Of a stretch of DNA of 64,000 nucleotides, positions 1-64,000 are shown in pieces (positions within the stretch are counted from its first letter, which is position 1; the number at the start of each line of letters is the position of its first letter). This DNA comes from Shinella kummerowiae. Lineage in GTDB: Bacteria; Pseudomonadota; Alphaproteobacteria; Rhizobiales; Rhizobiaceae. A model generated the notes under the pieces. That model was not told the origin of the DNA, did not search any database, and was given only the letters and a program-made list of their open reading frames with translations. Location of the stretch: the NCBI RefSeq assembly GCF_009827055.1, contig NZ_WUMK01000003.1, positions 248,001 to 312,000 of the forward strand. Direction: 5' to 3'. The translations under genes were made by a program, and so were the position numbers.

Positions 1-470
1 CCGTAGAGCAGAGAGGCCGGGTTTTCCGACAAGCGGACATCCATGACGCGTCCGATGATGATGTGATGGGTTTCCCAGAGCACCGAGGTCGCGACCTGGC
101 ACTGGAAACTCGCGGTCGCCCCGTCGAGCGCCGGCTGGCCACGTTCGCCCGCCGACCAGGGCGTGCGCTCGAAGCGCTCCGCATGTTCGCCCGCCGTCAG
201 CCGGCCGGCGAAGAGATCGGACACCGGATGCTGGTCCTCATGCAGGAGATTGGCGCAGAAGGCGCGGTTTCGCAGGATCGCCGCGGCGACCGGGCTCCTA
301 TGGTGGAGGCACGCGAGCAGCGATGGATGGTCGCCATCGGCAGAAACGGAGGTCAGCGAGCTGATCGTCACGCCGAAGCGCCCCGCCTCGCCGTCCGTCG
401 TCACGACGGCAACGAACGTCGCCGCGCGGCTCATGCCTTCGAGGAATTGCAAACGAAGTTCCGGTTTCAT
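1..470 (-). CDS. Flavin reductase domain protein (HpaC-like), C-terminus cut by window edge
   Basis: The first 156 residues of a short-chain flavin reductase are visible; the rest lies beyond base 1. The N-terminal half has the FMN-binding split-barrel pattern: an opening RAATFVAVVTTDG strand, then FGVTISSLTSVS, SLLACLHHRSPVAAAI and FCANLLHEDQ. It later shows HHIIIGRVMDV, as in HpaC and NtaB-type partners that use NAD(P)H to supply reduced flavin to a separate monooxygenase. The ATG at 470 lies four bases after the stop of the glutamine-synthetase-like gene, so it is the last visible gene of the operon that starts at 6173. The acyl-CoA-dehydrogenase-fold protein at 3791-5101 is the obvious partner oxygenase. 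That pairing is inferred from context, not from sequence. Confidence 0.85.
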   Translation of the reverse strand, partial: MKPELRLQFLEGMSRAATFVAVVTTDGEAGRFGVTISSLTSVSADGDHPSLLACLHHRSPVAAAILRNRAFCANLLHEDQHPVSDLFAGRLTAGEHAERFERTPWSAGERGQPALDGATASFQCQVATSVLWETHHIIIGRVMDVRLSENPASLLY

Positions 471-474
471 GGCA

Positions 475-1824
475 CTACCCCAGGTCAAAGAAGCGTTGCA
501 GTTCTACATCGGGTACTTTCTTGCAGAATTCGTCATGCTGGTTCTGGCGGCTGGCGGAAAAGGCCTCGACGAAGCGCTCGCCCAGCCAGTCCCTGGCAAA
601 GGCGGAGGCCCGCAGCCGCTCGATGGCCTCTGGCATGGAGCGGGCGAAATCCGGCCCCTCGCCCGCCTGCACATAGCCGTTGCCGATCACTTCCGGCTCG
701 GGCTCAATGCCCTCCATGATGCCGGCAACGCCGGCCGCGACGGTCGCGGCGACTGTCAGATAGGGATTGGTGTCAGCGCCGGGCAGCCGGTTTTCGACGC
801 GGAGCGACCCCGCATCGTGGCCGACGACGCGGAAGCAGGTCGTGCGGTTCTCGAAACCCCAGGTCAGGCCGGGCGGAGCGAAGGTGCCGGGTGCAAAGCG
901 GCGGTAGGAATTCACCGTCGGCTGGAAGATCAGCGTCATGTCGCCGATGTAGCGTTGCAAGCCGCCGATGAAGTGTCGAAAGGTTTTCGACATGCCGTTC
1001 TTGCCGGCAGGATCGTGGAAGACCTTCTTGCCCTCCCCGTCGGTGAGGCTGACATGGAGGTGGATCGACTGACTGTCGGCAGCCTCCGTCCAGCGTGGCA
1101 TAAAGGTGACGCATTTGCCCTGGCGCTGCGCGAGGGCGCGCACGAAATTTTTCAGGAGAACGAGCTGGTCGGCAGGCTCCAGCCCCGTGCCTGCCGCAAT
1201 GCAGGCTTCGAGGAAGCCGCCGCCGATTTCCTCATGCATCTTGGCGAGGTCGATCTTCAGCGGCGCGCAGATGTCGGCCAGCGCCTCGTACCATTCCGTC
1301 TGCTGGACCTGGTAGAGCAGGAGGTCGTGGCTCTTGTGCAGCGTCGCCGTCTTGAGATTGCGGTAGCCCTTTTCGCGTGCGCTTTCCGGCGTCTCGTCGA
1401 ACAGCGTGTATTCCAGCTCCATGCCGTAACGCGGGGCGAACCCCGCCTCGCCGACGCGGCCCAGCACGCGCTTCAGCAGCGAGCGCGGGCAAAGTTGTGC
1501 CGTGGCACCGCCATAGTTGGACAGCACCAGCAGGTCATGCCCGGGCTTGGACCAGGGCAGGCGGCGCACGGTGGTGGGGTCCAGCACCAGCGGGTCGTCG
1601 TGGAAATCCGACGTGTCGTCGGAGACGCCAGGAATGGTGAGGACGACATCGGTCGGATCGAGCGCGAAGGTGACGGGCGACATGCCCATGCCACTGCGCG
1701 CAATACCGGCCAGCGAGCGGACCGACACCATCTGGCCGCGAAGCAGACCGTTCGTATCGGTCATCGCCACGGTGGCGAAACGGCTTTCCGGGTCGGCAAT
1801 GTAGGCGTCGAGGTTCATGGTCAC
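475..1824 (-). CDS. Glutamine-synthetase-like ligase (gamma-glutamyl-amine type possible)
   Basis: A 449-residue member of the glutamine synthetase superfamily. The metal and ATP elements appear in order: MELEYTLFDE near residue 135, MHEEIGGGFLEA near 197, a SIHLHVSL strand matching the GMHCHQSL metal site, then NSYRRFAPGTFAPP and VENRLPGADTNPYL. Classical GlnA has an adenylylated Tyr loop that I do not see here, and the length fits GlnA-III or gamma-glutamyl-amine ligases such as PuuA and IpuC. The GTG start at 1824 overlaps the tetR stop (GTGA); an ATG lies two codons further in. In a catabolic operon it could gamma-glutamylate an amine substrate or capture released ammonia. The substrate cannot be read from the sequence. 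Confidence 0.88.
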   Translation of the reverse strand: MTMNLDAYIADPESRFATVAMTDTNGLLRGQMVSVRSLAGIARSGMGMSPVTFALDPTDVVLTIPGVSDDTSDFHDDPLVLDPTTVRRLPWSKPGHDLLVLSNYGGATAQLCPRSLLKRVLGRVGEAGFAPRYGMELEYTLFDETPESAREKGYRNLKTATLHKSHDLLLYQVQQTEWYEALADICAPLKIDLAKMHEEIGGGFLEACIAAGTGLEPADQLVLLKNFVRALAQRQGKCVTFMPRWTEAADSQSIHLHVSLTDGEGKKVFHDPAGKNGMSKTFRHFIGGLQRYIGDMTLIFQPTVNSYRRFAPGTFAPPGLTWGFENRTTCFRVVGHDAGSLRVENRLPGADTNPYLTVAATVAAGVAGIMEGIEPEPEVIGNGYVQAGEGPDFARSMPEAIERLRASAFARDWLGERFVEAFSASRQNQHDEFCKKVPDVELQRFFDLG

Positions 1825-2498
1825 TCCGTTTCGGTGGCCGGCGGCGGCTTGAGGGATGAGAGGACGGCGAGGTCTTTTTCGGAAGCGGTGGAATAGGCGC
1901 GCAGGAAGACGCCGAGCCCGTTGCGGATGTAGCGTTCGATGGTCGCCCGGTCGGGCACGGCATCGGGAATGTGCAGCGCCTTGTTGCGCGGTGCCGAGAG
2001 AATAAGACCCCAGAGGTCTTCCGCCGCGAGTTCCGCATCGTCGAAGACGAGCCGGCCGGCCGTACGCTGGCGTTCGAGATAGGTCATCATGCCAGCAAGC
2101 ACCCGGTCAGGCCCCGACGCCTGGTAGGCGCGGCCGACATCCGGCAAGCGCTGGGCTTCGCCGATGATCAGCCGGGCGAGGTTCAGCAAGTCCGGCCGCA
2201 ACACGACATCGGCGTAATGCCAGGAGAAGGCATAGAGTTCGGCCACCATGCCCGAGGCGGAGGGATACTCGAAGGATTCGAGCATGTGGTCCCGTTCCTG
2301 GCTCATCATGGCCGTGAAGAGCTCGTCCTTCGACGGAAAATACTGATAGAGCGTCGGCTTGGTCAGTCCCGCCTCGGCCGCGATGTCGTCCATCGAGGCG
2401 CTGACGAAGCCCTTCTCGGAGAAAACCTTGAGCGCGGCGTCGAGGATGCGGCGCTCGCGAAGGATGCGGTTCTGCTGTCGTTTCGGAAGCGCCGTCAT
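1821..2498 (-). CDS. TetR-family transcriptional regulator
   Basis: A 225-residue regulator. The N-terminal helix-turn-helix is clear: RILDAALKVFSEKGFVSASM, then DDIAAEAGLTKPTLYQYFPSKDELF, about residues 17-65. The ligand domain resembles the AcrR/TetR_C group (FSWHYADVVLRPDLLNLARLI). The ATG at 2498 overlaps the stop of the upstream hydrolase gene (ATGA), and its own stop overlaps the next start, so it is translationally coupled inside the operon it probably controls. The frame is open further upstream, but that extension reads as arginine-rich out-of-frame hydrolase sequence. The likely operator is the perfect palindrome at 6208-6231, giving autoregulation of the whole unit with a pathway compound as inducer. 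The inducer is unknown. Confidence 0.9.
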   Translation of the reverse strand: MTALPKRQQNRILRERRILDAALKVFSEKGFVSASMDDIAAEAGLTKPTLYQYFPSKDELFTAMMSQERDHMLESFEYPSASGMVAELYAFSWHYADVVLRPDLLNLARLIIGEAQRLPDVGRAYQASGPDRVLAGMMTYLERQRTAGRLVFDDAELAAEDLWGLILSAPRNKALHIPDAVPDRATIERYIRNGLGVFLRAYSTASEKDLAVLSSLKPPPATETE

Positions 2499-3787
2499 CG
2501 TGTGACCTCCGACAGGAATTCGCCAAGCACCCTGTTGTAGGCGCCCGGGCGCTCGACATTGCAGACGTGCCCTGCGTCCTCGATGACCTCGAAACGCACG
2601 CAAGCGCGTGGTGTCGCTTCCGCGATGCGGCCCGCAACGCCGCGGATCTCCATCGGGGAAGCAAGGCGGTCGAACCGACCCGTCATCATCAGCGCCGGCA
2701 TGGTGAGCCTAGAGAAATCGAGACGCTCCGGCGGATGGGTGAAGCAATGGAGCGCATCGCGATAGGTCGCGGCGGGAATGGCCGCCATGGAGGTTAACAG
2801 CACCTGCCGCACCGCCTCGCCGGCATGCGGGCCTGCCAAGACATCGACCACCGCAGGCGCAAAATCGGCTGGCGTCTTGCCTGCATCGAGAGGCACTTCG
2901 CGCGCCGTTCGAAACGCCTCGCGTTCCGCAACACCTGCCTCCGACATGCCGGTGCAGCCGCCGGAGAGGACGAGGCCTGCCAGCATGTCCGGATGACGCA
3001 TGGCGAAGGACGCGGCAATCCAGGATCCGTAGGAAAGGCCGCAGAGCACAAGGCGCGTCGAGCCAAGCGCCTCGGCGACACGCAGGATATCGTCGCAATA
3101 ATCCTCCACCGTGCTTTGCGACGAGCCGAGTTGGCTTTCGCCGTAGCCCCGCAGATCCAGTGCTGCGGCACGCAGGGTTGGTGCGACCGCGTGGAGCTGG
3201 GCCAGCCAGTTCGTGCGCGCACCGCCGATGCCATGCAGGAAAAGCACGAGCGGACCAGGCCTCTGCGGCGTGACCGTAGTCGCCAGCCGTAGATCGCCAG
3301 CAATGAAAACAGTCTCGAGTGCGGCGTCTCGTTGCTCGGCAGGGGTAACGTCATTCGGAGCCGATGCCCCGACGATGTCCTCGAGGGCCGCAATACCCAT
3401 TTCGAAGATTGCCTTCGTGCCGGCGGCGATAGCCGGAGCGCGGTCAGCGGAAGCGGAAATCCACGCCGACCACTCGATGCGGCTGCCACCCCTTTCATCG
3501 GCGAAAACCTGCAAACGAGCATCATAGCGCTCCGCGCCCGCAATGCCTTCGAGATGCGTGTAAGCGAGCACCCGATCGCTGTCGGAGCGATAGGTGAGTT
3601 GCTCGCGGTACAGCGTATGCTCACCCTTCGCGGTGAAAGCGCGGATCAGCGCGCCACGCGCATCATGTTCCGTGCGCATTTCCGCAATTGCCGGATGCCA
3701 GGCCCCGCAGAAATCGCCGACCACAGCCCAGACCGCGGCGGGTTCTGCCGCGGCATGTCCGATGACGTAAACCTGTTCCGCAACCAT
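2495..3787 (-). CDS. SRPBCC-domain / alpha-beta hydrolase fusion protein
   Basis: A 430-residue two-domain protein. Residues 1-145 resemble the SRPBCC/polyketide-cyclase helix-grip fold: VIGHAAAEPAAVWAVVGDF near the start, then SDRVLAYTHLEGI and SRIEWSAWISA. Residues 155-430 are an alpha/beta hydrolase with the oxyanion segment FLHGIGGARTNW, nucleophile elbow GLSYGSW (Ser252), acid in TGRFDRLASP and catalytic His in EDAGHVCNVERP. Between a NicX-like dioxygenase and a regulator, the hydrolase half is a candidate counterpart of NicD, which deformylates N-formylmaleamate, though substrate identity is inference. The gene starts three bases after the flavoenzyme stop and overlaps tetR by four bases. 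I know of no characterised enzyme with this fusion. Confidence 0.85.
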   Translation of the reverse strand: MVAEQVYVIGHAAAEPAAVWAVVGDFCGAWHPAIAEMRTEHDARGALIRAFTAKGEHTLYREQLTYRSDSDRVLAYTHLEGIAGAERYDARLQVFADERGGSRIEWSAWISASADRAPAIAAGTKAIFEMGIAALEDIVGASAPNDVTPAEQRDAALETVFIAGDLRLATTVTPQRPGPLVLFLHGIGGARTNWLAQLHAVAPTLRAAALDLRGYGESQLGSSQSTVEDYCDDILRVAEALGSTRLVLCGLSYGSWIAASFAMRHPDMLAGLVLSGGCTGMSEAGVAEREAFRTAREVPLDAGKTPADFAPAVVDVLAGPHAGEAVRQVLLTSMAAIPAATYRDALHCFTHPPERLDFSRLTMPALMMTGRFDRLASPMEIRGVAGRIAEATPRACVRFEVIEDAGHVCNVERPGAYNRVLGEFLSEVTR

Positions 3788-3790
3788 GTC

Positions 3791-5101
3791 TCAGCGAAGC
3801 CCCTTCAGCGTGCCGCCGGTCCCCCGCCACAGCGAGGAGCGCGCACCGCCTTCGTCGCCGGGCGCCTTGTCGAGTTCGTCGAGGTCGTAGAGCGTGAGGA
3901 CGGAGAGGTAGTCCTCCATGATTTCCGACGTATAGGGCAGCATCAGCGCGCCGCAGCGGCTGTCGCGATACATGCGTTCCAGCGGCAGGGTTTTCAGCAT
4001 GGACTGGCCGCCGCAGGTGCGGATGGCGAGGGCTGCGATCTCCTGCACGCCTTCCATCACAGTGTACTGCGCGGCATACATGCGCAGCACCTGCGCCTTC
4101 GTCGGAAAGCCCTGGGCCTCCATGAAGGCCTGCCACCACAGCGCCCGCATGGCGGCAAGCTGGGTGTACATCTTTCCCACGGTGATGCGCTTCGTGCCGA
4201 ACATGCGCCGGTCGGCGGGCGGCTGGCCGGGCACCTCGCCGCGCAGATAGGCGACCGTGAAATCGAAGGCGCCCTGCGCCACGCCCATATAGGTGGGCGA
4301 CAATGTCGCCATCATGTGCGGCCAGTGCGGCAGGGTCTTGATGAAGATGCCGCGCGGCATCATCAGGTCGTCCTCGGTGACGAAGACATCTTTCAGGATG
4401 AGGTCGCGGCTGTTGGTTCCCCTCATGCCGAGCGGATCCCAGCTGCCGGTGACCGAGAGGCCCGGCGCATCCTTGTGCACGACGAAGATCATCGTGTCCT
4501 CATGGCGCGGCTCTATGCCCTCGAAATGCTCGGTGCAGACGATGGAATAGTAGTCGCAGTAGCCGGCGAGCGAGGCGAACTTCTTGAAGCCGTTGATGCG
4601 CCACCCGCCATCGACCTTGCGGCAGGCGGTCTGCGCCGGCTTGGAGGTCCAGTTCTGCCCGGCCTCGGAGATCGGCTGCGAATAGATGCCCTGTTCCTTG
4701 ACGGCACGGCGGAACTGGCGTTCGCGCAGCGGCGCGAAGGCGGCCCGGTCCTCGTCCGTCAGGTTGGGCAGTTCATACATGAACCGCGACCACATCATCG
4801 AAGAGTTGTGCATGTTGAAGGTGAGTGCGGTGGCACCGCAATATTTGCCAATTTCCGCGCCGACCATCGCATATTCGCCAAGGCTGAAGCCGTGGCCGCC
4901 AAACTCCTTGGGAACCGTCAGGGTGAGAAAACCCTCTGCGGCCAGGTCCTTGTAGTTCTCGACCGGGAAGGAGGCTTCGTCGTCGATGCCCTTGGCGCGT
5001 GGTGCAAAGCGCTCGCGGCCGAGTTCGTTGATCCGGGTGAGGACATCGAGCACTTCGGGCCGGATGCGGGAAAGGTCGTAGTAGTCTGCAGGTTCGCTCA
5101 T
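3791..5101 (-). CDS. Acyl-CoA-dehydrogenase-fold flavoprotein, possible flavin-dependent monooxygenase
   Basis: A 436-residue protein with the three-part acyl-CoA dehydrogenase fold. It has an N-terminal helical domain ending GFLTLTVPKEFGGHGFSLGEYA, a beta domain with GSWDPLGMRGTNSRDLILKDVFV and a C-terminal helical domain with IRTCGGQSMLKTLPLERMYRDSR. In true dehydrogenases the following segment is IYEGTSE, with the catalytic Glu; here it is MLPYTSE, so that Glu is replaced by Pro. Loss of this base and a flavin reductase in the same operon fit a class D two-component monooxygenase (the HpaB, DszC and PyrA group) better than a beta-oxidation enzyme. The fold is sure; the monooxygenase role is inference. 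It starts 22 bases after the NicX-like gene. Confidence 0.85.
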   Translation of the reverse strand: MSEPADYYDLSRIRPEVLDVLTRINELGRERFAPRAKGIDDEASFPVENYKDLAAEGFLTLTVPKEFGGHGFSLGEYAMVGAEIGKYCGATALTFNMHNSSMMWSRFMYELPNLTDEDRAAFAPLRERQFRRAVKEQGIYSQPISEAGQNWTSKPAQTACRKVDGGWRINGFKKFASLAGYCDYYSIVCTEHFEGIEPRHEDTMIFVVHKDAPGLSVTGSWDPLGMRGTNSRDLILKDVFVTEDDLMMPRGIFIKTLPHWPHMMATLSPTYMGVAQGAFDFTVAYLRGEVPGQPPADRRMFGTKRITVGKMYTQLAAMRALWWQAFMEAQGFPTKAQVLRMYAAQYTVMEGVQEIAALAIRTCGGQSMLKTLPLERMYRDSRCGALMLPYTSEIMEDYLSVLTLYDLDELDKAPGDEGGARSSLWRGTGGTLKGLR

Positions 5102-5123
5102 GATCAGTCCTTGTCAAATCCGG

Positions 5124-6173
5124 TCAGAGGACGAGGTTGCCCTGGAGACGGCCTTCCTTCACCACGGCGACGCCATCCAGAGTAATCGTGCACTTGCGCA
5201 TCGGCAGGTCGAAATGCCCTTCCGTAAACCGGCCGGCATATTGGTTGGCGCCGGTCGACCAGAGGAAATTGCCGGCCCAGGCGCGGAACTCGACGGCCTG
5301 CATGTCGCGTTTGTCGTAGAGCGCACCGGAGACCCAGCGGGCGGCAGGGTTCATGCCCCAGCCGACATGCGAGAACCCGTAGGCAAGCGGGTCCTCCCAG
5401 GCTTCCATGTACGCCCGGAAGAGTTCGGCATCCAAACCATCGCCCTTGATGTCCTTGACGAAGTCGTTCTCGACGGTGAAGTCGATGCGGCTGGTTAGAT
5501 AGCTCTTGAAGGTCAGGTTCATGTCGCCAACATCCATGACGATGCGGCCGTTGACGGTGCCCGGCCCCGGGAAGGCAAGGCAAAGACCACCCGGCCAGTG
5601 GGCAACCGCGCCTGGCGACGTGCCGAAGCCCGGTGTTCCGCCGCAAGGCGCGTCCCTGAGATCGATGAAAAGATCCGTTCCGGCCGCGGAGGTGACGCGC
5701 ATTTCCTTCGCCTCGCGCAGCATCTGGATGCCGAGCGCCACCTTGGGGCCGAGTTCCGCCTTCGGTTCACAACGCTCGAGGATTTCCGGATGCTCGTTGC
5801 AGATCACGAGGATGCGCGCACCGGCCGCTTCGATCTCCGGCCATTCGGCGGCATGGATCATGCCTTCCACCGTGCAGTCGACGATCACCTCGCACTGCTT
5901 CATCGCTTCGATGGCCGCACGGTTGCCCTGGATCGCGAGCGACGTGCCGGTGGATTTGACCGGCACGGGCGCCGTCTGCCGCGGCGTCGGCATGGTGATC
6001 ATGCAATAGTCGGCGCCGAGATCGTGACAGGCGAGATCCGCAAGCTGGACCAGCACGGGCCGCGACTGAGTCTCGGCAACGATCGCCACCCGCGTCGCCG
6101 GGCCAATTCCGTTGAGCACGAATACGCGTCGGAAGCAGGCAAGCCACTTCCCCTCAATGCGCTCCTGCAGCAT
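5124..6173 (-). CDS. NicX-like 2,5-dihydroxypyridine 5,6-dioxygenase family protein
   Basis: A 349-residue protein, the same length as Pseudomonas NicX, which opens 2,5-dihydroxypyridine to N-formylmaleamate. The C-terminal half matches the family closely: VMDVGDMNLTFKSYL, FSHVGWGMNPAARW, RAWAGNFLWSTGAN and GHFDLPMRKCTITLDG. His269, His320 and Asp322 fall where the NicX Fe(II) ligands (two His, one Asp) lie. The N-terminal 150 residues are more divergent, so the true ring substrate may differ from that of NicX. It is the first gene of the minus-strand operon. The ATG at 6173 follows GGGAGAAG, and the promoter and palindromic operator lie just upstream at 6208-6257. The fold and metal site are well supported; the substrate is not. 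Confidence 0.87.
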   Translation of the reverse strand: MLQERIEGKWLACFRRVFVLNGIGPATRVAIVAETQSRPVLVQLADLACHDLGADYCMITMPTPRQTAPVPVKSTGTSLAIQGNRAAIEAMKQCEVIVDCTVEGMIHAAEWPEIEAAGARILVICNEHPEILERCEPKAELGPKVALGIQMLREAKEMRVTSAAGTDLFIDLRDAPCGGTPGFGTSPGAVAHWPGGLCLAFPGPGTVNGRIVMDVGDMNLTFKSYLTSRIDFTVENDFVKDIKGDGLDAELFRAYMEAWEDPLAYGFSHVGWGMNPAARWVSGALYDKRDMQAVEFRAWAGNFLWSTGANQYAGRFTEGHFDLPMRKCTITLDGVAVVKEGRLQGNLVL

Positions 6174-6207
6174 TGACTTCTCCCAGATCTGAACCGCCCC
6201 TCAGCGA

Positions 6208-6257
6208 TTTCTTTACTTATGAGTAAAGAAACTGTTTGAAGTCTAAAATTTTGTCAA
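6208..6257 (-). promoter_or_regulatory. Promoter with perfect palindromic operator, probable TetR site
   Basis: Bases 6208-6217 (TTTCTTTACT) and 6222-6231 (AGTAAAGAAA) form a perfect 10-bp inverted repeat around TATG. On the minus strand a consensus -35, TTGACA, lies at 6257-6252. The -10 position 17 bases on falls at about 6234-6229 (weak, CAGTTT) and overlaps one arm. The repeat sits 35 bases before the first gene of the operon that contains tetR, so repression by occlusion is the simple reading. Confidence 0.65.
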
Positions 6258-6684
6258 GAGATAATTCCGGGGTCGGGAAACGGGCGTTCCGCCTACCGAA
6301 AATCACCTTGCATTCTTTGCTTGCTCCGAATAAAAACATGATAGTTTTCATCATCTTAAAATTAGCCGAAATGACGAGGCGTGCAGGCATTCAATGAAGA
6401 AGAGCGGCTTCAGACGGTGAACTATCTGCGCGCGATGACCTGTAATGCCGAGGGCGTAACGACCCTCGCGACGACGGAGCCGTTGCTGCCGCCCTTGTGG
6501 CAACCCCCACCGCCGCCCTTGTGGCACCTTATGCGGACCGTCGAGGCACATCACAGACGGCCGGCCGCACGTCGCCGGCAGGCCGGAAGATCTCCTGACA
6601 GAAGAACCCGTGCGGCAGGTCTCGGCCTGGAAAACCACACATCACCGACCCCGACATCCGGGTATTTGAGAGTGAGGCCCCATC
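6258..6684. other. Intergenic region with a 15-bp direct repeat
   Basis: No convincing gene was found. A possible plus-strand promoter lies at about 6319-6347 (TTGCTT, 17 bases, GATAGT). A 15-bp direct repeat, GCCGCCCTTGTGGCA, occurs at 6488-6502 and 6512-6526. Short open frames here have low-complexity Pro/Arg-rich translations and no ribosome site. No recognisable iron box was seen before the downstream ferric reductase gene. Confidence 0.4.
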
Positions 6685-7746
6685 ATGACCGCAGTCGCGG
6701 AATTCAAACTTTCCGGTACGGCACTGCCGAAGGACGCGGAATGGATGCTCAACGAGATGTGCGAGCACTTCGTCGAACACGCCGAGGTTCAACGCACCGC
6801 CGGTACAGCGCTGCTGACGAATGAGACCGGCACCGCGCATATGCGCCTGGACGACGGCAAACTTCTGATCGAGCTTGCCTGCCCGACGCAGGACGCGCTC
6901 CAGATCAGCCGCACCGTCATCGCCGAGCACCTCTTCTACTTTGCCGGAGACGAGCCGTTCGAACTCACCTGGTCCGACCCGATGCCGCACACGCGGCTCG
7001 CCAATCTTCATGAGGCGACGGTCTCGTCGACGCACGACGTGACGCCGCATATGCGCCGCGTGATCGTCGCCTGCGCGGATGTCACGCCCTTTGTCAGCAG
7101 CGACATGCATGTGCGGCTGCTCATCCCGCCGAGGGGACGGCGGCCCGTCTGGCCGGGCGTGCGCGACGATGGACGCATCGCCTGGCCGGAAGGCGAAGAT
7201 GCGCTGCTGACCCGCATATACACGATCCGTGCCGTCGATGTGGAACGGCGTGAGCTGTGGATCGACTTCCTGCAACACCCCATGCCCGGCGTCGCAACCC
7301 CGGGCGCTGATTTTGCCCGGGACGCACAACCGGGCGACCGATTGGCCCTGCTCGGACCGGGCGGCGGCAACCTGCCCGAAGCGACCTCCATCTTCCTCGT
7401 CGGCGACGAAAGCGCCCTGCCCGCCATTGCCCGCATCGCCGCCGAAGCGTCAGCGGACACGCATATGCAAGCCATCATCGAAGTGCAGGATGCGGCGGAA
7501 GAGCAGCGACTGCCCACCGCAGGCACGCTCGACGTGCGCTGGTTGCACCGCAAGACCTATCCCGCCAGCGCGAAAAACATGCTGGCGGACACGGCCAAGG
7601 CGGCCCTCGCCGCCGTCGATGGCGAAACCTTCGTCTGGGTGGCCTGCGAGAAAGACGACGTGCGGATCATCCGCGGCTTCCTGAAGAGCCGAAAGCACGA
7701 CCGGAAGCGGATGTATGTGGCCTGGTATTGGGAGCGCGAAGCGTAG
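6685..7746 (+). CDS. Siderophore-interacting protein with N-terminal DUF2218 domain
   Basis: A 353-residue cytoplasmic flavoprotein. Residues 1-100 are a DUF2218-like domain (ALPKDAEWMLNEMCEHFVEH, then FYFAGDEPFELTW). Residues 110-230 form the FAD-binding SIP domain: HMRRVIVACADVTPFV, HVRLLIPPRG, the flavin motif TRIYTIRAVD and LWIDFLQHPMPG. The C-terminal NAD(P)-binding part carries LVGDESALPAIARI and ends in the family hallmark RKRMYVAWYWEREA. Proteins of this type reduce ferric siderophores after uptake. It stands alone on the plus strand, so regulation by iron is expected but not seen. The ATG at 6685 follows GAGAGTGAGG. Confidence 0.93.
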   Translation: MTAVAEFKLSGTALPKDAEWMLNEMCEHFVEHAEVQRTAGTALLTNETGTAHMRLDDGKLLIELACPTQDALQISRTVIAEHLFYFAGDEPFELTWSDPMPHTRLANLHEATVSSTHDVTPHMRRVIVACADVTPFVSSDMHVRLLIPPRGRRPVWPGVRDDGRIAWPEGEDALLTRIYTIRAVDVERRELWIDFLQHPMPGVATPGADFARDAQPGDRLALLGPGGGNLPEATSIFLVGDESALPAIARIAAEASADTHMQAIIEVQDAAEEQRLPTAGTLDVRWLHRKTYPASAKNMLADTAKAALAAVDGETFVWVACEKDDVRIIRGFLKSRKHDRKRMYVAWYWEREA

Positions 7747-7966
7747 GCAACCAAGGCGCGGCAGGTAAAGGCCTGCCGATCGAAAACGATATTCCGCCTC
7801 TCGGCAGGCTGATCGACCATAGCTAGCTGCCGCCCGACGCGGTCGATCGCGCCCGGCCGAGCAATGCCCAGATATCGGTCGATCACCCAAATTGAGCACA
7901 ATAATTTTAGAGTTTGTTTGCGATTCGGCGCTTACCCTTGATTGTACCGCGATCTGGGGCCGGCGC

Positions 7967-10014
7967 ATGCTGAGAGTGATTTCGTGTATAACCTATGAGC
8001 ACGATTATGCCTTCGTGATCGCCGCCGCGATTGTCTGCATCGTGACGTCGATCATGACGGTGCGCCTGTTCGATCGCGCCGATCGCATCCCCGCTGCCCG
8101 CCGATTTTCCTGGATCGTCTTGTCCGGCATGGCCGGCGGCGCCGCCATATGGACCACGCATTTCGTCGCCATGCTGGGCTTTCAGCTACCGGCGGAACAC
8201 GCATTCGATGCGTTCCTGACGATCGGCTCGCTCCTCATTGCAATCAGCGTCACGGCCGGCGGCTTCTACATGACCGTGGAGCGGGCAGGAAATCTACCCC
8301 CCGAGATCGGTGGGCTGGTTTTCGGCATAGGCATCGTCGCCATGCACTTTACCGGCATGGCGAGCCTGGAAAATGCCGGGCAGCTCGAATGGGACCGGAC
8401 CCTCGTCACGGCCGCCGTGCTGTTCGCATTGGGTTTCGGCGCCCTGACCGCCCACCTGCTGGCCCGGTACAGTTCAGGCCTCAGCCGGCTCCTGGCGATG
8501 CTGACGCTGGTGCTTGCAATCTGCACCATGCATTTCACCGCCATGGGGGCGGCGACCTTGTTGCCGGACGCCACCGACGCCGCCCCGATGCATACGATGT
8601 CCAACGAATTCCTGGCCGTGCTCGTGCTGGCAACCATGGCGGTCATGGCCGGGTTGATACTCTACATGATGGACACCCGTTCGCAGCGGGAGTTGATCGA
8701 CAGCTTCCGGCATGCGGCGCGACACGATCCGCTGACGGGGCTGCCAAATCGCGCCTATCTGTCGGAGCATCTGCCTGCCATGCTGGCACAGGCGCGTGAT
8801 TGCAGTGCGCAGGCGGCGGTGGTCGTCATCGATCTCGACCGGTTCAAGGAAATCAACGACGTCCACGGGCATCATGCGGGTGATTGCCTGCTGCAGACGC
8901 TGGCAAAGCGGTTCGCACTGCAGATGAAGGCAGGCGAGATCATTGCCCGCGTCGGCGGCGACGAGTTTGTCGCGATCAAACATCCGGTTCATGAACAGGC
9001 CGACGTGGACGAATTTGCCCGACGCCTCGGCAACTGCATTGCCGAACCGGTGCAACGCGGCACGGCAACATTCACCGCAGGCGCAAGCATCGGGATCAGC
9101 CGTTTCCCAGGTGACGCAGACAGTGCGGAGGAGTTGATCGGAAGGGCAGATCTCGCCATGTATCGCGCGAAGCGGGCGATTGGCGACGCGGTTTGCTATT
9201 ATGAGCCATCCATGGATGAGGGGCGCCGGGAGCGCAGCGCCCTCGCGATGGAGCTGCGCCATGCGGTCGAGCGCGATGAGCTGGTGCTCCACTATCAACC
9301 GCAGTTGAACCTGCAATCCGGCGAGGTCATCGGCTACGAGGCGTTGGTGCGCTGGAAGCACCGTACCCGCGGTCTTGTGCCGCCATCCGACTTTATTCCG
9401 ATCGCCGAGGAGACCGGCCTGATCCTCCTGATCGGCGAGTGGGTGCTCAAAACGGCCTGTGAGGAAGCTGCGCGCTGGACCAAGCCGTACAGGATCGCCG
9501 TCAACATCGCATCCGCGCAACTCGCGCAGGCAGACCTGCCGAAATCCGTTCAAGAGGTCCTTTTCTCGTCGGGCCTGCCGGCATCGCGTCTGGAACTGGA
9601 GATTACCGAAGCAAGCCTCATAGAGGACCGCGAGCGGACGCTGCGCGTCATTCGCCAGTTGAAGACGCTGGGCGTGACCATCGCGATGGACGATTTCGGT
9701 ACGGGCTACTCCTCCCTCTCCATGTTGCAGACGTTCCCCTTCGACAAGGTCAAGCTGGATCGTTCCTTCATCGAGGCGGTGACGCCGATGCGGTGTCGAT
9801 GGCGATCGTCAAGGCGACGATCCTTCTCACCTCCAGCCTTGGAATGTCCGTCGTCGCGGAAGGCGTCGAGCGGCAGGAACAGGCCGATTTCTTGCAGGCG
9901 GAAGGATGCAGGGAAGCCCAGGGGTTCTTCTACGGCCGGCCGGAACCGCTATCGGCAATCGCTGGCAGGGTGGGCCGCGTGGCGACCGTGGAAGCCGGAC
10001 CTGTCGCTGCGTGA
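7967..10014 (+). pseudogene. MHYT-GGDEF-EAL c-di-GMP signalling gene interrupted by a frameshift
   Basis: An MHYT membrane sensor is followed by diguanylate cyclase and phosphodiesterase domains. The N-terminus has seven hydrophobic segments with HFVAMLGF, MHFTGMAS and MHFTAMGA copies. GGDEF is intact (RVGGDEFVAI) after HDPLTGLPNR. EAL begins intact (YEALVRW, DDFGTGYSSLSMLQ, KLDRSFIEA), but near 9779 one base is missing. The original frame runs on into Arg/Ser-rich sequence to 10111, while the true C-terminus (VSMAIVKATILL, VVAEGVERQEQADFL, GFFYGRP) continues in another frame to 10014. The start is set at the ATG at 7967 because family members begin MLRV near the first helix; the frame is open from 7892. 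Either a recent pseudogene with cyclase intact and phosphodiesterase lost, or a sequencing error. Confidence 0.85.
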
Positions 10015-10314
10015 TACGACGAAGTCATCATTCCAGTGCGCCCTGCACCCGCAGATAGAAAATCACGGGCAAAGAAAAAATAAACACGCTGGCATAGCTC
10101 TGATTCCGTGATGTTTTTTCAGTATTTTTTTTGAAAAAACCGGAGCTGCGGCGAGAATTTTGTTGCCGAAGGCGCCAAACATACTTATCTTCATGCTATC
10201 GAACTTTGCTTGCGACCTTTGTCTTCCGCCTTCCGGCTCGGTCAGATCTCCTCTCATTGTCGATTTATTTGCGGCTGATTTCGTCGCGTTTTCAACGATT
10301 GAAAGGATATCGTT
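10015..10314 (+). promoter_or_regulatory. Intergenic region and probable long cspA leader
   Basis: AT-rich sequence. It contains an inverted repeat GTTTTTTCA (10113-10121) / TGAAAAAAC (10132-10140) with a T-rich spacer, which may end transcription of the upstream gene. The following roughly 170 bases are pyrimidine-rich with no open frame and end in GAAAGGATATCGTT before the cspA ATG. Long untranslated leaders are usual for cold-shock genes; the exact start of transcription cannot be read. Confidence 0.4.
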
Positions 10315-10524
10315 ATGAGTTCAGGCACCGTAAAGTGGTTTAACGGCACCAAGGGCTACGGCTTCATCGCACCGGATGACGGCGCGAATGATATTTTCGT
10401 GCACATTTCCGCGGTCGAACGCGCCGGCCTCCGCTCGCTCGCCGAAGGCCAGAAGGTGAACTACGAAGTGGTCCAGGATCGCAAGTCCGGCAAGCTTTCT
10501 GCCGACAACCTGACCGCAGAATAA
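10315..10524 (+). CDS. cspA: Cold-shock protein, CspA family
   Basis: A 69-residue single-domain cold-shock protein. RNP1 (KGYGFIAP) and RNP2 (DIFVHIS) are both present, with the usual opening GTVKWFNGTKGYG and a C-terminal GKLSADNLTAE. It binds single-stranded RNA or DNA and acts as an RNA chaperone. Length and motifs are normal. The ATG at 10315 has AAAGGA eight bases upstream. It is followed by a strong hairpin terminator at 10590 and then by small genes and rpsU on the same strand, a recurrent neighbourhood in rhizobia. Rhizobial genomes hold many cspA paralogs, so the symbol gives the family rather than a specific ortholog. Confidence 0.95.
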   Translation: MSSGTVKWFNGTKGYGFIAPDDGANDIFVHISAVERAGLRSLAEGQKVNYEVVQDRKSGKLSADNLTAE

Positions 10525-10589
10525 CAGAATTGTTGCCCCTTTTCGCTGACCACGGATGTACTGGCAGCGAACAGAGCGCGACGGGAAGA

Positions 10590-10619
10590 GGTCGGGTCGA
10601 TGCCCGGCCTTTTTATTTT
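10590..10619 (+). terminator. Rho-independent terminator after cspA
   Basis: GGTCGGG (10590-10596) pairs with CCCGGCC (10603-10609), with one G-T wobble and a six-base loop. TTTTTATTTT follows directly. It lies 66 bases after the cspA stop. Confidence 0.8.
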
Positions 10620-10652
10620 CGCACTCGGGAAATTGGAACCTGAAAGGGCGCC

Positions 10653-10940
10653 ATGAACCGGAATGTCTATGCAATCGGCGATGCGGTAAAGCTCAAGACT
10701 GATCAGCACCGTTCTGCCGAAAGCGGGAGGGTTTGCCGGATCATCGCTGTGCTGCCGTCTGATCGCGGCGAAGTGCAATACCGCATTCGTGTCGGCGACG
10801 AGCCCCATGAACGCCGCGTTCTCGCAAGCGACATCGAGGCACCGGACACCCCGATGGTGACCAGGCCCAAAACGCCCACATCGCACGCCGGAGGAACGGA
10901 GCCCTGGTTCAAGGCCTCCAGCATCCGGACGAAAAAGTAA
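10653..10940 (+). CDS. Small conserved hypothetical protein in the cspA-rpsU block
   Basis: A 95-residue basic protein of unknown function. The first 65 residues look like a compact beta-rich fold: [21 protein letters not shown], then [19 protein letters not shown] and [11 protein letters not shown]. This opening recalls small KOW/SH3-like barrels, but that is only a visual similarity. The tail (about 66-95) is Pro/Thr/Lys-rich and probably disordered. There is no signal peptide or membrane segment. The ATG at 10653 is preceded by GAAAGGG. It sits between cspA and rpsU in the same direction, so a role linked to RNA or translation is plausible but unproven. Confidence 0.7.
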
Positions 10941-10977
10941 AACAAGCAGCGGTACTCCCGCCAAGGAAGGACATAAT

Positions 10978-11214
10978 TTGCAAGTTCTCGTCAGGGACAA
11001 CAACGTCGAGCAGGCTATCCGCGTTCTGAAAAAGAAGATGCAGAGAGAAGGTCTTTTTCGGGAAATGAAGGCGCGCAGCGCCTACGAAAAGCCCTCTGAG
11101 CGCAGAGTAAGAGAGAAAGCCGACGCCATCCGGCGCGCGCGCAAGCTCGCCCGCAAGAAAGCGCAGCGGGAAGGCTTGCTTCCGGCACCGAAGAAGAAGC
11201 CCATTCGCGCGTAA
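10978..11214 (+). CDS. rpsU: 30S ribosomal protein S21
   Basis: A 78-residue, strongly basic protein that matches bacterial S21 along its length: [40 protein letters not shown], then [21 protein letters not shown]21 binds late to the 30S platform near the anti-Shine-Dalgarno region and helps initiation. The predicted start is TTG at 10978, with AAGGA nine bases upstream; no ATG or GTG gives the conserved MQVLV start. The C-terminal extension ([10 protein letters not shown]) is a little longer than usual. Neighbours are two small basic genes and cspA. Confidence 0.95.
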
Positions 11215-11255
11215 TCGGGTGGCGACCAGTTTCCGGCCCAGATGAGGAGTGATCG

Positions 11256-11462
11256 ATGACTGCGACCCGACAGCAATTTTTTAAGCCTACCAAGGCGACG
11301 GCTGCCGAAAAGGCGGCTGAGACCAATTCTGTCGCGAAAGGCATTATCGAACAGGAAGCTGCCGCCCGCGAAAAGAAGACCGAGAAACTGCGCGCGCTGC
11401 GACTGGCCCAGGATATGGAGGCGGTCCAACCGGCTCCAACTCCCAAGCGAAAGCGCAAATAA
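11256..11462 (+). CDS. Small conserved hypothetical protein downstream of rpsU
   Basis: A 68-residue highly charged protein of unknown function, rich in Ala, Lys and Glu (KATAAEKAAETNSVAKGIIE, then AREKKTEKLRALRLAQDME), probably one long helix with a basic tail PTPKRKRK. No domain is recognised. The start is well supported: ATG at 11256 follows GAGGAG with good spacing. It follows rpsU by 41 bases on the same strand and a perfect hairpin lies after it, so it may be the last gene of the unit. The basic tail would suit nucleic-acid or ribosome binding, but that is inference. Confidence 0.7.
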   Translation: MTATRQQFFKPTKATAAEKAAETNSVAKGIIEQEAAAREKKTEKLRALRLAQDMEAVQPAPTPKRKRK

Positions 11463-11524
11463 CCGGCGCAGGCTGCGAAGGGCGTAGACGCCCAAGCAGG
11501 CCAATTTCGACGTCATCAAAGATA

Positions 11525-11553
11525 AAGCGGCCAAGCCATCGAATTGGCCGCTT
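11525..11553. terminator. Perfect stem-loop between convergent rpsU unit and nrdF
   Basis: AAGCGGCCAA (11525-11534) and TTGGCCGCTT (11544-11553) form a 10-bp perfect stem with a nine-base loop. It lies between two converging units. It has A-rich sequence on the left and only a short T-rich stretch on the right, so it could serve both strands as a terminator or processing site. Confidence 0.6.
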
Positions 11554-11652
11554 ACCTGTTCAGGAAACAGCAAACGTGGAATAGCGGACCGAAATGGTCG
11601 GCTCCCGGTTTCCGACCCGCCATATCACCGATATGAAACCCGTCTCCCGTCC

Positions 11653-14800
<3,148 letters not shown>

Positions 14801-14813
<13 letters not shown>

Positions 14814-15196
14814 AATCGTTCCAATCCATCTTTGACGTTGGCGACATCCTCATCCGTGCCCAGAAGCTCGAAGCGATAGAGATAAGGCACCCCGCATTTG
14901 GCGGAGATGACATCGCCGGCGATCCCGAAGGTCGCGCCGAAATTGCTGTTGCCCGCGGCAATCACGCCGCGAAGGTTCGCGCGGTTTTCCGCATCGTTGA
15001 GGAAGCGGATCACCTGTTTTGGAACGGCGCCTTTGCCATCCTCGGCGCAATAGGTCGGCACGACGAGGACGAAAAGCGCCCGTGCCTTCAGCGCTCCATC
15101 GGCGCGAAGGGGAATGCGGGCGGCTGGAATGCCGAGCTTTTGCACGAAGCGATGGGTGTTTTCCGACCGAGTGGAAAAATAGACGAGCTCACCCAT
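14801..15196 (-). CDS. nrdI: NrdI flavodoxin-like activator of class Ib RNR
   Basis: A 131-residue flavodoxin-fold protein that delivers an oxidant to assemble the NrdF manganese-tyrosyl cofactor. The start [19 protein letters not shown] is the FMN phosphate-binding loop. Later it has [10 protein letters not shown] and the family segment [20 protein letters not shown], followed by [12 protein letters not shown]. The length is typical. It lies 10 bases after nrdH and overlaps nrdE, so it is co-translated with both. Regulation is that of the operon: riboswitch, candidate NrdR box and promoter upstream of nrdH. Confidence 0.96.
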
Positions 15197-15206
15197 TGCC
15201 GCGGCT

Positions 15207-15428
15207 TCAGGCGAGCGCGCTGATCATGTCAGGGCGGAAGCCCGCCCAGTGTTGCTCGCCGGCGATGACGACTGGGACCTGGCGGTAGCCAAGACCCTGC
15301 ACGAGCGCGAAGGCATCGGCATCCTCGGAGACGTCGACGACGCTGTAGTCGATACCCTGGCGGTCGAGCGCACGGGTGGTCGCGTTGCACTGGACGCAGG
15401 CTGGCTTGGAGTAAACAGTGATGGACAT
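15207..15428 (-). CDS. nrdH: NrdH glutaredoxin-like redoxin
   Basis: A 73-residue thioredoxin-fold protein that reduces NrdE. It starts [20 protein letters not shown] with the CVQC active site, and shows GYRQVPVVI before the family-typical [13 protein letters not shown] end. The ATG at 15428 is chosen because earlier in-frame starts add 31 residues with no family match; GAGGAAG lies just before it. It is the first gene of nrdHIEF. It is separated from the riboswitch by about 270 bases with no gene. Confidence 0.96.
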
Positions 15429-15499
15429 GGGCTTCCTCGTAATTTGGCAATTAGACGTGACGAATCGTTCAGCCATCCGCCGATGGCCGTCCGATGAAC

Positions 15500-15534
15500 T
15501 AAAAATGAAACAGGTGGCCACCCTGCAGGCGGCC
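15500..15534 (-). terminator. Possible riboswitch expression platform (hairpin plus T-rich run)
   Basis: On the minus strand a GGCC...GGCC hairpin (15534-15516, with CC/GG pairs inside) is followed by sequence ending CATTTTTAG (about 15508-15500). It lies between the B12 riboswitch and nrdH, so it could be the terminator chosen when cobalamin is bound. The stem is imperfect and the spacing to the aptamer is long. Confidence 0.3.
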
Positions 15535-15698
15535 GGACACCGGGGCGCCGCTTACTCGCGCGGAGGTACTGGAAACGGAATCGACATGACTTCACCCCGA
15601 AGCAACTATGCGAGGCGTTCGGGGAGACGGGGCGCGGCATCATTCCACAACCCAACGCTCGCCTTCCGGACACCCCGCCCGTGGACATTCATGCGCGA

Positions 15699-15885
15699 GG
15701 CAGGTCTCCTGGCTTGCGGGTCACGGCATCCGTCCGCCTTCCCAGGGCATTTGCGCCCCAGTGGTCTTTTGAACGAATGCTCGCCGCTTACAGTTGCGGG
15801 GGCAGCTCCGGATTGACGCAGCCATCATGGCCACTCCGGATTCCCGTCTTAGCCTTCAATCCTTTCGAATCGAAGGAACCTCGAA
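15699..15885 (-). promoter_or_regulatory. Cobalamin (B12) riboswitch upstream of nrdHIEF
   Basis: Read on the minus strand, the conserved landmarks come in the right order. They are GGTTCC, GGGAATCCGG, AATCCGGAGCTGCCCCCGC, AACTGTAAGCGG, CCACTGG, GGGAAGGCG and the B12 box AGCCAGGAGACCTGCC (15714-15699). The roughly 187-base span is normal. It sits 270 bases before nrdH. Such aptamers shut down genes when adenosylcobalamin is plentiful. Here that means turning off the B12-independent class Ib reductase, presumably because a B12-dependent class II enzyme (NrdJ, not in this window) is then active. Confidence 0.93.
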
Positions 15886-15921
15886 CACAAGATATAGTAG
15901 ACGAGGTAAAAAATGCGTCAA
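15885..15921 (-). promoter_or_regulatory. nrdHIEF promoter with candidate NrdR box
   Basis: On the minus strand TTGACG (15921-15916), a 16-base spacer and TACTAT (15899-15894) make a good sigma-70-type promoter, ending just before the riboswitch. The plus-strand 16-mer ACACAAGATATAGTAG (15885-15900) matches the NrdR-box consensus at about 13 of 16 positions and covers the -10. Only one box was found; NrdR sites usually come in pairs. Confidence 0.6.
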
Positions 15922-16189
15922 CAGCTATGACGACTTATCAACGACTTCGGTTCAGGGACCGAAGCAGGCCGAGGCCGCAACCATTTTTGATTGTCGCAAA
16001 GACAGCTGGAAAGAGACGGGGTACGGTGGACGAACACCAACCGCTGCATGCGGTTTTCGAGATAGTCGGGGCCAATGCGACAAGCCTTACGCCGTTCCTG
16101 ACGGCAAACGGCCAAATGACCTTCGTCCAGCCGGCCTTAGGGTGTCGTCACGTTGCCTGAAAAAGAATGCGCTTATCCGGGTAGACTTT

Positions 16190-16228
16190 GCCGATACGGC
16201 TTTCCCTTGGAAGGAGAGCCGTATCGGC
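16190..16228. terminator. Strong 12-bp stem-loop after the TRAP operon
   Basis: GCCGATACGGCT (16190-16201) and AGCCGTATCGGC (16217-16228) are perfectly complementary around a 15-base loop, 17 bases beyond the dctP stop on the minus strand. There is no U-tract, so it may be a processing or stabilising end. The stretch from about 15922 to 16189 holds no supportable gene. Confidence 0.55.
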
Positions 16229-16244
16229 GGGTAAACCGCTGGCG

Positions 16245-17240
16245 TCAGAGGCTTGCGCCGACTTCCCGCAGTTCTTTCAGAACCGGTGCCTTCGGCAGCC
16301 AGATCTCGTCATAAGCGGCGATGATTTCCGCGGTGTTCTTCAGGTCTACGTCGACGATCTTGATGCCGGCGTCCTTGAAGTTCTGCAGGAGGGTGGCTTC
16401 CTTTGCGACGGTGGCGTCGATCTGCTTGTCGAGCTCCTCGCGGGTGAGGCGGGCGATGAGTTCGCGATCCGCTTCCGGAACACCCTTCCAGACGCGACCG
16501 GACGCCAGCGCGACACAAGGCATGAAGATGGCGTTCATGCGCAGCATGGTCTTGGCGACCTTGTCGTAGCGCTGGTTCCAGGAGAGATCGAGGTCTGCTT
16601 CAAGGCCATCCACCTGACCGTTGGACATGGCGTCGAACACCTGCGGCGTCGGGATTGGCGTCGGCGCTGCACCGAGAAGCTGGTAAAAATCACGATAGGC
16701 CGGCGTCGTGTTGATGCGCAACTTCATGCCCTTGATATCTTCGATACCGGCGGTTTCCTTGCCCGTGAAGACGACGCGCAGGGTGGTGATGCCGTAACCA
16801 AGGCCGATCGTGCCGCTCTGGGCGGGCAGGACGTCGAGAAGCTTGGTGGCGACCGGGTGACGAACGAGCGCCGCGACCTTTTCCGTACTCTTGACGAGCC
16901 AGGGCGCATTGATGGCAGCGATCTGCGGAATGCGCGAGCCGAGTTCCGCGGTCATGATCCAGCCGAAATCCAGCGCGCCGGACTGCATCTGCTGCAGCAT
17001 GGCACCTTCGTTGCCGAGCTGGTTCGACGGGAAGACCTGGATCGAAAGGCGGCCGTTGGTTTCTTCCGCAAGGCGCTTGCCGACGGTTTCAGCCGCGACG
17101 TTCCACGGGTGGCCAGGCGGCGTCGTAATGCCGAGGCGATAGATCTTGGCGGTCTGCGCACGCAGGATCGACGGTGCGGAGACAGCCATTGCGGCACCCA
17201 GCGAGACGCTTTTCATCAAGGCACGGCGTGTAATGTTCAT
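16245..17240 (-). CDS. TRAP transporter solute-binding protein, DctP family
   Basis: A 331-residue periplasmic binding protein. The N-terminus MNITRRALMKSVSLGAAMAV with SAPSILRAQ looks like a Tat-type signal (twin Arg at 4-5) cleaved after about residue 29. The mature protein shows the DctP pattern: LGITTPPGHPWNVAAETVGK, QVFPSNQLGNEGAMLQQMQS, the conserved LRINTTPAYRDFYQLLGAAP arginine segment and NGQVDGLEADL. This Arg usually clamps a carboxylate, so an organic or sugar acid is likely. It is the last gene of dctQ-dctM-dctP, 29 bases after dctM. The substrate is unknown. Confidence 0.92.
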   Translation of the reverse strand: MNITRRALMKSVSLGAAMAVSAPSILRAQTAKIYRLGITTPPGHPWNVAAETVGKRLAEETNGRLSIQVFPSNQLGNEGAMLQQMQSGALDFGWIMTAELGSRIPQIAAINAPWLVKSTEKVAALVRHPVATKLLDVLPAQSGTIGLGYGITTLRVVFTGKETAGIEDIKGMKLRINTTPAYRDFYQLLGAAPTPIPTPQVFDAMSNGQVDGLEADLDLSWNQRYDKVAKTMLRMNAIFMPCVALASGRVWKGVPEADRELIARLTREELDKQIDATVAKEATLLQNFKDAGIKIVDVDLKNTAEIIAAYDEIWLPKAPVLKELREVGASL

Positions 17241-17269
17241 GGTGGTTCCCTCTGTTGTGAATTTACGGG

Positions 17270-18532
17270 TTAGGAGAAGTAGGTCGACAGTGCCGGGAAG
17301 ATCGAAAGCAGCACCAGGATGACGCAGCAGATCAGGAAGAACGGCAGCGTGACGATGAACATCTTGCCGGGCTTGGCACCCGTCACCGCGGCGGCGATGA
17401 AGAAGTTCAGCCCGACCGGCGGGGACAGGAAGCCGAGGACCAGGTTGAGCACGGCGACGACGCCGAAATGCACCGGGTCGATGCCGTAGACTTCCGTCGC
17501 GATCGGCAGCAGGATCGGAACGGTCATGATGAGGCCCGGTGCGCCGTCAATGACCGTGCCGATGACGAGCAGGATCACATTGACCAGCAGCATGAACGTG
17601 ATCGGGTCTTTCGCGATGGTCTGGATCCATTCCGCCACGTGCTGGGGAACCATGCCGTAGACGAGGACCCAGGAGAACACGGCGGCGGCCGCGATCAGGA
17701 ACAGAATGCCCGCCGATAGGACCCCCGATTTGACGAACATTCCGGGAAGCTGTTTCAGGCGCAGATCGCCCGTCACAAAACGCCCGACAAGGACCGCGGC
17801 AACCACGCCCATCGCTGCGGCTTCGGTCGGATTGGCAAGGCCGGTCACGATCGAACCCACGATGATCAGCGGAATGATCAGCGTCGGCAGGGCCTTCAGC
17901 GTGATGGTCACACGTTCACGCATCGGCAGGCTCGCGCCGCGCGGATAGTTGTAGACATAGCCCATGAGCGCGATCACCACGACGAAGGCGATGGTGAGAA
18001 TGACGCCGGGAATGATGCCGGCGGCCAGCATGGTTCCCACGGGAACCTGCGCGATGACGCTGTAGACAACGAACATGATGGACGGGGGAATGATCGGCCC
18101 GAGCATGCCGGCATAGGCGGTGAGGCCGGCAGCGAAGGTCTTGTCGTAGCCCTTCTTTTCCATTTCCGGGACGATCATCTGCGACATCAGCGCAACCTGT
18201 GCCGCAGCCGAGCCGAGAATGGAGGCGACGAACATGTTGGCGAGCAGGTTGACATAGGCGAGGCCGCCCTTGAGCGCGCCGACGAACGCCATTGCCATGT
18301 CGATGATGCGCCGCGTGATGCCACCCCCGTTCATGATCTCACCGATGAGAATGAACAGCGGGATGGCGATCAGGCCGTAACTGTCCAGCCCGGTGAACAT
18401 CTGGGTGGGAAAGGAGACGAACAGAACCATGTTGTCGCTCTGCCAGATATACGCCGCCGCCGTGAGACACAGCACAATGGAGATCGGCAGGCCAATCAGC
18501 ATGAGGGCAACGAATGCGCCGAAGGTAAACAT
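17270..18532 (-). CDS. TRAP transporter large permease, DctM family
   Basis: A 420-residue membrane protein of about 12 hydrophobic segments, normal for DctM, the sodium-coupled subunit of TRAP importers. Family marks include IPLFILIGEIMNGGGITRRI, GSAAAQVALMSQMIVPEMEK, GYDKTFAAGLTAYAGMLGPIIPPS and FGVVAVLNLVLGFLSPPVG. Its ATG overlaps the dctQ stop by one base (TGATG), so the two membrane subunits are translationally coupled. It is controlled from the promoter and palindrome in front of dctQ. Confidence 0.95.
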   Translation of the reverse strand: MFTFGAFVALMLIGLPISIVLCLTAAAYIWQSDNMVLFVSFPTQMFTGLDSYGLIAIPLFILIGEIMNGGGITRRIIDMAMAFVGALKGGLAYVNLLANMFVASILGSAAAQVALMSQMIVPEMEKKGYDKTFAAGLTAYAGMLGPIIPPSIMFVVYSVIAQVPVGTMLAAGIIPGVILTIAFVVVIALMGYVYNYPRGASLPMRERVTITLKALPTLIIPLIIVGSIVTGLANPTEAAAMGVVAAVLVGRFVTGDLRLKQLPGMFVKSGVLSAGILFLIAAAAVFSWVLVYGMVPQHVAEWIQTIAKDPITFMLLVNVILLVIGTVIDGAPGLIMTVPILLPIATEVYGIDPVHFGVVAVLNLVLGFLSPPVGLNFFIAAAVTGAKPGKMFIVTLPFFLICCVILVLLSIFPALSTYFS

Positions 18533-19146
18533 CAGGCAGCTCCTTCGGCAGTCGTCAGCGAGACCTGCTCGCGCTTGCGCGCAATCCCGAGGTCTTCAAG
18601 CAGGTTGGCTGCGTTATGGACGACGAGCGTGAGGGCGAAGATCGGCAGGATCAGGTTGACGATCCAGGTCGGCCATTCCAGCGTCTGGGTGCGCTCGGTG
18701 TAGAGGAAGTTGAAGGTTTCTGCGGCGAAAGCCTGGGCATCGAAACCGTGCGAAGCGATGCCGACTGGATCCAGCCACAACCAGCACACCACGGCAAATC
18801 CGATCGCAAAGGCCAAGGATATCCCGGTGGCGAGGGCGCGCAGGCAGGCGACACATTTGGGCGGCAACTGATCTGACAGGAGCGTGACCGCGAAATCGAT
18901 CCGCAGCCGCGTCATGACCGACGCGCCAATGAAGCCCAGCCAGATCATCGAGAAAATCGAGGCCTCGTCGATCCAGTAGATCGGCACCTTAGCGAAGCGG
19001 GTGACGACGTTGACCAGGATCAATGCCAGCAGCACCGTTATGAAAATCCCGGCCAGGATTTTTTCCCCACGCAGGAGCGCCTGGGACAGGCCTGTGATCT
19101 TCTCCGCCCAGAACGGATGGTTTCGTGGCTCCGCTGTCAACGGCAT
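18532..19146 (-). CDS. TRAP transporter small permease, DctQ family
   Basis: A 204-residue membrane protein with four hydrophobic segments. The typical DctQ core is present: ILAGIFITVLLALILVNVVTR, IYWIDEASIFSMIWLGFIGA and SVMTRLRIDFAVTLL. The N-terminal 35 residues and the middle loop (ASHGFDAQAFAAETFNFLYT) are longer than average. It is the first gene of the TRAP operon. AGGAGGAGG precedes the ATG at 19146, and a long perfect palindrome lies directly upstream. It pairs with DctM, possibly as a scaffold for the binding protein. Confidence 0.93.
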   Translation of the reverse strand: MPLTAEPRNHPFWAEKITGLSQALLRGEKILAGIFITVLLALILVNVVTRFAKVPIYWIDEASIFSMIWLGFIGASVMTRLRIDFAVTLLSDQLPPKCVACLRALATGISLAFAIGFAVVCWLWLDPVGIASHGFDAQAFAAETFNFLYTERTQTLEWPTWIVNLILPIFALTLVVHNAANLLEDLGIARKREQVSLTTAEGAA

Positions 19147-19161
19147 CGTACGCCTCCTCCT

Positions 19162-19195
19162 CTTGCATACTTAGTGTATTCATAAAGTATGCAAG
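19162..19195 (-). promoter_or_regulatory. Palindromic operator in front of the TRAP operon
   Basis: CTTGCATACTT (19162-19172) and AAGTATGCAAG (19185-19195) form a perfect 11-bp inverted repeat with a 12-base AT-rich spacer, 16 bases before the dctQ start. The half-site resembles those of GntR/FadR-type regulators. It differs from the TATCAC(A/T)TAT motif found at three other places in this island, so a separate regulator is likely. The rest of 19196-19456 shows nothing I recognise. Confidence 0.6.
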
Positions 19196-19456
19196 AATGA
19201 GTCATGTCAACCATTTTCCGCCGCCGTTGGCGGAACATGGGAGCGAATAGACCGTCATTCCCACCCGCCCCCCACGCGCCATCGTTGACTCGTGCCGTCG
19301 GTTAAATCCGCCAAGTGTAGTTTGGAGCAAATGGGGCTGGGTCAGGCGGCCACGCGCCGCGCCAAGAACTCTGGCTGGCGAAACGCCTCACCGGAAGCCG
19401 GGCTGACGATATGCACAAGAACACAGAGTATGTGTGGGCGCAGCCGGCGCCAAAAC

Positions 19457-19651
19457 TCAATCGTCTGGAACCGCGTGAAAGCCCGCCGGCAGGGCAAAGC
19501 CCGTGTCCGCCGGGGGCTCGGGCGGCAGGGTTTCGTGTTTTTGCGGTATCATCGCGTGGGCGGCCAGAACCGAACGGATGGCGACCGGGCGATAATGCCG
19601 GATGAGATCCGGCTTTTCTTCCGGTGTTTTCTTGTCATCGTTGCCGGACAT
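19457..19651 (-). CDS. Small hypothetical protein after the SDR pair
   Basis: A 64-residue protein of unknown function: MSGNDDKKTPEEKPDLIRHY, a short helical middle RPVAIRSVLAAHAM, then a Pro/Glu-rich tail ending GFHAVPDD. It has no membrane segment or signal peptide. It is taken as real because its ATG lies 15 bases after the SDR stop with a good GGAGGGG ribosome site, on the same strand. The function cannot be inferred from sequence; its position suggests co-expression with the two short-chain dehydrogenases. Confidence 0.55.
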   Translation of the reverse strand: MSGNDDKKTPEEKPDLIRHYRPVAIRSVLAAHAMIPQKHETLPPEPPADTGFALPAGFHAVPDD

Positions 19652-19666
19652 GGCCCCTCCAGGACT

Positions 19667-20410
19667 TCAGCTTGCCGGAAATCTTACCATGGATCCACCG
19701 CCGGTCGCCTGGTCGGTCGGGAAAACCTCGACGCGAGCGACATCGACATAAACGGGCAGCGCAATCACATCGTTGATGATCTGTGCGATGTTTTCCGGCT
19801 GGATCGGCCTGTATCCGTCATAGAGCACGGCGCTCGCCTGATTGTCCGGGATCGAGGTGCGGTACAGCGCAGTCTGCACACGACCGGGCACGATTTCGCT
19901 GACGCGGACCGACGTTCCGAGCAGGTCGCAGCGCAGGTTGTCGCAAAAGAGGCTGAGGCCGGCTTTCGAGGGGCCGTAGGCACCCATGCCCGGGAACGCC
20001 GCCTGCCCGCCGCTGGAGCCAATATAGATGAGGTGCCCGCGCTTGCGCGAAACCATGCCCGGCAGGACAATGCGCGTGAGATGCATCGGCGCCTTGAGAT
20101 TGATGTCGACCATCGCATCGATCTCGGCGGGGTCGATGTCCTGAAAGGCTGCACGCGTGGAGAGGATACCTGCATTGTTGACGAGGATATCCACCTCGAC
20201 ACCGACCAGGGCCTCGCCAATGCGTGCGGTGTCGCGCACATCGGCCTGCACGGGGATCGCGCCGCTTGTTTTGGCGAGTTCGGCAAGCTGCGCCTCGTTG
20301 CGGCCGATGGCGTAGACGTCGAGCCCTCGTTTGCGCAGCATCGGCACGATGGCCTTGCCGATACCGCTGGTCGCACCCGTGACGACTGCGACGCGGTATG
20401 TGTCAGACAT
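19667..20410 (-). CDS. Short-chain dehydrogenase/reductase (SDR)
   Basis: A 247-residue classical SDR. The dinucleotide site [13 protein letters not shown] is at residues 8-20, NNAG at about 88, and the catalytic Ser-Tyr-Lys set is visible as [11 protein letters not shown] and AYGPSKAG. It oxidises or reduces a hydroxy/keto substrate with NAD(P). It overlaps the next SDR by eight bases and both probably act in one pathway. Its substrate is not readable, but the adjacent 2-hydroxyacid dehydrogenase and TRAP importer suggest a hydroxy or sugar acid. Confidence 0.9.
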
Positions 20411-21152
20411 AGATATATCCCCCGCTGATCACGACATTCTCTCCGGTCGCATAGCTATTGCGGCTCGACGCCATCATGACAATCCATTCGGCCATTTCGA
20501 CCGGTTCCGCCGCGCGCCCGAGCGCACTGGCTTTCGCCAGCTCCGGCAGAAAGCCGAGTTCCTTGGCGCGGTCGGTGGCAAAACCGGCAGGCGCCACGGA
20601 GTTCACGAGGATCTGGTCCTTGGCGCATTCCTGCGCGAAAGATTTCGTCAGGCTGACGACCGCGGCCTTGGTGGCGGCATAATGCGCGTTCTGTGGATGC
20701 GCCTTGAACGCATCGACCGAGGTGATGTTGACGATGCGGCCGGTGACCTCCGGCGCGTTCACGAACTGGCGCATGTGGCGCACGGCTGCAACCATCATAT
20801 GGTACGTGCCCTTGATATTGATCGCATTCTCGAGGTCCCACTCTTCATCGGTGATGTCGAGAATGGCCTTGCGCGGGTAGATTGCCGCGCTGTTGACGAG
20901 GGCGTGGACGCGGCCGAATTTTTCAACGATGGCATCGAAGCCGGCATGCGCCGTTTCCGCACGGGAAATATCCGCCACCGCGGTCGCAACCTCGACGCCG
21001 AGCGCCGTCAGTTCCGCCGCCGAGGATGAAAGCAGCGCCTCGTTGCGATCGATGAGGCCGATCTTCGTCGCGCCATGCGTGACCATCAGCTTCGCCGTCG
21101 TGAACCCGAGGCCCGAAGCGCCACCGACGATGACAACAGACTGGTTCTTCAC
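20403..21152 (-). CDS. Short-chain dehydrogenase/reductase (SDR)
   Basis: A 249-residue classical SDR with [17 protein letters not shown] at the N-terminus, [10 protein letters not shown] instead of the usual NNAG, ITSVDAF with the catalytic Ser, and [12 protein letters not shown] holding Tyr and Lys. The end [13 protein letters not shown] is typical of the FabG-like group. It is the first gene of a three-gene minus-strand unit, divergent from the ydiJ-like gene. A shared regulatory motif lies in the 98-base gap between them. The start at 21152 follows GAGGTGTGAAACG. Confidence 0.9.
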
Positions 21153-21189
21153 GTTTCACACCTCGTGTTTTTCGGGTTGCGCCACTATA

Positions 21190-21215
21190 TTGGTATGTTA
21201 TCACTTATATGCCAA
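21190..21215. promoter_or_regulatory. Divergent operator containing TATCACTTAT, candidate GntR site 1
   Basis: TTGGTAT (21190-21196) and ATGCCAA (21209-21215) form an inverted repeat with one mismatch. The core TATCACTTAT (21199-21208) is identical to the core at 33915-33924 and one base different from the site at 24290-24307. It lies between the divergent SDR unit and the ydiJ-like gene, about 50 bases from either start. Confidence 0.6.
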
Positions 21216-21250
21216 CTTTAACAAAGCGCAAGCCATTTCTGGATTCCGCC

Positions 21251-24200
21251 ATGATCCCCCGCCTCGACACCGACCGGAGCGTTTCGACAGCAAATTCCGA
21301 TTTTTTCAGGCATCTCGCCTCCATTGGGTTCGAGGGGGACACGGGCACCGGCGCTTCGGAACGAACCGTCTATTCCACCGACAATTCCATCTACCAGGTG
21401 GCACCCGCCGGCGTGCTATTTCCGAAAAACATCGACGATCTCAAACGCATTGCCAAGGCCCTCGCTAAACCGGAATTCTCCACCGTCACGATCGCGCCGC
21501 GCGGCGGCGGGACGGGCACGAATGGCCAGTCGTTGACTGATGGCATCGTTGTCGACTGCTCACGCCATATGAACCGGATCATCGAGATCGACCCGGTCCG
21601 TCGAACCGCACGCGTGGAGGCCGGCATCGTCAAGGACCAGTTGAACAAGGCGCTGGAACCTTACGGCCTATTCTTCGCACCGGAGCTTTCCACCTCGAAC
21701 CGGGCAACGATCGGCGGCATGATCGCGACCGATGCCTGCGGCCAGGGATCCTGCCTGTACGGAAAGACCAGCAACCATGTTCGCGCCCTGCGCGTCGTTT
21801 TGACCGACGGCACCGATTTCCTCTCCCGCCCCGTGCGAGAGGAAGAGTTGCGGGCGCTTCAGGCCCGGCGCGACCGCGTCGGCGATATCCACAGGACACT
21901 CGCGCGCATCGCGACCGACAACCGGGAGCAGATCGAGGCGGTTTTCCCGAAGCTCAACCGCTTCATGACCGGGTATGATCTCGCCCATCTCCAGCGCGGG
22001 GATGGTCTTTTCGACCTGAACGCGGTGCTTTGCGGATCCGAAGGCACGCTGGCGATGATCGCAGAGGCGGAACTGGCCTTGCTGCCAATCCCCGCCTGTG
22101 CGGCGCTTATCACCATCCGTTACGACAATTTCAACGCCGCGCTCGAAGACGCCCGTACGCTCGTCGCTCTCAATGTCGCCTCGGTCGAGACGATCGACGA
22201 GACAGTCCTGCAACTCGCCAAGGGCGATAATGCCTGGCCGCGCATCGCCGCCTTTTTTCCGGACGATGCCGACGGGCCGGCCAACGGCATCAACATTGTC
22301 GAAGTTCTGGCCGACACCGCGGGCGATCTCGCTGAAAAACTGGCCGTCGTCAGCGCGGCGCTCCAAGGCACGCTCTTCGCCGGCCGGAAGGGCTTTTCCA
22401 CCGTGCATGGCAAGGCCGATATCGACGCCGTCTGGACGATGCGCAAGCGGGCGGTCGGCCTGCTCGGCAATGTCGACGGCCCGATCCGGCCGGTACCATT
22501 CGTCGAGGATACCGCCGTTCCGCCGGGACATCTCGCCGCCTATATCCGCGAATTCCGCGCACTGCTTGATGGAGAAGGCCTGACCTATGGCATGTTCGGC
22601 CATGTGGATGCCGGCGTGCTGCACGTGCGCCCTGCGCTCGATCTGACCCGCGCGGACCATGCTGCGCTCATGCGGCGGATCAGCGACGCCGTCGTCGCAC
22701 TGACGCAGAAATACGGCGGCGTCCTCTGGGGCGAACACGGCAAGGGGGTGCGCTCGGAATATGTGCCATCCTTCTTCGGCCCGCTCTATCCGCGCTTGCA
22801 GGAGATCAAGCAGGCCTTCGATCCGCTCAACCAGTTAAACCCCGGCAAGATCGTCGCGCCGGTCAGCAGCCCCCTGCCGAAAATCGACGATATCCCCTTG
22901 CGTGGCAGCTTCGACCGCATCCTCGGCACCGATATCCGCGCCGCCTTCGACAATGCTGCCTATTGCAACGGTAACGGCGCCTGTTTCGATTTCGATGCCG
23001 ACGGGCTGATGTGCCCTTCCTACAAGGCGACGCGTGACAGGCGATTTTCGCCGAAGGGCCGCGCCTCGCTGATGCGGGAATGGCTTCGCCGGCTTGCTGA
23101 AAAGGGCGTCGATCCACGACGGGAGGCGGAGCGCCTGCGTCGCACAAGCACAGTCCCGGGGTTCGTACGGCGCGTCTGGAACTCACTCAACCCCGCAAAC
23201 CGCGACGACTTCTCCCATGAGGTGCGCGCGGCGATGGACACCTGCCTCGCCTGCAAGGCCTGCGCCGGCCAATGCCCCGTCAAGGTGAGCGTGCCCGCCT
23301 TCCGCTCCAAGTTCCTTGAACTCTATTACGGGCGCTACCTGCGGCCACTGAAGGACCCGGTCGTCGCGGCCATCGAACCCCTGTTGCCGCTGATGGCCCG
23401 GACGCGAGCGCTCTACAATCTCGTCGTCGGCTCCAGGATCGGCCAGGCGGCGATGCGCTTCACGGGCCTGACGGCACTTCCTGCCCTTCCCGCCCCTTCG
23501 CTCCGCCGCAGCGTTGCCATCGCCACGCCGCAGGCACTGGCGAGCCTAAGCGGGCAGGAACGGGACAAAGCGGTGATCTTTGTGCCTGATGCCTTCACCG
23601 AACATTTCGACCCGCAGGTGCTGTCCGCCGCCATCGATATCGCGGTCTCGCTGGGGCTTCGGCCTTTTCTCGCGCCGCCGCTCAGCAACGGCAAGGCTCT
23701 GCACGTGCTGGGGTATCTTCGCGCCTTTGAGAGGGTGGCGGACCGGACCGCGCGGCAGCTCGACCGCATGGCCGATACCGGCATAGCGCTGGTCGGCATC
23801 GATCCGTCGATGACACTCGCCTATCGCAGTGAATATGCCGCGGTGCGACTGTGTGCGCGCGTCCTGCTGCCGCAGGAATGGCTGGCGCACGTGATCGATC
23901 GGCTACCCGCGCCCGCTCCCGTGCGCGACCCTCCACTCTACCGGCTGATGGCGCATTGCACGGAACGCAGCACTGCACCGGCGGCCGTCAGTCAATGGGG
24001 TACCGTCTTCGCAAAACTGGGTATCGCGTTTTCCGCCGTCGACGTCGGTTGCTGCGGCATGGCGGGCATGTTCGGTCACGAGGTGCAAAACCGTCCCCTT
24101 TCGGAAAAACTCTATGCCACGAGCTGGCAACCCGCCTTCGCAAGTGCGGGAACAGAAGAGGTGATCATGGCAACGGGCTATTCCTGCCGCTCGCAGGTGA

Positions 24201-24298
24201 AGCTGATGTCCCAGCGGCACATTCCGCATCCCCTGCAAGTCATCCGCACCCATCTTCAGGCGCAGGCCGCTGCCATTGGAGAAACTCGCCATGTATGA
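21251..24298 (+). CDS. ydiJ: YdiJ-type FAD-linked 2-hydroxyacid (D-2-hydroxyglutarate) dehydrogenase with Fe-S domain
   Basis: A 1015-residue fusion of an FAD-binding oxidase with a C-terminal iron-sulfur and cysteine-rich module. FAD site: TIAPRGGGTGTNGQSLTDGI near residue 85, then APELSTSNRATIGGMIATDA. The glycolate-oxidase-type C-domain ends LWGEHGKGVRSEY. Next are CNGNGACFDFDADGLMCPS, a CLACKACAGQCPVKVS cluster motif and late cysteines in DVGCCGMAGMFGHE. E. coli YdiJ has the same layout and oxidises D-2-hydroxyglutarate. The ATG at 21251 (MIPRLD) matches the YdiJ N-terminus; the frame opens 14 codons earlier. It is divergent from the SDR genes and is followed by its probable regulator. 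Confidence 0.88.
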   Translation: MIPRLDTDRSVSTANSDFFRHLASIGFEGDTGTGASERTVYSTDNSIYQVAPAGVLFPKNIDDLKRIAKALAKPEFSTVTIAPRGGGTGTNGQSLTDGIVVDCSRHMNRIIEIDPVRRTARVEAGIVKDQLNKALEPYGLFFAPELSTSNRATIGGMIATDACGQGSCLYGKTSNHVRALRVVLTDGTDFLSRPVREEELRALQARRDRVGDIHRTLARIATDNREQIEAVFPKLNRFMTGYDLAHLQRGDGLFDLNAVLCGSEGTLAMIAEAELALLPIPACAALITIRYDNFNAALEDARTLVALNVASVETIDETVLQLAKGDNAWPRIAAFFPDDADGPANGINIVEVLADTAGDLAEKLAVVSAALQGTLFAGRKGFSTVHGKADIDAVWTMRKRAVGLLGNVDGPIRPVPFVEDTAVPPGHLAAYIREFRALLDGEGLTYGMFGHVDAGVLHVRPALDLTRADHAALMRRISDAVVALTQKYGGVLWGEHGKGVRSEYVPSFFGPLYPRLQEIKQAFDPLNQLNPGKIVAPVSSPLPKIDDIPLRGSFDRILGTDIRAAFDNAAYCNGNGACFDFDADGLMCPSYKATRDRRFSPKGRASLMREWLRRLAEKGVDPRREAERLRRTSTVPGFVRRVWNSLNPANRDDFSHEVRAAMDTCLACKACAGQCPVKVSVPAFRSKFLELYYGRYLRPLKDPVVAAIEPLLPLMARTRALYNLVVGSRIGQAAMRFTGLTALPALPAPSLRRSVAIATPQALASLSGQERDKAVIFVPDAFTEHFDPQVLSAAIDIAVSLGLRPFLAPPLSNGKALHVLGYLRAFERVADRTARQLDRMADTGIALVGIDPSMTLAYRSEYAAVRLCARVLLPQEWLAHVIDRLPAPAPVRDPPLYRLMAHCTERSTAPAAVSQWGTVFAKLGIAFSAVDVGCCGMAGMFGHEVQNRPLSEKLYATSWQPAFASAGTEEVIMATGYSCRSQVKLMSQRHIPHPLQVIRTHLQAQAAAIGETRHV

Positions 24299-24307
24299 TA
24301 TGTGATA
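24290..24307. promoter_or_regulatory. Candidate GntR operator 2 (autoregulation)
   Basis: The reverse complement of this site is TATCACATATCATACATG. It differs at one base of 18 from TATCACTTATCATACATG at 33915-33932. It overlaps the end of the ydiJ-like gene and lies about 35 bases before the gntR start. Confidence 0.65.
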
Positions 24308-24340
24308 AATGCGAAGTTTCGGGGCGAAGGGCAGACCGGC

Positions 24341-25072
24341 ATGTCGATCATAACACAGCGCGGCAATCTCGCGGAAATCGTCGTCGCCAAACTTGCCGAG
24401 CGCATCGATAACGGACTTTATGCGCCCGGCGAGAAGATTCCGTCAAGCGCCCAGCTCTGCGAAGAATTCGGCGTGTCCCGCACGGTCATTCGCGAGGCGC
24501 TCACTTCGCTCAAGGTGGCGGGTCGGGTCATCTCAAGGCAGGGCGCCGGCGTCTATGTCACGGAGAAGGACGCCAAGACGCTGAACTTCGAGATCAGCCG
24601 CATCGACGACATCCGCTCGGCCATGCAGATCCTCGAACTGCGTCTCGGTGTCGAAATGCAGTCCGTGGCGCTTGCCGCGCAGCGCCGCACGCCGGAAGCG
24701 CTGGCCGAGATTGCCCGCGCCTTCGACTATATCGAGAACCTCGACACGAACGATGCCGAGATCGAGGCACGCGCCGACTTCGATTTCCACCTGGCCATTG
24801 CCAAGGCCACGCGCAACCCGCACTTTCCGAGTTTTCTCGTCGCGGTGATGGGCGAGATCAATTTCGATCTGGTGCTGAAGCATCGCCAGTCCGGCCGCAC
24901 CTACAACGCCTATCTGAAGAAGATCAACAAGGAGCATGCCGGCATCCTCGCGGCGATCACGCAGGGCGACGCGAAGGCTGCCAAACACGCGCTGGTCGCG
25001 CATCTGGAGGAAAGCCTCAACCGTTACCGCGCCATGCTGGACGAGCCGGCGGGCAGCGAAGCGGACGACTGA
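24341..25072 (+). CDS. GntR-family regulator, FadR/FCD subfamily
   Basis: A 243-residue repressor-type protein. The winged helix covers about residues 8-75: LAERIDNGLYAPGEKIPSSA, LCEEFGVSRTVIREALTSL and GRVISRQGAGVYV. The FCD effector domain follows, with metal- or ligand-binding positions in EARADFDFHLAIAKATRNP and NKEHAGILAAI. The start is set at ATG 24341 (MSIITQRG) rather than the GTG at 24302, because the extra 13 residues lack family match and the ATG has GAAGGGCAG before it. It probably binds the motif shared at 21199, 24290 and 33915. FCD proteins usually sense organic or sugar acids. Confidence 0.93.
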   Translation: MSIITQRGNLAEIVVAKLAERIDNGLYAPGEKIPSSAQLCEEFGVSRTVIREALTSLKVAGRVISRQGAGVYVTEKDAKTLNFEISRIDDIRSAMQILELRLGVEMQSVALAAQRRTPEALAEIARAFDYIENLDTNDAEIEARADFDFHLAIAKATRNPHFPSFLVAVMGEINFDLVLKHRQSGRTYNAYLKKINKEHAGILAAITQGDAKAAKHALVAHLEESLNRYRAMLDEPAGSEADD

Positions 25073-25096
25073 CCGCGACGCCCCCGTCCGTCCGTC

Positions 25097-26782
25097 TCAT
25101 CTGCCCGCCGCAAACGCCTGTTCGCGGATTTGCGTCAGGCTCATCTTGGGCGTCAGCGCTTCGGGATCGATGCGGATTTCGATCAAGGCCGGTTTGCCGG
25201 ACGCTTCCGAGCGCAGGAAGGCATTGGCAAACGCCTCCGTCCTCTCCACCGTCTCCGCGTGAAGGCCATACGACCGGGCGAGATCGGCAAAGTTCGGGTT
25301 GGTGAGCTTGGTCCCGGAAACACGGCCGGGATAATTGCGCTCCTGATGCATGCGGATCGTGCCGTACATGCCGTTGTTGATGACAAGGAAGATGACGCGG
25401 GCGTCATATTGCATCGCCGTGGCCAATTCCTGCCCGTTCATTAGAAAGCAGCCGTCGCCGGCGAAGGCGACCACAGTGCGCTCCGGTGCGGTGATTTTTG
25501 CCGCAATTGCCGCCGGCACGCCGTAACCCATCGAACCATTGGTCGGACCGAGCTGGGTGCGGAACGTGCGGTACTGGTAGAAGCGGTGCGCCCAGGCGGA
25601 ATAGTTCCCCGCGCCCGTCGTCAGAATGGCATCGGCCGGCAGATGGCCCCGCAGCCATTCCATGACCTCGCCCATCTGGACGGGACCCGGGATCAGCGGG
25701 TGGTGGATGTTTTCGAGATAGTCGGCATGGGCCGTCTTCGTCCATTCGCACCATGCCGGCGCCGCCGCAGGCTTCAGCTTCGCAGCTTGCGACAGAAAGC
25801 CGGCAACGCTGGCATTGATCGGCAGCGCGGCATGATAGACGCGACCGAGCTCCTCCGCGCCCGGATGAACATGAACGAATGCCTGCTTCGGAACGGGAAT
25901 GTCGATCAACGTATAGGCCCCCGTCGTCATTTCACCGAGCCGGGCACCGATCGCGATCAGCACATCGCAATCCTTCACATGCTGGATCAGCTTCGGTCCG
26001 GCCGCGAGGCCGAGATCGCCCGCATAGTTTCCATGCGTGTTGTCGAAAAGATCCTGGCAGCGGAAGGAAGCCGCGACGGGAAGCGAAAAAGCCTCCGAGA
26101 AGGCGAGCAGATCGGCAACCGCCTGCTTCGTCCAGCCGCCGCCGCCGGCGACGACCATGGGCCGCGCCGCCTTGGCCAGCAGTGCGATCAGCTCGTCGAG
26201 CTGCGGCTCGCCGGCATAGGTGTCCACGCGCTTGTAGGCCGGCGTATCGGCAACGGTCACCACATCCGTCAGCATGTCCTCCGGAAGCGCTACCACCACC
26301 GGCCCAGGACGGCCGTTGACGGCGCGGTGGAAGGCCTGGCTGACGAGTTCGGGAATGCGGGCCGCATCCTCGATCTCCACCACCCATTTCGCCATCTGGC
26401 CAAACATGCGCCGATAGTCGATCTCCTGAAAGGCCTCCCGCTCCATCTGGTCACGCGCCACCTGGCCGATGAAGAGGATCATCGGCGTCGAATCCTGAAA
26501 AGCGGTGTGCACGCCAACCGAGGCGTTGGTGGCACCGGGCCCGCGGGTGACGAAGCAGATGCCGGGCTTGCCCGTCAGCTTGCCATAGGCTTCTGCCATA
26601 TAGGCCGCACCGCCCTCCTGCCGGCAGATGACGAACTCGATCGCATCCCCGGCATCGTGGAAGGCATCGAGTGCTGCCAGATAGCTTTCACCCGGCACGC
26701 CGAACACCCGTTCGACGCCATGGATCCTCAGTGCGTCGACCAGGATCTGGCCGCCGCTGCGTGTCTCATATTCGGTTGTCAT
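25097..26782 (-). CDS. Thiamine-diphosphate-dependent enzyme (acetolactate-synthase-like)
   Basis: A 561-residue ThDP enzyme with the usual three domains. The N-terminal pyrimidine-binding part holds the catalytic Glu in VICRQEGGAAYMAEAYG and FVTRGPGATNASVGVHTA. The C-terminal ThDP site is AGDGCFLMNGQELATAM ending in VINNGMYGTI. It could be a decarboxylase, lyase or carboligase; the family does not settle this, and a role in branched-chain amino-acid synthesis is unlikely with no small subunit nearby. It is last in the six-gene minus operon starting with hyuA, 17 bases after the DAO gene. Confidence 0.88.
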   Translation of the reverse strand: MTTEYETRSGGQILVDALRIHGVERVFGVPGESYLAALDAFHDAGDAIEFVICRQEGGAAYMAEAYGKLTGKPGICFVTRGPGATNASVGVHTAFQDSTPMILFIGQVARDQMEREAFQEIDYRRMFGQMAKWVVEIEDAARIPELVSQAFHRAVNGRPGPVVVALPEDMLTDVVTVADTPAYKRVDTYAGEPQLDELIALLAKAARPMVVAGGGGWTKQAVADLLAFSEAFSLPVAASFRCQDLFDNTHGNYAGDLGLAAGPKLIQHVKDCDVLIAIGARLGEMTTGAYTLIDIPVPKQAFVHVHPGAEELGRVYHAALPINASVAGFLSQAAKLKPAAAPAWCEWTKTAHADYLENIHHPLIPGPVQMGEVMEWLRGHLPADAILTTGAGNYSAWAHRFYQYRTFRTQLGPTNGSMGYGVPAAIAAKITAPERTVVAFAGDGCFLMNGQELATAMQYDARVIFLVINNGMYGTIRMHQERNYPGRVSGTKLTNPNFADLARSYGLHAETVERTEAFANAFLRSEASGKPALIEIRIDPEALTPKMSLTQIREQAFAAGR

Positions 26783-26799
26783 GTTCGTCTCCTGAGCCG

Positions 26800-27993
26800 T
26801 TAAATCACGGCGTCCTCAAGGAAGGGGCGGTTTGCGACGACGCGCTCGTAGCCGAAAGGCGAGAGGTCGAGCGTGCAAAAACCGCCATAGGCGATCAGTT
26901 CGGAAAGGCCGCGTCCCATCGCCGGCGACTGCTGCAGGCCATGGCCGGAAAAGCCGTTGGCGAAGAGAAAGTTCTTCACGTCGGTGTGCGGGCCGAGAAT
27001 GACGTTGTGGTCGAGCGTGCAATAGTCGTAGTGCCCCGCCCAACTGTTCACCACCTTGATCGCCTCGAAGGCCGGCACGCGTTCCGCGAGCGTCGGCCAG
27101 ATTTCCTCGTCGAATTCGTCATGCATGACGGAAAAGTCGTTCGGATCGACCTCCGGGTCATGCTTGGGATAGGTTCCCATCAGGTAGAATTTTCCTTCGG
27201 GGCGGAAGAAGACGCCGGACGGATCGATCGTGAGACCGACCTTGCCTTTCAGTGGCGTGCGACAATCCACCACGAAGAGCGAACGGCGGCGCGGCTCGAC
27301 CGGAATGTCGAGGCCCGCCATGCGCGCAACCTGCTTGCCATTGGTGCCGGACGTGTTGACCAACGTGCCGCAGGCGATCGTCTGCCCGCTCTTTGTCGTC
27401 ACCGAAACCACGCGGTCACCGTCCCGGTTCACCGCGACGACTTCGTCTTCGATATACTCGACACCAAGGGCGCGCGCCTTCTTGCGGAAGCCCTGCAGCA
27501 AGCCGACGCTGTCGAACCAGCCTTCACCGCTTTCACCTGTGCTGCCGAGCGTCAGGCCCTCCACATTGAGCCACGGGAAGCGGGAAGCCAGCCCTTCCGG
27601 ATCGAGCAACGACACATCGGCACCGCAAGCGACCTGCGTTTCGTGATTGCGACGAAGCACATCGGCGCCGCGCTCGTCGCCGGCAAGGAAAAGGTAGCCG
27701 TTTTCATGGAAACCGATTTCCGGCGTATCGTCATCGACCGCGACATTTTTCCGGAAATTGCGGATGAACTCCGTGCCAAACTGCGAGACCTTTACGTTGA
27801 TTGCGTTGGAGAACTGGTGGCGGATGGAACTGGACGAGAGCGCGGTCGCCGAGCGCTGGTAGGTCCAGTCCTTCTCGATCACCAGTACGGAGCCGGTAAA
27901 ATCGGGGTTCGTCGCCAGAAAATAGGCCGTCGCGCTGCCGACAACGGCACCGCCGACAATAACGACGTCATAGGATGTCTTCGAAGCCTGCAT
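26800..27993 (-). CDS. FAD-dependent oxidoreductase, DAO family
   Basis: A 397-residue DadA/sarcosine-oxidase-type flavoenzyme. The FAD-binding start YDVVIVGGAVVGSATAYFL departs from the usual GxGxxG at its third Gly. Other landmarks are SSSSIRHQFSNAINVKVSQF, a GYLFLAGDERG strand, and the C-terminal FLFANGFSGHGLQQSPAMGR that closes over flavin. Likely substrates are an amine or amino acid, or a 2-hydroxy acid. The ATG at 27993 gives this start; the frame extends 87 codons further but reads as out-of-frame sequence of the next gene. It is eight bases after the Udh-like gene. Confidence 0.9.
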   Translation of the reverse strand: MQASKTSYDVVIVGGAVVGSATAYFLATNPDFTGSVLVIEKDWTYQRSATALSSSSIRHQFSNAINVKVSQFGTEFIRNFRKNVAVDDDTPEIGFHENGYLFLAGDERGADVLRRNHETQVACGADVSLLDPEGLASRFPWLNVEGLTLGSTGESGEGWFDSVGLLQGFRKKARALGVEYIEDEVVAVNRDGDRVVSVTTKSGQTIACGTLVNTSGTNGKQVARMAGLDIPVEPRRRSLFVVDCRTPLKGKVGLTIDPSGVFFRPEGKFYLMGTYPKHDPEVDPNDFSVMHDEFDEEIWPTLAERVPAFEAIKVVNSWAGHYDYCTLDHNVILGPHTDVKNFLFANGFSGHGLQQSPAMGRGLSELIAYGGFCTLDLSPFGYERVVANRPFLEDAVI

Positions 27994-28001
27994 CGTCGCC
28001 C

Positions 28002-28808
28002 TCACGTGTCTTCGAAGTGGCCGGCTGCGCAGAAGCTGCCGCCCTGGTAGCGCACGGCCGGATCGTTCGGGTCGCCCTGTTCCGTCCTGGCAAATACCTT
28101 GTCGGCATAGTCGTCGGCGCTGTCTTCCGGCTTGTAGCCGAGCACGGCGGCTGTGCGATTGTCCCAGAAAGCCTGGGCGTTGTTCGACATGCCATAGGCG
28201 ACCATGAAGCCGACGCGCGGGGCCGACAGGCTCTTTTCGACAAGCTGGCGGCAATCGCGATAGGACAGCCAGGTGATGAGATGCCGGCGGTCGGTCGGTT
28301 CCGGGAAACAGGAACCGATGCGGATACTGACCGTCTCGATCCCGAACTTGTCGAAATAGTAGCGGCCGAGATTTTCCACGAAGGTTTTCGAGACGCCGTA
28401 AAGGCTGTCCGGCCGGGTTGGGACGGTGCCATCGATCGTCTCGGTGCGCTCGTAGTAGCCGATGGCATGCACGGAACTGGCATAGACGATGCGCTTCACG
28501 CCGTGCCGGCGTGCGGCTTCGTAGATATTGTAGCCGCCAGAAATGTTGCTATCGAGGATCGTCTTCCATTCGGCTTCCAGCGGCTGACCGCCCAGATGAA
28601 CGATGGCGTCGCAGCCCTTCACGGCCTCAGAAACAGCATCGAAATCGGCAAGCTCGAGCGGGAAGTCCTCTTCGTGCGAGGCAATGTTTTCGCAGGGCTT
28701 GCGATCGGAGAGCCGCACGATCCTGCCGAGCCGCGTGCCGGACTGGCGGAGCGCCGTGCCAACGCCACCGGCGGCACCCGTCAGGAGAACTTTCTGAAAA
28801 TGGGACAT
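28002..28808 (-). CDS. NAD-dependent epimerase/dehydratase family protein, uronate-dehydrogenase-like
   Basis: A 268-residue extended SDR that resembles Agrobacterium uronate dehydrogenase (265 residues), which oxidises galacturonate or glucuronate to the aldaro-lactone with NAD. Shared features are the start LLTGAAGGVGTALRQ, IVHLGGQPLE, NIYEAARRHGVKRIVYASS, HAIGYYERTE, the catalytic SLYGVSKTFVENLGRYYFDK and RIGSCFPEPTDRR. The substrate could be a related sugar acid, and the adjoining genes (hydantoinase, aminotransferase) do not form a standard uronate pathway. It is the fourth gene of the hyuA operon. Confidence 0.85.
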   Translation of the reverse strand: MSHFQKVLLTGAAGGVGTALRQSGTRLGRIVRLSDRKPCENIASHEEDFPLELADFDAVSEAVKGCDAIVHLGGQPLEAEWKTILDSNISGGYNIYEAARRHGVKRIVYASSVHAIGYYERTETIDGTVPTRPDSLYGVSKTFVENLGRYYFDKFGIETVSIRIGSCFPEPTDRRHLITWLSYRDCRQLVEKSLSAPRVGFMVAYGMSNNAQAFWDNRTAAVLGYKPEDSADDYADKVFARTEQGDPNDPAVRYQGGSFCAAGHFEDT

Positions 28809-28820
28809 GGGCGGTTCCTC

Positions 28821-30032
28821 CTAGCGAAGCCGGGCGAGCGCATCGGCGATGCGGTCGATGGCGAGCGTGAGATTGTCGCGCGAGGTGGCGAAGGACAGGC
28901 GGATATAGGGCTCGACGCCGAAGGCAGCACCCGGCACGGTCGCGACCTTGCCCTCCGCAAGCAGGTAGGCGGCGAGCGCCGTGTCGTTGGCAATGACAGT
29001 GCCATCCGGAGCCGTCCTGCCGACATGGGCTGCGCATTTCGGGAAGAGATAGAACGCCCCCTCCGGTGCCCGCACCTCAAGGCCCGGGATGGCGCCGAAA
29101 CCCTTCGTCACCAGTTCGCCGCGCGCCTTGTATTCGGCAACGGCCGTCGTCACAAAATCCTGCGGCCCATTGAGCGCGGCTACGGCTGCGACCTGCGTGA
29201 TCGAGGATGGGCAGGTGGTGCTCTGCGACTGCATCTTGTTCAGCACCTTCGTCAGGCTCTTCGGCCCCGCCGCATAACCAAGCCGCCAGCCGGTCATCGC
29301 ATAGGCCTTGGAGACGCCGTTGATGAGCAGCGTGCGGTCGCGCAAATCCGGGCAGGCGTTGGCAAAGGAGGTGAAGGGCACGTTGCCGCAGACGATGTGC
29401 TCGTAAATCTCGTCCGACATGATGGCGACACGGGGATGGCGCGCCAGCACCTCGCCCAGCGCCTTCAATTCGTCGGCGCTGTAGATCGCGCCGGTCGGGT
29501 TGGAGGGTGAGTTGAACAGGAACCAGCGGGTCTTCGGCGTGATCGCCGCCTCCAGCCGCTCCGGAGTGATCTTGAAGTCGTCCTCCACGCCGCAGGCGAC
29601 GATCTTCGGCACGCCGCCGTGCAGGATGACGATATCGGTATAGGACACCCAATAGGGTGCCGGCACCACCACCTCGTCGCCGGGCTCCAGCGTGCCGAGG
29701 AAGGCATTGAACAGGATCTGCTTGGCGCCGTTGCCGATGGAGATCTCGTCAGGCGCATAGTCGAGGCCGTTCTCGCGTTTTAATTTTCTGACGATCGCTT
29801 CGCGCAGTTCGGGCAGGCCATCCGGTGCCGTGTAGCGGGTGATCCCCCGTTTCATCGCATCGACAGCGGCTTCGACGATATGGGCGGGCGTGTCGAAATC
29901 CGGTTCGCCCAGCGAAAGGTCGATCACCGGTTCCCCCTTCGCGCGCATCGCCTTCGCCGCCATTGAAACGGCCATGGATGGCGAAGACTTGATGGTGGAT
30001 GCCCGCGCGCTTTCAAACACGATCATGTTCAT
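28821..30032 (-). CDS. Class I/II pyridoxal-phosphate aminotransferase (aspartate aminotransferase family)
   Basis: A 403-residue fold-type I aminotransferase. Key parts are VIDLSLGEPDFDTPAHIVEA, YTAPDGLPELREAIV, the PLP-contact NSPSNPTGAIYS, the Asp-Tyr pair in MSDEIYEHIV, the Schiff-base Lys in NGVSKAYAMTGWRLGY and the substrate Arg in EPYIRLSFATS. It moves amino groups between an amino acid and a 2-oxo acid. Because it lies inside a catabolic operon and overlaps hyuB by four bases, it probably acts on a pathway intermediate rather than in general aspartate metabolism. Confidence 0.93.
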   Translation of the reverse strand: MNMIVFESARASTIKSSPSMAVSMAAKAMRAKGEPVIDLSLGEPDFDTPAHIVEAAVDAMKRGITRYTAPDGLPELREAIVRKLKRENGLDYAPDEISIGNGAKQILFNAFLGTLEPGDEVVVPAPYWVSYTDIVILHGGVPKIVACGVEDDFKITPERLEAAITPKTRWFLFNSPSNPTGAIYSADELKALGEVLARHPRVAIMSDEIYEHIVCGNVPFTSFANACPDLRDRTLLINGVSKAYAMTGWRLGYAAGPKSLTKVLNKMQSQSTTCPSSITQVAAVAALNGPQDFVTTAVAEYKARGELVTKGFGAIPGLEVRAPEGAFYLFPKCAAHVGRTAPDGTVIANDTALAAYLLAEGKVATVPGAAFGVEPYIRLSFATSRDNLTLAIDRIADALARLR

Positions 30033-31687
30033 GCCTTTCCTCCCGCCTTGCCATAGAGCGCGGCCTGTTCCTCTGTGATGTAGCCGTGCTTGACGTCGTG
30101 GGCGACAGCGTCTGCGGGGCGGTCCGCCGGCGTGCCATAGCCTCCCCCACCGGGTAGCGAGAGGACCAGGCGTCGGCCTTCGGGCACGAATTGCAGACCC
30201 TTGCCCTTCAGGGCGGTGCCGTCGTCGAGCGCCACGCCGCCGGGCGCGCCGTCAAGCCCGCCATCGCGGCCGCGGGCCGGATGATTCAGACGATCGAACA
30301 TAGCCGAGAAGCGGAAGGAATAACCTTCGGCCGCCTCGATCTCGATCATCTGGCCGAGACCGCCGCGGTGCGCGCCCGCGCCGCCCGAGCCTTCGCGCAA
30401 CTCTTTGCGCCAGATGATGACCGGGCCGACATTTTCCGTCGCCTCGATCGGCATGGTGTGCACGCCGCTCGGGAAGGCCGTTGCGTTCAGACCGTCCAGC
30501 GCGGTGCGCGCGCCGGAGCCGCCGGAATTGAACATCAGGATTTCCGCGCCCTTGCCGCCGATCTGGTCGGCGACGGGACGCACGCTCATGTGCAGGTTCC
30601 AGAGTGCGCTCGCGCCCTCCGCCGGCACCTGGCCGGGCAACGCCTGGTGCAGCGCGCCGAGCACGAGATCCGGCACGAAATGGCCGAGTACGTGGCGGAC
30701 TGCGACGGGGGCCGGCCGCTTGGCATTCAGGATACAGCCTTCGGGTGCCGCGACATCGAAGGGGGCAAGCGAGGCGGCATTGTTCGGAATTTCCGGCGCC
30801 ACGACACATTTGATGCCGTAGCAGGCATAGGCCTTGGCATAGACGAGCGGCACGTTGATGCCGAATTTGCTCATGCCCGACGTGCCGTCGAAATCGACCA
30901 GCACGCCCTCCGGCCCGATCGTCAGCTTTGCAGCAAGGTGCACCGGCTCGTCATAACCGTCGAGATCGAGGCTATAAGACCAGCTGCCGTGCGGCAAATT
31001 CCGCAAGCGCTCCAGCGTCGCTTCACGACTGTGCTTGAGGATGAAGCCGCCGATCATCGACAGGTCTTCGAGGTTGAATTCCGTCAGCATGTCGATGAGG
31101 CGGCGGTGGCCGGTCTCATTGCAGGCAGCAAGCGCGTGAAAGTCGCCGACAACCTTGTCGTTCTCGCGCACATTGTTGCGCACGATATGGATGAGCGTGC
31201 GGTTCAGGTCGCCACGCTCGAAGAACTTCATGATCGGGATGAAGAGACCTTCCTCATAGACCTCGCGCGCATCCGGCCCGAAGCCGCGTCCACCGACATC
31301 CACCACATGGGGGGTGGAGGCGAAGTAGCCGACCAGTTTGCCATGGTGGAAGGAGGGTGTGACGACCGTGATGTCGTGCAGGTGGCCGGTGCCCTTCCAC
31401 GGGTCGTTGGTGATATAGACATCGCCTTCAAAGATGTTGTCCGGGCCGATATCGCGGATGAAATGCGCGACGGATTCCGCCATGGCATTGACGTGTCCCG
31501 GCGTGCCGGTGACGGCCTGAGCCAGCATGCGGCCTTCGAGGTCGAAGACGCCGGCGGAGAGGTCGCCCGCCTCACGCACCGACGTGGAAAAGGCCGTACG
31601 AATCAGCGTCTGGGCCTGTTCTTCCACGACGGAGATCAGGCGGTTCCACATGACCTGCATATGGATATCGATCATCGACTGGTTCAT
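30029..31687 (-). CDS. Hydantoinase B / oxoprolinase family subunit
   Basis: A 552-residue HyuB-type subunit. The family signature is clear: AFSTSVREAGDLSAGVFDLE, TGTPGHVNAMAESVAHFI, GDVYITNDPWKGTGHLHDIT and, near the C-terminus, GSGGAGAHRGGLGQMIEIE and LSLPGGGGYGTPADR. With HyuA it forms ATP-dependent enzymes that open lactam or imide rings (5-oxoproline, N-methylhydantoin, caprolactam) or carboxylate ketones. The ring substrate here is not known. It follows hyuA by 11 bases and overlaps the aminotransferase start. Confidence 0.94.
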   Translation of the reverse strand: MNQSMIDIHMQVMWNRLISVVEEQAQTLIRTAFSTSVREAGDLSAGVFDLEGRMLAQAVTGTPGHVNAMAESVAHFIRDIGPDNIFEGDVYITNDPWKGTGHLHDITVVTPSFHHGKLVGYFASTPHVVDVGGRGFGPDAREVYEEGLFIPIMKFFERGDLNRTLIHIVRNNVRENDKVVGDFHALAACNETGHRRLIDMLTEFNLEDLSMIGGFILKHSREATLERLRNLPHGSWSYSLDLDGYDEPVHLAAKLTIGPEGVLVDFDGTSGMSKFGINVPLVYAKAYACYGIKCVVAPEIPNNAASLAPFDVAAPEGCILNAKRPAPVAVRHVLGHFVPDLVLGALHQALPGQVPAEGASALWNLHMSVRPVADQIGGKGAEILMFNSGGSGARTALDGLNATAFPSGVHTMPIEATENVGPVIIWRKELREGSGGAGAHRGGLGQMIEIEAAEGYSFRFSAMFDRLNHPARGRDGGLDGAPGGVALDDGTALKGKGLQFVPEGRRLVLSLPGGGGYGTPADRPADAVAHDVKHGYITEEQAALYGKAGGKA

Positions 31688-31698
31688 GGATCTAATCC

Positions 31699-33783
31699 TC
31701 AGGTGCGGGTGACGAGCAGGCAGCCATCGCTCTGCACGATGGCCTTGAAGGCGGCGGTCAGCATGGTGGAAGTTTCGCGCTCCACGACAATGGCAGGCCC
31801 CTTCACGACGTCGCCGGGTTTCAGGCCATCACGCTCATGGATGCCGGCATCGAGGAAGGCGCCCTGCGAGGCTTCGAACAGGCGGCGGGTCTTGGCCGGC
31901 GTCACGACGCTGCCCTCATCAACAGCGGCAACGCGGTCGACCGGCGGCAGCGGCGAACTCGCCTTGACCGACCAACTGACGATCTCGATGTCGAGGCCTT
32001 CGATGGCGCGACCGAAGAAGCGCTCGTATTCCGTTTCGAACTGTGCAGCGAGCATCCGAGTGCTGTCGGTGTCGAATTTTTTGGCGTCGAGCGGCACGGG
32101 AATATCCCAACCCTGCCCGGCATAGCGCATGAACAACGTACGCTCGATCACCGGCGCGCCGCGATCGAGCCCGCCTTCGACGAAGCCGAGGGCTTCCGCC
32201 TGCATGGCATCGACCAGCCGATTTGCTTCCGCAAAGTCGAAGTTCGAGAGGTTGAAGACGGCACTGCGCACCGATTCATAGCCGAAGGGCGCTCGCAGGA
32301 AGCCGATCGCTGAGCCGACGCCGGCGCCGGCCGGTACGAGGAAGGTGGAAATGCCCATCTTCTCGCAGAGCCGCGCGGCATGCAGCGGCCCCGCGCCGCC
32401 GAAGGTAATCATGGTGAAATCGGCAATGTTCTTGCCGTTCTCCACGGTGTGCACGCGGCCGGCATTGGCCATGTTCTCGTCCACCATCTCGCAGGTGCCG
32501 TAGGCCGCGGCGTCGGGATCGAGGCCGATCACGGTCCCGATATCGTCAACCATCGCCTGTCGGCTCGCCGCAGCGGAGAGCGGAATGGCGCCACCGGCGA
32601 AATTGTTGGGATCGAGCTTCCCGAGGATGAGATCGGCATCCGTGACCGTCGGGTTCTTGCCGCCGCGCTGGTAGCAGGCAGGGCCCGGCTCGGAAGCGGC
32701 CGAATGCGGGCCGACGCGGATCTGGCGCATGCCATCGACCGACGCAATGGAGCCGCCGCCGGCGCCGATTTCCACCATCTCGACCACCGGAATGGAGATC
32801 GGCATGCCGGAGCCCTTGCGGAAACGGTAGGTGCGCGCGACCTCGAAGGTTTTGGCGGTCTTCGGCACCTGGTTTTCGATCAGGCAGATCTTTGCCGTCG
32901 TGCCGCCCATGTCGAAGGAAAGCACGGTGTCGAGACCATGGCGCCGCGCGATGTCGGCGGCAAAGATCGCGCCGCCGGCCGGGCCGGATTCGACGAGGCG
33001 CACCGGAAATTCCGAGGCGCTTTCGACGGAGACGATGCCGCCGCCGGAATGGATCATGAAGACCGGGCAGCGGACGCCGATATCCTTCAACGAGATGACG
33101 AGCCGATCGAGATAGGATTTGATCGCCGGTTTCACATAAGCATTGGCGCAGACCGTGTTGAACCGCTCGAATTCGCGCATCTGCGGCGAGACTTCCGAGG
33201 AGATCGACACCGAGAGATGCGGCAGGCGCTCGAGGATCGCGTCACGCACGGCAGCCTCGTGGGCGCCGTTGGCATAAGCGTGGATGAAGCCGATGGCGAC
33301 GCTTTCATAACCACCCGCCGCAATGGCCGAGACGACGGCCTCGACGGAGGCGTCATCCAGCGCCAGCAGCACCTTGCCGGCCGCGTTCATACGCTCGCGG
33401 ACCGTAAAACGATCGGCGCGGGCGATGAGCGCCGGCGGCAGGGCGATGTTAAGGTCATATTGCTCGAAGCGGTTTTCCGTCCGCATTTCCAGCGTGTCGC
33501 GAAAACCTTCCGTTGTGACGAAGGCGGTCCTGGCGCCGCGCCGCTCGATCAGCGCATTGGTGGCAAGGGTCGTGCCGTGGATTAGCAGATCGATCTCTGA
33601 GAGCGCGATCCCCGCCATCTCGGCCACGGAAGCGACCCCCTTCAAGATAGCCCGCTCGGGGGCGGCGTAGTCGGTCAGCACCTTTGTCGAATGCAGCACG
33701 CCATCGAGATCGAGGGCGATGTCCGTAAACGTGCCGCCGATATCGACACCCACCCGGCAGTTCCGCGGCGCATTGCTCACCAT
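31699..33783 (-). CDS. Hydantoinase A / oxoprolinase family subunit
   Basis: A 694-residue ATP-binding subunit of the acetate/sugar-kinase/Hsp70-actin fold. The N-terminal phosphate loop is CRVGVDIGGTFTDIALDLDG. Further marks are IHGTTLATNALIERRGART, the second nucleotide motif VLSFDMGGTTAKICLIE, VEIGAGGGSIASVDG and FGGAGPLHAARL. It drives ring opening with HyuB. The ATG at 33783 is chosen because it starts next to the domain and has GGGGAA upstream; the frame is open to 34038. It is the first gene of the operon, with a GntR-type motif 130 bases upstream. It is divergent from the ABC transporter. Confidence 0.94.
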   Translation of the reverse strand: MVSNAPRNCRVGVDIGGTFTDIALDLDGVLHSTKVLTDYAAPERAILKGVASVAEMAGIALSEIDLLIHGTTLATNALIERRGARTAFVTTEGFRDTLEMRTENRFEQYDLNIALPPALIARADRFTVRERMNAAGKVLLALDDASVEAVVSAIAAGGYESVAIGFIHAYANGAHEAAVRDAILERLPHLSVSISSEVSPQMREFERFNTVCANAYVKPAIKSYLDRLVISLKDIGVRCPVFMIHSGGGIVSVESASEFPVRLVESGPAGGAIFAADIARRHGLDTVLSFDMGGTTAKICLIENQVPKTAKTFEVARTYRFRKGSGMPISIPVVEMVEIGAGGGSIASVDGMRQIRVGPHSAASEPGPACYQRGGKNPTVTDADLILGKLDPNNFAGGAIPLSAAASRQAMVDDIGTVIGLDPDAAAYGTCEMVDENMANAGRVHTVENGKNIADFTMITFGGAGPLHAARLCEKMGISTFLVPAGAGVGSAIGFLRAPFGYESVRSAVFNLSNFDFAEANRLVDAMQAEALGFVEGGLDRGAPVIERTLFMRYAGQGWDIPVPLDAKKFDTDSTRMLAAQFETEYERFFGRAIEGLDIEIVSWSVKASSPLPPVDRVAAVDEGSVVTPAKTRRLFEASQGAFLDAGIHERDGLKPGDVVKGPAIVVERETSTMLTAAFKAIVQSDGCLLVTRT

Positions 33784-33914
33784 GTCATTCCCCACATTCA
33801 GGCACCTTTCGGCATCGAATCCCATCTGGCGCGACCGCCGGCCGAACCTCTGGCGCATCAGGTTTCCATGCCCGGGGCGCCGACGCAAGATTTCTGCTTG
33901 ACGGATTTTGGATA

Positions 33915-33932
33915 TATCACTTATCATACATG
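33915..33932. promoter_or_regulatory. Candidate GntR operator 3 (hyuA / ABC transporter divergent region)
   Basis: TATCACTTATCATACATG matches the reverse complement of the gntR upstream site at 17 of 18 bases and shares the 10-base core with the SDR/ydiJ site. It lies about 130 bases before hyuA and about 175 before the ABC binding-protein gene, so it could control either direction. Confidence 0.65.
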
Positions 33933-33953
33933 TGTCAACTGAAATTGCAGTCG

Positions 33954-33980
33954 GATTGCGACACAAAAACCGTCGCAATC
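33954..33980. promoter_or_regulatory. Perfect palindrome upstream of the ABC binding-protein gene
   Basis: GATTGCGAC (33954-33962) and GTCGCAATC (33972-33980) form a perfect 9-bp inverted repeat with a nine-base AC-rich spacer. It lies 22 bases beyond the GntR-type motif and 128 before the ABC gene start. It is a candidate second operator, or a hairpin in the transporter leader. Confidence 0.45.
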
Positions 33981-34107
33981 GAGACATGACGCCGACTGCC
34001 GCGCGCCCGAAAAGAGCGAACGGTCCGGCCCATGACAAGAAGACCGAACGCGGGAAACACGCGTCGAAACCAAGAACATCAACGGCTTAACCAGAGGGAA
34101 GCCTTTC

Positions 34108-35223
34108 ATGACATCCATTTCGAAACTCTTCGCTGCCACCGCCATCGCATCCGCGCTCCTGCTCGCACCGGCCTTTGCCGCCGAGACGATCAAGATCGGC
34201 GTTGCAGGCCCTTATACCGGCGCCAACGCCACGTTTGGCGAACAGGTCTTCAATGGTGTCTCGGCCTATGTGAACGATGTCAACGCGAGCGGCGGCATCA
34301 ACGGCAAGCAGATCGAGCTGGTGAAGGGCGACGATGCCTGCGAGCCGAAGCAGGCCGTGGCCGTCGCCAATCGTTTCGTCGATCAGGACAAGGTGCAGGC
34401 CGTGATCGGCCACTTCTGCTCATCGAGCACAATCCCGGCCTCCGAAATCTACAATGATGCCGGCATCCTCGAAATGACGCCGTCCTCGACCAACCCGGCC
34501 GTCACGGACCGTGGCTTCGACAACCTGTTCCGTGGCTGCGGGCGTGACGACCAGCAGGCGGTGGTTGCCGGCGGCTTCATCCTCGACACGCTGAAGCGAG
34601 ACAAGATCGCGCTGATCCACGACAAAGACACCTACGGCCAGGGCCTGGTCGACGCAGTGAAGAAAACCATCGAAGCGCGCGGCATTACGCCGGTGCTCTA
34701 TGAGGGCCTGACGCGCGGCGAACGCGACTTCAACGCGCTCGTTACCAAGATCAAGAGCACGGGCGCGAACGCCGTCTATTTCGGCGGTCTCATTCCGGAA
34801 GGTGGCCCGCTTATCCGCCAGCTCAAGGAACAGGGTGTCGATGTCGTCTTCGTCAGCGGCGATTCCTTCGCCCAAGCCGAACTCGTGGCTGCGGCCGGCG
34901 GCGGGGCCAATCTCAAGGACGTCTACTATTCCGCAACGCCCGATCCGCTGGCCGACCCGGCCACCAAGAACGTGCAGGACGCGCTGACCAAGGCCAATGT
35001 CACGCCGGCAAACTACGTGCTCTACGGCTACGCCAATGCACAGGCGGTCGTGGCGGCGCTGAAGGCCGGCGAAGACCTGAAGGCGCAGGCCGACTGGCTG
35101 CGCACCAACACGGTCGATTCCGCCATCGGCAAGATCACCTGGGATGAAAAGGGCGACATCAAGGACTTCAAGTTCGTCTTCTACACCTTCGACGACAAGG
35201 GAACCCCCGCTCTCGTGAACTAA
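34108..35223 (+). CDS. ABC transporter substrate-binding protein, LivK type
   Basis: A 371-residue periplasmic binding protein. The Sec signal ends LLLAPAFAAETIKIGVAGPY, with cleavage expected after AFA at about residue 24. The type I binding fold shows SAYVNDVNASGGINGKQIEL, GHFCSSSTIPASEIYNDAGI, LIHDKDTYGQGLVDAVKK and GSYANAQA-like YGYANAQAVVAALK. The serine-rich loop normally contacts the amino-acid carboxylate and amine. The substrate may instead be a cyclic amide or amino-acid derivative, given the neighbouring hydantoinase. It is the first gene of a five-gene plus operon; GAGGGAAG precedes the ATG. Confidence 0.94.
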   Translation: MTSISKLFAATAIASALLLAPAFAAETIKIGVAGPYTGANATFGEQVFNGVSAYVNDVNASGGINGKQIELVKGDDACEPKQAVAVANRFVDQDKVQAVIGHFCSSSTIPASEIYNDAGILEMTPSSTNPAVTDRGFDNLFRGCGRDDQQAVVAGGFILDTLKRDKIALIHDKDTYGQGLVDAVKKTIEARGITPVLYEGLTRGERDFNALVTKIKSTGANAVYFGGLIPEGGPLIRQLKEQGVDVVFVSGDSFAQAELVAAAGGGANLKDVYYSATPDPLADPATKNVQDALTKANVTPANYVLYGYANAQAVVAALKAGEDLKAQADWLRTNTVDSAIGKITWDEKGDIKDFKFVFYTFDDKGTPALVN

Positions 35224-35237
35224 GGCAGGCCTGCCCG

Positions 35238-35266
35238 GACCAGCCGGACACCGTGTCCGGCTGGTC
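35238..35266 (+). terminator. Strong stem-loop between binding-protein and permease genes
   Basis: GACCAGCCGGACA (35238-35250) and TGTCCGGCTGGTC (35254-35266) form a 13-bp perfect stem with a three-base loop and no clear U-run. At this place in ABC operons such hairpins protect the binding-protein mRNA and reduce read-through, giving more binding protein than permease. Confidence 0.75.
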
Positions 35267-35303
35267 TCTCGATGCCCGCAAGATTTGAAGAGAAGGGTTC
35301 GCC

Positions 35304-36221
35304 ATGGACGTCTACATCCTGCTCCAGCAATTGTTCAACGGCATCACGCTCGGCACGATCTACGGGCTGATCGCCGTCGGATACACCATGGTGTACGGTG
35401 TCATCCGCATGATCAACTTCGCCCATGGCGACGTCTACATGGTTTCGGCCTACATCGCCGCGATCACCCTTGCCGTGCTTACCTTCTTCGGCATCCAGTC
35501 CGCGCCCTTCGCGCTGATTTCCGTGCTGGTGATCACCTGCGCTGTCACGGCCGTCTACGGCTGGGCGATCGAGCGTGTCGCCTACCGCCCTCTGCGGGGC
35601 TCCACCAAGCTTGCACCGCTGATTTCCGCTATCGGCATTTCGCTGATGCTGCAAAGCTATGTGCAGATCTCGCAGGGCGCGCGCGACCAGGGCGTCCCGA
35701 CGCTTATCAGCGGGGCCTTCCGCTTCGGTGACGGCGTGCATTTCGCGCAGATTACCTACATGCAGACGGTCATCCTCTTCGCCTCGCTGATCGCCATGGG
35801 CATCCTCACCTATGTGATCAACTACACGCGTATCGGCCGGGAATGCCGGGCAACGCAGCAGAACATCCGCATGTCGGCCGTGCTCGGCGTCAACACCGAC
35901 CGTATCATCTCCACCGTCTTCGTCATCGGCGCGGCAACGGCCGCCGTCGGCGGCGTGCTCGTCACCTTCAACTACGGCTCGTTCAACTTCTTCATCGGCT
36001 TCGTCATGGGCATCAAGGCCTTCACCGCGGCGGTGCTCGGCGGCATTGGCTCGCTGCCCGGCGCCGTGCTGGGCGGTATCCTGCTTGGCCTGACGGAAGC
36101 CCTGTTCGCCGGCTATGTCAGCACGGATTACAAGGACGTCTTCGCCTTCGCGCTGCTCATCACCCTCTTGTTCTTCCGCCCCTATGGCCTGCTCGGCCGG
36201 CCGGAAATCCAGAAAGTGTGA
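35304..36221 (+). CDS. livH: Branched-chain-amino-acid-type ABC permease, LivH
   Basis: A 305-residue inner-membrane protein with about eight hydrophobic segments. Typical LivH features are the start LLQQLFNGITLGTIYGLIAVGYTMVYGV (residues 5-32), INFAHGDVYMVSAYIA, RGSTKLAPLISAIGISLMLQ and the coupling region GFVMGIKAFTAAVLGGIGSL. It forms the transport path with LivM. The name marks the family; the actual substrate is unproven. It lies 80 bases after the binding-protein gene with a strong hairpin between. Confidence 0.93.
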   Translation: MDVYILLQQLFNGITLGTIYGLIAVGYTMVYGVIRMINFAHGDVYMVSAYIAAITLAVLTFFGIQSAPFALISVLVITCAVTAVYGWAIERVAYRPLRGSTKLAPLISAIGISLMLQSYVQISQGARDQGVPTLISGAFRFGDGVHFAQITYMQTVILFASLIAMGILTYVINYTRIGRECRATQQNIRMSAVLGVNTDRIISTVFVIGAATAAVGGVLVTFNYGSFNFFIGFVMGIKAFTAAVLGGIGSLPGAVLGGILLGLTEALFAGYVSTDYKDVFAFALLITLLFFRPYGLLGRPEIQKV

Positions 36222-36232
36222 GGAGAACGACC

Positions 36233-37534
36233 ATGCAAACGAACCGCCTTCTGCCACTCTTCAAGCAGGCGCTCCTTACCTTCACCGTCTCGCTCATCCT
36301 GTTCGGCCCGATCTCCGGCCTCGTGCTGGAAGGGTTCTCGTTCCGCAACGAACTGACACGCGCCGTCGTGCTTGCCGCCATCGTCACCGCCGGGCGCGTC
36401 GCGATCTCTCTTGTCCAGATGACCAGCCTTGGCCAGGCGCTCACCAGAAGGATGGCCGATAGCGGCGTGGGCGTCACGGTGATGACCGGCACGGAAAAGT
36501 CGCCCGTGCTGATCCTCGCCCTCCTTTTCGTCGCCGGGCTCAGCCTGCCCTTCTTCGCGGACAAGTACTTTCTCGGCATAGCGATCCTCGCGCTGATCTA
36601 CTGCCTGCTCGGTCTGGGGCTGAACATCGTCGTCGGCCTCGCCGGACTGCTCGATCTCGGCTTCGTCGCCTTCTATGCCGTCGGTGCCTATCTTCTGGCG
36701 CTCGGTTCGCAATATCTGGGCCTCGGCTTCTGGGGCGCGTTGATCATCGCCCCTCTCCTCGCCGGCCTGTTCGGCATGGTCCTCGCCTTCCCCGTCCTCA
36801 AGATGCACGGTGACTATCTCGCGATCGTCACTCTGGGTTTTGGAGAAATCATCCGTCTCGTCTTGAACAACTGGCTGGACTTCACCGGTGGCCCGAATGG
36901 CGCGCCCGTGCCCGCCCCGACCGTCTTTGGCCTAGAATTCACCCGCACGGCTAAGCAGGGCGGCGTGTCGATCCATGACTATCTCGGCATCCCCTACAGC
37001 GCCGACTACAAGTTCTGGTTCATCTACCTCGTGCTCTTCCTTGTCGTCTGCCTCGTCATCTACGCCGTGGAGCGCTTGCGCGTCATGCCGCTCGGCCGTA
37101 TGTGGGAAGCGCTGCGCGAGGATGAGATCGCCTGCCGCTCGCTCGGCGTGAACCACGTCTTCACCAAACTCACCGCCTTCATGCTCGGCGCCTCGACGGG
37201 CGGTCTCGCCGGCGTTTTCTTCGCAGTCCACCAGGGCTTCGTGAACCCGACGTCCTTCACCTTCTTCGAATCCGCCCTCATCCTCGCCATCGTGGTTCTC
37301 GGCGGCCTCGGCTCGACGGTCGGCGTCATCGCCGCCGCCCTTGTCCTGACCATCCTGCCGGAATTGCTGCGCGATTTTGCGGAATACCGCGTGCTGATCT
37401 TCGGCGTCCTGATGGTCGTCATGATGATCTGGAAACCCCGCGGCCTCGTACGCATCAAGAGACCGGCCTTCTTTCCGAGCACGACGACGGACGCCGGGCC
37501 GCTCCCGCTCACGGCCAAGGCGGAGGTAGCCTAA
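36233..37534 (+). CDS. livM: Branched-chain-amino-acid-type ABC permease, LivM
   Basis: A 433-residue membrane protein, long for LivM because of an N-terminal extension with two more hydrophobic segments (residues 12-60). The conserved core begins ILALIYCLLGLGLNIVVGLAGL and continues DLGFVAFYAVGAYLLAL, HGDYLAIVTLGFGEIIRLVL and NNWLDFTGGPNG. The coupling motif is REDEIACRSLGVNHVFTKL. The ATG at 36233 has AGGAGAACG before it; the frame is open upstream through livH but that part is out-of-frame sequence. Its stop overlaps the livG start. Confidence 0.93.
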   Translation: MQTNRLLPLFKQALLTFTVSLILFGPISGLVLEGFSFRNELTRAVVLAAIVTAGRVAISLVQMTSLGQALTRRMADSGVGVTVMTGTEKSPVLILALLFVAGLSLPFFADKYFLGIAILALIYCLLGLGLNIVVGLAGLLDLGFVAFYAVGAYLLALGSQYLGLGFWGALIIAPLLAGLFGMVLAFPVLKMHGDYLAIVTLGFGEIIRLVLNNWLDFTGGPNGAPVPAPTVFGLEFTRTAKQGGVSIHDYLGIPYSADYKFWFIYLVLFLVVCLVIYAVERLRVMPLGRMWEALREDEIACRSLGVNHVFTKLTAFMLGASTGGLAGVFFAVHQGFVNPTSFTFFESALILAIVVLGGLGSTVGVIAAALVLTILPELLRDFAEYRVLIFGVLMVVMMIWKPRGLVRIKRPAFFPSTTTDAGPLPLTAKAEVA

Positions 37535-38352
37535 TGACCACGCCCCTCCTCGAAATCCACAACGTCACCATGCGCTTCGGCGGCATCGTCGCAAACCGCA
37601 ATGTCAGCTTCTCGGTGGAACGTGGCGCGGTGACGGCGCTGATCGGCCCGAACGGCGCCGGCAAGACGACCATGTTCAACTGCATCACCGGCTTTTATCG
37701 GGCAAGCGAAGGCGAAATCGTCCTGAACGGGCGCGACGGCCCGCTCGACATCGGCACGCTGATCACAAAACCCGTTACCGGCGGCTCGCATCTTGTGACC
37801 CGCGCCGGCATCGCCCGCACCTTCCAGAACATCCGCCTGTTCAAAGACATGTCCGTCGTCGAGAACCTGCTGGTCGCTCAACACCTGGTAACCGCCAACA
37901 ACCTTCTGAGCGGCGTCTTCCGCACGCCGTCGTTCCACCGCGCCGAGCGCGAGGCCGTCGACCGCGCCTATCACTGGCTGCGCGAGATGAACCTTGCCGA
38001 CGACGCCAATCGGCTGGCCGGCGAACTGCCCTATGGCCGGCAACGGCGGCTCGAGATCGCACGCGCCATGTGCACCGGTCCAACGCTCATCTGCCTCGAC
38101 GAACCGGCCGCCGGCCTCAACCCGTCGGAAACCCGCGAACTGTCCGAGGTCATCCAGCGGCTCTGTACCGAGCACGACCAGTCCGTCCTCGTGATCGAGC
38201 ACGACATGGCGCTCGTCATGCGCATTTCCCAGCACATCGTCGTGCTCGACCATGGCGAGGTGATCTCCGACGGAACGCCCGAACATGTTGCGAACGACCC
38301 CGCCGTTGTCGCGGCCTATCTCGGCGTCAGTGAAGAAGAGGTTGAGGCATGA
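37534..38352 (+). CDS. livG: Branched-chain-amino-acid-type ABC ATPase, LivG
   Basis: A 272-residue ATPase. Walker A is IGPNGAGKTTMFNCITGFY, the Q-loop region is GIARTFQNIRLFKDM, the signature is LPYGRQRRLEIARAM (the usual LivG variant of LSGGQ), and Walker B is LICLDEPAAGLNPSE with the switch His in VIEHDMALVM. With LivF it powers the LivHM channel. The start overlaps the livM stop by one base and the stop overlaps livF by four, so the operon is tightly coupled. Confidence 0.95.
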   Translation: MTTPLLEIHNVTMRFGGIVANRNVSFSVERGAVTALIGPNGAGKTTMFNCITGFYRASEGEIVLNGRDGPLDIGTLITKPVTGGSHLVTRAGIARTFQNIRLFKDMSVVENLLVAQHLVTANNLLSGVFRTPSFHRAEREAVDRAYHWLREMNLADDANRLAGELPYGRQRRLEIARAMCTGPTLICLDEPAAGLNPSETRELSEVIQRLCTEHDQSVLVIEHDMALVMRISQHIVVLDHGEVISDGTPEHVANDPAVVAAYLGVSEEEVEA

Positions 38353-39065
38353 GCGTCCCACTGCTTGAATTCACTGCCGTCCATGCCCATTACGGCCCGG
38401 TCGAGGCGCTGAAGGATGTGAATATCCATATTTCCAAGGGCGAGATCGTCAGCCTGATCGGCGCAAACGGCGCAGGCAAGACGACGCTGCTTTCCTCGAT
38501 TTTTGGCGCGCCGCGCGCCTCGGCCGGAAAGATTCTGCACAAAGGCGAGGACATTTCCCGCCTTCCCACCAATCGCATTTCGCGGCGCGGCATCTCGCTC
38601 GTGCCGGAAGGCCGGCAGATCTACCAGGACATGACGGTGGAAGAGAACATGATGATGGGCACGACGCCGATCGGCATGGATCACTTCGACGAGGACCGGG
38701 CGACCATGTTCGATCTCTTCCCCCGCCTCAAGGAACGCCGCGGCCAGACCGCCGGCACCATGTCCGGCGGCGAGCAGCAGATGCTGGCGATCGCTCGCGC
38801 CATGATGGCCCGCCCGGAACTCATCCTGTTCGACGAACCGTCGCTCGGCCTCGCCCCCCTTGTCGTCAAGCGTGTCTTCGAGGTGCTGAAGGAGATCGCC
38901 GCCATGGGCAAGACCATCTTCCTCGTCGAGCAGAACGCAAACCACGCGCTGAAACTCTCGCAGCGCGCCTATGTCATGGTCAACGGCCGCATCCACCTCT
39001 CCGGGGAAAGCGCTGCCCTGCTCGACAACGAAGATGTCCGCAAGGCCTATCTTGGCCTGCATTGA
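38349..39065 (+). CDS. livF: Branched-chain-amino-acid-type ABC ATPase, LivF
   Basis: A 238-residue ATPase, normal for LivF. Walker A is IGANGAGKTTLLSSIFGAP, the conserved RGISLVPEGRQIYQDMTVEEN follows, the signature is MSGGEQQMLAIARAM, Walker B is LILFDEPSLGLAP and the H-loop is LVEQNANHALKL. It is the last gene of the transporter operon, overlapping livG by four bases. A short hairpin then separates it from a converging hydrolase gene. Confidence 0.95.
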   Translation: MSVPLLEFTAVHAHYGPVEALKDVNIHISKGEIVSLIGANGAGKTTLLSSIFGAPRASAGKILHKGEDISRLPTNRISRRGISLVPEGRQIYQDMTVEENMMMGTTPIGMDHFDEDRATMFDLFPRLKERRGQTAGTMSGGEQQMLAIARAMMARPELILFDEPSLGLAPLVVKRVFEVLKEIAAMGKTIFLVEQNANHALKLSQRAYVMVNGRIHLSGESAALLDNEDVRKAYLGLH

Positions 39066-39094
39066 ATGGAGGATACCGCAAAGAAGCCTGATCG

Positions 39095-39117
39095 CCGGCC
39101 ATGGATGCCGGCATTTC
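39095..39117. terminator. Short hairpin between livF and converging M20 gene
   Basis: GCCGGC (39095-39100) and GCCGGC (39108-39113) pair around a seven-base loop and are followed by ATTT. It is weak as a terminator, but correctly placed between converging genes. Confidence 0.4.
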
Positions 39118-39120
39118 CGG

Positions 39121-40290
39121 CTATTGACCGAGCGCGCCGGCCAGCCGTCGTCGCGCGATACCCGCGTGAAAATCCACGCCGTGGAGCAGCCCTTCGTCGT
39201 TGAAGTCGTAGCCGGGATTGTGCAGCGGCGCAGACCCCCTGCCGTTGCCGAGGAAAACGAAGCAACCCGGCACATGGGCGAGGAAATGGGCAAAGTCCTC
39301 CGAACCGGTCATCGGTTCGGCGGCAAGCCGGGCGTTCTCCGGTGGCAGGATGGTTCGGGCCACGGCAAAGGCCTCGTCGACGAGGGCCGGGTCATTCAGC
39401 AGCGGCACGAATTCCCGCGTATAGGTAACGCTTGCGGTAACATTGTGTGCCAGCGCGATACCTTCGGCGATGACGCGCATCTGCTTTTCGATCGACGCAC
39501 TCACCTCCGACCGGAAGCTGCGGGCGTCGCCCAGGATCCGCGCCAGCCCCGGAAGCGCATTGCGCGTGCCGTCGGTGATGAGTTCCGTCACCGAGACCAC
39601 GCCCACATCGGTCGGGCTCAACCGGCGCGCCACGATGGTCTGGAGGCTGGTCACAAGCGCGCAGGCGGCGACCAGAACTTCGTTGCCCCAATGCGGACGC
39701 GCCGCGTGACCACCGACACCCTTGAGCACGATCTCGAAATTGTCTTCCGCCGACATGATGGCACCGGGCCGCGTCTCGAAATGCCCAACCGGCAGGCCCG
39801 GCATATTGTGAATGCCATAGATCTCCTCGAAGGCGAAACGCTGCATCAGCCCGTCGTCGAGCATGGCCAGAGCGCCCTTGCCCCATTCCTCCGCCGGCTG
39901 GAAGACGAAGCGCACCGTGCCATCGAAACCACCCTCCTGCGCCAGCATTTTCGCGGCGCCGAGCAGCATGGCGGTGTGTCCGTCATGACCGCAGGCATGC
40001 ATGACGCCGGGATTGCGCGAGCGATGAGCACTCTCTCCCTGTTCGGTAATCCGCAACGCGTCCATATCCGCCCGTAGCGCTATGGAACGGTTACCGCTGC
40101 CGCGCCGCAACGTCCCGACGACACCCGTCCCGCCAACGCCTTCCACGACCTCGTCGAGGCCGAATTCGCGCAGTTTTTGCGCAACGAAGGCCGCAGTCCG
40201 TGTCTCCTCGAAGCCGAATTCGGGATGGGTATGCAGGTCCCGCCGCCAGGCTGTCATCTCGGCGTGAAGAGCGTCTCTGTCGATTGTCAT
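39121..40290 (-). CDS. M20-family amidohydrolase (hippurate hydrolase / N-acyl amino acid type)
   Basis: A 389-residue zinc amidohydrolase. Metal-binding landmarks are the opening LHTHPEFGFEETRTAAFV, ALRADMDALRITEQ, the HACGHDGHTAMLLGAAKML motif and the Glu pair in VFQPAEEWGKGAL. The dimerisation domain begins GVGGHAARPHWGNE and the last ligand lies in PMTGSEDFAHFL. These enzymes cut N-acyl or carbamoyl groups from amino acids. It overlaps the diaminopropionate ammonia-lyase gene by four bases, as M20 and dpaL are also neighbours in the E. coli ygeX-ygeY region. Confidence 0.92.
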   Translation of the reverse strand: MTIDRDALHAEMTAWRRDLHTHPEFGFEETRTAAFVAQKLREFGLDEVVEGVGGTGVVGTLRRGSGNRSIALRADMDALRITEQGESAHRSRNPGVMHACGHDGHTAMLLGAAKMLAQEGGFDGTVRFVFQPAEEWGKGALAMLDDGLMQRFAFEEIYGIHNMPGLPVGHFETRPGAIMSAEDNFEIVLKGVGGHAARPHWGNEVLVAACALVTSLQTIVARRLSPTDVGVVSVTELITDGTRNALPGLARILGDARSFRSEVSASIEKQMRVIAEGIALAHNVTASVTYTREFVPLLNDPALVDEAFAVARTILPPENARLAAEPMTGSEDFAHFLAHVPGCFVFLGNGRGSAPLHNPGYDFNDEGLLHGVDFHAGIARRRLAGALGQ

Positions 40291-41498
40291 GCCGGCTCCC
40301 CCTTTCGGCTCCGCGCTGCGACCACGGCGGGCGAAAGCCCGACGATTTCCTCATATCTTCCGGGATCCGTCGCCCCTTCCGTGTTGATCAGCAGGATCCG
40401 TGACTGAGCATCGATCCCAAGGTCCGCCTTCACCGCCGGATCGGCGATGGCACGCATCAGGCCGGCAAGGCCGACACCGCCACTTTCTCCCGCCACCACC
40501 GCCGCATCACCGGCAACAGGACTGGCGAGTTGCTTCATCGCCGCGATGGCATCCTCTTCGTCGACGGTCATGAAGGCATCGGCCGTGCGCGACAGGATAC
40601 GCCAGGCGACAAGCGACGGTTCGTAGCATTCGAGCATGGCCATGACCGTCGGCGCGCCATGTGCGATCCTGACCGGATGGCCGGCGCGTGCCGTCTCGAA
40701 CAGGCAGGCCGCCCGCGCCGGATCGACGACAGTGAAGACTGGCCGTGCCGCGCCGAATTCCAGCACCAGATGGCCGGCCACCGCCGCGGCGATACCGCCG
40801 ACGCCGGACTGCACGAAAACATGGGTCGGCGGCGCCGGCAATTCCCGCAGCGCCTCGCGCACCAGCGCGGTATAACCTTGCATCACCAACCCCGGAATGC
40901 GCTCATAGCCGGGCCAGGACGTGTCGGAAACGATCGTCCAGCCCTTCTCCCATGCCACTCGCGCAGCCTCCCGCACGGAATCGTCATAGGTGCCGTCGAC
41001 ACGGATCATGTCCGCGCCGAACCGGGCGATGGCGGCGACCCGTTCGGCCGAGACGCCGGCATGCACGAAGATCGCCGCCCGTGCGCCCACAAGCTCGGCA
41101 CCCTGCGCCACTGATCGGCCATGGTTGCCATCCGTCGCACAGGCAAACGTCATGGTGCGCGCGACGGCCATCACCTCCGGCGCGCGCAACTTGGCAATGT
41201 CCACCGTGCAGCCCAGCCTCTCCCCAGCTTCCTCCAGCACGAGGCGGATCACCGCATAGGCCCCGCCCAGCGCCTTGAAACTGCCAAGGCCGAGACGGTG
41301 GCCCTCATCCTTGACGTGGATCGCCGCGACCCCGTGTTGTTTGGCAAGGCCCGGCAGCGCGACGAGCGGCGTCTGTGCATGATTGTCCCGGAAGGAAAGG
41401 TGGCGCTCCACTTCGGCGGCAGCATCAGCGCCGAGCGTTTCGGCATCGCGCGGATCGAGTGCCGAGCGGTAGTCGGCATGGGTATTCTTCAGGAACAT
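40287..41498 (-). CDS. dpaL: Diaminopropionate ammonia-lyase (fold-type II PLP enzyme)
   Basis: A 403-residue member of the YgeX/DpaL family, which converts 2,3-diaminopropionate to pyruvate and two ammonia. The PLP Lys lies in LGLGSFKALGGAYAV near residue 74, typical of DpaL. Other segments are FACATDGNHGRSVAQGAELV, DTSWPGYERIPGLVMQGYTA and the C-terminal phosphate-binding ESGGVGLAGL. The coupled M20 hydrolase could release the free amino acid from an acylated form. A divergent Lrp-type gene 101 bases away is the likely regulator. Threonine-dehydratase-like activity on another substrate cannot be excluded. Confidence 0.87.
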   Translation of the reverse strand: MFLKNTHADYRSALDPRDAETLGADAAAEVERHLSFRDNHAQTPLVALPGLAKQHGVAAIHVKDEGHRLGLGSFKALGGAYAVIRLVLEEAGERLGCTVDIAKLRAPEVMAVARTMTFACATDGNHGRSVAQGAELVGARAAIFVHAGVSAERVAAIARFGADMIRVDGTYDDSVREAARVAWEKGWTIVSDTSWPGYERIPGLVMQGYTALVREALRELPAPPTHVFVQSGVGGIAAAVAGHLVLEFGAARPVFTVVDPARAACLFETARAGHPVRIAHGAPTVMAMLECYEPSLVAWRILSRTADAFMTVDEEDAIAAMKQLASPVAGDAAVVAGESGGVGLAGLMRAIADPAVKADLGIDAQSRILLINTEGATDPGRYEEIVGLSPAVVAARSRKGEPA

Positions 41499-41599
41499 GG
41501 TGGTCTCCTCGTTTGAGATCTGAACAATATTGCATCACAGCCGAAATGAGCGCTGATATTCACCCCTTCGTTTGCAAGTTTGTTTCGTCTGGAGCCGCC

Positions 41600-42076
41600 A
41601 TGCACCATCCGCCGCGCCTCGATGCCTTTGACCGGAAAATCCTCGCTATCCTCCAGCAGGACAACACCACACCGCAACGCACGATCGGCGAGGCGGTCAA
41701 TCTCTCCGCGCCGGCCGTCCAGCGGCGCATCAAACGCATGACGGAAGACGGCGTCATCCGGGCAAATGTCGCCATCGTCGATCCCGCCGCGGTCGGCCAA
41801 TCCATCACGCTCTTTGTCGAAGTGGAGGTAATCAGCGAAACGGCCGAGCACATCGAGGCCGCCAAGCGCGCCTTCGCCGCCACGCCGGAAATCCAGCAAT
41901 GCTACTACGTCACGGGCGAAGCCGATTTCATCCTCGTCGTCACCGTGCCGGTCATGGCCGACTACGAGGCCCTGACGCGCCGCCTGTTCTTCGGCAACAA
42001 CAATGTCAAACGGTTCCGCACCTTCGTCGCGATGGACCGCGTGAAGGTGGGCCTTGGCGTTGTGGTGGACGGCTGA
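41600..42076 (+). CDS. Lrp/AsnC-family transcriptional regulator
   Basis: A 158-residue regulator of normal size. The N-terminal helix-turn-helix covers LDAFDRKILAILQQDNTTPQ and NLSAPAVQRRIKRMTEDGVI (about 7-55). The C-terminal RAM domain, which binds amino acids and forms octamers, holds VEVEVISETAEHIEAAKRAF, EIQQCYYVTGEADFILVVTV and RRLFFGNNNVKRFRTFVAMD. It is divergent from dpaL and the M20 gene and is therefore the probable activator of amino-acid breakdown there. The ATG at 41600 has TCTGGAG upstream; longer versions overlap the dpaL start. Confidence 0.93.
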   Translation: MHHPPRLDAFDRKILAILQQDNTTPQRTIGEAVNLSAPAVQRRIKRMTEDGVIRANVAIVDPAAVGQSITLFVEVEVISETAEHIEAAKRAFAATPEIQQCYYVTGEADFILVVTVPVMADYEALTRRLFFGNNNVKRFRTFVAMDRVKVGLGVVVDG

Positions 42077-42088
42077 GAGCCGCGCCGC

Positions 42089-43279
42089 TTATGTCGCCTG
42101 CAAGGGGGAAGCCGCGTCCGACGGAATGGAAGACATCTGCTTCTTCAGGCGGCTGGCAGCCATCGCGTAGCCGCCTGCGGCACCGTCGATGAAGTGCATA
42201 TGATCGCGGCTGAGCGCTGTCGGCACGATGCAGGTCATCAGCGCCGAATCCTGCCGGTGCAGGCCGAAGCGGCAGATGCCGGCGCGGGTGGCATCCTCAA
42301 GCCGGGTTTCGATCTGGCGAAGCCTTTCCGCATCGATGTCGATGGTCATTTTCAGGCCGTCGTCGAACTTGCGGAAATCGGTGTTGCGGGCAACATCCTG
42401 CCGATACACCTTCGGATCGAAACGACCGAGCGTCAGGCCGAGGCGATAGAGGCCGACGGTCAGCAGATATTGCCCGAGAATGAAGAGCCGGTGGCGGAAG
42501 CGCTTTCCTTTCGGAGCCGTCTTCGTTTCCGCCGACAGACCCGCAACCGACAAGCCCATCTGCGGCCCCTCCGGCGCGATCGGATGGCCCTCCCGCTCTT
42601 CGCCGGCGGCAAGTGCGACGATATCGAGGACCAGCGCCTGAAAGGCATCGACGGCGCCCGATCCGACGGGAACCGCAAAAATCGAGACAATGTCGCCATG
42701 CCGCGATCGGATCGGGTTCCATCGGCAGGACAGGCCGGCCAAATCCGGGCGGGCACCCGGCGGCGCCGGCGGAACGACAAAAAGCCCTTCCTTCATGCGG
42801 GCTTCGGCCCAGCTCGATCCGCCGCCGGCAAACATCGCATAGGAAAGGTCCGGGGTCACCTGGAACCGCGCGACGCGCACTTCCAAACCCGCCGCGATGA
42901 CATCGGCAACAGGCACGAGAGCGGCGCGCAGCGCCAGTTGCAACTCCTCGTCCACCCAGTTTTGCACCGCCGAAAGGGCGTTTCGCGCCTTCTCTACCCC
43001 CGATGGCGGCACCGCAACCAGCGCGCCATCGCCGCCGAAAACGAAGGGAAGGTCGTTGTTGCCGAGCGCATTCAGAATGGCCGAGATGACGCTGGCGCCG
43101 GCCATGTTGACCGCCTTGTAACGACCGGCCTCGATCGCCCCGGTGGAATCGACAATGTCAGCCGTCGCCAAAGCCCAGTCGGGCGGCAGCGCCCGATAAT
43201 TCCGGCTGTCGGCAACGCCCGCGAAATCGACGAAGACGGGAAGCGTGCTGAAGAATGTTTCGCTGGAAGGCTCGCTCAT
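42089..43279 (-). CDS. DUF3095-family protein of unknown function
   Basis: A 396-residue protein that I assign to DUF3095 by its overall look. N-terminal parts include DFAGVADSRNYRALPPDWAL, ATADIVDSTGAIEAGRYKAV and LPFVFGGDGALVAVPPS. The ADIVDST and GGDGA elements recall the metal- and nucleotide-binding strands of class III cyclases, which suggests a cyclase-like fold but is only a motif-level observation. The C-terminal half (RFRHRLFILGQYLLTVGLYR, MTCIVPTALSRDHMHFIDGA) is family-specific. It converges on the Lrp gene with a 12-base gap. There is no operon partner. Confidence 0.75.
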   Translation of the reverse strand: MSEPSSETFFSTLPVFVDFAGVADSRNYRALPPDWALATADIVDSTGAIEAGRYKAVNMAGASVISAILNALGNNDLPFVFGGDGALVAVPPSGVEKARNALSAVQNWVDEELQLALRAALVPVADVIAAGLEVRVARFQVTPDLSYAMFAGGGSSWAEARMKEGLFVVPPAPPGARPDLAGLSCRWNPIRSRHGDIVSIFAVPVGSGAVDAFQALVLDIVALAAGEEREGHPIAPEGPQMGLSVAGLSAETKTAPKGKRFRHRLFILGQYLLTVGLYRLGLTLGRFDPKVYRQDVARNTDFRKFDDGLKMTIDIDAERLRQIETRLEDATRAGICRFGLHRQDSALMTCIVPTALSRDHMHFIDGAAGGYAMAASRLKKQMSSIPSDAASPLQAT

Positions 43280-43471
43280 GCGTCGAGGCTAGCATATTCG
43301 CGCAGCACAGGCGATGTGGTTCAGCGGCCAACCAACCGGCATCCTTATGATATGGGAGGCGGAATACCACCTCTTGATTTCGTCGCCGCGGCCTCCCATC
43401 TAACGATCACCACCCGTTACGATGACTGCCTGCAGCGACAGATTTGCCGCGCGTTCGCAGCTGTCCGGGTC

Positions 43472-43507
43472 CGAAGGGCGCTCCCCGAAAGGGTCGAGCG
43501 CCCTTCG
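43472..43507. terminator. Perfect 11-bp stem-loop in the DUF3095/efflux intergenic region
   Basis: CGAAGGGCGCT (43472-43482) and AGCGCCCTTCG (43497-43507) are fully complementary, with a 14-base loop and TCATTT following on the plus strand. It lies just past the end of the DUF2955 gene and probably ends or protects that transcript. The remainder of 43280-43555 holds only a long-looped repeat, ATGGGAGGC (43352-43360) / GCCTCCCAT (43391-43399). Confidence 0.6.
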
Positions 43508-43555
43508 TCATTTGGCACGCCGCACGCATATGGAAGCACCCCGGGCAGCAAGCCG

Positions 43556-44581
43556 TCACGCCGACGCCTGCTTCATGCCAGAACTTCGCGGCAACAGGAG
43601 CACGGCCAGCAGCAGTGTGAAGACCAGGGCCATGCCGACATAGACGATGCGGGTCGCGAAAGATTCGGCAGCACTTCCCGGCAAAGGCGACACCCCCAGC
43701 CCGAACAGGATCAGAAAGATAGTCAAGGCGCCCGCGAAGACCGGTGCATCCTTCGACGAGCCGGCGGCGCGGCCACCAAGGAAAAGGCCGGTCACGAGGA
43801 CAATGATGAAGATCGAAAAAAGGCTGGGCCGCAGGCTCAGGATCGCATAGGCGATGGAGGCGAGTACGCCGCCGAAGATGTTGACGAGCACGAGCCCGAC
43901 CGCCGCCCGGCCACTGGCCGAAATGTCGAGTTGTCCCAGCAACGATGCCACGGTGATGGGAATGACCACGGCAGCGTTCAGATTGTCGCTCGTCAGGCAG
44001 ATCACGACCGAAGCGAGGAGGATTGCGGTATTGGCCAGCGCGCGCCCCAGCGCGGGTGAGCGCTCCTCGGGTGGCAGAGTATCAGCACGAAGCGCCGGCG
44101 GCTCGGGAAAGATCGCATGAGCGACCCACGCCAGGACCGTTGCGGACAACACACCGCTGACGAGCATGAAGAGGATGGAACTGGCGAGCTCCCGGTTCAG
44201 GATGGCCAGCAGCGGCACGATGATCGCGACGACGAGGACGAGAAAGACCGCGGTACCGCCCTTGCCCGTCGATTGTGCGGCGAAGCACAAAAAATAGACC
44301 AGGCCCAACAACAAAAGCAGCACGATGTGATGCTCGCCCGCGAGGATCGTCAGCAGCATCATCACGGCCCCGGCGAGCAGGATCACCAGCGCCGCGCCGA
44401 TCGTTTTTCCAAGCGGCATCGGCTGCGTGCTCCCCAACAGGAACTGCGCGGCAAACAGCGGCCCAAGGAACGGAACGATGGCGCCCGAAAACACCGCGAA
44501 CGTGAACCCCACGGACACGGCGAAGGCGACCCGCAGCCCCTTGCGCTTCTGCTCGGCAATGGCAACGCTGTCAGTTGACAT
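43556..44581 (-). CDS. DUF2955 / FUSC-like inner-membrane efflux protein
   Basis: A 341-residue membrane protein with about ten hydrophobic segments in two groups. The first group includes LRVAFAVSVGFTFAVFSGAI; the second starts ALGRALANTAILLASVVICL and is followed by SDNLNAAVVIPITVASLLGQ. This organisation matches DUF2955/FUSC transporters (the AaeB and YccS type), which work with a membrane-fusion partner to expel aromatic acids or drugs. It overlaps the HlyD-like gene by 11 bases, forming a two-gene efflux pair. The substrate is unknown. Confidence 0.85.
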   Translation of the reverse strand: MSTDSVAIAEQKRKGLRVAFAVSVGFTFAVFSGAIVPFLGPLFAAQFLLGSTQPMPLGKTIGAALVILLAGAVMMLLTILAGEHHIVLLLLLGLVYFLCFAAQSTGKGGTAVFLVLVVAIIVPLLAILNRELASSILFMLVSGVLSATVLAWVAHAIFPEPPALRADTLPPEERSPALGRALANTAILLASVVICLTSDNLNAAVVIPITVASLLGQLDISASGRAAVGLVLVNIFGGVLASIAYAILSLRPSLFSIFIIVLVTGLFLGGRAAGSSKDAPVFAGALTIFLILFGLGVSPLPGSAAESFATRIVYVGMALVFTLLLAVLLLPRSSGMKQASA

Positions 44582-45677
44582 AGGTCAGCACCGAAATGAT
44601 CCGGATTCGTAGCGCCCCCCACGCATTGGTGACCGGGTTGTCGCCGGTATAGATGACGACGGTCGCCTGCGAGCCGTAGCGCACGCCGCCCTTTGGTCTA
44701 TCCGCCTCCTCCATGGTGAGGCGAACAGGAAAACGCTGCGCCTCGCGGACCCAGCCGCTGTCGTTCTTGATCGTCGGCAGCCCGGTACTCGGGTCCGTTC
44801 CGCCCTGCGATACACCGAACCCGACGCTTTCCACCGTCGCCGGGAAAAGCCGCCCGGGCAGGGCATCGAACAGCACCTCCGCCCGGTTGCCGATAGCAAC
44901 CTTCTCGAGGCTGTTTTCCTTGAAGGCCGCGTTGATCCAGATCGTCCCGGCGTCGATGAAGGTCATGGCGGGCTGGCCGGCCGAGACGACCTTGCCGATC
45001 GTCAGCTGGAGATTGGTGACGACCCCTGCCGACGGGGCCTTGACGACCGTGTGGAGCAGATCAAGCCGGGCCTTCTCAAGCGCGGCCAGCGCTGCCCTAA
45101 GCTGCGGGTTGTCGTTGCCGGTCGGGCCAAGCTGCTCGCGCGCCTTCGCGAGGTCGGCCTGTGCCACCGAAACCGCCGCCTCTGCCTGGTCGTAGGCGGA
45201 CTTGGCCGCATCGAACCGCGCCTTTGAATAGACGCCACGCTGCACCAGTTCGGTGGCGCGCGCATATTGGTCGCGCAGGTTGTCCCGGTCGACCTGGATC
45301 TGCACGAGTTTGGCCTGGGCGGCGTCGACGGTTGCCGTCGATGCGCCGATCGACTGGCCGGCGCTTGCGAGTGCGGCCTCGGCCTCCCTGACGGCAAGCT
45401 CGTAGCGTGTGGGATCGATACGGAACAGAACCTGATCGGCGTCGACCCGGGCATTGTCGGTGACGCCGACTTCCACCACCCGGCCGGTGACTTCGGACGC
45501 AATGCCCACGATATAGGCCTGCACCTGCGCTTGCGATGTCGACGGTGTGCGCCGTTCCATGAAGATCGACAGGACAAAGAAGGCCAACGCCAATGCCACG
45601 ACGACCAAAGCGATCCTGCGCAACGGATTGCGCGGCGGTGGTGACGGGACGGGTTCTTCAGATATCTCGGAAACCAC
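44571..45677 (-). CDS. HlyD/EmrA-type membrane-fusion protein
   Basis: A 368-residue periplasmic adaptor with one N-terminal membrane anchor (RIALVVVALALAFFVLSIFM, about 22-41). The lipoyl half-motifs are VQAYIVGIASEVTGRVVEVG and LLHTVVKAPSAGVVTNLQLT. The long coiled-coil hairpin runs between them (AEAALASAGQSIGASTATVD to about residue 200), and the beta-barrel domain follows (PAMTFIDAGTIWINAAFKEN). The start is GTG at 45677, with AAGGA ten bases upstream; the frame is open to 45824, but that stretch has no family match. It partners the DUF2955 protein. Confidence 0.9.
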   Translation of the reverse strand: MVSEISEEPVPSPPPRNPLRRIALVVVALALAFFVLSIFMERRTPSTSQAQVQAYIVGIASEVTGRVVEVGVTDNARVDADQVLFRIDPTRYELAVREAEAALASAGQSIGASTATVDAAQAKLVQIQVDRDNLRDQYARATELVQRGVYSKARFDAAKSAYDQAEAAVSVAQADLAKAREQLGPTGNDNPQLRAALAALEKARLDLLHTVVKAPSAGVVTNLQLTIGKVVSAGQPAMTFIDAGTIWINAAFKENSLEKVAIGNRAEVLFDALPGRLFPATVESVGFGVSQGGTDPSTGLPTIKNDSGWVREAQRFPVRLTMEEADRPKGGVRYGSQATVVIYTGDNPVTNAWGALRIRIISVLTYVN

Positions 45678-46100
45678 TTTGTCATCCTTCAAATACGATG
45701 GGTCTATAGGCGGGCGTCCAACGGCGCTTCTGGTCAGGTTTTCATCAGCAAAGCATGCCAAGCACACACCAGCAAGCAGGCGATGCCGCGGGGTTTGTGG
45801 ATGAATGCGAGCATCGTGGAGCAAGTTATCTTAGCTTGCAACCGCAGGAGTGCCAGCGAACCGCTATCGCCGCGCGGCAGGACGCCTGCCGGTGGCGTGT
45901 CCGGACATGTCCGCTCCAACGATATGAGAACGCGACCCCTTGTAAAAGAGGCCGACAGACGAGAACATTAGAGGAAATGAAGCCCCCGGAAAGCACACTG
46001 CCCGTGTCGCCCTACCGGGGCCGCGCGAACATCAAGTCAATCATCCGTTGCAGTAGAGATTCGCCATCAGTCACAAAACCTCAAGAGGGGAACCCGTTCC
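45678..46100. promoter_or_regulatory. Divergent intergenic region with overlapping palindromes
   Basis: This 423-base region lies between the efflux pair and marC. TGTCCGGACA (45898-45907) and CGGACATGTCCG (45902-45913) are two overlapping perfect palindromes, a possible operator for either side. A short open frame at 45783-45971 has no good ribosome site or family look and is not annotated. CAAGAGGGGAACC precedes the marC ATG. No structured RNA was recognised. Confidence 0.4.
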
Positions 46101-46748
46101 ATGGATTTCACCGTCATCAATGCCGCGCTCATCGGAAATCTGCTCCTCCTCCTTCTCATCGGCATGGGACCGAAAATCGCCCTTGTGCCGTTTCTGGAAA
46201 AAACCCATGCCTTCGACGCGGAGACCAAGGCGCGCATCGGCCGCCAGATGGTCATGGCGGCGCTGATTACGGCTCTGCTGCTTTTTGCCACCGGCGCGCT
46301 GTTGATGCGCCTTCTCCACATTACCGGAGGCGCCGTCGCCGTGGCCGGGGGTATTATCCTGGCGCTTCTGGCGATCAAGATGGCGGCCGGGCCAATCGAA
46401 AAGCCACACGGCGAAATCGAACTTCCCGTCGATCCGGCGAAGATCGCCATCTTTCCGCTGGCCGTGCCCTATCTGCTTAATCCCGTCGGCATCACGGTGA
46501 TCATTCTCGTCTCGGCTGAAGTCTCGTCGATTGCCGGTGCCGCCGTGGTCGTCGCCTTGATCCTGTTGGTCGCCGCGTTCGACTATCTCGTCTTCACCAA
46601 CATCGATGTGCTGGCCAAGCGCATGAAGCCTGCCAGCCTGGTCGTTTCGGAAATCGTCTTCGGCATTCTGCTCACCGCGGTCGCCGTGCAATTGTTTGTC
46701 ACCGGGTTGGCCAAGCTCGGGATCATTTCCGCGGACGTGATTCACTAA
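46101..46748 (+). CDS. MarC-family integral membrane protein
   Basis: A 215-residue protein with six hydrophobic segments and the MarC/UPF0056 pattern. It opens IGNLLLLLLIGMGPKIALVP, then ETKARIGRQMVMAALITALL, LHITGGAVAVAGGIILALLA and, after a short polar loop, IAIFPLAVPYLLNPVGITVI, where the family has the P-L-(A/T)-x-P-x-x-x-x-P-x-x-I motif. The function of MarC proteins is unsettled. It stands alone between divergent genes and is followed by a clear hairpin. Confidence 0.9.
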   Translation: MDFTVINAALIGNLLLLLLIGMGPKIALVPFLEKTHAFDAETKARIGRQMVMAALITALLLFATGALLMRLLHITGGAVAVAGGIILALLAIKMAAGPIEKPHGEIELPVDPAKIAIFPLAVPYLLNPVGITVIILVSAEVSSIAGAAVVVALILLVAAFDYLVFTNIDVLAKRMKPASLVVSEIVFGILLTAVAVQLFVTGLAKLGIISADVIH

Positions 46749-46762
46749 GCATTGCATCAAGA

Positions 46763-46790
46763 GCACGCCGGGCGATCCGGCCCGGCGTGC
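46763..46790. terminator. 11-bp stem-loop between marC and the dehydratase gene
   Basis: GCACGCCGGGC (46763-46773) pairs fully with GCCCGGCGTGC (46780-46790) around six bases. It lies between converging genes. There is no U-tract on either strand, so termination may need Rho, or the hairpin may protect 3-prime ends. Confidence 0.65.
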
Positions 46791-46830
46791 CCAACCGATG
46801 GCAAAGAGTGGCCCGGCTTTCGCGCAGCCT

Positions 46831-48615
46831 TTAGTGATTGTGCCTCGGCGGCGTCTCGGCGATCTTGCGGAAATCGGCCGCGCCTTCGATGACGGCGCCA
46901 TCCGCAAGCTGGGTGACGGTCTGGCGATAGATGCGCTGCCACGGCGTCGCATCGGCCGGCACCTTCGGGATGCCATCAGCCTTGCGCCTCTCGATCTCGG
47001 CTGCATCCACCAGCATGTCGCAGCATCCTTTTTCAAGGTCGATGCGGATCGTGTCGCCGGTGCGCAGCCAGGCGAGCCCGCCGCCGGCGGCACTTTCCGG
47101 CGATGCATTGAGGATGGATGGGCTGTCCGCCGTGCCGGACTGCCGCCCGTCGCCGATCGTCGGCAGGCTGGTGATGCCGCGCTTCAGCAGATGATCCGGC
47201 GGCTGCATATTCACGACTTCCGCCGAGCCTGGCCAACCGAGCGGTCCGGCACCGCGGATGACAAGGATGGTGCGCTCGTCGATGTCGAGCGCCGGATCGT
47301 TGATGCGCTTGTGATAGTCCTCCGAGCCATCGAAGACGACGGCCCTGCCCTCGAAAATGCCTTCGCGGCCCGGTTCGCTCAGATAACGCGCGCGGAATTC
47401 CGCCGAAATCACCGAGGTCTTCATGATGGCGAAGTCGAACAGATTGCCCTTCAGCACGAGGAAGCCTGCGCGCTCTTTCAGCGGTTCGCCATAGGGCCGA
47501 ATGACCTCGCGGTCGGTCGCTGCACGGCCTTCCAGGTTCTCCACCATCGTCCGGCCCGTCACGGTGGGACAGCGTCCGTCGAGTTTCCCGGCATCAAGCA
47601 GCTCGCGCATGATCGCCGGCACGCCACCCGCCCTGTGAAAACGCTCGCCGAGGAAACGGCCGGCCGGCTGCACGTCGGCGAGCAGCGGAATGTCGTAGCC
47701 GTGCACCTGCCAATCTTCGGGCGTCAGCGCGACGCCTGCGTGTTTTGCCATCGCCATCAGGTGCGGCTGGGCGTTGGTCGAGCCGCCGATCGCCGAATTC
47801 ACGCGAATGGCATTGAGGAAAGCCTCACGGCTCAGGATGTGTGAGGGGCGGATATCGTCCAGCACCAATTCCACGGCACGGCGGCCGGTGCGATAGGCCA
47901 TCTGGCCACGTTCGCGATAGGGGGCGGGGATGGCCGCGCAGCCGGTCAGCGACATGCCGAGCGCTTCGGCGAGCGCATTCATCGTCGAGGCGGTGCCCAT
48001 TGTGTTGCAATGGCCGATGGAAGGCGCCGAATCCATCGCCGCCTTCAGGAACTGTTCGTCGTCGATGGTGCCCGCCGCCAGCTTGCGGCGTGAGCGCCAG
48101 ATCACCGTGCCGGAACCGACGAGATCCCCCTCGTTCCAGCCGTCGAGCATTGGCCCACCGGACAGCACGATCGCCGGAATATCGACCGTGGACGCCGCCA
48201 TCAGCGCGGATGGCGTGGTCTTGTCGCAGCCCGTCGTCAGCACGACACCGTCGAGCGGATAACCGTAGAGGATCTCGACGAGGCCGAGATAGGCAAGGTT
48301 ACGGTCGAGTGCCGCCGTCGGCCGCTTGCAGTTCTCGAAGATCGGGTGCGTCGGGAATTCGATTGGGATACCGCCCGCATCGCGGATGCCGTCGCGCACC
48401 CGTTTTGCAAGGTCGACATGATGGCGGTTGCAGGGTGTCAGGTCGCTGCCGCTCTGGGCAATGCCGATCACCGGTTTGCCGGAACGCAGCTCCTCCGGCG
48501 TGATGCCATAGTTCATGAAACGCTCGAGATAGATCGCAGCCATGTCGATATGGTCGCGATTGTCGAACCAATCCTGCGAGCGCAGCCGGCGTTTGCCTGT
48601 CTTTTCGTCCGTCAT
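46831..48615 (-). CDS. xylD: IlvD/Edd-family dehydratase, D-xylonate dehydratase type
   Basis: A 594-residue Fe-S dehydratase that matches the Caulobacter xylonate dehydratase pattern closely: RSQDWFDNRDHIDMAAIYLE, RFMNYGITPEELRSGKPVIG, PTAALDRNLAYLGLVEILYG and the C-terminal PRHNH. The cluster cysteines lie in SDLTPCNRHH, TTGCDKTTPSAL and GHCNTMGTAST. It dehydrates an aldonate to a 2-keto-3-deoxy acid; xylonate, or another pentonate or deoxy-hexonate, is possible. The ATG at 48615 gives the family-typical length; the frame opens 20 codons earlier. No xylose dehydrogenase is nearby, so the true substrate may belong to the fucose-type genes that follow. Confidence 0.88.
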   Translation of the reverse strand: MTDEKTGKRRLRSQDWFDNRDHIDMAAIYLERFMNYGITPEELRSGKPVIGIAQSGSDLTPCNRHHVDLAKRVRDGIRDAGGIPIEFPTHPIFENCKRPTAALDRNLAYLGLVEILYGYPLDGVVLTTGCDKTTPSALMAASTVDIPAIVLSGGPMLDGWNEGDLVGSGTVIWRSRRKLAAGTIDDEQFLKAAMDSAPSIGHCNTMGTASTMNALAEALGMSLTGCAAIPAPYRERGQMAYRTGRRAVELVLDDIRPSHILSREAFLNAIRVNSAIGGSTNAQPHLMAMAKHAGVALTPEDWQVHGYDIPLLADVQPAGRFLGERFHRAGGVPAIMRELLDAGKLDGRCPTVTGRTMVENLEGRAATDREVIRPYGEPLKERAGFLVLKGNLFDFAIMKTSVISAEFRARYLSEPGREGIFEGRAVVFDGSEDYHKRINDPALDIDERTILVIRGAGPLGWPGSAEVVNMQPPDHLLKRGITSLPTIGDGRQSGTADSPSILNASPESAAGGGLAWLRTGDTIRIDLEKGCCDMLVDAAEIERRKADGIPKVPADATPWQRIYRQTVTQLADGAVIEGAADFRKIAETPPRHNH

Positions 48616-48783
48616 GAAATCAGCCTTGTGAAAATCTTCGTTTCGCACTGTTCCACCGCTTCCCTTCTCGATCAACCGGCCGGCGATGCAGTGTTCCGCT
48701 TTATGCAGCTATCAAAATTGCTGACTGGATCGGTCGGAGGGAATGTGTCACAGCCCTCTCATCCCGAGACCTGAGTTCCCACG

Positions 48784-49689
48784 ATGACCGATATCACCGC
48801 CTCCTCGCCCGCTTCGAGTGCTGCCCGCCTTGGCGTGATGCTGATGCTGCTCGGCATGGTCATGTTCTCGCTGAACGACGTGCTCGGCAAATGGCTGGTG
48901 GCGACCTATTCCGTCGGCCAACTCATGCTGATCCGCAGCCTTGCCGCCATCGTCGTGCTCGCACCCTTTTTCTGGCGCGTCGGCTGGCGCCGCCTCATCG
49001 ATGTCGACCGGCCGAAGCTGCATCTGCTGCGCTCCGCCCTCTTCGCCTTCGAGGCCTCCGGCTTCTACTTTGCCGTCGCCTACATGCCGCTTGCCGACGC
49101 CATGACCTACTGGCTGGCCGCTCCGATCTATGTCGCGGCCATGTCGCCGCTGCTGCTCGGAGAAAAAGTCGGCTGGCGGCGCTGGACGGCCATCATCATC
49201 GGCTTTGTCGGCGTGGTCATCGCGCTGGAGCCCTCCAAGGACAGCTTCACCCTGCCCGCCTTGATCGCTGTCGCCGGCAGCCTCGCCTTCAGCCTCGCCA
49301 TGGTGCTTGGCCGATCGCTGCGCGCCGCGCCCGATACGACGCTGGTGTTCTGGCAGGTGGCGGGTGCGGCGATCTTCGCAGGCGTCTGGTGCCTTGTCGA
49401 TCCCGCTGGCTGGGCGCCTGTCAGCAGCGTCGATTTCGGCCTCCTGAGCCTGCTCGGCATTGTGGCGATGGGCGCACATATGCTGGTCAACCGTTCGCTG
49501 AAGCTGGCGGACGCCTCGACCGTCGTACCGCTGCAATACACGCTGCTGATCTGGGCCGTGCTCTTCGGCTGGATGTTCTTCGGCGATGCGCCGCGCCCGG
49601 CCATGCTTGTCGGCGCCGCCGTCATCGTCGCCTCCGGCCTCTTCATCTTCTTCCGCGAGCAGCAGCTGAAACGCAGCGCCCGCGGATAA
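48784..49689 (+). CDS. EamA/DMT-family transporter
   Basis: A 301-residue membrane protein with ten predicted helices made of two EamA repeats. The first starts LGMVMFSLNDVLGKWLVATY, with YFAVAYMPLADAMTYWLAAP near its end. The second starts LAFSLAMVLGRSLRAAPDTT and includes VNRSLKLADASTVVPLQYTL, with a final PAMLVGAAVIVASGLFIFFR. These proteins export or import small metabolites. It is the only plus-strand gene between minus-strand sugar genes. It converges on the fuconate dehydratase gene and is divergent from xylD by 168 bases. The substrate is unknown. Confidence 0.92.
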   Translation: MTDITASSPASSAARLGVMLMLLGMVMFSLNDVLGKWLVATYSVGQLMLIRSLAAIVVLAPFFWRVGWRRLIDVDRPKLHLLRSALFAFEASGFYFAVAYMPLADAMTYWLAAPIYVAAMSPLLLGEKVGWRRWTAIIIGFVGVVIALEPSKDSFTLPALIAVAGSLAFSLAMVLGRSLRAAPDTTLVFWQVAGAAIFAGVWCLVDPAGWAPVSSVDFGLLSLLGIVAMGAHMLVNRSLKLADASTVVPLQYTLLIWAVLFGWMFFGDAPRPAMLVGAAVIVASGLFIFFREQQLKRSARG

Positions 49690-49707
49690 GAAGCCAACCC
49701 AAAGCCC

Positions 49708-50985
49708 TTACTTGCCGAACGTATAGGCCGCGATCGATTCCGGCTTCATCTCGATGGAAAAACCCGGCAGCGCGGGTGGCATATAAGCGGCATTCTCGAT
49801 CCGGCACGGGTCGATGAAATGCTCGTGCAGATGGTCAACGAACTCGATCACCCGGCCCTCCTTGGTGCCTGACACGGCGATATAGTCGATCATCGACAGG
49901 TGCTGGACGTATTCGCACAGGCCGACACCGCCGGCATGCGGCCAGACCGGCAGGTTGAACTTCGCCGCCATCAGCAGCACCGCGAGCACCTCGTTGAGAC
50001 CGCCCATGCGGCAGGAATCGATCTGCACAATGTCGATCGCGCCTTCGGCGATGAACTGCTTGAACATGATGCGGTTCTGGCACATCTCGCCGGTCGCGAC
50101 CTTGACGGGATGGATCGCCTTGCGGATCGCCTTGTGACCGGCGACGTCGTCCGGGCTTGTCGGCTCCTCGATGAAGAACGGCTTGTAGGGCTGCAATTCC
50201 TTCACCCAGTCGATCGCCTGCCCGACCTCCCATATCTGATTGGCATCGATCATCATGGTGCGGTCGTCGCCGATCACCTCGCGGGCAATGCGCAGGCGCC
50301 GCTTGTCGTCTTCAAGATCGCGGCCGACCTTCATCTTGATGTGGGTAAAGCCCTCATCGACGGCCTCCTGGCAGAGACGGCGCAGCTTCTCGTCGTCATA
50401 GCCGAGCCAGCCGGCTGAGGTCGTGTAGCAGGCGTAACCTTCCTTTTCGAGCGTCGCGATGCGCTCCGCCTTGCCCGCTTCCGCCTTTTTCAGGATAGCC
50501 AGCGCCTCCTCCGGCGTCAGCGCATCGGTAAGATAGCGGAAGTCGATGATGTCGAGAATCTCTTCCGCGCTCATCTCGGCGACGAGACGCCAGACCGGCT
50601 TGCTGGCCTCCTTGGCGAGCAAGTCCCAGACCGCATTGACCACCGCGCCCGTTGCAAGATGCATCGCACCCTTGTCCGGCCCGATCCAGCGCAGCTGGCT
50701 GTCGCTCGTGACATGGCGCCAGAAGCGGCCGGGGTTTTCGCGCACCCAGTCGAGATCGAGGCCGACGACGAGATGTTTCATTGCATCGATCGCGGCACAG
50801 CAGATCTCGTTGCCGCGGCCGATGGTGAAGGTGAGACCATGCCCTTCCAAACCGGCCGTTTCGGTGCCCAGCACGACATAGGCGGCGGAATAATCCGGGT
50901 CCGGATTCATCGCATCCGAGCCGTCGAGGCTCTGGGAGGTGGGGAAACGCAGGTCGATCGAGCGAAGGCTGGTGATCTTGGTCAT
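49708..50985 (-). CDS. L-fuconate dehydratase (enolase superfamily)
   Basis: A 425-residue enzyme close in length and sequence to Xanthomonas L-fuconate dehydratase, which turns L-fuconate into 2-keto-3-deoxy-L-fuconate. It starts ITSLRSIDLRFPTSQSLDGS and has MNPDPDYSAAYVVLGT, IDFRYLTDALTPEEAL and CYTTSAGWLGYDDEKL. Active-site parts are HIKMKVGRD (Lys219), IDANQIW (Asp247), FIEEPTSPDD, ATGEMCQNRI and WPHAGGVGLCEYVQH. The next minus-strand gene upstream is the matching keto-deoxy-fuconate dehydrogenase, which supports the assignment. Confidence 0.93.
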   Translation of the reverse strand: MTKITSLRSIDLRFPTSQSLDGSDAMNPDPDYSAAYVVLGTETAGLEGHGLTFTIGRGNEICCAAIDAMKHLVVGLDLDWVRENPGRFWRHVTSDSQLRWIGPDKGAMHLATGAVVNAVWDLLAKEASKPVWRLVAEMSAEEILDIIDFRYLTDALTPEEALAILKKAEAGKAERIATLEKEGYACYTTSAGWLGYDDEKLRRLCQEAVDEGFTHIKMKVGRDLEDDKRRLRIAREVIGDDRTMMIDANQIWEVGQAIDWVKELQPYKPFFIEEPTSPDDVAGHKAIRKAIHPVKVATGEMCQNRIMFKQFIAEGAIDIVQIDSCRMGGLNEVLAVLLMAAKFNLPVWPHAGGVGLCEYVQHLSMIDYIAVSGTKEGRVIEFVDHLHEHFIDPCRIENAAYMPPALPGFSIEMKPESIAAYTFGK

Positions 50986-51044
50986 GGAAGCGGCCCTTGG
51001 CGTGGTCGAGTTGGCCGCCGGCTTCTGCCGACGGTCGGAGTGTC

Positions 51045-51779
51045 TTAGATGGTCCAGCCGCCGTCGATGGCGTAGGCCTGACCGGTCGTGTAGGTGGCGC
51101 CGGCGAGGTAGACGGCGAGATCGGCAATCTCTTCCGGCGTGCCGATGCGGCCGATCGGCTGACGGGCGATGAAGGCGGCACGTGCGGCCTCGAAGTCGCC
51201 CTGCGCGCGCAGGCGATCCTGCAGCGAGGGGCTTTCCACCGTACCGGGGCAGATCGCGTTGCAGCGGATGCCCTGGGCGACATAGTCGGCCGCGACCGAC
51301 TTGGTGAGGCCGACGACGGCCGCCTTGGTGATGGTGTAGGCGGCGCGGTTCGGCACGCCCTTCATGCTGGAGGCGACGGAGGCCATGTTGATGATCGCGC
51401 CGTCCTTCTTCTCCAGCATCGCCGGCAGCACGGCGCGGATCATGCGCACCATGGCGCGGACATTGAGATCGAAGGCGAAATCGAGGTCCTTGTCCGCCAT
51501 GTCGAGGATCGAGCCGGCATGCACGAAGCCGGCGCAGTTGAAAAGCACGTCGAACGGGCCGGTCGCGGCGACGACGCGGTTCACGGCGTCACCATCGAGC
51601 ACGTCAAGCACATAGGTTTCGATACCCGCCTCCGTCGAGAGGCTCTTCAATGCGTCGGCGTTGATGTCGGTGGCGATGACTTTGGCACCGGCACGGGCGA
51701 AGGCCAGCGCACTTGCCCGGCCGATCCCCTGACCGGCGGCGGTGAGGAGGACACGCTTGTTTTCGAGGGAAAGGCTCAT
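51045..51779 (-). CDS. SDR, 2-keto-3-deoxy-L-fuconate dehydrogenase type
   Basis: A 244-residue classical SDR. VLLTAAGQGIGRASALAFAR is the NAD site, with Ala-Ala in place of the usual Thr-Gly. CAGFVHAGSILDMADKDLDF, INMASVASSMKGVPNRAAYT and ITKAAVVGLTKSVAADYV contain the Ser-Tyr-Lys set, and the C-terminus ends QAYAIDGGWTI. The pattern fits the enzyme that follows L-fuconate dehydratase in the non-phosphorylating fucose route. It lies 59 bases before the fuconate dehydratase gene in the same operon. Confidence 0.9.
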   Translation of the reverse strand: MSLSLENKRVLLTAAGQGIGRASALAFARAGAKVIATDINADALKSLSTEAGIETYVLDVLDGDAVNRVVAATGPFDVLFNCAGFVHAGSILDMADKDLDFAFDLNVRAMVRMIRAVLPAMLEKKDGAIINMASVASSMKGVPNRAAYTITKAAVVGLTKSVAADYVAQGIRCNAICPGTVESPSLQDRLRAQGDFEAARAAFIARQPIGRIGTPEEIADLAVYLAGATYTTGQAYAIDGGWTI

Positions 51780-51800
51780 GATTTCTCCTTGCGTGGGGCG

Positions 51801-52250
51801 TCAGGCGCTCTGGCGGCGCTCGACGACGTAGATATGGTCGGCGGCGAGAACGACCTCGCCCTTCTGGTTGATGACGTCCATGCGCTCGATCACGCGGCCG
51901 GAACCGGCCCGTTTCGGATCGTCTTCCTTGCCTGTGATCGTCACGCGCGTGTGGATCGTGTCGCCGATGAAAACGGGCCTGATGAAGCGCATCCTGTCAT
52001 AACCGTAGGAAAAGGCGACCGGATTTATGACGCTCGCCGTCAGCCCGACACCGATGGAAAAGACCATGGTGCCATGCGCGATGCGCTGGCCGAAGGGCTG
52101 CGTCTTCATGAACTCCACATCCATGTGGTGCGGGAAGAAATCACCCGTATGCCCGGCATGCACGACGAAATCCGTCTCGGTGATCGTGCGGCCGTAGGTC
52201 TTGCGGCCATCGCCGATGGCATAATCTTCGAAATATCGGATCTGTTCCAT
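51801..52250 (-). CDS. MaoC-like hydratase (hot-dog fold), active-site residues present
   Basis: A 149-residue protein with a single MaoC hot-dog domain. The R-hydratase motif is kept: [20 protein letters not shown] holds the Asp and His that activate water, followed by [17 protein letters not shown]. Later parts are [19 protein letters not shown] and [11 protein letters not shown]. It should hydrate an enoyl thioester or a similar acid. Its place between an SDR and a Gfo/Idh/MocA oxidoreductase in a sugar operon is unusual for an acyl-CoA enzyme. The ATG at 52250 begins [10 protein letters not shown]; longer frames have no match. Confidence 0.88.
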
Positions 52251-52261
52251 GTCGTACTCCC

Positions 52262-53329
52262 TTACGGCCGTGCGGCGAGTGGCGTTGCAGGCGCGGCACT
52301 GGAGGCATAGGCCGCCTCGACAAGCGCCATGGTCATCCAGGCGTCCTCGACCGAGGAGACGAGCGCGGTATCTTCGCCGGAAACAAAGCGCTGGAGGTTC
52401 GCCATCCGGCCGACGAAGGCATCGGGGAACCATGTGCCTTCTAGCGACACCGGCACCCAGCCATCCCCGCCCTTGGGGTAGATTTCCAGAATGTCCGGCT
52501 CGCCGCGCGGGTAATCGAGATTGACGCCGAGCTGGAGATAGGCGGCGCCTTCTGTGCCCGAGACGCGAAACTCGCACGCCTGATGTTTGCGGCCGAACTT
52601 GTGGTCGTGGTTGATGGAGAGGGCGCAGCGTACACGGTCGCCATAATCAAGGATCGCGGTGGTGCGCGTCTGCGCCATCCGGTGGTTCGGATGGCCGATC
52701 GACTTGGCATGCACGCCCTGCGGGTCACCGAGGATCTGGCGGATGGCATCGAGATAGTGGATCGAATGCATGGCGATCTCGATGCGCGGCAGGCCCTCGA
52801 GGAAGGACCACAATTCCCAGGGCGTATCGAGCGCCAGAGAAACGTCGAAATCGACCACCTCGCCGAGCAAACCCTTGGCGATCGCATCCTTCAGCGCCAA
52901 GAGCATCGGCGCGAAGCGGAGCTGGAAGTTGACGGCCGCCTTGAGTTTCCTGTCACGGCAGATCTGGAGGATCTCCGTCGCCGCCGCGAGGTCGGACCCC
53001 ATCGGCTTCTGGATCAATGCCGCCGCGCCCTCCGGCAAAGCGGCAAGCACCTTGGCATGGGCCGCCGGTGGGGTGGCAAGGTCGAAGATCGCGCCTTCCA
53101 CCGACGCCGCCTCTTCCACGGTGCGGTAGGCAGCCACGCCCCATTTATCAGCCAGCGCCTTCGCCTTGTCATGATCAAGATCATAGAGGCCAGCAATCGG
53201 GAAGCCGCCCTTGCGATAGGCCGGATAGTGCGCGTCGCCGACGATCGAACCGGCACCGAAGGTGACGATCGGGCGCGGCTTCGACGGCAAAGGCCAGGAT
53301 TGGGCGAGTGTTTGGGAATCAATGGTCAT
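52262..53329 (-). CDS. Gfo/Idh/MocA-family oxidoreductase
   Basis: A 355-residue NAD(P)-dependent oxidoreductase. The Rossmann part starts [20 protein letters not shown] and continues [20 protein letters not shown] and the conserved [16 protein letters not shown], in which Glu-Lys-Pro is changed to Gln-Lys-Pro. The C-terminal domain has [18 protein letters not shown] and [20 protein letters not shown], with the usual His-x-x-His-like pair. It may oxidise the sugar at the head of the pathway, since no other fucose dehydrogenase is seen here. A composite palindromic repeat separates it from the mutarotase gene. Confidence 0.9.
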
Positions 53330-53359
53330 GGCATGCCTCTTGACGATGAGGCTTCGCCT

Positions 53360-53516
53360 CACCCCCCTCTGCCCTGCCGGGCATCTCCCCCAAAAGGGGG
53401 GAGATTGGGTGGAGTATGGTTTTGCCTATCTCCGACGTTGCCGATGGAATGAGGTTCTGGCCTCTTACCGATCTCCCCCCTTGTGGGGGAGATGCCCGGC
53501 AGGGCAGAGGGGGGTG
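53360..53516. repeat. Composite palindromic repeat of rhizobial type
   Basis: Two perfect 32-bp arms in inverted orientation lie at 53360-53391 and 53485-53516, starting CACCCCCCTCTGCCCTGCCG. Each arm also forms its own small hairpin with adjoining bases (ATCTCCCCC...GGGGGGAGAT). The 93-base centre has no gene. Similar elements are common between genes in Rhizobiaceae and are not mobile on their own. Its place inside an operon may affect mRNA stability. Confidence 0.85.
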
Positions 53517-53526
53517 AACCAAGACC

Positions 53527-53856
53527 TCACGCATGAAAGAACACCTCTTCCATGCCCGCCCACCACTCGCCCTCTTTCCGGGTATCGAGCGGCGACTGGC
53601 AAGGCATGCAGACAGCCCACCATTCCTGCGTCTTCGGATCCGCCGCCATCTTCGCCATGTCGCCGGCATAGTCAGTGCCGTGATATTCGAAGAAGGAGAA
53701 CAGCAGGTTCTCCGGCTCCTTCAGGAAGATCGAATAGTTCCTGATGTTGCAGGCGGAGATCATCGCAAGCACCTCCGGCCAGACGGCGGCGTGCAGGCGC
53801 TTGTACTCCTCGATCGTCTCCGGCTTGACGCCGATCACCATGCCGATGCGCTGCAT
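53527..53856 (-). CDS. L-rhamnose mutarotase family protein
   Basis: A 109-residue dimeric alpha/beta-barrel protein of the RhaM/DUF718 family, which speeds conversion between sugar anomers. It starts MQRIGMVIGVKPETIEEYKR with YKRLHAAVWPEV, where His is likely catalytic. Next are NIRNYSIFLKEPENLLFSFF, EYHGTDYAGDMAKMAADPKT and QEWWAVCMPCQSPL. The conserved Tyr, His and Trp positions are present. In this operon it probably presents the correct anomer of L-fucose or a similar sugar to a dehydrogenase. It lies three bases after the enolase-superfamily gene. Confidence 0.92.
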   Translation of the reverse strand: MQRIGMVIGVKPETIEEYKRLHAAVWPEVLAMISACNIRNYSIFLKEPENLLFSFFEYHGTDYAGDMAKMAADPKTQEWWAVCMPCQSPLDTRKEGEWWAGMEEVFFHA

Positions 53857-53859
53857 GTC

Positions 53860-54978
53860 TCAGGCTCCCTTGCGGATCTCATGCTCGAATTCGGAAATCG
53901 AGCGGGCGCGGATCGCGTCCCAATCCCAATCGATGCCGAGACCCGGCACCGTCGGCGCCAGCGCCATGCCGTTCTCGATCTCCAGGCGCGAGGTGGTGAT
54001 GTCGTCGAGCTGCGGAATGTATTCGACATATTTGCCGTTCTGCACCGCGCAGGTCAGGCTGACATGCAGTTCCATGAGGAAATGCGGGCAGACCGGCATG
54101 TCGAAGGCTTCGGCCGCATGCGCCACCTTCAGCCAGGGCGTGATGCCGCCGATACGGCCGGCATCGACCTGCACGATCGAGCAGGCGCCCTTCTGCATAT
54201 ATTCGCGGAAGTGACGGATCGAATAGAGCGATTCACCGATGGCGATGGGCGTCGACGTCGATTGATTGAGGCGTACATGGCCGTCGATATCATCGGCCGG
54301 CAGCGGCTCCTCGATCCAGCCGAGATCGAGGTCGCGCAGGCGCTCCGCCCGACGGATGGCCTCGTCGACTGTAAAACCCTGGTTGGCATCCGTCAGGATC
54401 TCATAGCCGTCGCCGACCGCCTTGCGGACGGCCGAGAGACGGGCCACATCCTCGGAACCATGCGGCTTGCCGATCTTCACCTTCGAGCCGTTAAAGCCCT
54501 TGGATTTGGCGTCCAATGCATCCTCGACCAGCGCTTCCACCGGAATATGCAGCCAGCCACCCTCGGTCGTGTAGAGCGGGCAGCGATCTTTCGCACCCCC
54601 GGCGAGCTTCCACAGTGGCAGGTTCTGTTTGCGGGCACGCAAGTCCCAGAGCGCGGTGTCGATGGCAGCGAGCGCAATCGCGGTGATGGCGCCGATCGTG
54701 GTGGCATGCGTCGCGAATTCCAGCTCGTGCCAGATCGCCTCGATCTGATCCGCATCGCGGCCGATGATCCGCGGTACGAGATGATCGGCCAGCAGCCGCA
54801 TGACGGAGGAGCCGCCCGTGCCGATCGTGTAGCTGTAGCCGGTGCCGACCGCACCGTCGCTGTCGGTAATGGTGACGAGCGGCGTCTCCTGCGAAACGAA
54901 GCTCTGGATGGCATCGGTGCGCTCGACCTTCGGGCGAAGGTCGACCATTCTCAGTTCGACGCGTTCGATCTTCGCCAT
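53860..54978 (-). CDS. Mandelate racemase/muconate lactonizing enzyme family, acid-sugar dehydratase candidate
   Basis: A 372-residue enolase-superfamily enzyme. The capping domain ends YSYTIGTGGSSVMRLLADHL. Barrel motifs are SKVKIGKPHG with the K-x-K pair near residue 170, LTDANQGFTVDEAIR, GWIEEPLPADD, IAIGESLYSIRHF and CPHFLMELHVSL with the catalytic His. This KxK/His layout is the mandelate-racemase subgroup, which holds many acid-sugar dehydratases. Which sugar it takes cannot be told. It is distinct from the fuconate dehydratase at 49708 and sits one base after the ABC ATPase gene. Confidence 0.9.
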   Translation of the reverse strand: MAKIERVELRMVDLRPKVERTDAIQSFVSQETPLVTITDSDGAVGTGYSYTIGTGGSSVMRLLADHLVPRIIGRDADQIEAIWHELEFATHATTIGAITAIALAAIDTALWDLRARKQNLPLWKLAGGAKDRCPLYTTEGGWLHIPVEALVEDALDAKSKGFNGSKVKIGKPHGSEDVARLSAVRKAVGDGYEILTDANQGFTVDEAIRRAERLRDLDLGWIEEPLPADDIDGHVRLNQSTSTPIAIGESLYSIRHFREYMQKGACSIVQVDAGRIGGITPWLKVAHAAEAFDMPVCPHFLMELHVSLTCAVQNGKYVEYIPQLDDITTSRLEIENGMALAPTVPGLGIDWDWDAIRARSISEFEHEIRKGA

Positions 54979-54979
54979 G

Positions 54980-56077
54980 TCAGCCTCGCAAGGTGCGGCC
55001 GCTTTCGCGGTCGAAAAGATGGGCCTGGGACAGGTCGAAGCAGAAGGGCAGCGCCTCGCCCGGCGAAAGCCGGCGCGGGTTCAGCATGCGGCCAACCCAT
55101 TCGGCGCCGGCAAAGTCGGAGAAGACGAGCGTTTCATTGCCGAGCGGTTCCGTCAGGATGACGCGCAGATCCTGCCTGTGCACATCGGCGTCCTCCCCGG
55201 AATGGATGCCGTGGCCGGTCGGGTAGAGATCGTCCGGACGCAGGCCGAAGGTCACCTTCTGGCCGGCCGTCACACGGTCCTTGAAGCGCGCCGGCAGCGG
55301 CAGGCGGTCGCCATTGGCGAAAACGACCTGGCCGTCCGCAATCTCGGCATCCTTGAGGTTCATCGGCGGCGAACCGATGAAGCCGGCGACGAATTTGGAG
55401 TGCGGACGCTGGAAGACATCCTCCGGCGTGCCGACCTGCTCGATATAACCGTCGCGCATGATGACGATACGGTCTGCAAGCGTCATCGCCTCAACCTGAT
55501 CGTGCGTGACGTAGATCACCGTCGACTGGACCTTGGCATGCAGCTTCTTGATCTCGACGCGCATCTGCGTGCGCAATTTCGCATCGAGGTTCGACAGCGG
55601 CTCGTCGAACAGGAAGACATCCGGCTGGCGCACGATGGCGCGACCCATGGCGACACGCTGGCGCTGGCCGCCGGAAAGCTGCGAGGGCCGGCGGTCGAGC
55701 AGGTGCGTCAGGTCAAGCGTCCTGGCCGCCTCTTCCACCTGCGGGGCGATCTCCTCCGGCTTCTGGCCGGCGATCTTCAGCGAGAAGCCCATGTTCTCAC
55801 GCACCGTCATGTGCGGATAGAGCGCGTAGGACTGAAAGACCATGGCGAGGTTGCGGGCGCGCGGCGGCAGGTCGTTGACCACACGCCCACCGATCTTGAG
55901 GTTGCCGCCGGAGACCGGCTCAAGGCCGGCGATCATGCGCAACGTCGTCGACTTGCCGCAGCCGGACGGCCCGACCAGCGCGATGAATTCGCGGTCGGCG
56001 ACCTCCAGATCGATGCCGTGCACCACTTCAAGCGAGCCGTAGCGCTTCACCAGCTTTTCAAGGGAAACGGTTGCCAT
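54980..56077 (-). CDS. Sugar ABC transporter ATPase, UgpC/MsmK type
   Basis: A 365-residue CUT1-family ATPase. Walker A is [20 protein letters not shown], the Q-loop region is [20 protein letters not shown], the signature is [16 protein letters not shown], Walker B is [20 protein letters not shown] and the H-loop is [16 protein letters not shown]-terminal TOBE regulatory domain runs from about residue 235 ([18 protein letters not shown]) to the end. It powers the two permeases encoded next to it. Gaps of one to three bases to its neighbours show a single operon. Confidence 0.95.
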
Positions 56078-56080
56078 GGA

Positions 56081-56968
56081 TTATCCTTTGACTGCGCCGG
56101 AGGTGAGGCCGGAAACCAGATGTTTCTGCACGATGAAGGTCAGCACGAGGGCGGGGATGATCATGATCACCGCAAGCGCACACATGCCGCGCCAGTCGAT
56201 GGTGAACTCCGCCGTATAGTCGAGCAGGCCGACGGGCAGCGTCTTGGAATTGACGGAACGGGTGAGCTGCGAGGCGAGCGCGAACTCGTTCCACGAGGTG
56301 AGGAAGGCGAAGATACCGGCGGATGCGATGCCAGGGCCGGCAAGCGGAAACTCCACCTGCCAGAAGGCCTGCCAGCGCGTGCAGCCGTCGATCTGCGCGG
56401 CCTCCGCCAGATCCTTCGGCACCTGCCGGAAGAAGCCGTCGATCAGCCAGATGGTGAAGGGCACGTTGAGCGCCACATAGGCAACGATCAGCCCGAAATG
56501 CGTGTCGATGATGCCGAGCTTCGAATAAACGAAGAACAGCGGCAGCGAGAGCGCGATGCCCGGTACGGTGCGCGTCAACATCAGGCCAAGGAAGATCGAC
56601 GACTTGGCCTTGAAGCGAAAGCGGGCGAAGGCGTAACCGCCGGCCATGCCGAGCGCCAGCGCAATCGCCGTCGAGGTAACGGAGATGATCACCGAATTGC
56701 GAAAATACTCGATGACGGGGATGCCGCCCTGCCCTACGCCGGAAAACATCGCGATATAGGCATCGAAGGACAGGTCCCGTGGGATCCAGACCGGCGGCTT
56801 CGCCATGATCTCGACCGTCGGGCGGAAGGAAGCGAGCACAATCCACAGGCCGGGCAGGCAGATGACGGCCATGGCCAGGAACAGGCCGATCTTGTGGGCG
56901 GCGGAGAGGAGAAAGCCGTTGAAACGGGCTTTTGCGTTGTCGTTCATCTTACCACTCCTCCCTACCAT
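56081..56968 (-). CDS. Sugar ABC permease, MalG type
   Basis: A 295-residue inner-membrane protein with six hydrophobic segments. It starts AHKIGLFLAMAVICLPGLWI, and the binding-protein-dependent permease motif EAAQIDGCTRWQAFWQVEFP (EAA loop) lies near residue 190, followed by LAGPGIASAGIFAFLTSWNE, where the F-x-x-x-W-N-E ending is typical of MalG-like subunits. It pairs with the MalF-like permease, with which it overlaps by seven bases. Confidence 0.94.
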   Translation of the reverse strand: MVGRSGKMNDNAKARFNGFLLSAAHKIGLFLAMAVICLPGLWIVLASFRPTVEIMAKPPVWIPRDLSFDAYIAMFSGVGQGGIPVIEYFRNSVIISVTSTAIALALGMAGGYAFARFRFKAKSSIFLGLMLTRTVPGIALSLPLFFVYSKLGIIDTHFGLIVAYVALNVPFTIWLIDGFFRQVPKDLAEAAQIDGCTRWQAFWQVEFPLAGPGIASAGIFAFLTSWNEFALASQLTRSVNSKTLPVGLLDYTAEFTIDWRGMCALAVIMIIPALVLTFIVQKHLVSGLTSGAVKG

Positions 56969-57858
56969 TCGGCCGCGATCTGGGTCCGCGCGGCCGAGAG
57001 CTTGCGGAAGAAATAGACGGTGAAGACGATGGACAGCAGGATTGCGACATAGGCCATGGCATTGGCGAGCCCCATGCGGGCATCGGCGTAAGCCGTGCGC
57101 GAAACGAGTGTCCAGAGCAGTTCCGTGCGCTTGGCCGGGCCGCCGTCCGTCATGATCTTGACGATGTCATAGGCACGCGCGACGTCGAGCGAGCGGATCG
57201 TCATGGCGATATAGGCGAAGGGCATGATGAACGGCCAGGTGACATAGCGGAAGGTCTGCCACGGCGTGCAGCCATCGACACGCGCCGCCTCGATCGGCTC
57301 CTTCGGCATGGCGAGCAGACCGGCGAGAATGAGGATCGCGAAGACCGAGGTGGACGACCAGACCTCGGCGACGAGGATGGCGAAGAAGGCGAGCGAGCCG
57401 TCGATCAACCACGGGATCGCCTGGTTCGTCAGGCCGAGCGACTGGAGCGCGTTGTTCACCAGGCCGATATTGTCGTTGAACATGAACTTGAACTGGAAGC
57501 CGACGAGGATCGGCGAGAACATCATGGGAAACATCATGATGGTGCGCAGCAGCCGCTGGCCGCGCGTGGCCTTCTCCACCAGCATGGCGAGGCCGAGACC
57601 GAGCAGCATTTCCACATTGAGCGCGACGGTGAGCAGCAGAACGGTGCGACCGAACGCCGTCCAGAACTCCAGGTCTGTCAGGATGCGGGCATAGTTGCGG
57701 AAGCCGACGAAGGTGTAGAGCGACGCCGGCTGCGTCAGCCGGAACGGCGTGAAGCTCGAATAGAGCGACAGGATCAGCGGAATGATGACGACGGCTGCGA
57801 GCACCAGAACGGCGGGCAGCAGAAGCAGAAACGGTGCCGGTGGCCTCCAGCCTTTCAT
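56962..57858 (-). CDS. Sugar ABC permease, MalF type
   Basis: A 298-residue inner-membrane protein with six hydrophobic segments. The N-terminus is MKGWRPPAPFLLLLPAVLVL. The large periplasmic and membrane part contains SLYSSFTPFRLTQPASLYTF and the coupling EAA loop EAARVDGCTPWQTFRYVTWP near residue 200. The ATG at 57858 is preferred to the start at 57879, because AGGAG lies six bases upstream. It is separated from the binding-protein gene by a stem-loop that may lower its expression. Confidence 0.93.
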   Translation of the reverse strand: MKGWRPPAPFLLLLPAVLVLAAVVIIPLILSLYSSFTPFRLTQPASLYTFVGFRNYARILTDLEFWTAFGRTVLLLTVALNVEMLLGLGLAMLVEKATRGQRLLRTIMMFPMMFSPILVGFQFKFMFNDNIGLVNNALQSLGLTNQAIPWLIDGSLAFFAILVAEVWSSTSVFAILILAGLLAMPKEPIEAARVDGCTPWQTFRYVTWPFIMPFAYIAMTIRSLDVARAYDIVKIMTDGGPAKRTELLWTLVSRTAYADARMGLANAMAYVAILLSIVFTVYFFRKLSAARTQIAAEW

Positions 57859-57952
57859 GTCGGCTTCTCCTGTCTTCACGAATGCAGGAAAGACGCCGCT
57901 TGCCGAAGCCGACAGACGGTCCTGTCTTTCAGAATGTCACTAAAGGTGGCAG

Positions 57953-57977
57953 GTGGCGCCGGGTGAACCGGCGCCAC
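57953..57977 (-). terminator. Stem-loop between sugar-binding-protein and permease genes
   Basis: GTGGCGCCGG (57953-57962) and CCGGCGCCAC (57968-57977) form a perfect 10-bp stem with a five-base loop just after the binding-protein stop. It lacks a U-tract. It is the same arrangement as at 35238-35266 in the other ABC operon. Confidence 0.7.
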
Positions 57978-57986
57978 GCTTGGCAA

Positions 57987-59297
57987 TCAGAGTGCGCCGG
58001 CGTCTTCGAGGATCTGGGTCGCCTTTTCGGCGGCCGCGTCCAGCGCTTCCTTGGAGGTCTTGTCGCCAAGGATGGCGGCCTGAAGTTCCGGATAGACGGC
58101 GTTGGAGATTTCGATCCACGACGGCGTCTGGGGCACCGCGAAGGCGTGCTTTGCGGCTTCCTGGAAGGCGGTCAGGACTTCCTTGCGATACGGATCGCTT
58201 TCAGCCTGCTGGATATTGAAATCCCAGACGGCCGAGCGCGTCGGCAGCGGACCGGCGGCGGATTCGAGCTTCTGGCTGTCCTCGTTGGTGAGGAACCAGA
58301 CGAGCGAGGCGGCCGCTTCCTTGTTGGCGCAGCTTTCCGTGACCGAGAAGCCATGGTGGCCGGACCAGCCGGTGCGCTTGCCGGACGAACCGGCCGGCTG
58401 CACCTTCACGCCGACATTGCCGGCAACCTTGGACGACTTCGGGTCGTTGAAGAAGCTCGCCCAGCCAGGCCAGTCGAGGTTGACCGCGATCGTGCCGGAA
58501 GCAAAGCCCTGGCCGAGATCGTCCCACAGATAGTTGGTCGTGCCGGCCGGAACGGCCTTGGCCTTGTAGAGATTGACGAACCAGTCGAGCGCGCGGACGC
58601 CGGCTTCCGAATTGAAGGTCGGCTTGCCGTCGGCGTCGAGATATTCGCCGCCTTCGGCGACCAGCATTTCATAGAAGCGGCCGTTGATCGCCTCTTCCTT
58701 GCCGGCATATTGCGTGCCGTAGAAATCCGGCGGATTGGAGAAGAACGTCGCCTGATCGGTGACCTGCTGCCACGTATCCGGCGGCGCAAGGTCATAGCCG
58801 TACTTTTCCTTGAACGCTGCCTTCTTCGCATCGTCCTGGTACAGGCTCTTCTGGTAGTAGAGCGCGGAAACGTCGAACTGCGCGCGCGGCAGCATCACCA
58901 GCTTGCCGTCCAACGTCGAGGACGCGATGTTGGCCGGCACGAAGGCGTCGATTTCTTCCTTCGGCAGCAATGCTGCGAGATCGGTATAGATATCCGGATA
59001 TTGCGGAGCGAAGGACGAATGGTTCGAGCCGACGCACCAGGTGATATTGCCGGTCGCGATGTCCGACTTGATCTCCTTGTCCAGCTCGAAGTGGTTCTTC
59101 TTCGAAAGAACGTTCACCTTCGCGCCGGTCGCCTTCTCCCATTCGGCGATGCGCGCATAGAGCGCTTCATACTGCTGACCGCCGATGAGCTTCGCATCGA
59201 CGGTGACGCCCTCGAATTTTCCCGGCAGATCGGCAGCGAGCGCAGACCCTGCGCACATCAGCGCACCGACCGCGAAGCCGGCTAGAAATCTCGACAT
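57987..59297 (-). CDS. ABC transporter sugar-binding protein
   Basis: A 436-residue periplasmic binding protein of the extracellular solute-binding family 1. The Sec signal FLAGFAVGALMCAGSALA ends before ADLPGKFEG, with cleavage after about residue 21. Further parts are YEALYARIAEWEKATGAKVN, AALLPKEEIDAFVPANIASS, ASGTIAVNLDWPGWASFFND and the aromatic pocket segment GKRTGWSGHHGFSVTESCAN. It is the first gene of the minus-strand importer and catabolic operon. GGGAGGAGAAC precedes the ATG. Probable ligands are a deoxyhexose or its glycoside. Control is likely by the adjacent IclR protein. Confidence 0.93.
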   Translation of the reverse strand: MSRFLAGFAVGALMCAGSALAADLPGKFEGVTVDAKLIGGQQYEALYARIAEWEKATGAKVNVLSKKNHFELDKEIKSDIATGNITWCVGSNHSSFAPQYPDIYTDLAALLPKEEIDAFVPANIASSTLDGKLVMLPRAQFDVSALYYQKSLYQDDAKKAAFKEKYGYDLAPPDTWQQVTDQATFFSNPPDFYGTQYAGKEEAINGRFYEMLVAEGGEYLDADGKPTFNSEAGVRALDWFVNLYKAKAVPAGTTNYLWDDLGQGFASGTIAVNLDWPGWASFFNDPKSSKVAGNVGVKVQPAGSSGKRTGWSGHHGFSVTESCANKEAAASLVWFLTNEDSQKLESAAGPLPTRSAVWDFNIQQAESDPYRKEVLTAFQEAAKHAFAVPQTPSWIEISNAVYPELQAAILGDKTSKEALDAAAEKATQILEDAGAL

Positions 59298-59344
59298 GTT
59301 CTCCTCCCATGTGGCTTTCGCCAGCCCTCACCAATAAGAGCTTC

Positions 59345-59429
59345 ATTCATATACAAACCATTTATTCATCCAGCGTCAAGCAAAAACCGGCTTATCGCAT
59401 TGCCATCCGTTATTTCTGCGTATATGAAT
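59345..59429. promoter_or_regulatory. IclR/ABC divergent control region with paired half-sites
   Basis: ATTCATATAC (59345-59354) and GTATATGAAT (59420-59429) are perfect inverted copies 65 bases apart, between the sugar operon and iclR. The left copy continues ACAAACCATTTATTCAT and resembles the sites at 60241-60270 and 63336-63365, which share ATTC-TATTTGAA...ATCA-TTC-TAT. Confidence 0.6.
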
Positions 59430-59454
59430 TTACTCATTCACTGGAGGATTTCAG

Positions 59455-60240
59455 GTGTCGGAAGAGGACAACGATCGCTACCGGGCACCTGCACTCGACA
59501 AGGGCCTCGACATTCTGGAGCTTCTGGCGGCCGTCGATGGCGGGCTGACCCAGGCGGAAATCGCCAAGCGGCTCGATCGCAGCCCGAACGAATTCTACCG
59601 CATGCTCGACCGGCTGGTGAAACGCGGATACGTCACGCGCATCGATGGCGACCGCTTCTCGCTGACCCTGAAACTCTTCGGCCTGGCCCAGCTCCACGCC
59701 CCGGTGCGCCGCCTCGTTTCCTTCGCCGTGCCGCTGATGCGCGAGCTTGCAGAAGCCTCGCGCCAGGCCAACCAGCTCGTCGTTTTCGACCGCGGCAATC
59801 CAGTGGTCATCGCCCAGCAGGAAGCGCCCGGTTACTGGGGTATTTCTATCCGCGTCGGCTCACGCATCGGCCTGTTCGACACGGGCTCCGGCCATGTTCT
59901 GCTCGCCTTCCGCTCGACGGAGGAGCGCGAGCGCATGATTGCCGAACATATCGGCGACAGCGGCACGGACGGGCGCGTGACGCCGGAATTCCTGGCGCGG
60001 CTCGACCTCATCCGCACGCGCGGCTACGAGATGATGCCGAGCGCGCAGACCGCGGGCGTCATCAACCTCTCCGCCCCCGTGCTCGGCGCTGACGGCACCG
60101 CGATTGCCGCACTCACCGTGCCCTACATCACGCTGATCAACACGCCCGCGCCCGACATTTCCACGACGATCCAGCTCATCAGCGAGACGACCAGCAAGCT
60201 GTCCGAGATGACGGGTGCCGGATTCACCGCTGAAACGTAA
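59455..60240 (+). CDS. IclR-family transcriptional regulator
   Basis: A 261-residue IclR regulator. The N-terminal winged helix is APALDKGLDILELLAAVDGG, LTQAEIAKRLDRSPNEFYRM and GYVTRIDGDRFSLTL. The C-terminal effector domain contains LMRELAEASRQANQLVVFDR, GSRIGLFDTGSGHVLLAFRS and LSAPVLGADGTAIAALTVPY. The start is GTG at 59455, with GGAGG seven bases upstream. It is divergent from the sugar transporter operon and is followed by a MaoC gene. It probably controls both, through the shared AT-rich sites on either side of it. Confidence 0.93.
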   Translation: MSEEDNDRYRAPALDKGLDILELLAAVDGGLTQAEIAKRLDRSPNEFYRMLDRLVKRGYVTRIDGDRFSLTLKLFGLAQLHAPVRRLVSFAVPLMRELAEASRQANQLVVFDRGNPVVIAQQEAPGYWGISIRVGSRIGLFDTGSGHVLLAFRSTEERERMIAEHIGDSGTDGRVTPEFLARLDLIRTRGYEMMPSAQTAGVINLSAPVLGADGTAIAALTVPYITLINTPAPDISTTIQLISETTSKLSEMTGAGFTAET

Positions 60241-60270
60241 ATTCGTATTTGAACAATCAGTTCTTATATG
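60241..60270. promoter_or_regulatory. IclR-type site in front of the second MaoC gene
   Basis: The sequence starts ATTCGTATTTGAAC right after the iclR stop and continues ATCAGTTCTTATATG. It matches 24 of 30 positions with 63336-63365, upstream of the CoA-transferase operon. It lies 31 bases before the MaoC ATG. Confidence 0.6.
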
Positions 60271-60272
60271 GC

Positions 60273-60297
60273 AGCCTCTTCTCACACAGAAGAGGCT
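60273..60297 (+). promoter_or_regulatory. Stem-loop that hides the ribosome site of the MaoC gene
   Basis: AGCCTCTTCT (60273-60282) and AGAAGAGGCT (60288-60297) form a perfect 10-bp stem with loop CACAC. The right arm contains the ribosome site AGAGG (60291-60295), five bases before ATG 60301. Translation should be low unless the stem opens. Confidence 0.6.
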
Positions 60298-60300
60298 AAC

Positions 60301-60828
60301 ATGATGTCGACCGTTGGAATCGAGAGCACCCATCCGAAGACCATGCCGGAAGCGCATGCGGCGCTCCCCGTCTGGAACGCGGAAAACTGGTTCTACGAGG
60401 ACTTCGCGATCGGCCACAAAATCCGCTCGTTACGCCGCACGATCTCGGAAGGCGAATCGATGCAGTTCAACGCGCTGGTGCTCGACATGCACCCCTATGT
60501 CGGCGACCAGATATTTGCGGAGATGGAAGGCCTGTTTGGCCGGCGACTCGTCGCAGGCGCCTTCGTGTTTTCGGCGGGGCTCGGCCTCGTGGCGACCAAT
60601 TGCGTCAACGCCTTCTCCTACGGCTACGACCGCCTGCGCTTCATCAAGCCCGTCTTCATCGGCGAGACGATCTACACGATCCGCACCAATCTCGACAAAC
60701 AGCCGAAATATGACGAGCTCGGCCTGATCCGCGCATCCTACGAAGTCTTCAAGGGCGAAGGCGAGCTTGTGCTCTATTGCGAGCACATCCAGACAGTGAA
60801 GTACCGGGACTGCAAACCCACGGCGTGA
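60301..60828 (+). CDS. MaoC-like protein with altered active site
   Basis: A 175-residue hot-dog-fold protein. The family parts are [60 protein letters not shown] and [15 protein letters not shown]. In the catalytic motif G-D-x-x-P-x-H-x-D this protein reads LDMHPYVGD. The Asp is kept, but the position of the catalytic His is Val. It may therefore bind a thioester without hydrating it, or use other residues. The start is taken at ATG 60301 (a second ATG follows at once). An ATG at 60268 would make the hairpin part of the coding sequence. Confidence 0.88.
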
Positions 60829-60877
60829 GGGGTGCAAGCGTGCAGGGCTAGCAGACACGCCGCCACCCCTTTGAGTC

Positions 60878-60946
60878 ATCCTCGGCCTTGAGCCGAGGAT
60901 CCATATTTCTCAAAGGTCTATGGATGGTCGGATCAGACCCGACCAT
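60878..60946. repeat. Cluster of palindromic hairpins, rhizobial intergenic repeat
   Basis: Three stems lie in 69 bases. ATCCTCGGC/GCCGAGGAT spans 60878-60900 and ATCCATA/TATGGAT pairs 60899-60905 with 60919-60925. The third, ATGGTCGG/CCGACCAT, pairs 60924-60931 with 60939-60946. The layout resembles the GTCATCCTCGG-type intergenic repeats frequent in Rhizobiales. It separates the MaoC gene from the converging binding-protein-like gene. Confidence 0.7.
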
Positions 60947-61003
60947 GACGACGGAAAGGTTTGGGAGCGTTGCGAACGGCCCGGGCACGCTTCGGCGCCG
61001 CGG

Positions 61004-62140
61004 CTATCGGAAACTCTTCACGAAGAGGTCGTTGAGATCGGCAATGGCCTTCGCCGCCGGCTCCCGGCTTGCCACCGACTGGTTGATGCGCTGCGACGCC
61101 GCCTCCTGAAACGGCATGTAGCCATCATGCCGCGGTCGCAGCCAGGCACCCTCCAGTGTTGGTCGCGTCTTCCGATAGAAGCCGAGTGTCGCGGCGTTGG
61201 CGGCGTCATCCTCCCACCCCGCCGCATGCCCTGGCTGCCCGCCGGACCGCCAATAGCGATCAGCCTGAACCTCGCCGCTGGCGATCCAATAGGCAAAATC
61301 GATGGCCGCCTCACGGTTCGCCGAAAAGGCCGAAACGGCAATACCCGTACCGCCGAGCGCTGAGCCCACCTGTCCGCTTGTGCCGGCGACGGGCATGTCC
61401 GTAAAGGCGATGCGGTTTGCCCGAAAGCCTTCCAATGCGTAACTGACATAACCGTAGATCAGCGGCGCAAGACTGTAGCGCGAACCACCCTCCCCCATAC
61501 GGTCCAGCACGGCGATCGGGTCCATGCCGGTACAGGCGGGATCGGTGAGCGCCGCGAGTTCCCGGATCATTTCGATGGCTTGCACGCCAACGTCCGCATC
61601 GACGAACGGGCGGCCTCGGTCCACGGAACAGGGCCGCCCGAGATTGCCGCATAGCGTGAACAGGCACATCAGAGAGTGGGGCGGGCGCAGCGGAAGCAGC
61701 ACCTCACCGGATTTCGCGAGGTCGAGAACCTCTGCCCATGTCGTCGGCGCCGCGCCCAATCGATCCGGCCGGAAGGCCAGTACCTGGGTTGCCGCGTCGA
61801 TCGGAAAGGCCCATTGATGGCCCTGCCAATGATAGCTCGGGAAAGACGCACCGACCGACCCTTCCGACAGCGCAGCGAACGCCGCCGCGTGGCCCGGAAC
61901 GTCCAGTGGAGCGAGGCAGTTTTCCGCCGTGATCTGGCCGACATGGGGGTGGTCGATCACGATGAGATCATAGCGGCGCGCAAGCTCCTCGACCGGGAAA
62001 CTCTCGAAATCCTGAAGGGAGCGCTTGTCCCACTCGACGGCGATCCCCGTCTTGCGCAACCAATCCTCCGAGCACACCACCATCGGGTCATAACCACGCG
62101 GATGGCTCCAGGTCATGCCCTTGAGGGTGATCGTGCTCAT
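61004..62140 (-). CDS. Solute-binding-protein-like protein without signal peptide
   Basis: A 378-residue protein with the type II periplasmic binding fold (family 1 extracellular binding proteins): YDLIVIDHPHVGQITAENCL, WAFPIDAATQVLAFRPDRLG, PTTWAEVLDLAKSG and AVSAFSANREAAIDFAYWIA. The start is odd. The ATG at 62140 overlaps the CoA-transferase stop (ATGA) and gives MSTITLKGMTWSHPRGYDPM, with no signal peptide or lipobox; longer readings give arginine-rich out-of-frame sequence. No permease gene is next to it. It may be a cytoplasmic binding protein or sensor coupled to the CoA-transferase. The fold is clear; the role is unknown. Confidence 0.82.
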   Translation of the reverse strand: MSTITLKGMTWSHPRGYDPMVVCSEDWLRKTGIAVEWDKRSLQDFESFPVEELARRYDLIVIDHPHVGQITAENCLAPLDVPGHAAAFAALSEGSVGASFPSYHWQGHQWAFPIDAATQVLAFRPDRLGAAPTTWAEVLDLAKSGEVLLPLRPPHSLMCLFTLCGNLGRPCSVDRGRPFVDADVGVQAIEMIRELAALTDPACTGMDPIAVLDRMGEGGSRYSLAPLIYGYVSYALEGFRANRIAFTDMPVAGTSGQVGSALGGTGIAVSAFSANREAAIDFAYWIASGEVQADRYWRSGGQPGHAAGWEDDAANAATLGFYRKTRPTLEGAWLRPRHDGYMPFQEAASQRINQSVASREPAAKAIADLNDLFVKSFR

Positions 62141-63294
62141 CGGGTGAATTCCGCGCGTATGCGATCGCTGTGCTCGCCGACCCGTGGCGCGGCACGGCCA
62201 CCGGAGGGACGACGGCCATCGACGCGGACCGGGCAGCGGGTCGTGCCGATCGAAACGTCGTCCTCGCGCGTCACCGTCTGCAACATGTCGAGGACGCGGA
62301 ACCCGTCGCTCGAAAGAAGTTCCGGCCATTCCAGCACCTTGGAGCACCAGATATCGGCGGGCTCGAGGATGGCAAGCCAATGCTCGACCGTCTGCGTCGC
62401 GATACGTTCGGCGATGATCTGCTTGATGGCATCGCGCGCCGTGAACCACGCCTTGCTGTCATCGCGGAAGGGCGCAAGCACTTCGATCTGCAACAGATCC
62501 TGCAAGCGGCCGATCGGCGTCATGGCGATCGCCAGATAGCCATCCTTGGCCGGATAGACGCCATAGGGCGCGGAGAGGTAGGCATGCGCGCTGCGGAAAC
62601 CGGAACGTTTCGGCCGGCGACCACCATCGTTCAGATGGGTGGTCAACACCTCGAACTGGAAATCGACCAGGCTTTCGAGCAGGCTTGTCTGGATAAAAGC
62701 GCCCTTGCCGGAAATACCGCGGCGCACGAGTGCCGCGAGAATGCCCTGACAGGCATTGGCGCCGGCGAGCATGTCGGCAACCGCCAGACCGAAGGGTACC
62801 GGCCCCTGCTCTTCGTCGCCGTTCAGCCACATCAGGCCGGAGCGCGCCTGCGCCAGCAGGTCCTGCCCCGGTCGCATCACCCAGGGACCATCTTCGCCAT
62901 AACCGCTGATCGAGGCATAGACGATGGACGGGTTGATCGCCTTCACCGCCGCGTAGTCGAGGCCAAGCCGCTCGATGACCCCCGGCCGAAAGTTCTGGAT
63001 CAGCACATCGGCCTTCGCAATGAGCGTGCGCAGAAAGGCGAGATCGTCGGGGTTCTTGAGATCGACGCCGAGGCTTTCCTTGCCGCGGTTGATGGCGTGG
63101 AACAGCGTCGAATCACCGCCCACCTCCGTGTCGCTGAGATAGAGCCGGCGCGAGAGATCGCCACCATCCGGCCGCTCGATCTTGATGACCCGGGCGCCGA
63201 GATCAAGCAGCCGCAACGAACAATAGGGGCCAGAGAGAAACTGACTCATATCGAGCACGGTCAGGCCGGCCAGGAGCGGCGTATCATCCTGCAT
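62137..63294 (-). CDS. Family III CoA-transferase (CaiB/BaiF)
   Basis: A 385-residue CoA-transferase. Landmarks are LAGLTVLDMSQFLSGPYCSL, LLDLGARVIKIERPDGGDLS, the conserved NRGKESLGVDLKNPDDLAFL, VLIQNFRPGVIERLGLDYAA and PFGLAVADMLAGANACQGIL, whose Asp is the expected acyl-anchor residue. It moves CoA between carboxylic acids. It is the first gene of a two-gene minus unit with the binding-protein-like gene, which it overlaps by four bases. An IclR-type site lies 42 bases upstream of its start, so co-regulation with the MaoC gene and sugar importer is likely. Confidence 0.92.
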   Translation of the reverse strand: MQDDTPLLAGLTVLDMSQFLSGPYCSLRLLDLGARVIKIERPDGGDLSRRLYLSDTEVGGDSTLFHAINRGKESLGVDLKNPDDLAFLRTLIAKADVLIQNFRPGVIERLGLDYAAVKAINPSIVYASISGYGEDGPWVMRPGQDLLAQARSGLMWLNGDEEQGPVPFGLAVADMLAGANACQGILAALVRRGISGKGAFIQTSLLESLVDFQFEVLTTHLNDGGRRPKRSGFRSAHAYLSAPYGVYPAKDGYLAIAMTPIGRLQDLLQIEVLAPFRDDSKAWFTARDAIKQIIAERIATQTVEHWLAILEPADIWCSKVLEWPELLSSDGFRVLDMLQTVTREDDVSIGTTRCPVRVDGRRPSGGRAAPRVGEHSDRIRAEFTR

Positions 63295-63335
63295 TCACAT
63301 ATCCTCCAGCCGCGACAATGGTCGACCGCGCTTTC

Positions 63336-63365
63336 ATTCTTATTTGAATTATCATTTCATATGTG
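63336..63365. promoter_or_regulatory. IclR-type site in front of the CoA-transferase operon
   Basis: It starts ATTCTTATTTGAATT and continues ATCATTTCATATGTG. It matches 24 of 30 positions of the site at 60241-60270 and has the ATTC-TAT core of the site at 59345. It lies 42 bases before the CoA-transferase start. Confidence 0.6.
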
Positions 63366-63405
63366 AGTTTTCGTTTCAAGCCCACAGCGGTATCATCACT
63401 TGACC

Positions 63406-63441
63406 CGTTCAAGCGCACCCGGCGCCGAATGCGCTTGAACG
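63406..63441. promoter_or_regulatory. Perfect 12-bp inverted repeat, operator or hairpin
   Basis: CGTTCAAGCGCA (63406-63417) and TGCGCTTGAACG (63430-63441) are fully complementary with a 12-base spacer. It lies in the divergent gap between the CoA-transferase and the oxidoreductase gene. There is no T-run, so an operator is as likely as a terminator. Confidence 0.45.
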
Positions 63442-63497
63442 CGTCATCGAAATATTCGACGGGAAAGCCGAATTATGATTTCGCTCTATGCCGGATT

Positions 63498-63521
63498 ATA
63501 CGCTCGATACGCAGAGTGTAT
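63498..63521. promoter_or_regulatory. Near-perfect inverted repeat upstream of the oxidoreductase gene
   Basis: ATACGCTC (63498-63505) and GAGTGTAT (63514-63521) form an inverted repeat with one mismatch and an eight-base spacer, about 90 bases before the ATG at 63609. Sites of this size suit HxlR or TetR regulators, which often sit next to such genes. Confidence 0.45.
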
Positions 63522-63608
63522 TTAGGAAGGGAACGGCACCATCCATCGACAGGGATGCCATCCGCGTCATGCGACCCATTTTTTGAACGTCAAATCAGGA
63601 GCTTCACC

Positions 63609-64000
63609 ATGCGAGCCATCGGCTATCAGACCCCGCAACCCATCGATGCCGCCACGGCCCTCGTCGATTTCGACCTGCCGAGGCCCAAGCCGACCGGACG
63701 TGATATCCTCGTCGCCGTGCAGGCCATTTCGGTCAACCCGGTCGATACCAAGATCCGCGCCTCGGCCAAGCCTGCGGACGGGGACTGGAAGGTTCTCGGC
63801 TGGGACGCCGCCGGCACCGTCACGGCTGTGGGACCGGATGCGACTTTGTTCAAGCCGGGCGACGCGGTCTTCTATGCCGGCGCCATCAACCGGTCCGGCA
63901 CCAACGCCGAATTCCATCTGGTCGATGAACGCATCGTCGGCAAAAAGCCGGAAAGCCTCGATTTCCCGGCCGCCGCCGCCTTGCCGCTGACCTCGATCAC
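63609..64000 (+). CDS. Zinc-type alcohol dehydrogenase / quinone oxidoreductase family, N-terminal part
   Basis: The first 130 residues of a medium-chain dehydrogenase/reductase, cut by the window end. It starts MRAIGYQTPQPIDAATALVD and shows the GroES-like domain: GRDILVAVQAISVNPVDTKI, VLGWDAAGTVTAVGPDATLF, KPGDAVFYAGAINRSGTNAE and AALPLTSI at the edge. Zinc ligands of classical alcohol dehydrogenases are not seen, so it fits the zinc-independent quinone-reductase-like group. These use NADPH to reduce quinones or enals. TCAGGAG precedes the ATG. It is divergent from the CoA-transferase operon, with two inverted repeats between. Confidence 0.88.
   Translation, partial: MRAIGYQTPQPIDAATALVDFDLPRPKPTGRDILVAVQAISVNPVDTKIRASAKPADGDWKVLGWDAAGTVTAVGPDATLFKPGDAVFYAGAINRSGTNAEFHLVDERIVGKKPESLDFPAAAALPLTSI

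Follow-up and report, generated by a model that had tools for sequence, protein, structure and literature searches.

A conserved operon with a NicX-like dioxygenase in Shinella kummerowiae and its possible role in the catabolism of indole-type compounds

Gene content and promoter of the operon

The window analyzed in this work is a stretch of 64,000 nucleotides from Shinella kummerowiae (contig NZ_WUMK01000003.1, positions 248,001 to 312,000). A preliminary description had proposed a six-gene operon at its edge, and all six genes were found there on the minus strand, preceded by a predicted promoter and operator:

6252..6257, minus strand: predicted -35 box TTGACA, identical in seven aligned loci
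6229-6234, minus strand: -10-like CAGTTT, 17 bases after the -35 box
6208..6231, minus strand: predicted operator, palindrome TTTCTTTACTCATAAGTAAAGAAA with the core TTWACT-N4-AGTWAA, 11 of 12 paired positions matching
5124..6173, minus strand: predicted NicX-like Fe(II) ring-cleavage dioxygenase, 349 aa (sequence match to 7cn3)
3791..5101, minus strand: acyl-CoA dehydrogenase (ACAD)-fold flavoenzyme, predicted to be the oxygenase component of a two-component (group D) monooxygenase (Pfam ACAD domains)
2495..3787, minus strand: SRPBCC domain fused to an alpha/beta hydrolase, predicted to hydrolyze a (formyl)amide or an ester (PF10604, PF00561)
1821..2498, minus strand: TetR/AcrR-type regulator, presumably of the operon (PF00440, PF14246)
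475..1824, minus strand: glutamine synthetase (GS)-like gamma-glutamyl ligase (PF00120)
1..470 (start near 470), minus strand: flavin reductase, cut off by the end of the window and predicted to serve the ACAD-fold enzyme (PF01613)

From the NicX-like gene onward, successive genes are separated by gaps of 22 and 3 bases, overlap by 4 and again 4 bases, and then lie about 4 bases apart. The flavin reductase gene ends outside the window (G000:C22:247964), a complete copy being seen at L005:15964-16488, and is followed just beyond the window by a gene for an APC permease (C22:246439-247923).

Of 83 loci, 44 have an exact operator core in the 250 bases upstream, against a shuffled mean of 0.02, and the core sits at the operon promoter in all six operon-bearing genomes of the genus. 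The TetR-type regulator would repress the operon by binding this palindrome, which overlies the promoter. An operator common to the operon and a tryptophan cluster was dropped as a candidate, since no second exact core was found in the window's own genome. This result also speaks against the indole interpretation given below.

Conservation of the operon

The operon is conserved in 84 fetched loci (the best 80 of 150 genome loci and four plasmid records), mostly from Alphaproteobacteria; as 80 further genome loci and four plasmid records carry it, the gene set is not due to chance. Among 85 loci (E <= 1e-20 and at least 30% identity), the NicX-like gene was detected in 84, the ACAD-fold gene in 82, the SRPBCC-hydrolase gene in 81, the GS-like gene in 70, the flavin reductase gene in 64 and the APC permease gene in 47; these counts are lower bounds, as some flanks are short, and one locus (L005) covers only the far half of the operon. 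An earlier cluster count with other thresholds gave slightly different figures. The comparison suggested at the outset, of gene order in other genomes and of what follows the flavin reductase, returned a recurring operon with the APC permease next in line. A literature search, which had bioRxiv outside its scope and most subscription journals missing, gave no paper that we recognised as describing this operon.

The NicX-like dioxygenase and its substrate pocket

The NicX-like protein has no Pfam or NCBIfam domain at E 0.001, and its only sequence match in the PDB is the 2,5-dihydroxypyridine 5,6-dioxygenase NicX (7cn3; E 7.5e-56, residues 13-341). Conserved metal ligands had been claimed for it, and the predicted ligands H269, S306, H320 and D322 indeed match His265, Ser302, His318 and Asp320 of NicX. 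They are kept across the 84 close relatives, with one exception (Asp to Val), and in 28 of 28 deeper relatives. In addition to the fold, as judged by sequence, and the four iron ligands, the window protein shares Arg293, His105 and His189 with NicX; the substrate-binding His189 is found in 84/84 close and 25/28 deeper relatives, the other three having Tyr.

In contrast, two pocket residues of NicX are replaced in all close and deeper relatives examined. Glu177 is reported to bind the pyridine nitrogen and the 2-hydroxyl group and so to recognise 2,5-dihydroxypyridine, the Glu177-to-Ala mutant having 2.7% of activity left (PMC7910607). The corresponding residue is Thr180 in the window protein, Thr in 84/84 close relatives, and Gly, Val or Ile in 28/28 deeper ones. 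Glu308 corresponds to Tyr312 in the window protein, is Tyr in 84/84 close relatives and is also lost in 28/28 deeper ones. Glu177 is retained in three of five distant homologues, and these three lie near a racemase/maleate-isomerase-type gene.

The surroundings of the window copy also differ from a nic operon, with no nicC, nicF or nicE type gene beside it; among the window neighbours no nicD partner was recognised either: set against the hydrolase beside one of these three distant homologues (L011), the operon hydrolase is hardly alike (27 bits). The earlier judgement that this is not a nicotinate operon is retained, and its substrate is likely an N-heterocycle. The accompanying statement that the usual NicC-type hydroxylase, amidase and isomerase are missing holds for the window copy but not at every other locus: an amidase-type CN-hydrolase gene is nearby in 22/85 loci and a maleate-isomerase-like gene in 2/85.

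These latter genes bear on a pathway in which a pyridine (or pyrimidine or pyrrole) carboxylate would be converted to a dihydroxypyridine, opened between C5 and C6 by the NicX-like enzyme, with deformylation and deamidation then leading to a maleate-type acid. Such a pathway would suit the iron ligands and the fact that NicX is the only solved relative found, as well as the CN-hydrolase genes and the maleate-isomerase-like gene lying just upstream of the NicX-like gene in L031 and L039. We nevertheless consider it improbable, because Glu177 is absent from all close and deeper relatives, L031 and L039 included, and present in the three distant homologues near racemase/maleate-isomerase-type genes, because of the low similarity of the L011 hydrolase, and because the genomic links described below point to tryptophan and anthranilate. 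The pyridine, pyrimidine and pyrrole carboxylates initially favored as substrates are no longer favored, on the same grounds. Homarine or trigonelline catabolism was considered on chemical grounds; a literature search gave nothing useful, and this candidate was not kept.

The flavin-dependent oxygenase and the hydrolase

The ACAD-fold enzyme carries the motif LMLPYTSE at what we take to be the site of the dehydrogenase catalytic Glu in the ACAD family, with Pro389 present in 82/82 sequences. Its nearest solved relatives are 5gj7 and 5z8t, and no close sequence match was found. A PF01613 flavin reductase gene lies in the operon in 64/85 loci. In L133 a class A aromatic hydroxylase occupies the position of the ACAD-fold gene, and in L138 a cluster-mate of that hydroxylase does so. 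The hydrolase triad Ser252, Asp373 and His407 is conserved in 79/79 sequences, and the triad is also seen in 17/17 stand-alone hydrolases of the deep clade.

The pairing of an ACAD-family enzyme with a flavin reductase in one operon resembles the group D two-component flavin monooxygenases XiaF and IacA, both of which act on indoles: XiaF is reported to hydroxylate indole at C3 (PMC5481743), and IacA, likened here by description and not by sequence comparison, is reported as an ACAD-fold indole oxygenase (PMC7225977). Two observations count against an indole-type substrate: XiaF is absent among the 60 of 74 PDB matches listed for the ACAD-fold profile, and tryptamine and indole-3-carboxylate are described as not taken by IacA (PMC7225977).

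As in the indole (iif) and indole-3-acetate (iac) clusters, attack on the ring would begin with a flavin oxygenase and its reductase. Unlike in those clusters, SDR and Rieske genes are missing from the conserved core: neither the SDR IacE nor the Rieske proteins IacCD have a counterpart in the operon, and among the typed ORF clusters present in at least 5 of 85 loci an SDR occurs in six loci and no Rieske protein was seen. Ring opening is here assigned to the NicX-type enzyme, of which, to our knowledge, neither the iif nor the iac cluster has a representative. Different enzymes are also described for the Rhodococcus skatole cluster (PMC13101512). Both N-formylanthranilate and anthranilate have been reported in indole breakdown (PMC9871250, PMC6221969).

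The GS-like ligase and aromatic-ring genes near the operon

The GS-like ligase keeps the GS-type positions that are presumably catalytic, as judged from alignment to solved GS and from conservation in 71 loci, whereas the flap Glu of canonical GS is replaced by Phe315. In the aniline system, atdA1 and atdA2 are reported to encode a GS-like ligase and a GATase, with AtdA1 gamma-glutamylating aniline (PMC4539516). The likeness to AtdA1, drawn from its description only, lies in the presumed action on an amine; the window operon differs in having neither a GATase nor an arylamine oxygenase/dioxygenase. GATase, GS2 and P450 genes together adjoin the operon in 7/85 loci. Indole itself would require neither a GS-like ligase nor an amino-acid-type permease, which counts against the indole interpretation.

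Gentisate-dioxygenase-type cupin genes occur in 32/85 loci and homoprotocatechuate-type hits in 8/85, neighbours that an indole-type substrate does not fully explain. In some relatives the gentisate-dioxygenase block lies directly upstream of the operon. Such neighbours would fit the catabolism of phenolic biogenic amines of the tyramine or dopamine type; ring cleavage in a homoprotocatechuate or gentisate route would then fall to the NicX-like protein, an unusual enzyme for this step. At one locus (L090) the NicX-like, ACAD-fold and hydrolase genes come last in a series of genes on one strand, together with GATase, P450, GS2, HpaF-like, HpaE, HpaD, PLP decarboxylase, HpaG-like and HpaH-like genes, of which HpaD and HpaE pass their model cutoffs and HpaH (342 vs 351.5) and HpaF fall below; the cupin scores 562 bits to 3bu7, and an amine substrate would agree with the presence of the APC permease and the GS-like ligase. 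However, L090 seems to have all the Hpa genes that a non-heterocyclic route requires, so that nothing would be left for a NicX-type enzyme to do. Hits of the cupin and Hpa types co-occur in only 2/85 loci (one of them a 40% aldehyde dehydrogenase match), and in 47/85 loci, whose flanks vary in length, neither is within reach. We regard amine catabolism as improbable. Gentisate or homoprotocatechuate was likewise not adopted as the general downstream route, because the window's own genome gave no cupin match (in a search run without a positive control) and the cupin-bearing operon genomes also have a PRK08255-type gene.

Genomic association with tryptophan and anthranilate catabolism

The PRK08255-type gene, encoding an FMO-OYE protein of the 2-aminobenzoyl-CoA monooxygenase/reductase type, was found in 49 of 50 operon genomes (two of these matches being partial, about half in L072 and at a contig end in L049) versus 80 of 385 genomes in the class, where 9 of the 80 matches cover the OYE half only. 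The 50 genomes were chosen from 80, the 30 left out being largely short or metagenome contigs. The control gene PcaH is also enriched (28/50 vs 72/385), which means that catabolic versatility accounts for some of the co-occurrence. In the window clade the PRK08255 link exceeds the PcaH link (Fisher 1.8e-7, a value that ignores phylogeny). In the deep clade it is no better than this general control (PRK08255 in 20/26 and PcaH in 18/26), which counts against the indole interpretation. Where a genome's NicX homologues are all distant, PRK08255 is present in 9/24 cases and PcaH in 12/24; where NicX is absent, the figures are 51/335 and 42/335, respectively. Within the genus, the PRK08255-type gene is present in 6/6 operon genomes vs 2/15 others (P 5e-4, Fisher, ignoring phylogeny; three of the six, L013-L015, are also counted in the 49-genome set).

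In four Shinella genomes this gene lies 22-27 kb from the operon, and in the two examined the intervening region holds tryptophan dioxygenase, kynureninase-type and CoA-ligase genes. In one Shinella genome (G396) the operon is followed by genes for a benzoate-CoA-ligase-family protein, tryptophan 2,3-dioxygenase, a kynureninase-type enzyme and the PRK08255 FMO-OYE protein; the tryptophan dioxygenase and PRK08255 genes score over cutoff, as does the kynureninase model on the copy in G397. A benzoate-CoA-ligase-family gene is within reach in 9/85 loci. Of 20 contexts fetched from the deep clade, 13 contain CoA ligase-type genes; in the same clade, PRK08255-type genes lie in the operon regions of L136 and L137, and L141 has a tryptophan-dioxygenase-family gene. 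Tryptophan/anthranilate-type genes are within reach in only 10/85 loci, and in the window's own genome they lie on another contig than the operon, which again counts against an indole-type substrate. The linked or co-genomic FMO-OYE, CoA ligase and kynurenine genes recall the 2-aminobenzoyl-CoA pathway reported for Azoarcus evansii (PMC4539516); that pathway acts downstream of anthranilate, and the operon stands apart from it under a predicted operator of its own.

The same links to kynurenine and anthranilate would suit a quinoline or 4-quinolone substrate, either an alkylquinolone or a compound derived from kynurenate or kynuramine, which would undergo C3 hydroxylation, cleavage and hydrolysis to anthranilate. 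The aqd genes follow the same logic, the SRPBCC domain might accommodate a substrate that is larger and more hydrophobic, and the changes at the Glu177 and Glu308 positions are compatible with it. However, C2-C3 cleavage of a 3-hydroxy-4-quinolone would yield an isatinate-type acid rather than anthranilate, so that one more step is needed, and the known enzymes of this kind are not NicX-type: they are cofactor-free dioxygenases of the hydrolase fold. A quinoline or quinolone substrate appears quite unlikely.

Proposed pathway

Based on gene content and genomic context, we estimate an about even chance that the operon serves to break down an indole-type compound, with its benzo-fused pyrrole, to anthranilate. 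The APC permease would import the substrate, and the flavin reductase would supply reduced flavin to the ACAD-fold oxygenase, which may oxygenate the hetero-ring to an N-CH=C(OH) intermediate of the indoxyl (3-hydroxyindole) type. The NicX-like Fe(II) enzyme would split its C2-C3 bond, as NicX does C5-C6 of 2,5-dihydroxypyridine, giving an N-formylanthranilate-type product from which the alpha/beta hydrolase domain would take off formate. Genes at another place in the genome would take the resulting anthranilate further by way of the CoA-ligase/2-aminobenzoyl-CoA monooxygenase-reductase pathway. For the GS-like enzyme, gamma-glutamylation of an amine or arylamine is probable, in line with what AtdA1 does to aniline. 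The order of steps suggested previously, with a two-component oxygenase acting before NicX-type ring opening and hydrolysis, fits an operon that joins such genes.

A more specific version is tentative and on the whole unlikely. In this version, the NicX-fold Fe(II) dioxygenase would convert a 3-hydroxyindole straight to N-formylanthranilate by opening its pyrrole ring, with no isatin intermediate, and the GS-like ligase would glutamylate the resulting arylamine or a side-chain amine. The 32 cupin loci would serve a 5-hydroxyindole of the serotonin type; the cupin would then cleave the 5-hydroxyanthranilate formed from it, leaving an amide. Such an amide would explain the CN-hydrolase (22 loci) and the maleate-isomerase-like gene (2 loci).

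If correct, the indole interpretation would add benzo-fused rings to the substrates of an enzyme family known for opening pyridines. Soil, aquatic and plant-associated bacteria would then have a genetic route by which indole-type compounds reach anthranilate without passing through isatin. According to a review from 2018, no gene was known for the gentisate branch of indole degradation (PMC6221969), and the cupin block beside the operon in 32/85 loci is a candidate for it; with a 5-hydroxyindole substrate, it would supply genes for an anthranilate-to-gentisate route described without genes. Genes of the NicX-like type are currently annotated as 'peptidase M29', an annotation that would then be replaced.

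Organization and conservation of the operon

The operon is a real, conserved and, judging from a predicted operator, separately regulated unit. It lies on the minus strand, and the window begins within it. Its genes, in order of transcription, are as follows:

5124-6173, minus strand: NicX-like protein
3791-5101, minus strand: ACAD-fold flavoenzyme
2495-3787, minus strand: SRPBCC-alpha/beta-hydrolase fusion
1821-2498, minus strand: TetR regulator
475-1824, minus strand: GS-like ligase
from about 470 and running off the window edge, minus strand: flavin reductase
G000:C22:246439-247923 (the window's own genome, outside the window): seventh gene, APC-family permease by Pfam

Past the permease lie a TIM-barrel gene on the opposite strand and then a set of ABC transporter genes that includes a binding protein of SBP_bac_8 type, possibly for polyamine-type compounds. 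The upstream neighbour, adjoining the operon promoter, is a divergent gene for a siderophore-interacting protein with a DUF2218 domain at its front (6685-7746).

Of 150 relatives found by a genome scan, the best 80 (71-96% identity) were retained, and four plasmid records were fetched in addition. Most of the 80 belong to Hyphomicrobiales or Rhodobacterales; a few come from gammaproteobacterial or unplaced assemblies. Among 85 loci, some with short flanks, the NicX-like gene was found in 84, the ACAD-fold gene in 82, the SRPBCC-hydrolase in 81, the GS-like ligase in 70, the flavin reductase in 64 and the APC permease in 47. A deeper NicX clade (45-59% identity) was detected in a sample of 385 genomes of the class; its 20 fetched contexts contain ORF clusters for NicX (19), ACAD (16), an AMP-forming ligase (13) and a stand-alone hydrolase (11), counts from which some genes were lost through ORF picking in GC-rich DNA. 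One such stand-alone hydrolase (L124) is 34% identical to the fused hydrolase.

In two deep-clade loci a class A FAD aromatic hydroxylase occupies the usual position of the ACAD-fold gene (L133:11454-13115, by Pfam; L138:11378-13021, by cluster), and this replacement speaks for the ACAD-fold protein being a hydroxylase as well. The class A enzyme is accompanied by a small YCII-type protein (Pfam assignment from L138). The plain flavin reductase is replaced in Aminobacter by a fusion to a LysR substrate-binding domain (L008:20701-21879), with no recognised DNA-binding part alongside that domain, and a deep-clade reductase next to the NicX operon is fused to a MarR domain (L132:4937-5929). These domain architectures suggest that the reductase may be under the control of an aromatic substrate.

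On an Ensifer adhaerens plasmid the operon (L007:12337-28273) is flanked by IS3 and IS30 transposase genes. The ACAD-fold gene of a metagenome-assembled cyanobacterial plasmid (L012:11956-13203) shares 46% identity with that of the window; no annotated NicX or GS gene lies within 12 kb of it.

Predicted operator

Upstream of the NicX-like gene we found a TTGACA box, identical across seven aligned loci, and a 24-base palindrome (6208-6231) that is degenerate in some of them. In 44 of 83 loci the 250 bases upstream contain the exact core TTWACT-N4-AGTWAA, and in 36 of the 44 it sits 52-61 bases ahead of the gene (base-shuffle control: mean 0.02, maximum 1). Across 21 genus genomes, all six operon-bearing members have the core once, each time at the operon promoter, and one of the 15 operon-free members also has it once; a reversed control pattern was found in 7 of the 21. 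This distribution indicates that the operon has its own operator, a predicted site that would most simply serve the TetR regulator of the operon.

Active site of the NicX-like enzyme

No Pfam or NCBIfam model matched the NicX-like protein at E 0.001, and NicX was the only solved relative found by PDB sequence search and profile search. As described for NicX, iron is bound by His265, Ser302, His318 and Asp320, Glu177 forms hydrogen bonds to both N1 and the 2-OH of the pyridine and His189 to the 2-OH, and the Glu177Ala variant keeps 2.7% of activity (PMC7910607). By alignment, the predicted ligands of the window protein are H269, S306, H320 and D322, and Arg293, His105 and His189 of NicX are also retained, while Glu177 is replaced by Thr180 and Glu308 by Tyr312. 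Both replacements are invariant in the close clade (84/84 each), where one Asp320 is Val. In the deep clade position 177 is Gly, Val or Ile and position 308 lacks Glu (28/28 each), and His189 is Tyr in 3 of 28. Both Glu residues are kept in three of five distant homologues: L011, which has a gene annotated as Asp/Glu racemase nearby, and L121 and L122, whose neighbourhoods contain a gene with 61-63% identity to the maleate-isomerase-like gene of L031. Pfam assigns the L031 gene to the arylmalonate decarboxylase family.

By alignment, then, the iron chemistry is predicted to be retained and part of the site that reads the pyridine nitrogen and 2-OH to be lost. A substrate ring carrying a fused benzene at this side would fit the change, and the pyridine-type substrate favoured in the preliminary description is unlikely.

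Proposed route

The simplest chemistry uniting these facts would be the nicotinate logic transferred to indole. The oxygenase and flavin reductase would produce an N-CH=C(OH) group, the NicX-type enzyme would cleave its C-C bond to an N-formyl amide and a carboxylate, and the hydrolase would take off formate; with indoxyl as substrate, the products would be N-formylanthranilate and then anthranilate. The order of oxygenation, ring opening and hydrolysis proposed earlier is probably right. Precedents are described: the ACAD-fold oxygenases XiaF and IacA convert indole to indoxyl (PMC5481743) and oxidise indole-3-acetate (PMC7225977), respectively, and another flavin enzyme converts indole-3-carboxylate to indoxyl by decarboxylation (PMC6692525). 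In Providencia indole breakdown, N-formylanthranilate was observed by mass spectrometry and explained there via isatin (PMC9871250).

The flap Glu of aligned canonical GS sequences is Phe in 70 of 71 GS-like ligases, as would be expected for a bulkier amine acceptor. The GS-type catalytic positions, in the roles we presume for them, are retained. Aniline catabolism, as described, uses a GS-like ligase of this kind (PMC4539516).

Linkage to tryptophan and anthranilate genes

In Shinella genome G396, whose contig matches locus L013, the genes that come after the operon are an opposite-strand hydrolase, a benzoate-CoA-ligase-family gene (374.1 bits, cutoff 375.25), tryptophan 2,3-dioxygenase (433.9, cutoff 390.7), an ABC transporter, a kynureninase-type gene (356.7, cutoff 246.4, scored on the G397 copy) and a PRK08255-type FMO-OYE fusion (1354.5, cutoff 1078), the last lying 22.7 kb from the NicX-like gene with beta-oxidation-like genes. 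NCBI names PRK08255 'salicylyl-CoA 5-hydroxylase/oxidoreductase'; we take the same fused architecture to be that of 2-aminobenzoyl-CoA monooxygenase/reductase, and the position beside kynurenine genes supports this assignment. The PRK08255-type and NicX-like genes lie 22-27 kb apart, start to start, on one contig in G385, G396, G397 and G398; in the window's own genome the PRK08255-type gene (C2:95430-97748) and tryptophan dioxygenase (C2:109132) are on a different contig. Of the 85 loci, 9 have the ligase within reach, 2 the PRK08255-type gene (at least 45% identity) and 3 tryptophan dioxygenase, or 10 loci overall. In the deep clade, PRK08255-type genes adjoin the operon in L136 and L137, and L141 has a tryptophan-dioxygenase-family gene (Pfam 330 bits; under the NCBIfam cutoff, 172.7 vs 390.7).

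Of the 21 genus genomes, six have the NicX-like gene and eight have both the PRK08255-type gene and tryptophan dioxygenase, all six being among the eight (P 5e-4). Of 50 operon-bearing genomes, 49 have the PRK08255-type gene (two of them in partial form; the exception is that of L091), compared with 80 of 385 genomes of the class, where 9 of the 80 matches cover the OYE half only. The gene occurs in 9 of 24 genomes with distant NicX homologues only and in 51 of 335 without NicX. The control gene PcaH, over its cutoff in 28 of 50 operon-bearing and 72 of 385 class genomes, is also enriched, and operon carriers are therefore catabolically versatile in general; the anthranilate-type link is stronger than this control. 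In the deep clade it is no better (20/26, PcaH 18/26).

Gentisate- and homoprotocatechuate-type neighbours

A gentisate-dioxygenase-type cupin (562 bits to 3bu7 for the Aminobacter copy) lies upstream of the operon in 32 of 85 loci, typically with FAH and often with CN-hydrolase (22 loci); a second flavin reductase is found in 32 loci. In Aminobacter all four genes stand immediately upstream of the NicX-like gene (L008:11263-14883). In some loci the cupin block forms one same-strand run with homoprotocatechuate-type genes, and in L090 (368-14313) a single such run joins homoprotocatechuate-type genes to the NicX-ACAD-hydrolase genes, together with a PLP decarboxylase, a P450, a second GS-like ligase and a GATase. 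The substrate may bear an extra hydroxyl, as in a 5-hydroxyindole; 5-hydroxyanthranilate and gentisate are described as intermediates from anthranilate (PMC4539516). Alternatively, these blocks may be unrelated aromatic pathways placed side by side. Because they do not fit yet, we regard degradation of an indole-type compound to anthranilate as having an even chance of being the operon's function. The operon is of interest mainly for the prediction that an enzyme of NicX type would act on a benzo-fused ring.

In a number of the loci with the cupin block, another palindrome, around TTTTCGAAAA, lies near -100.
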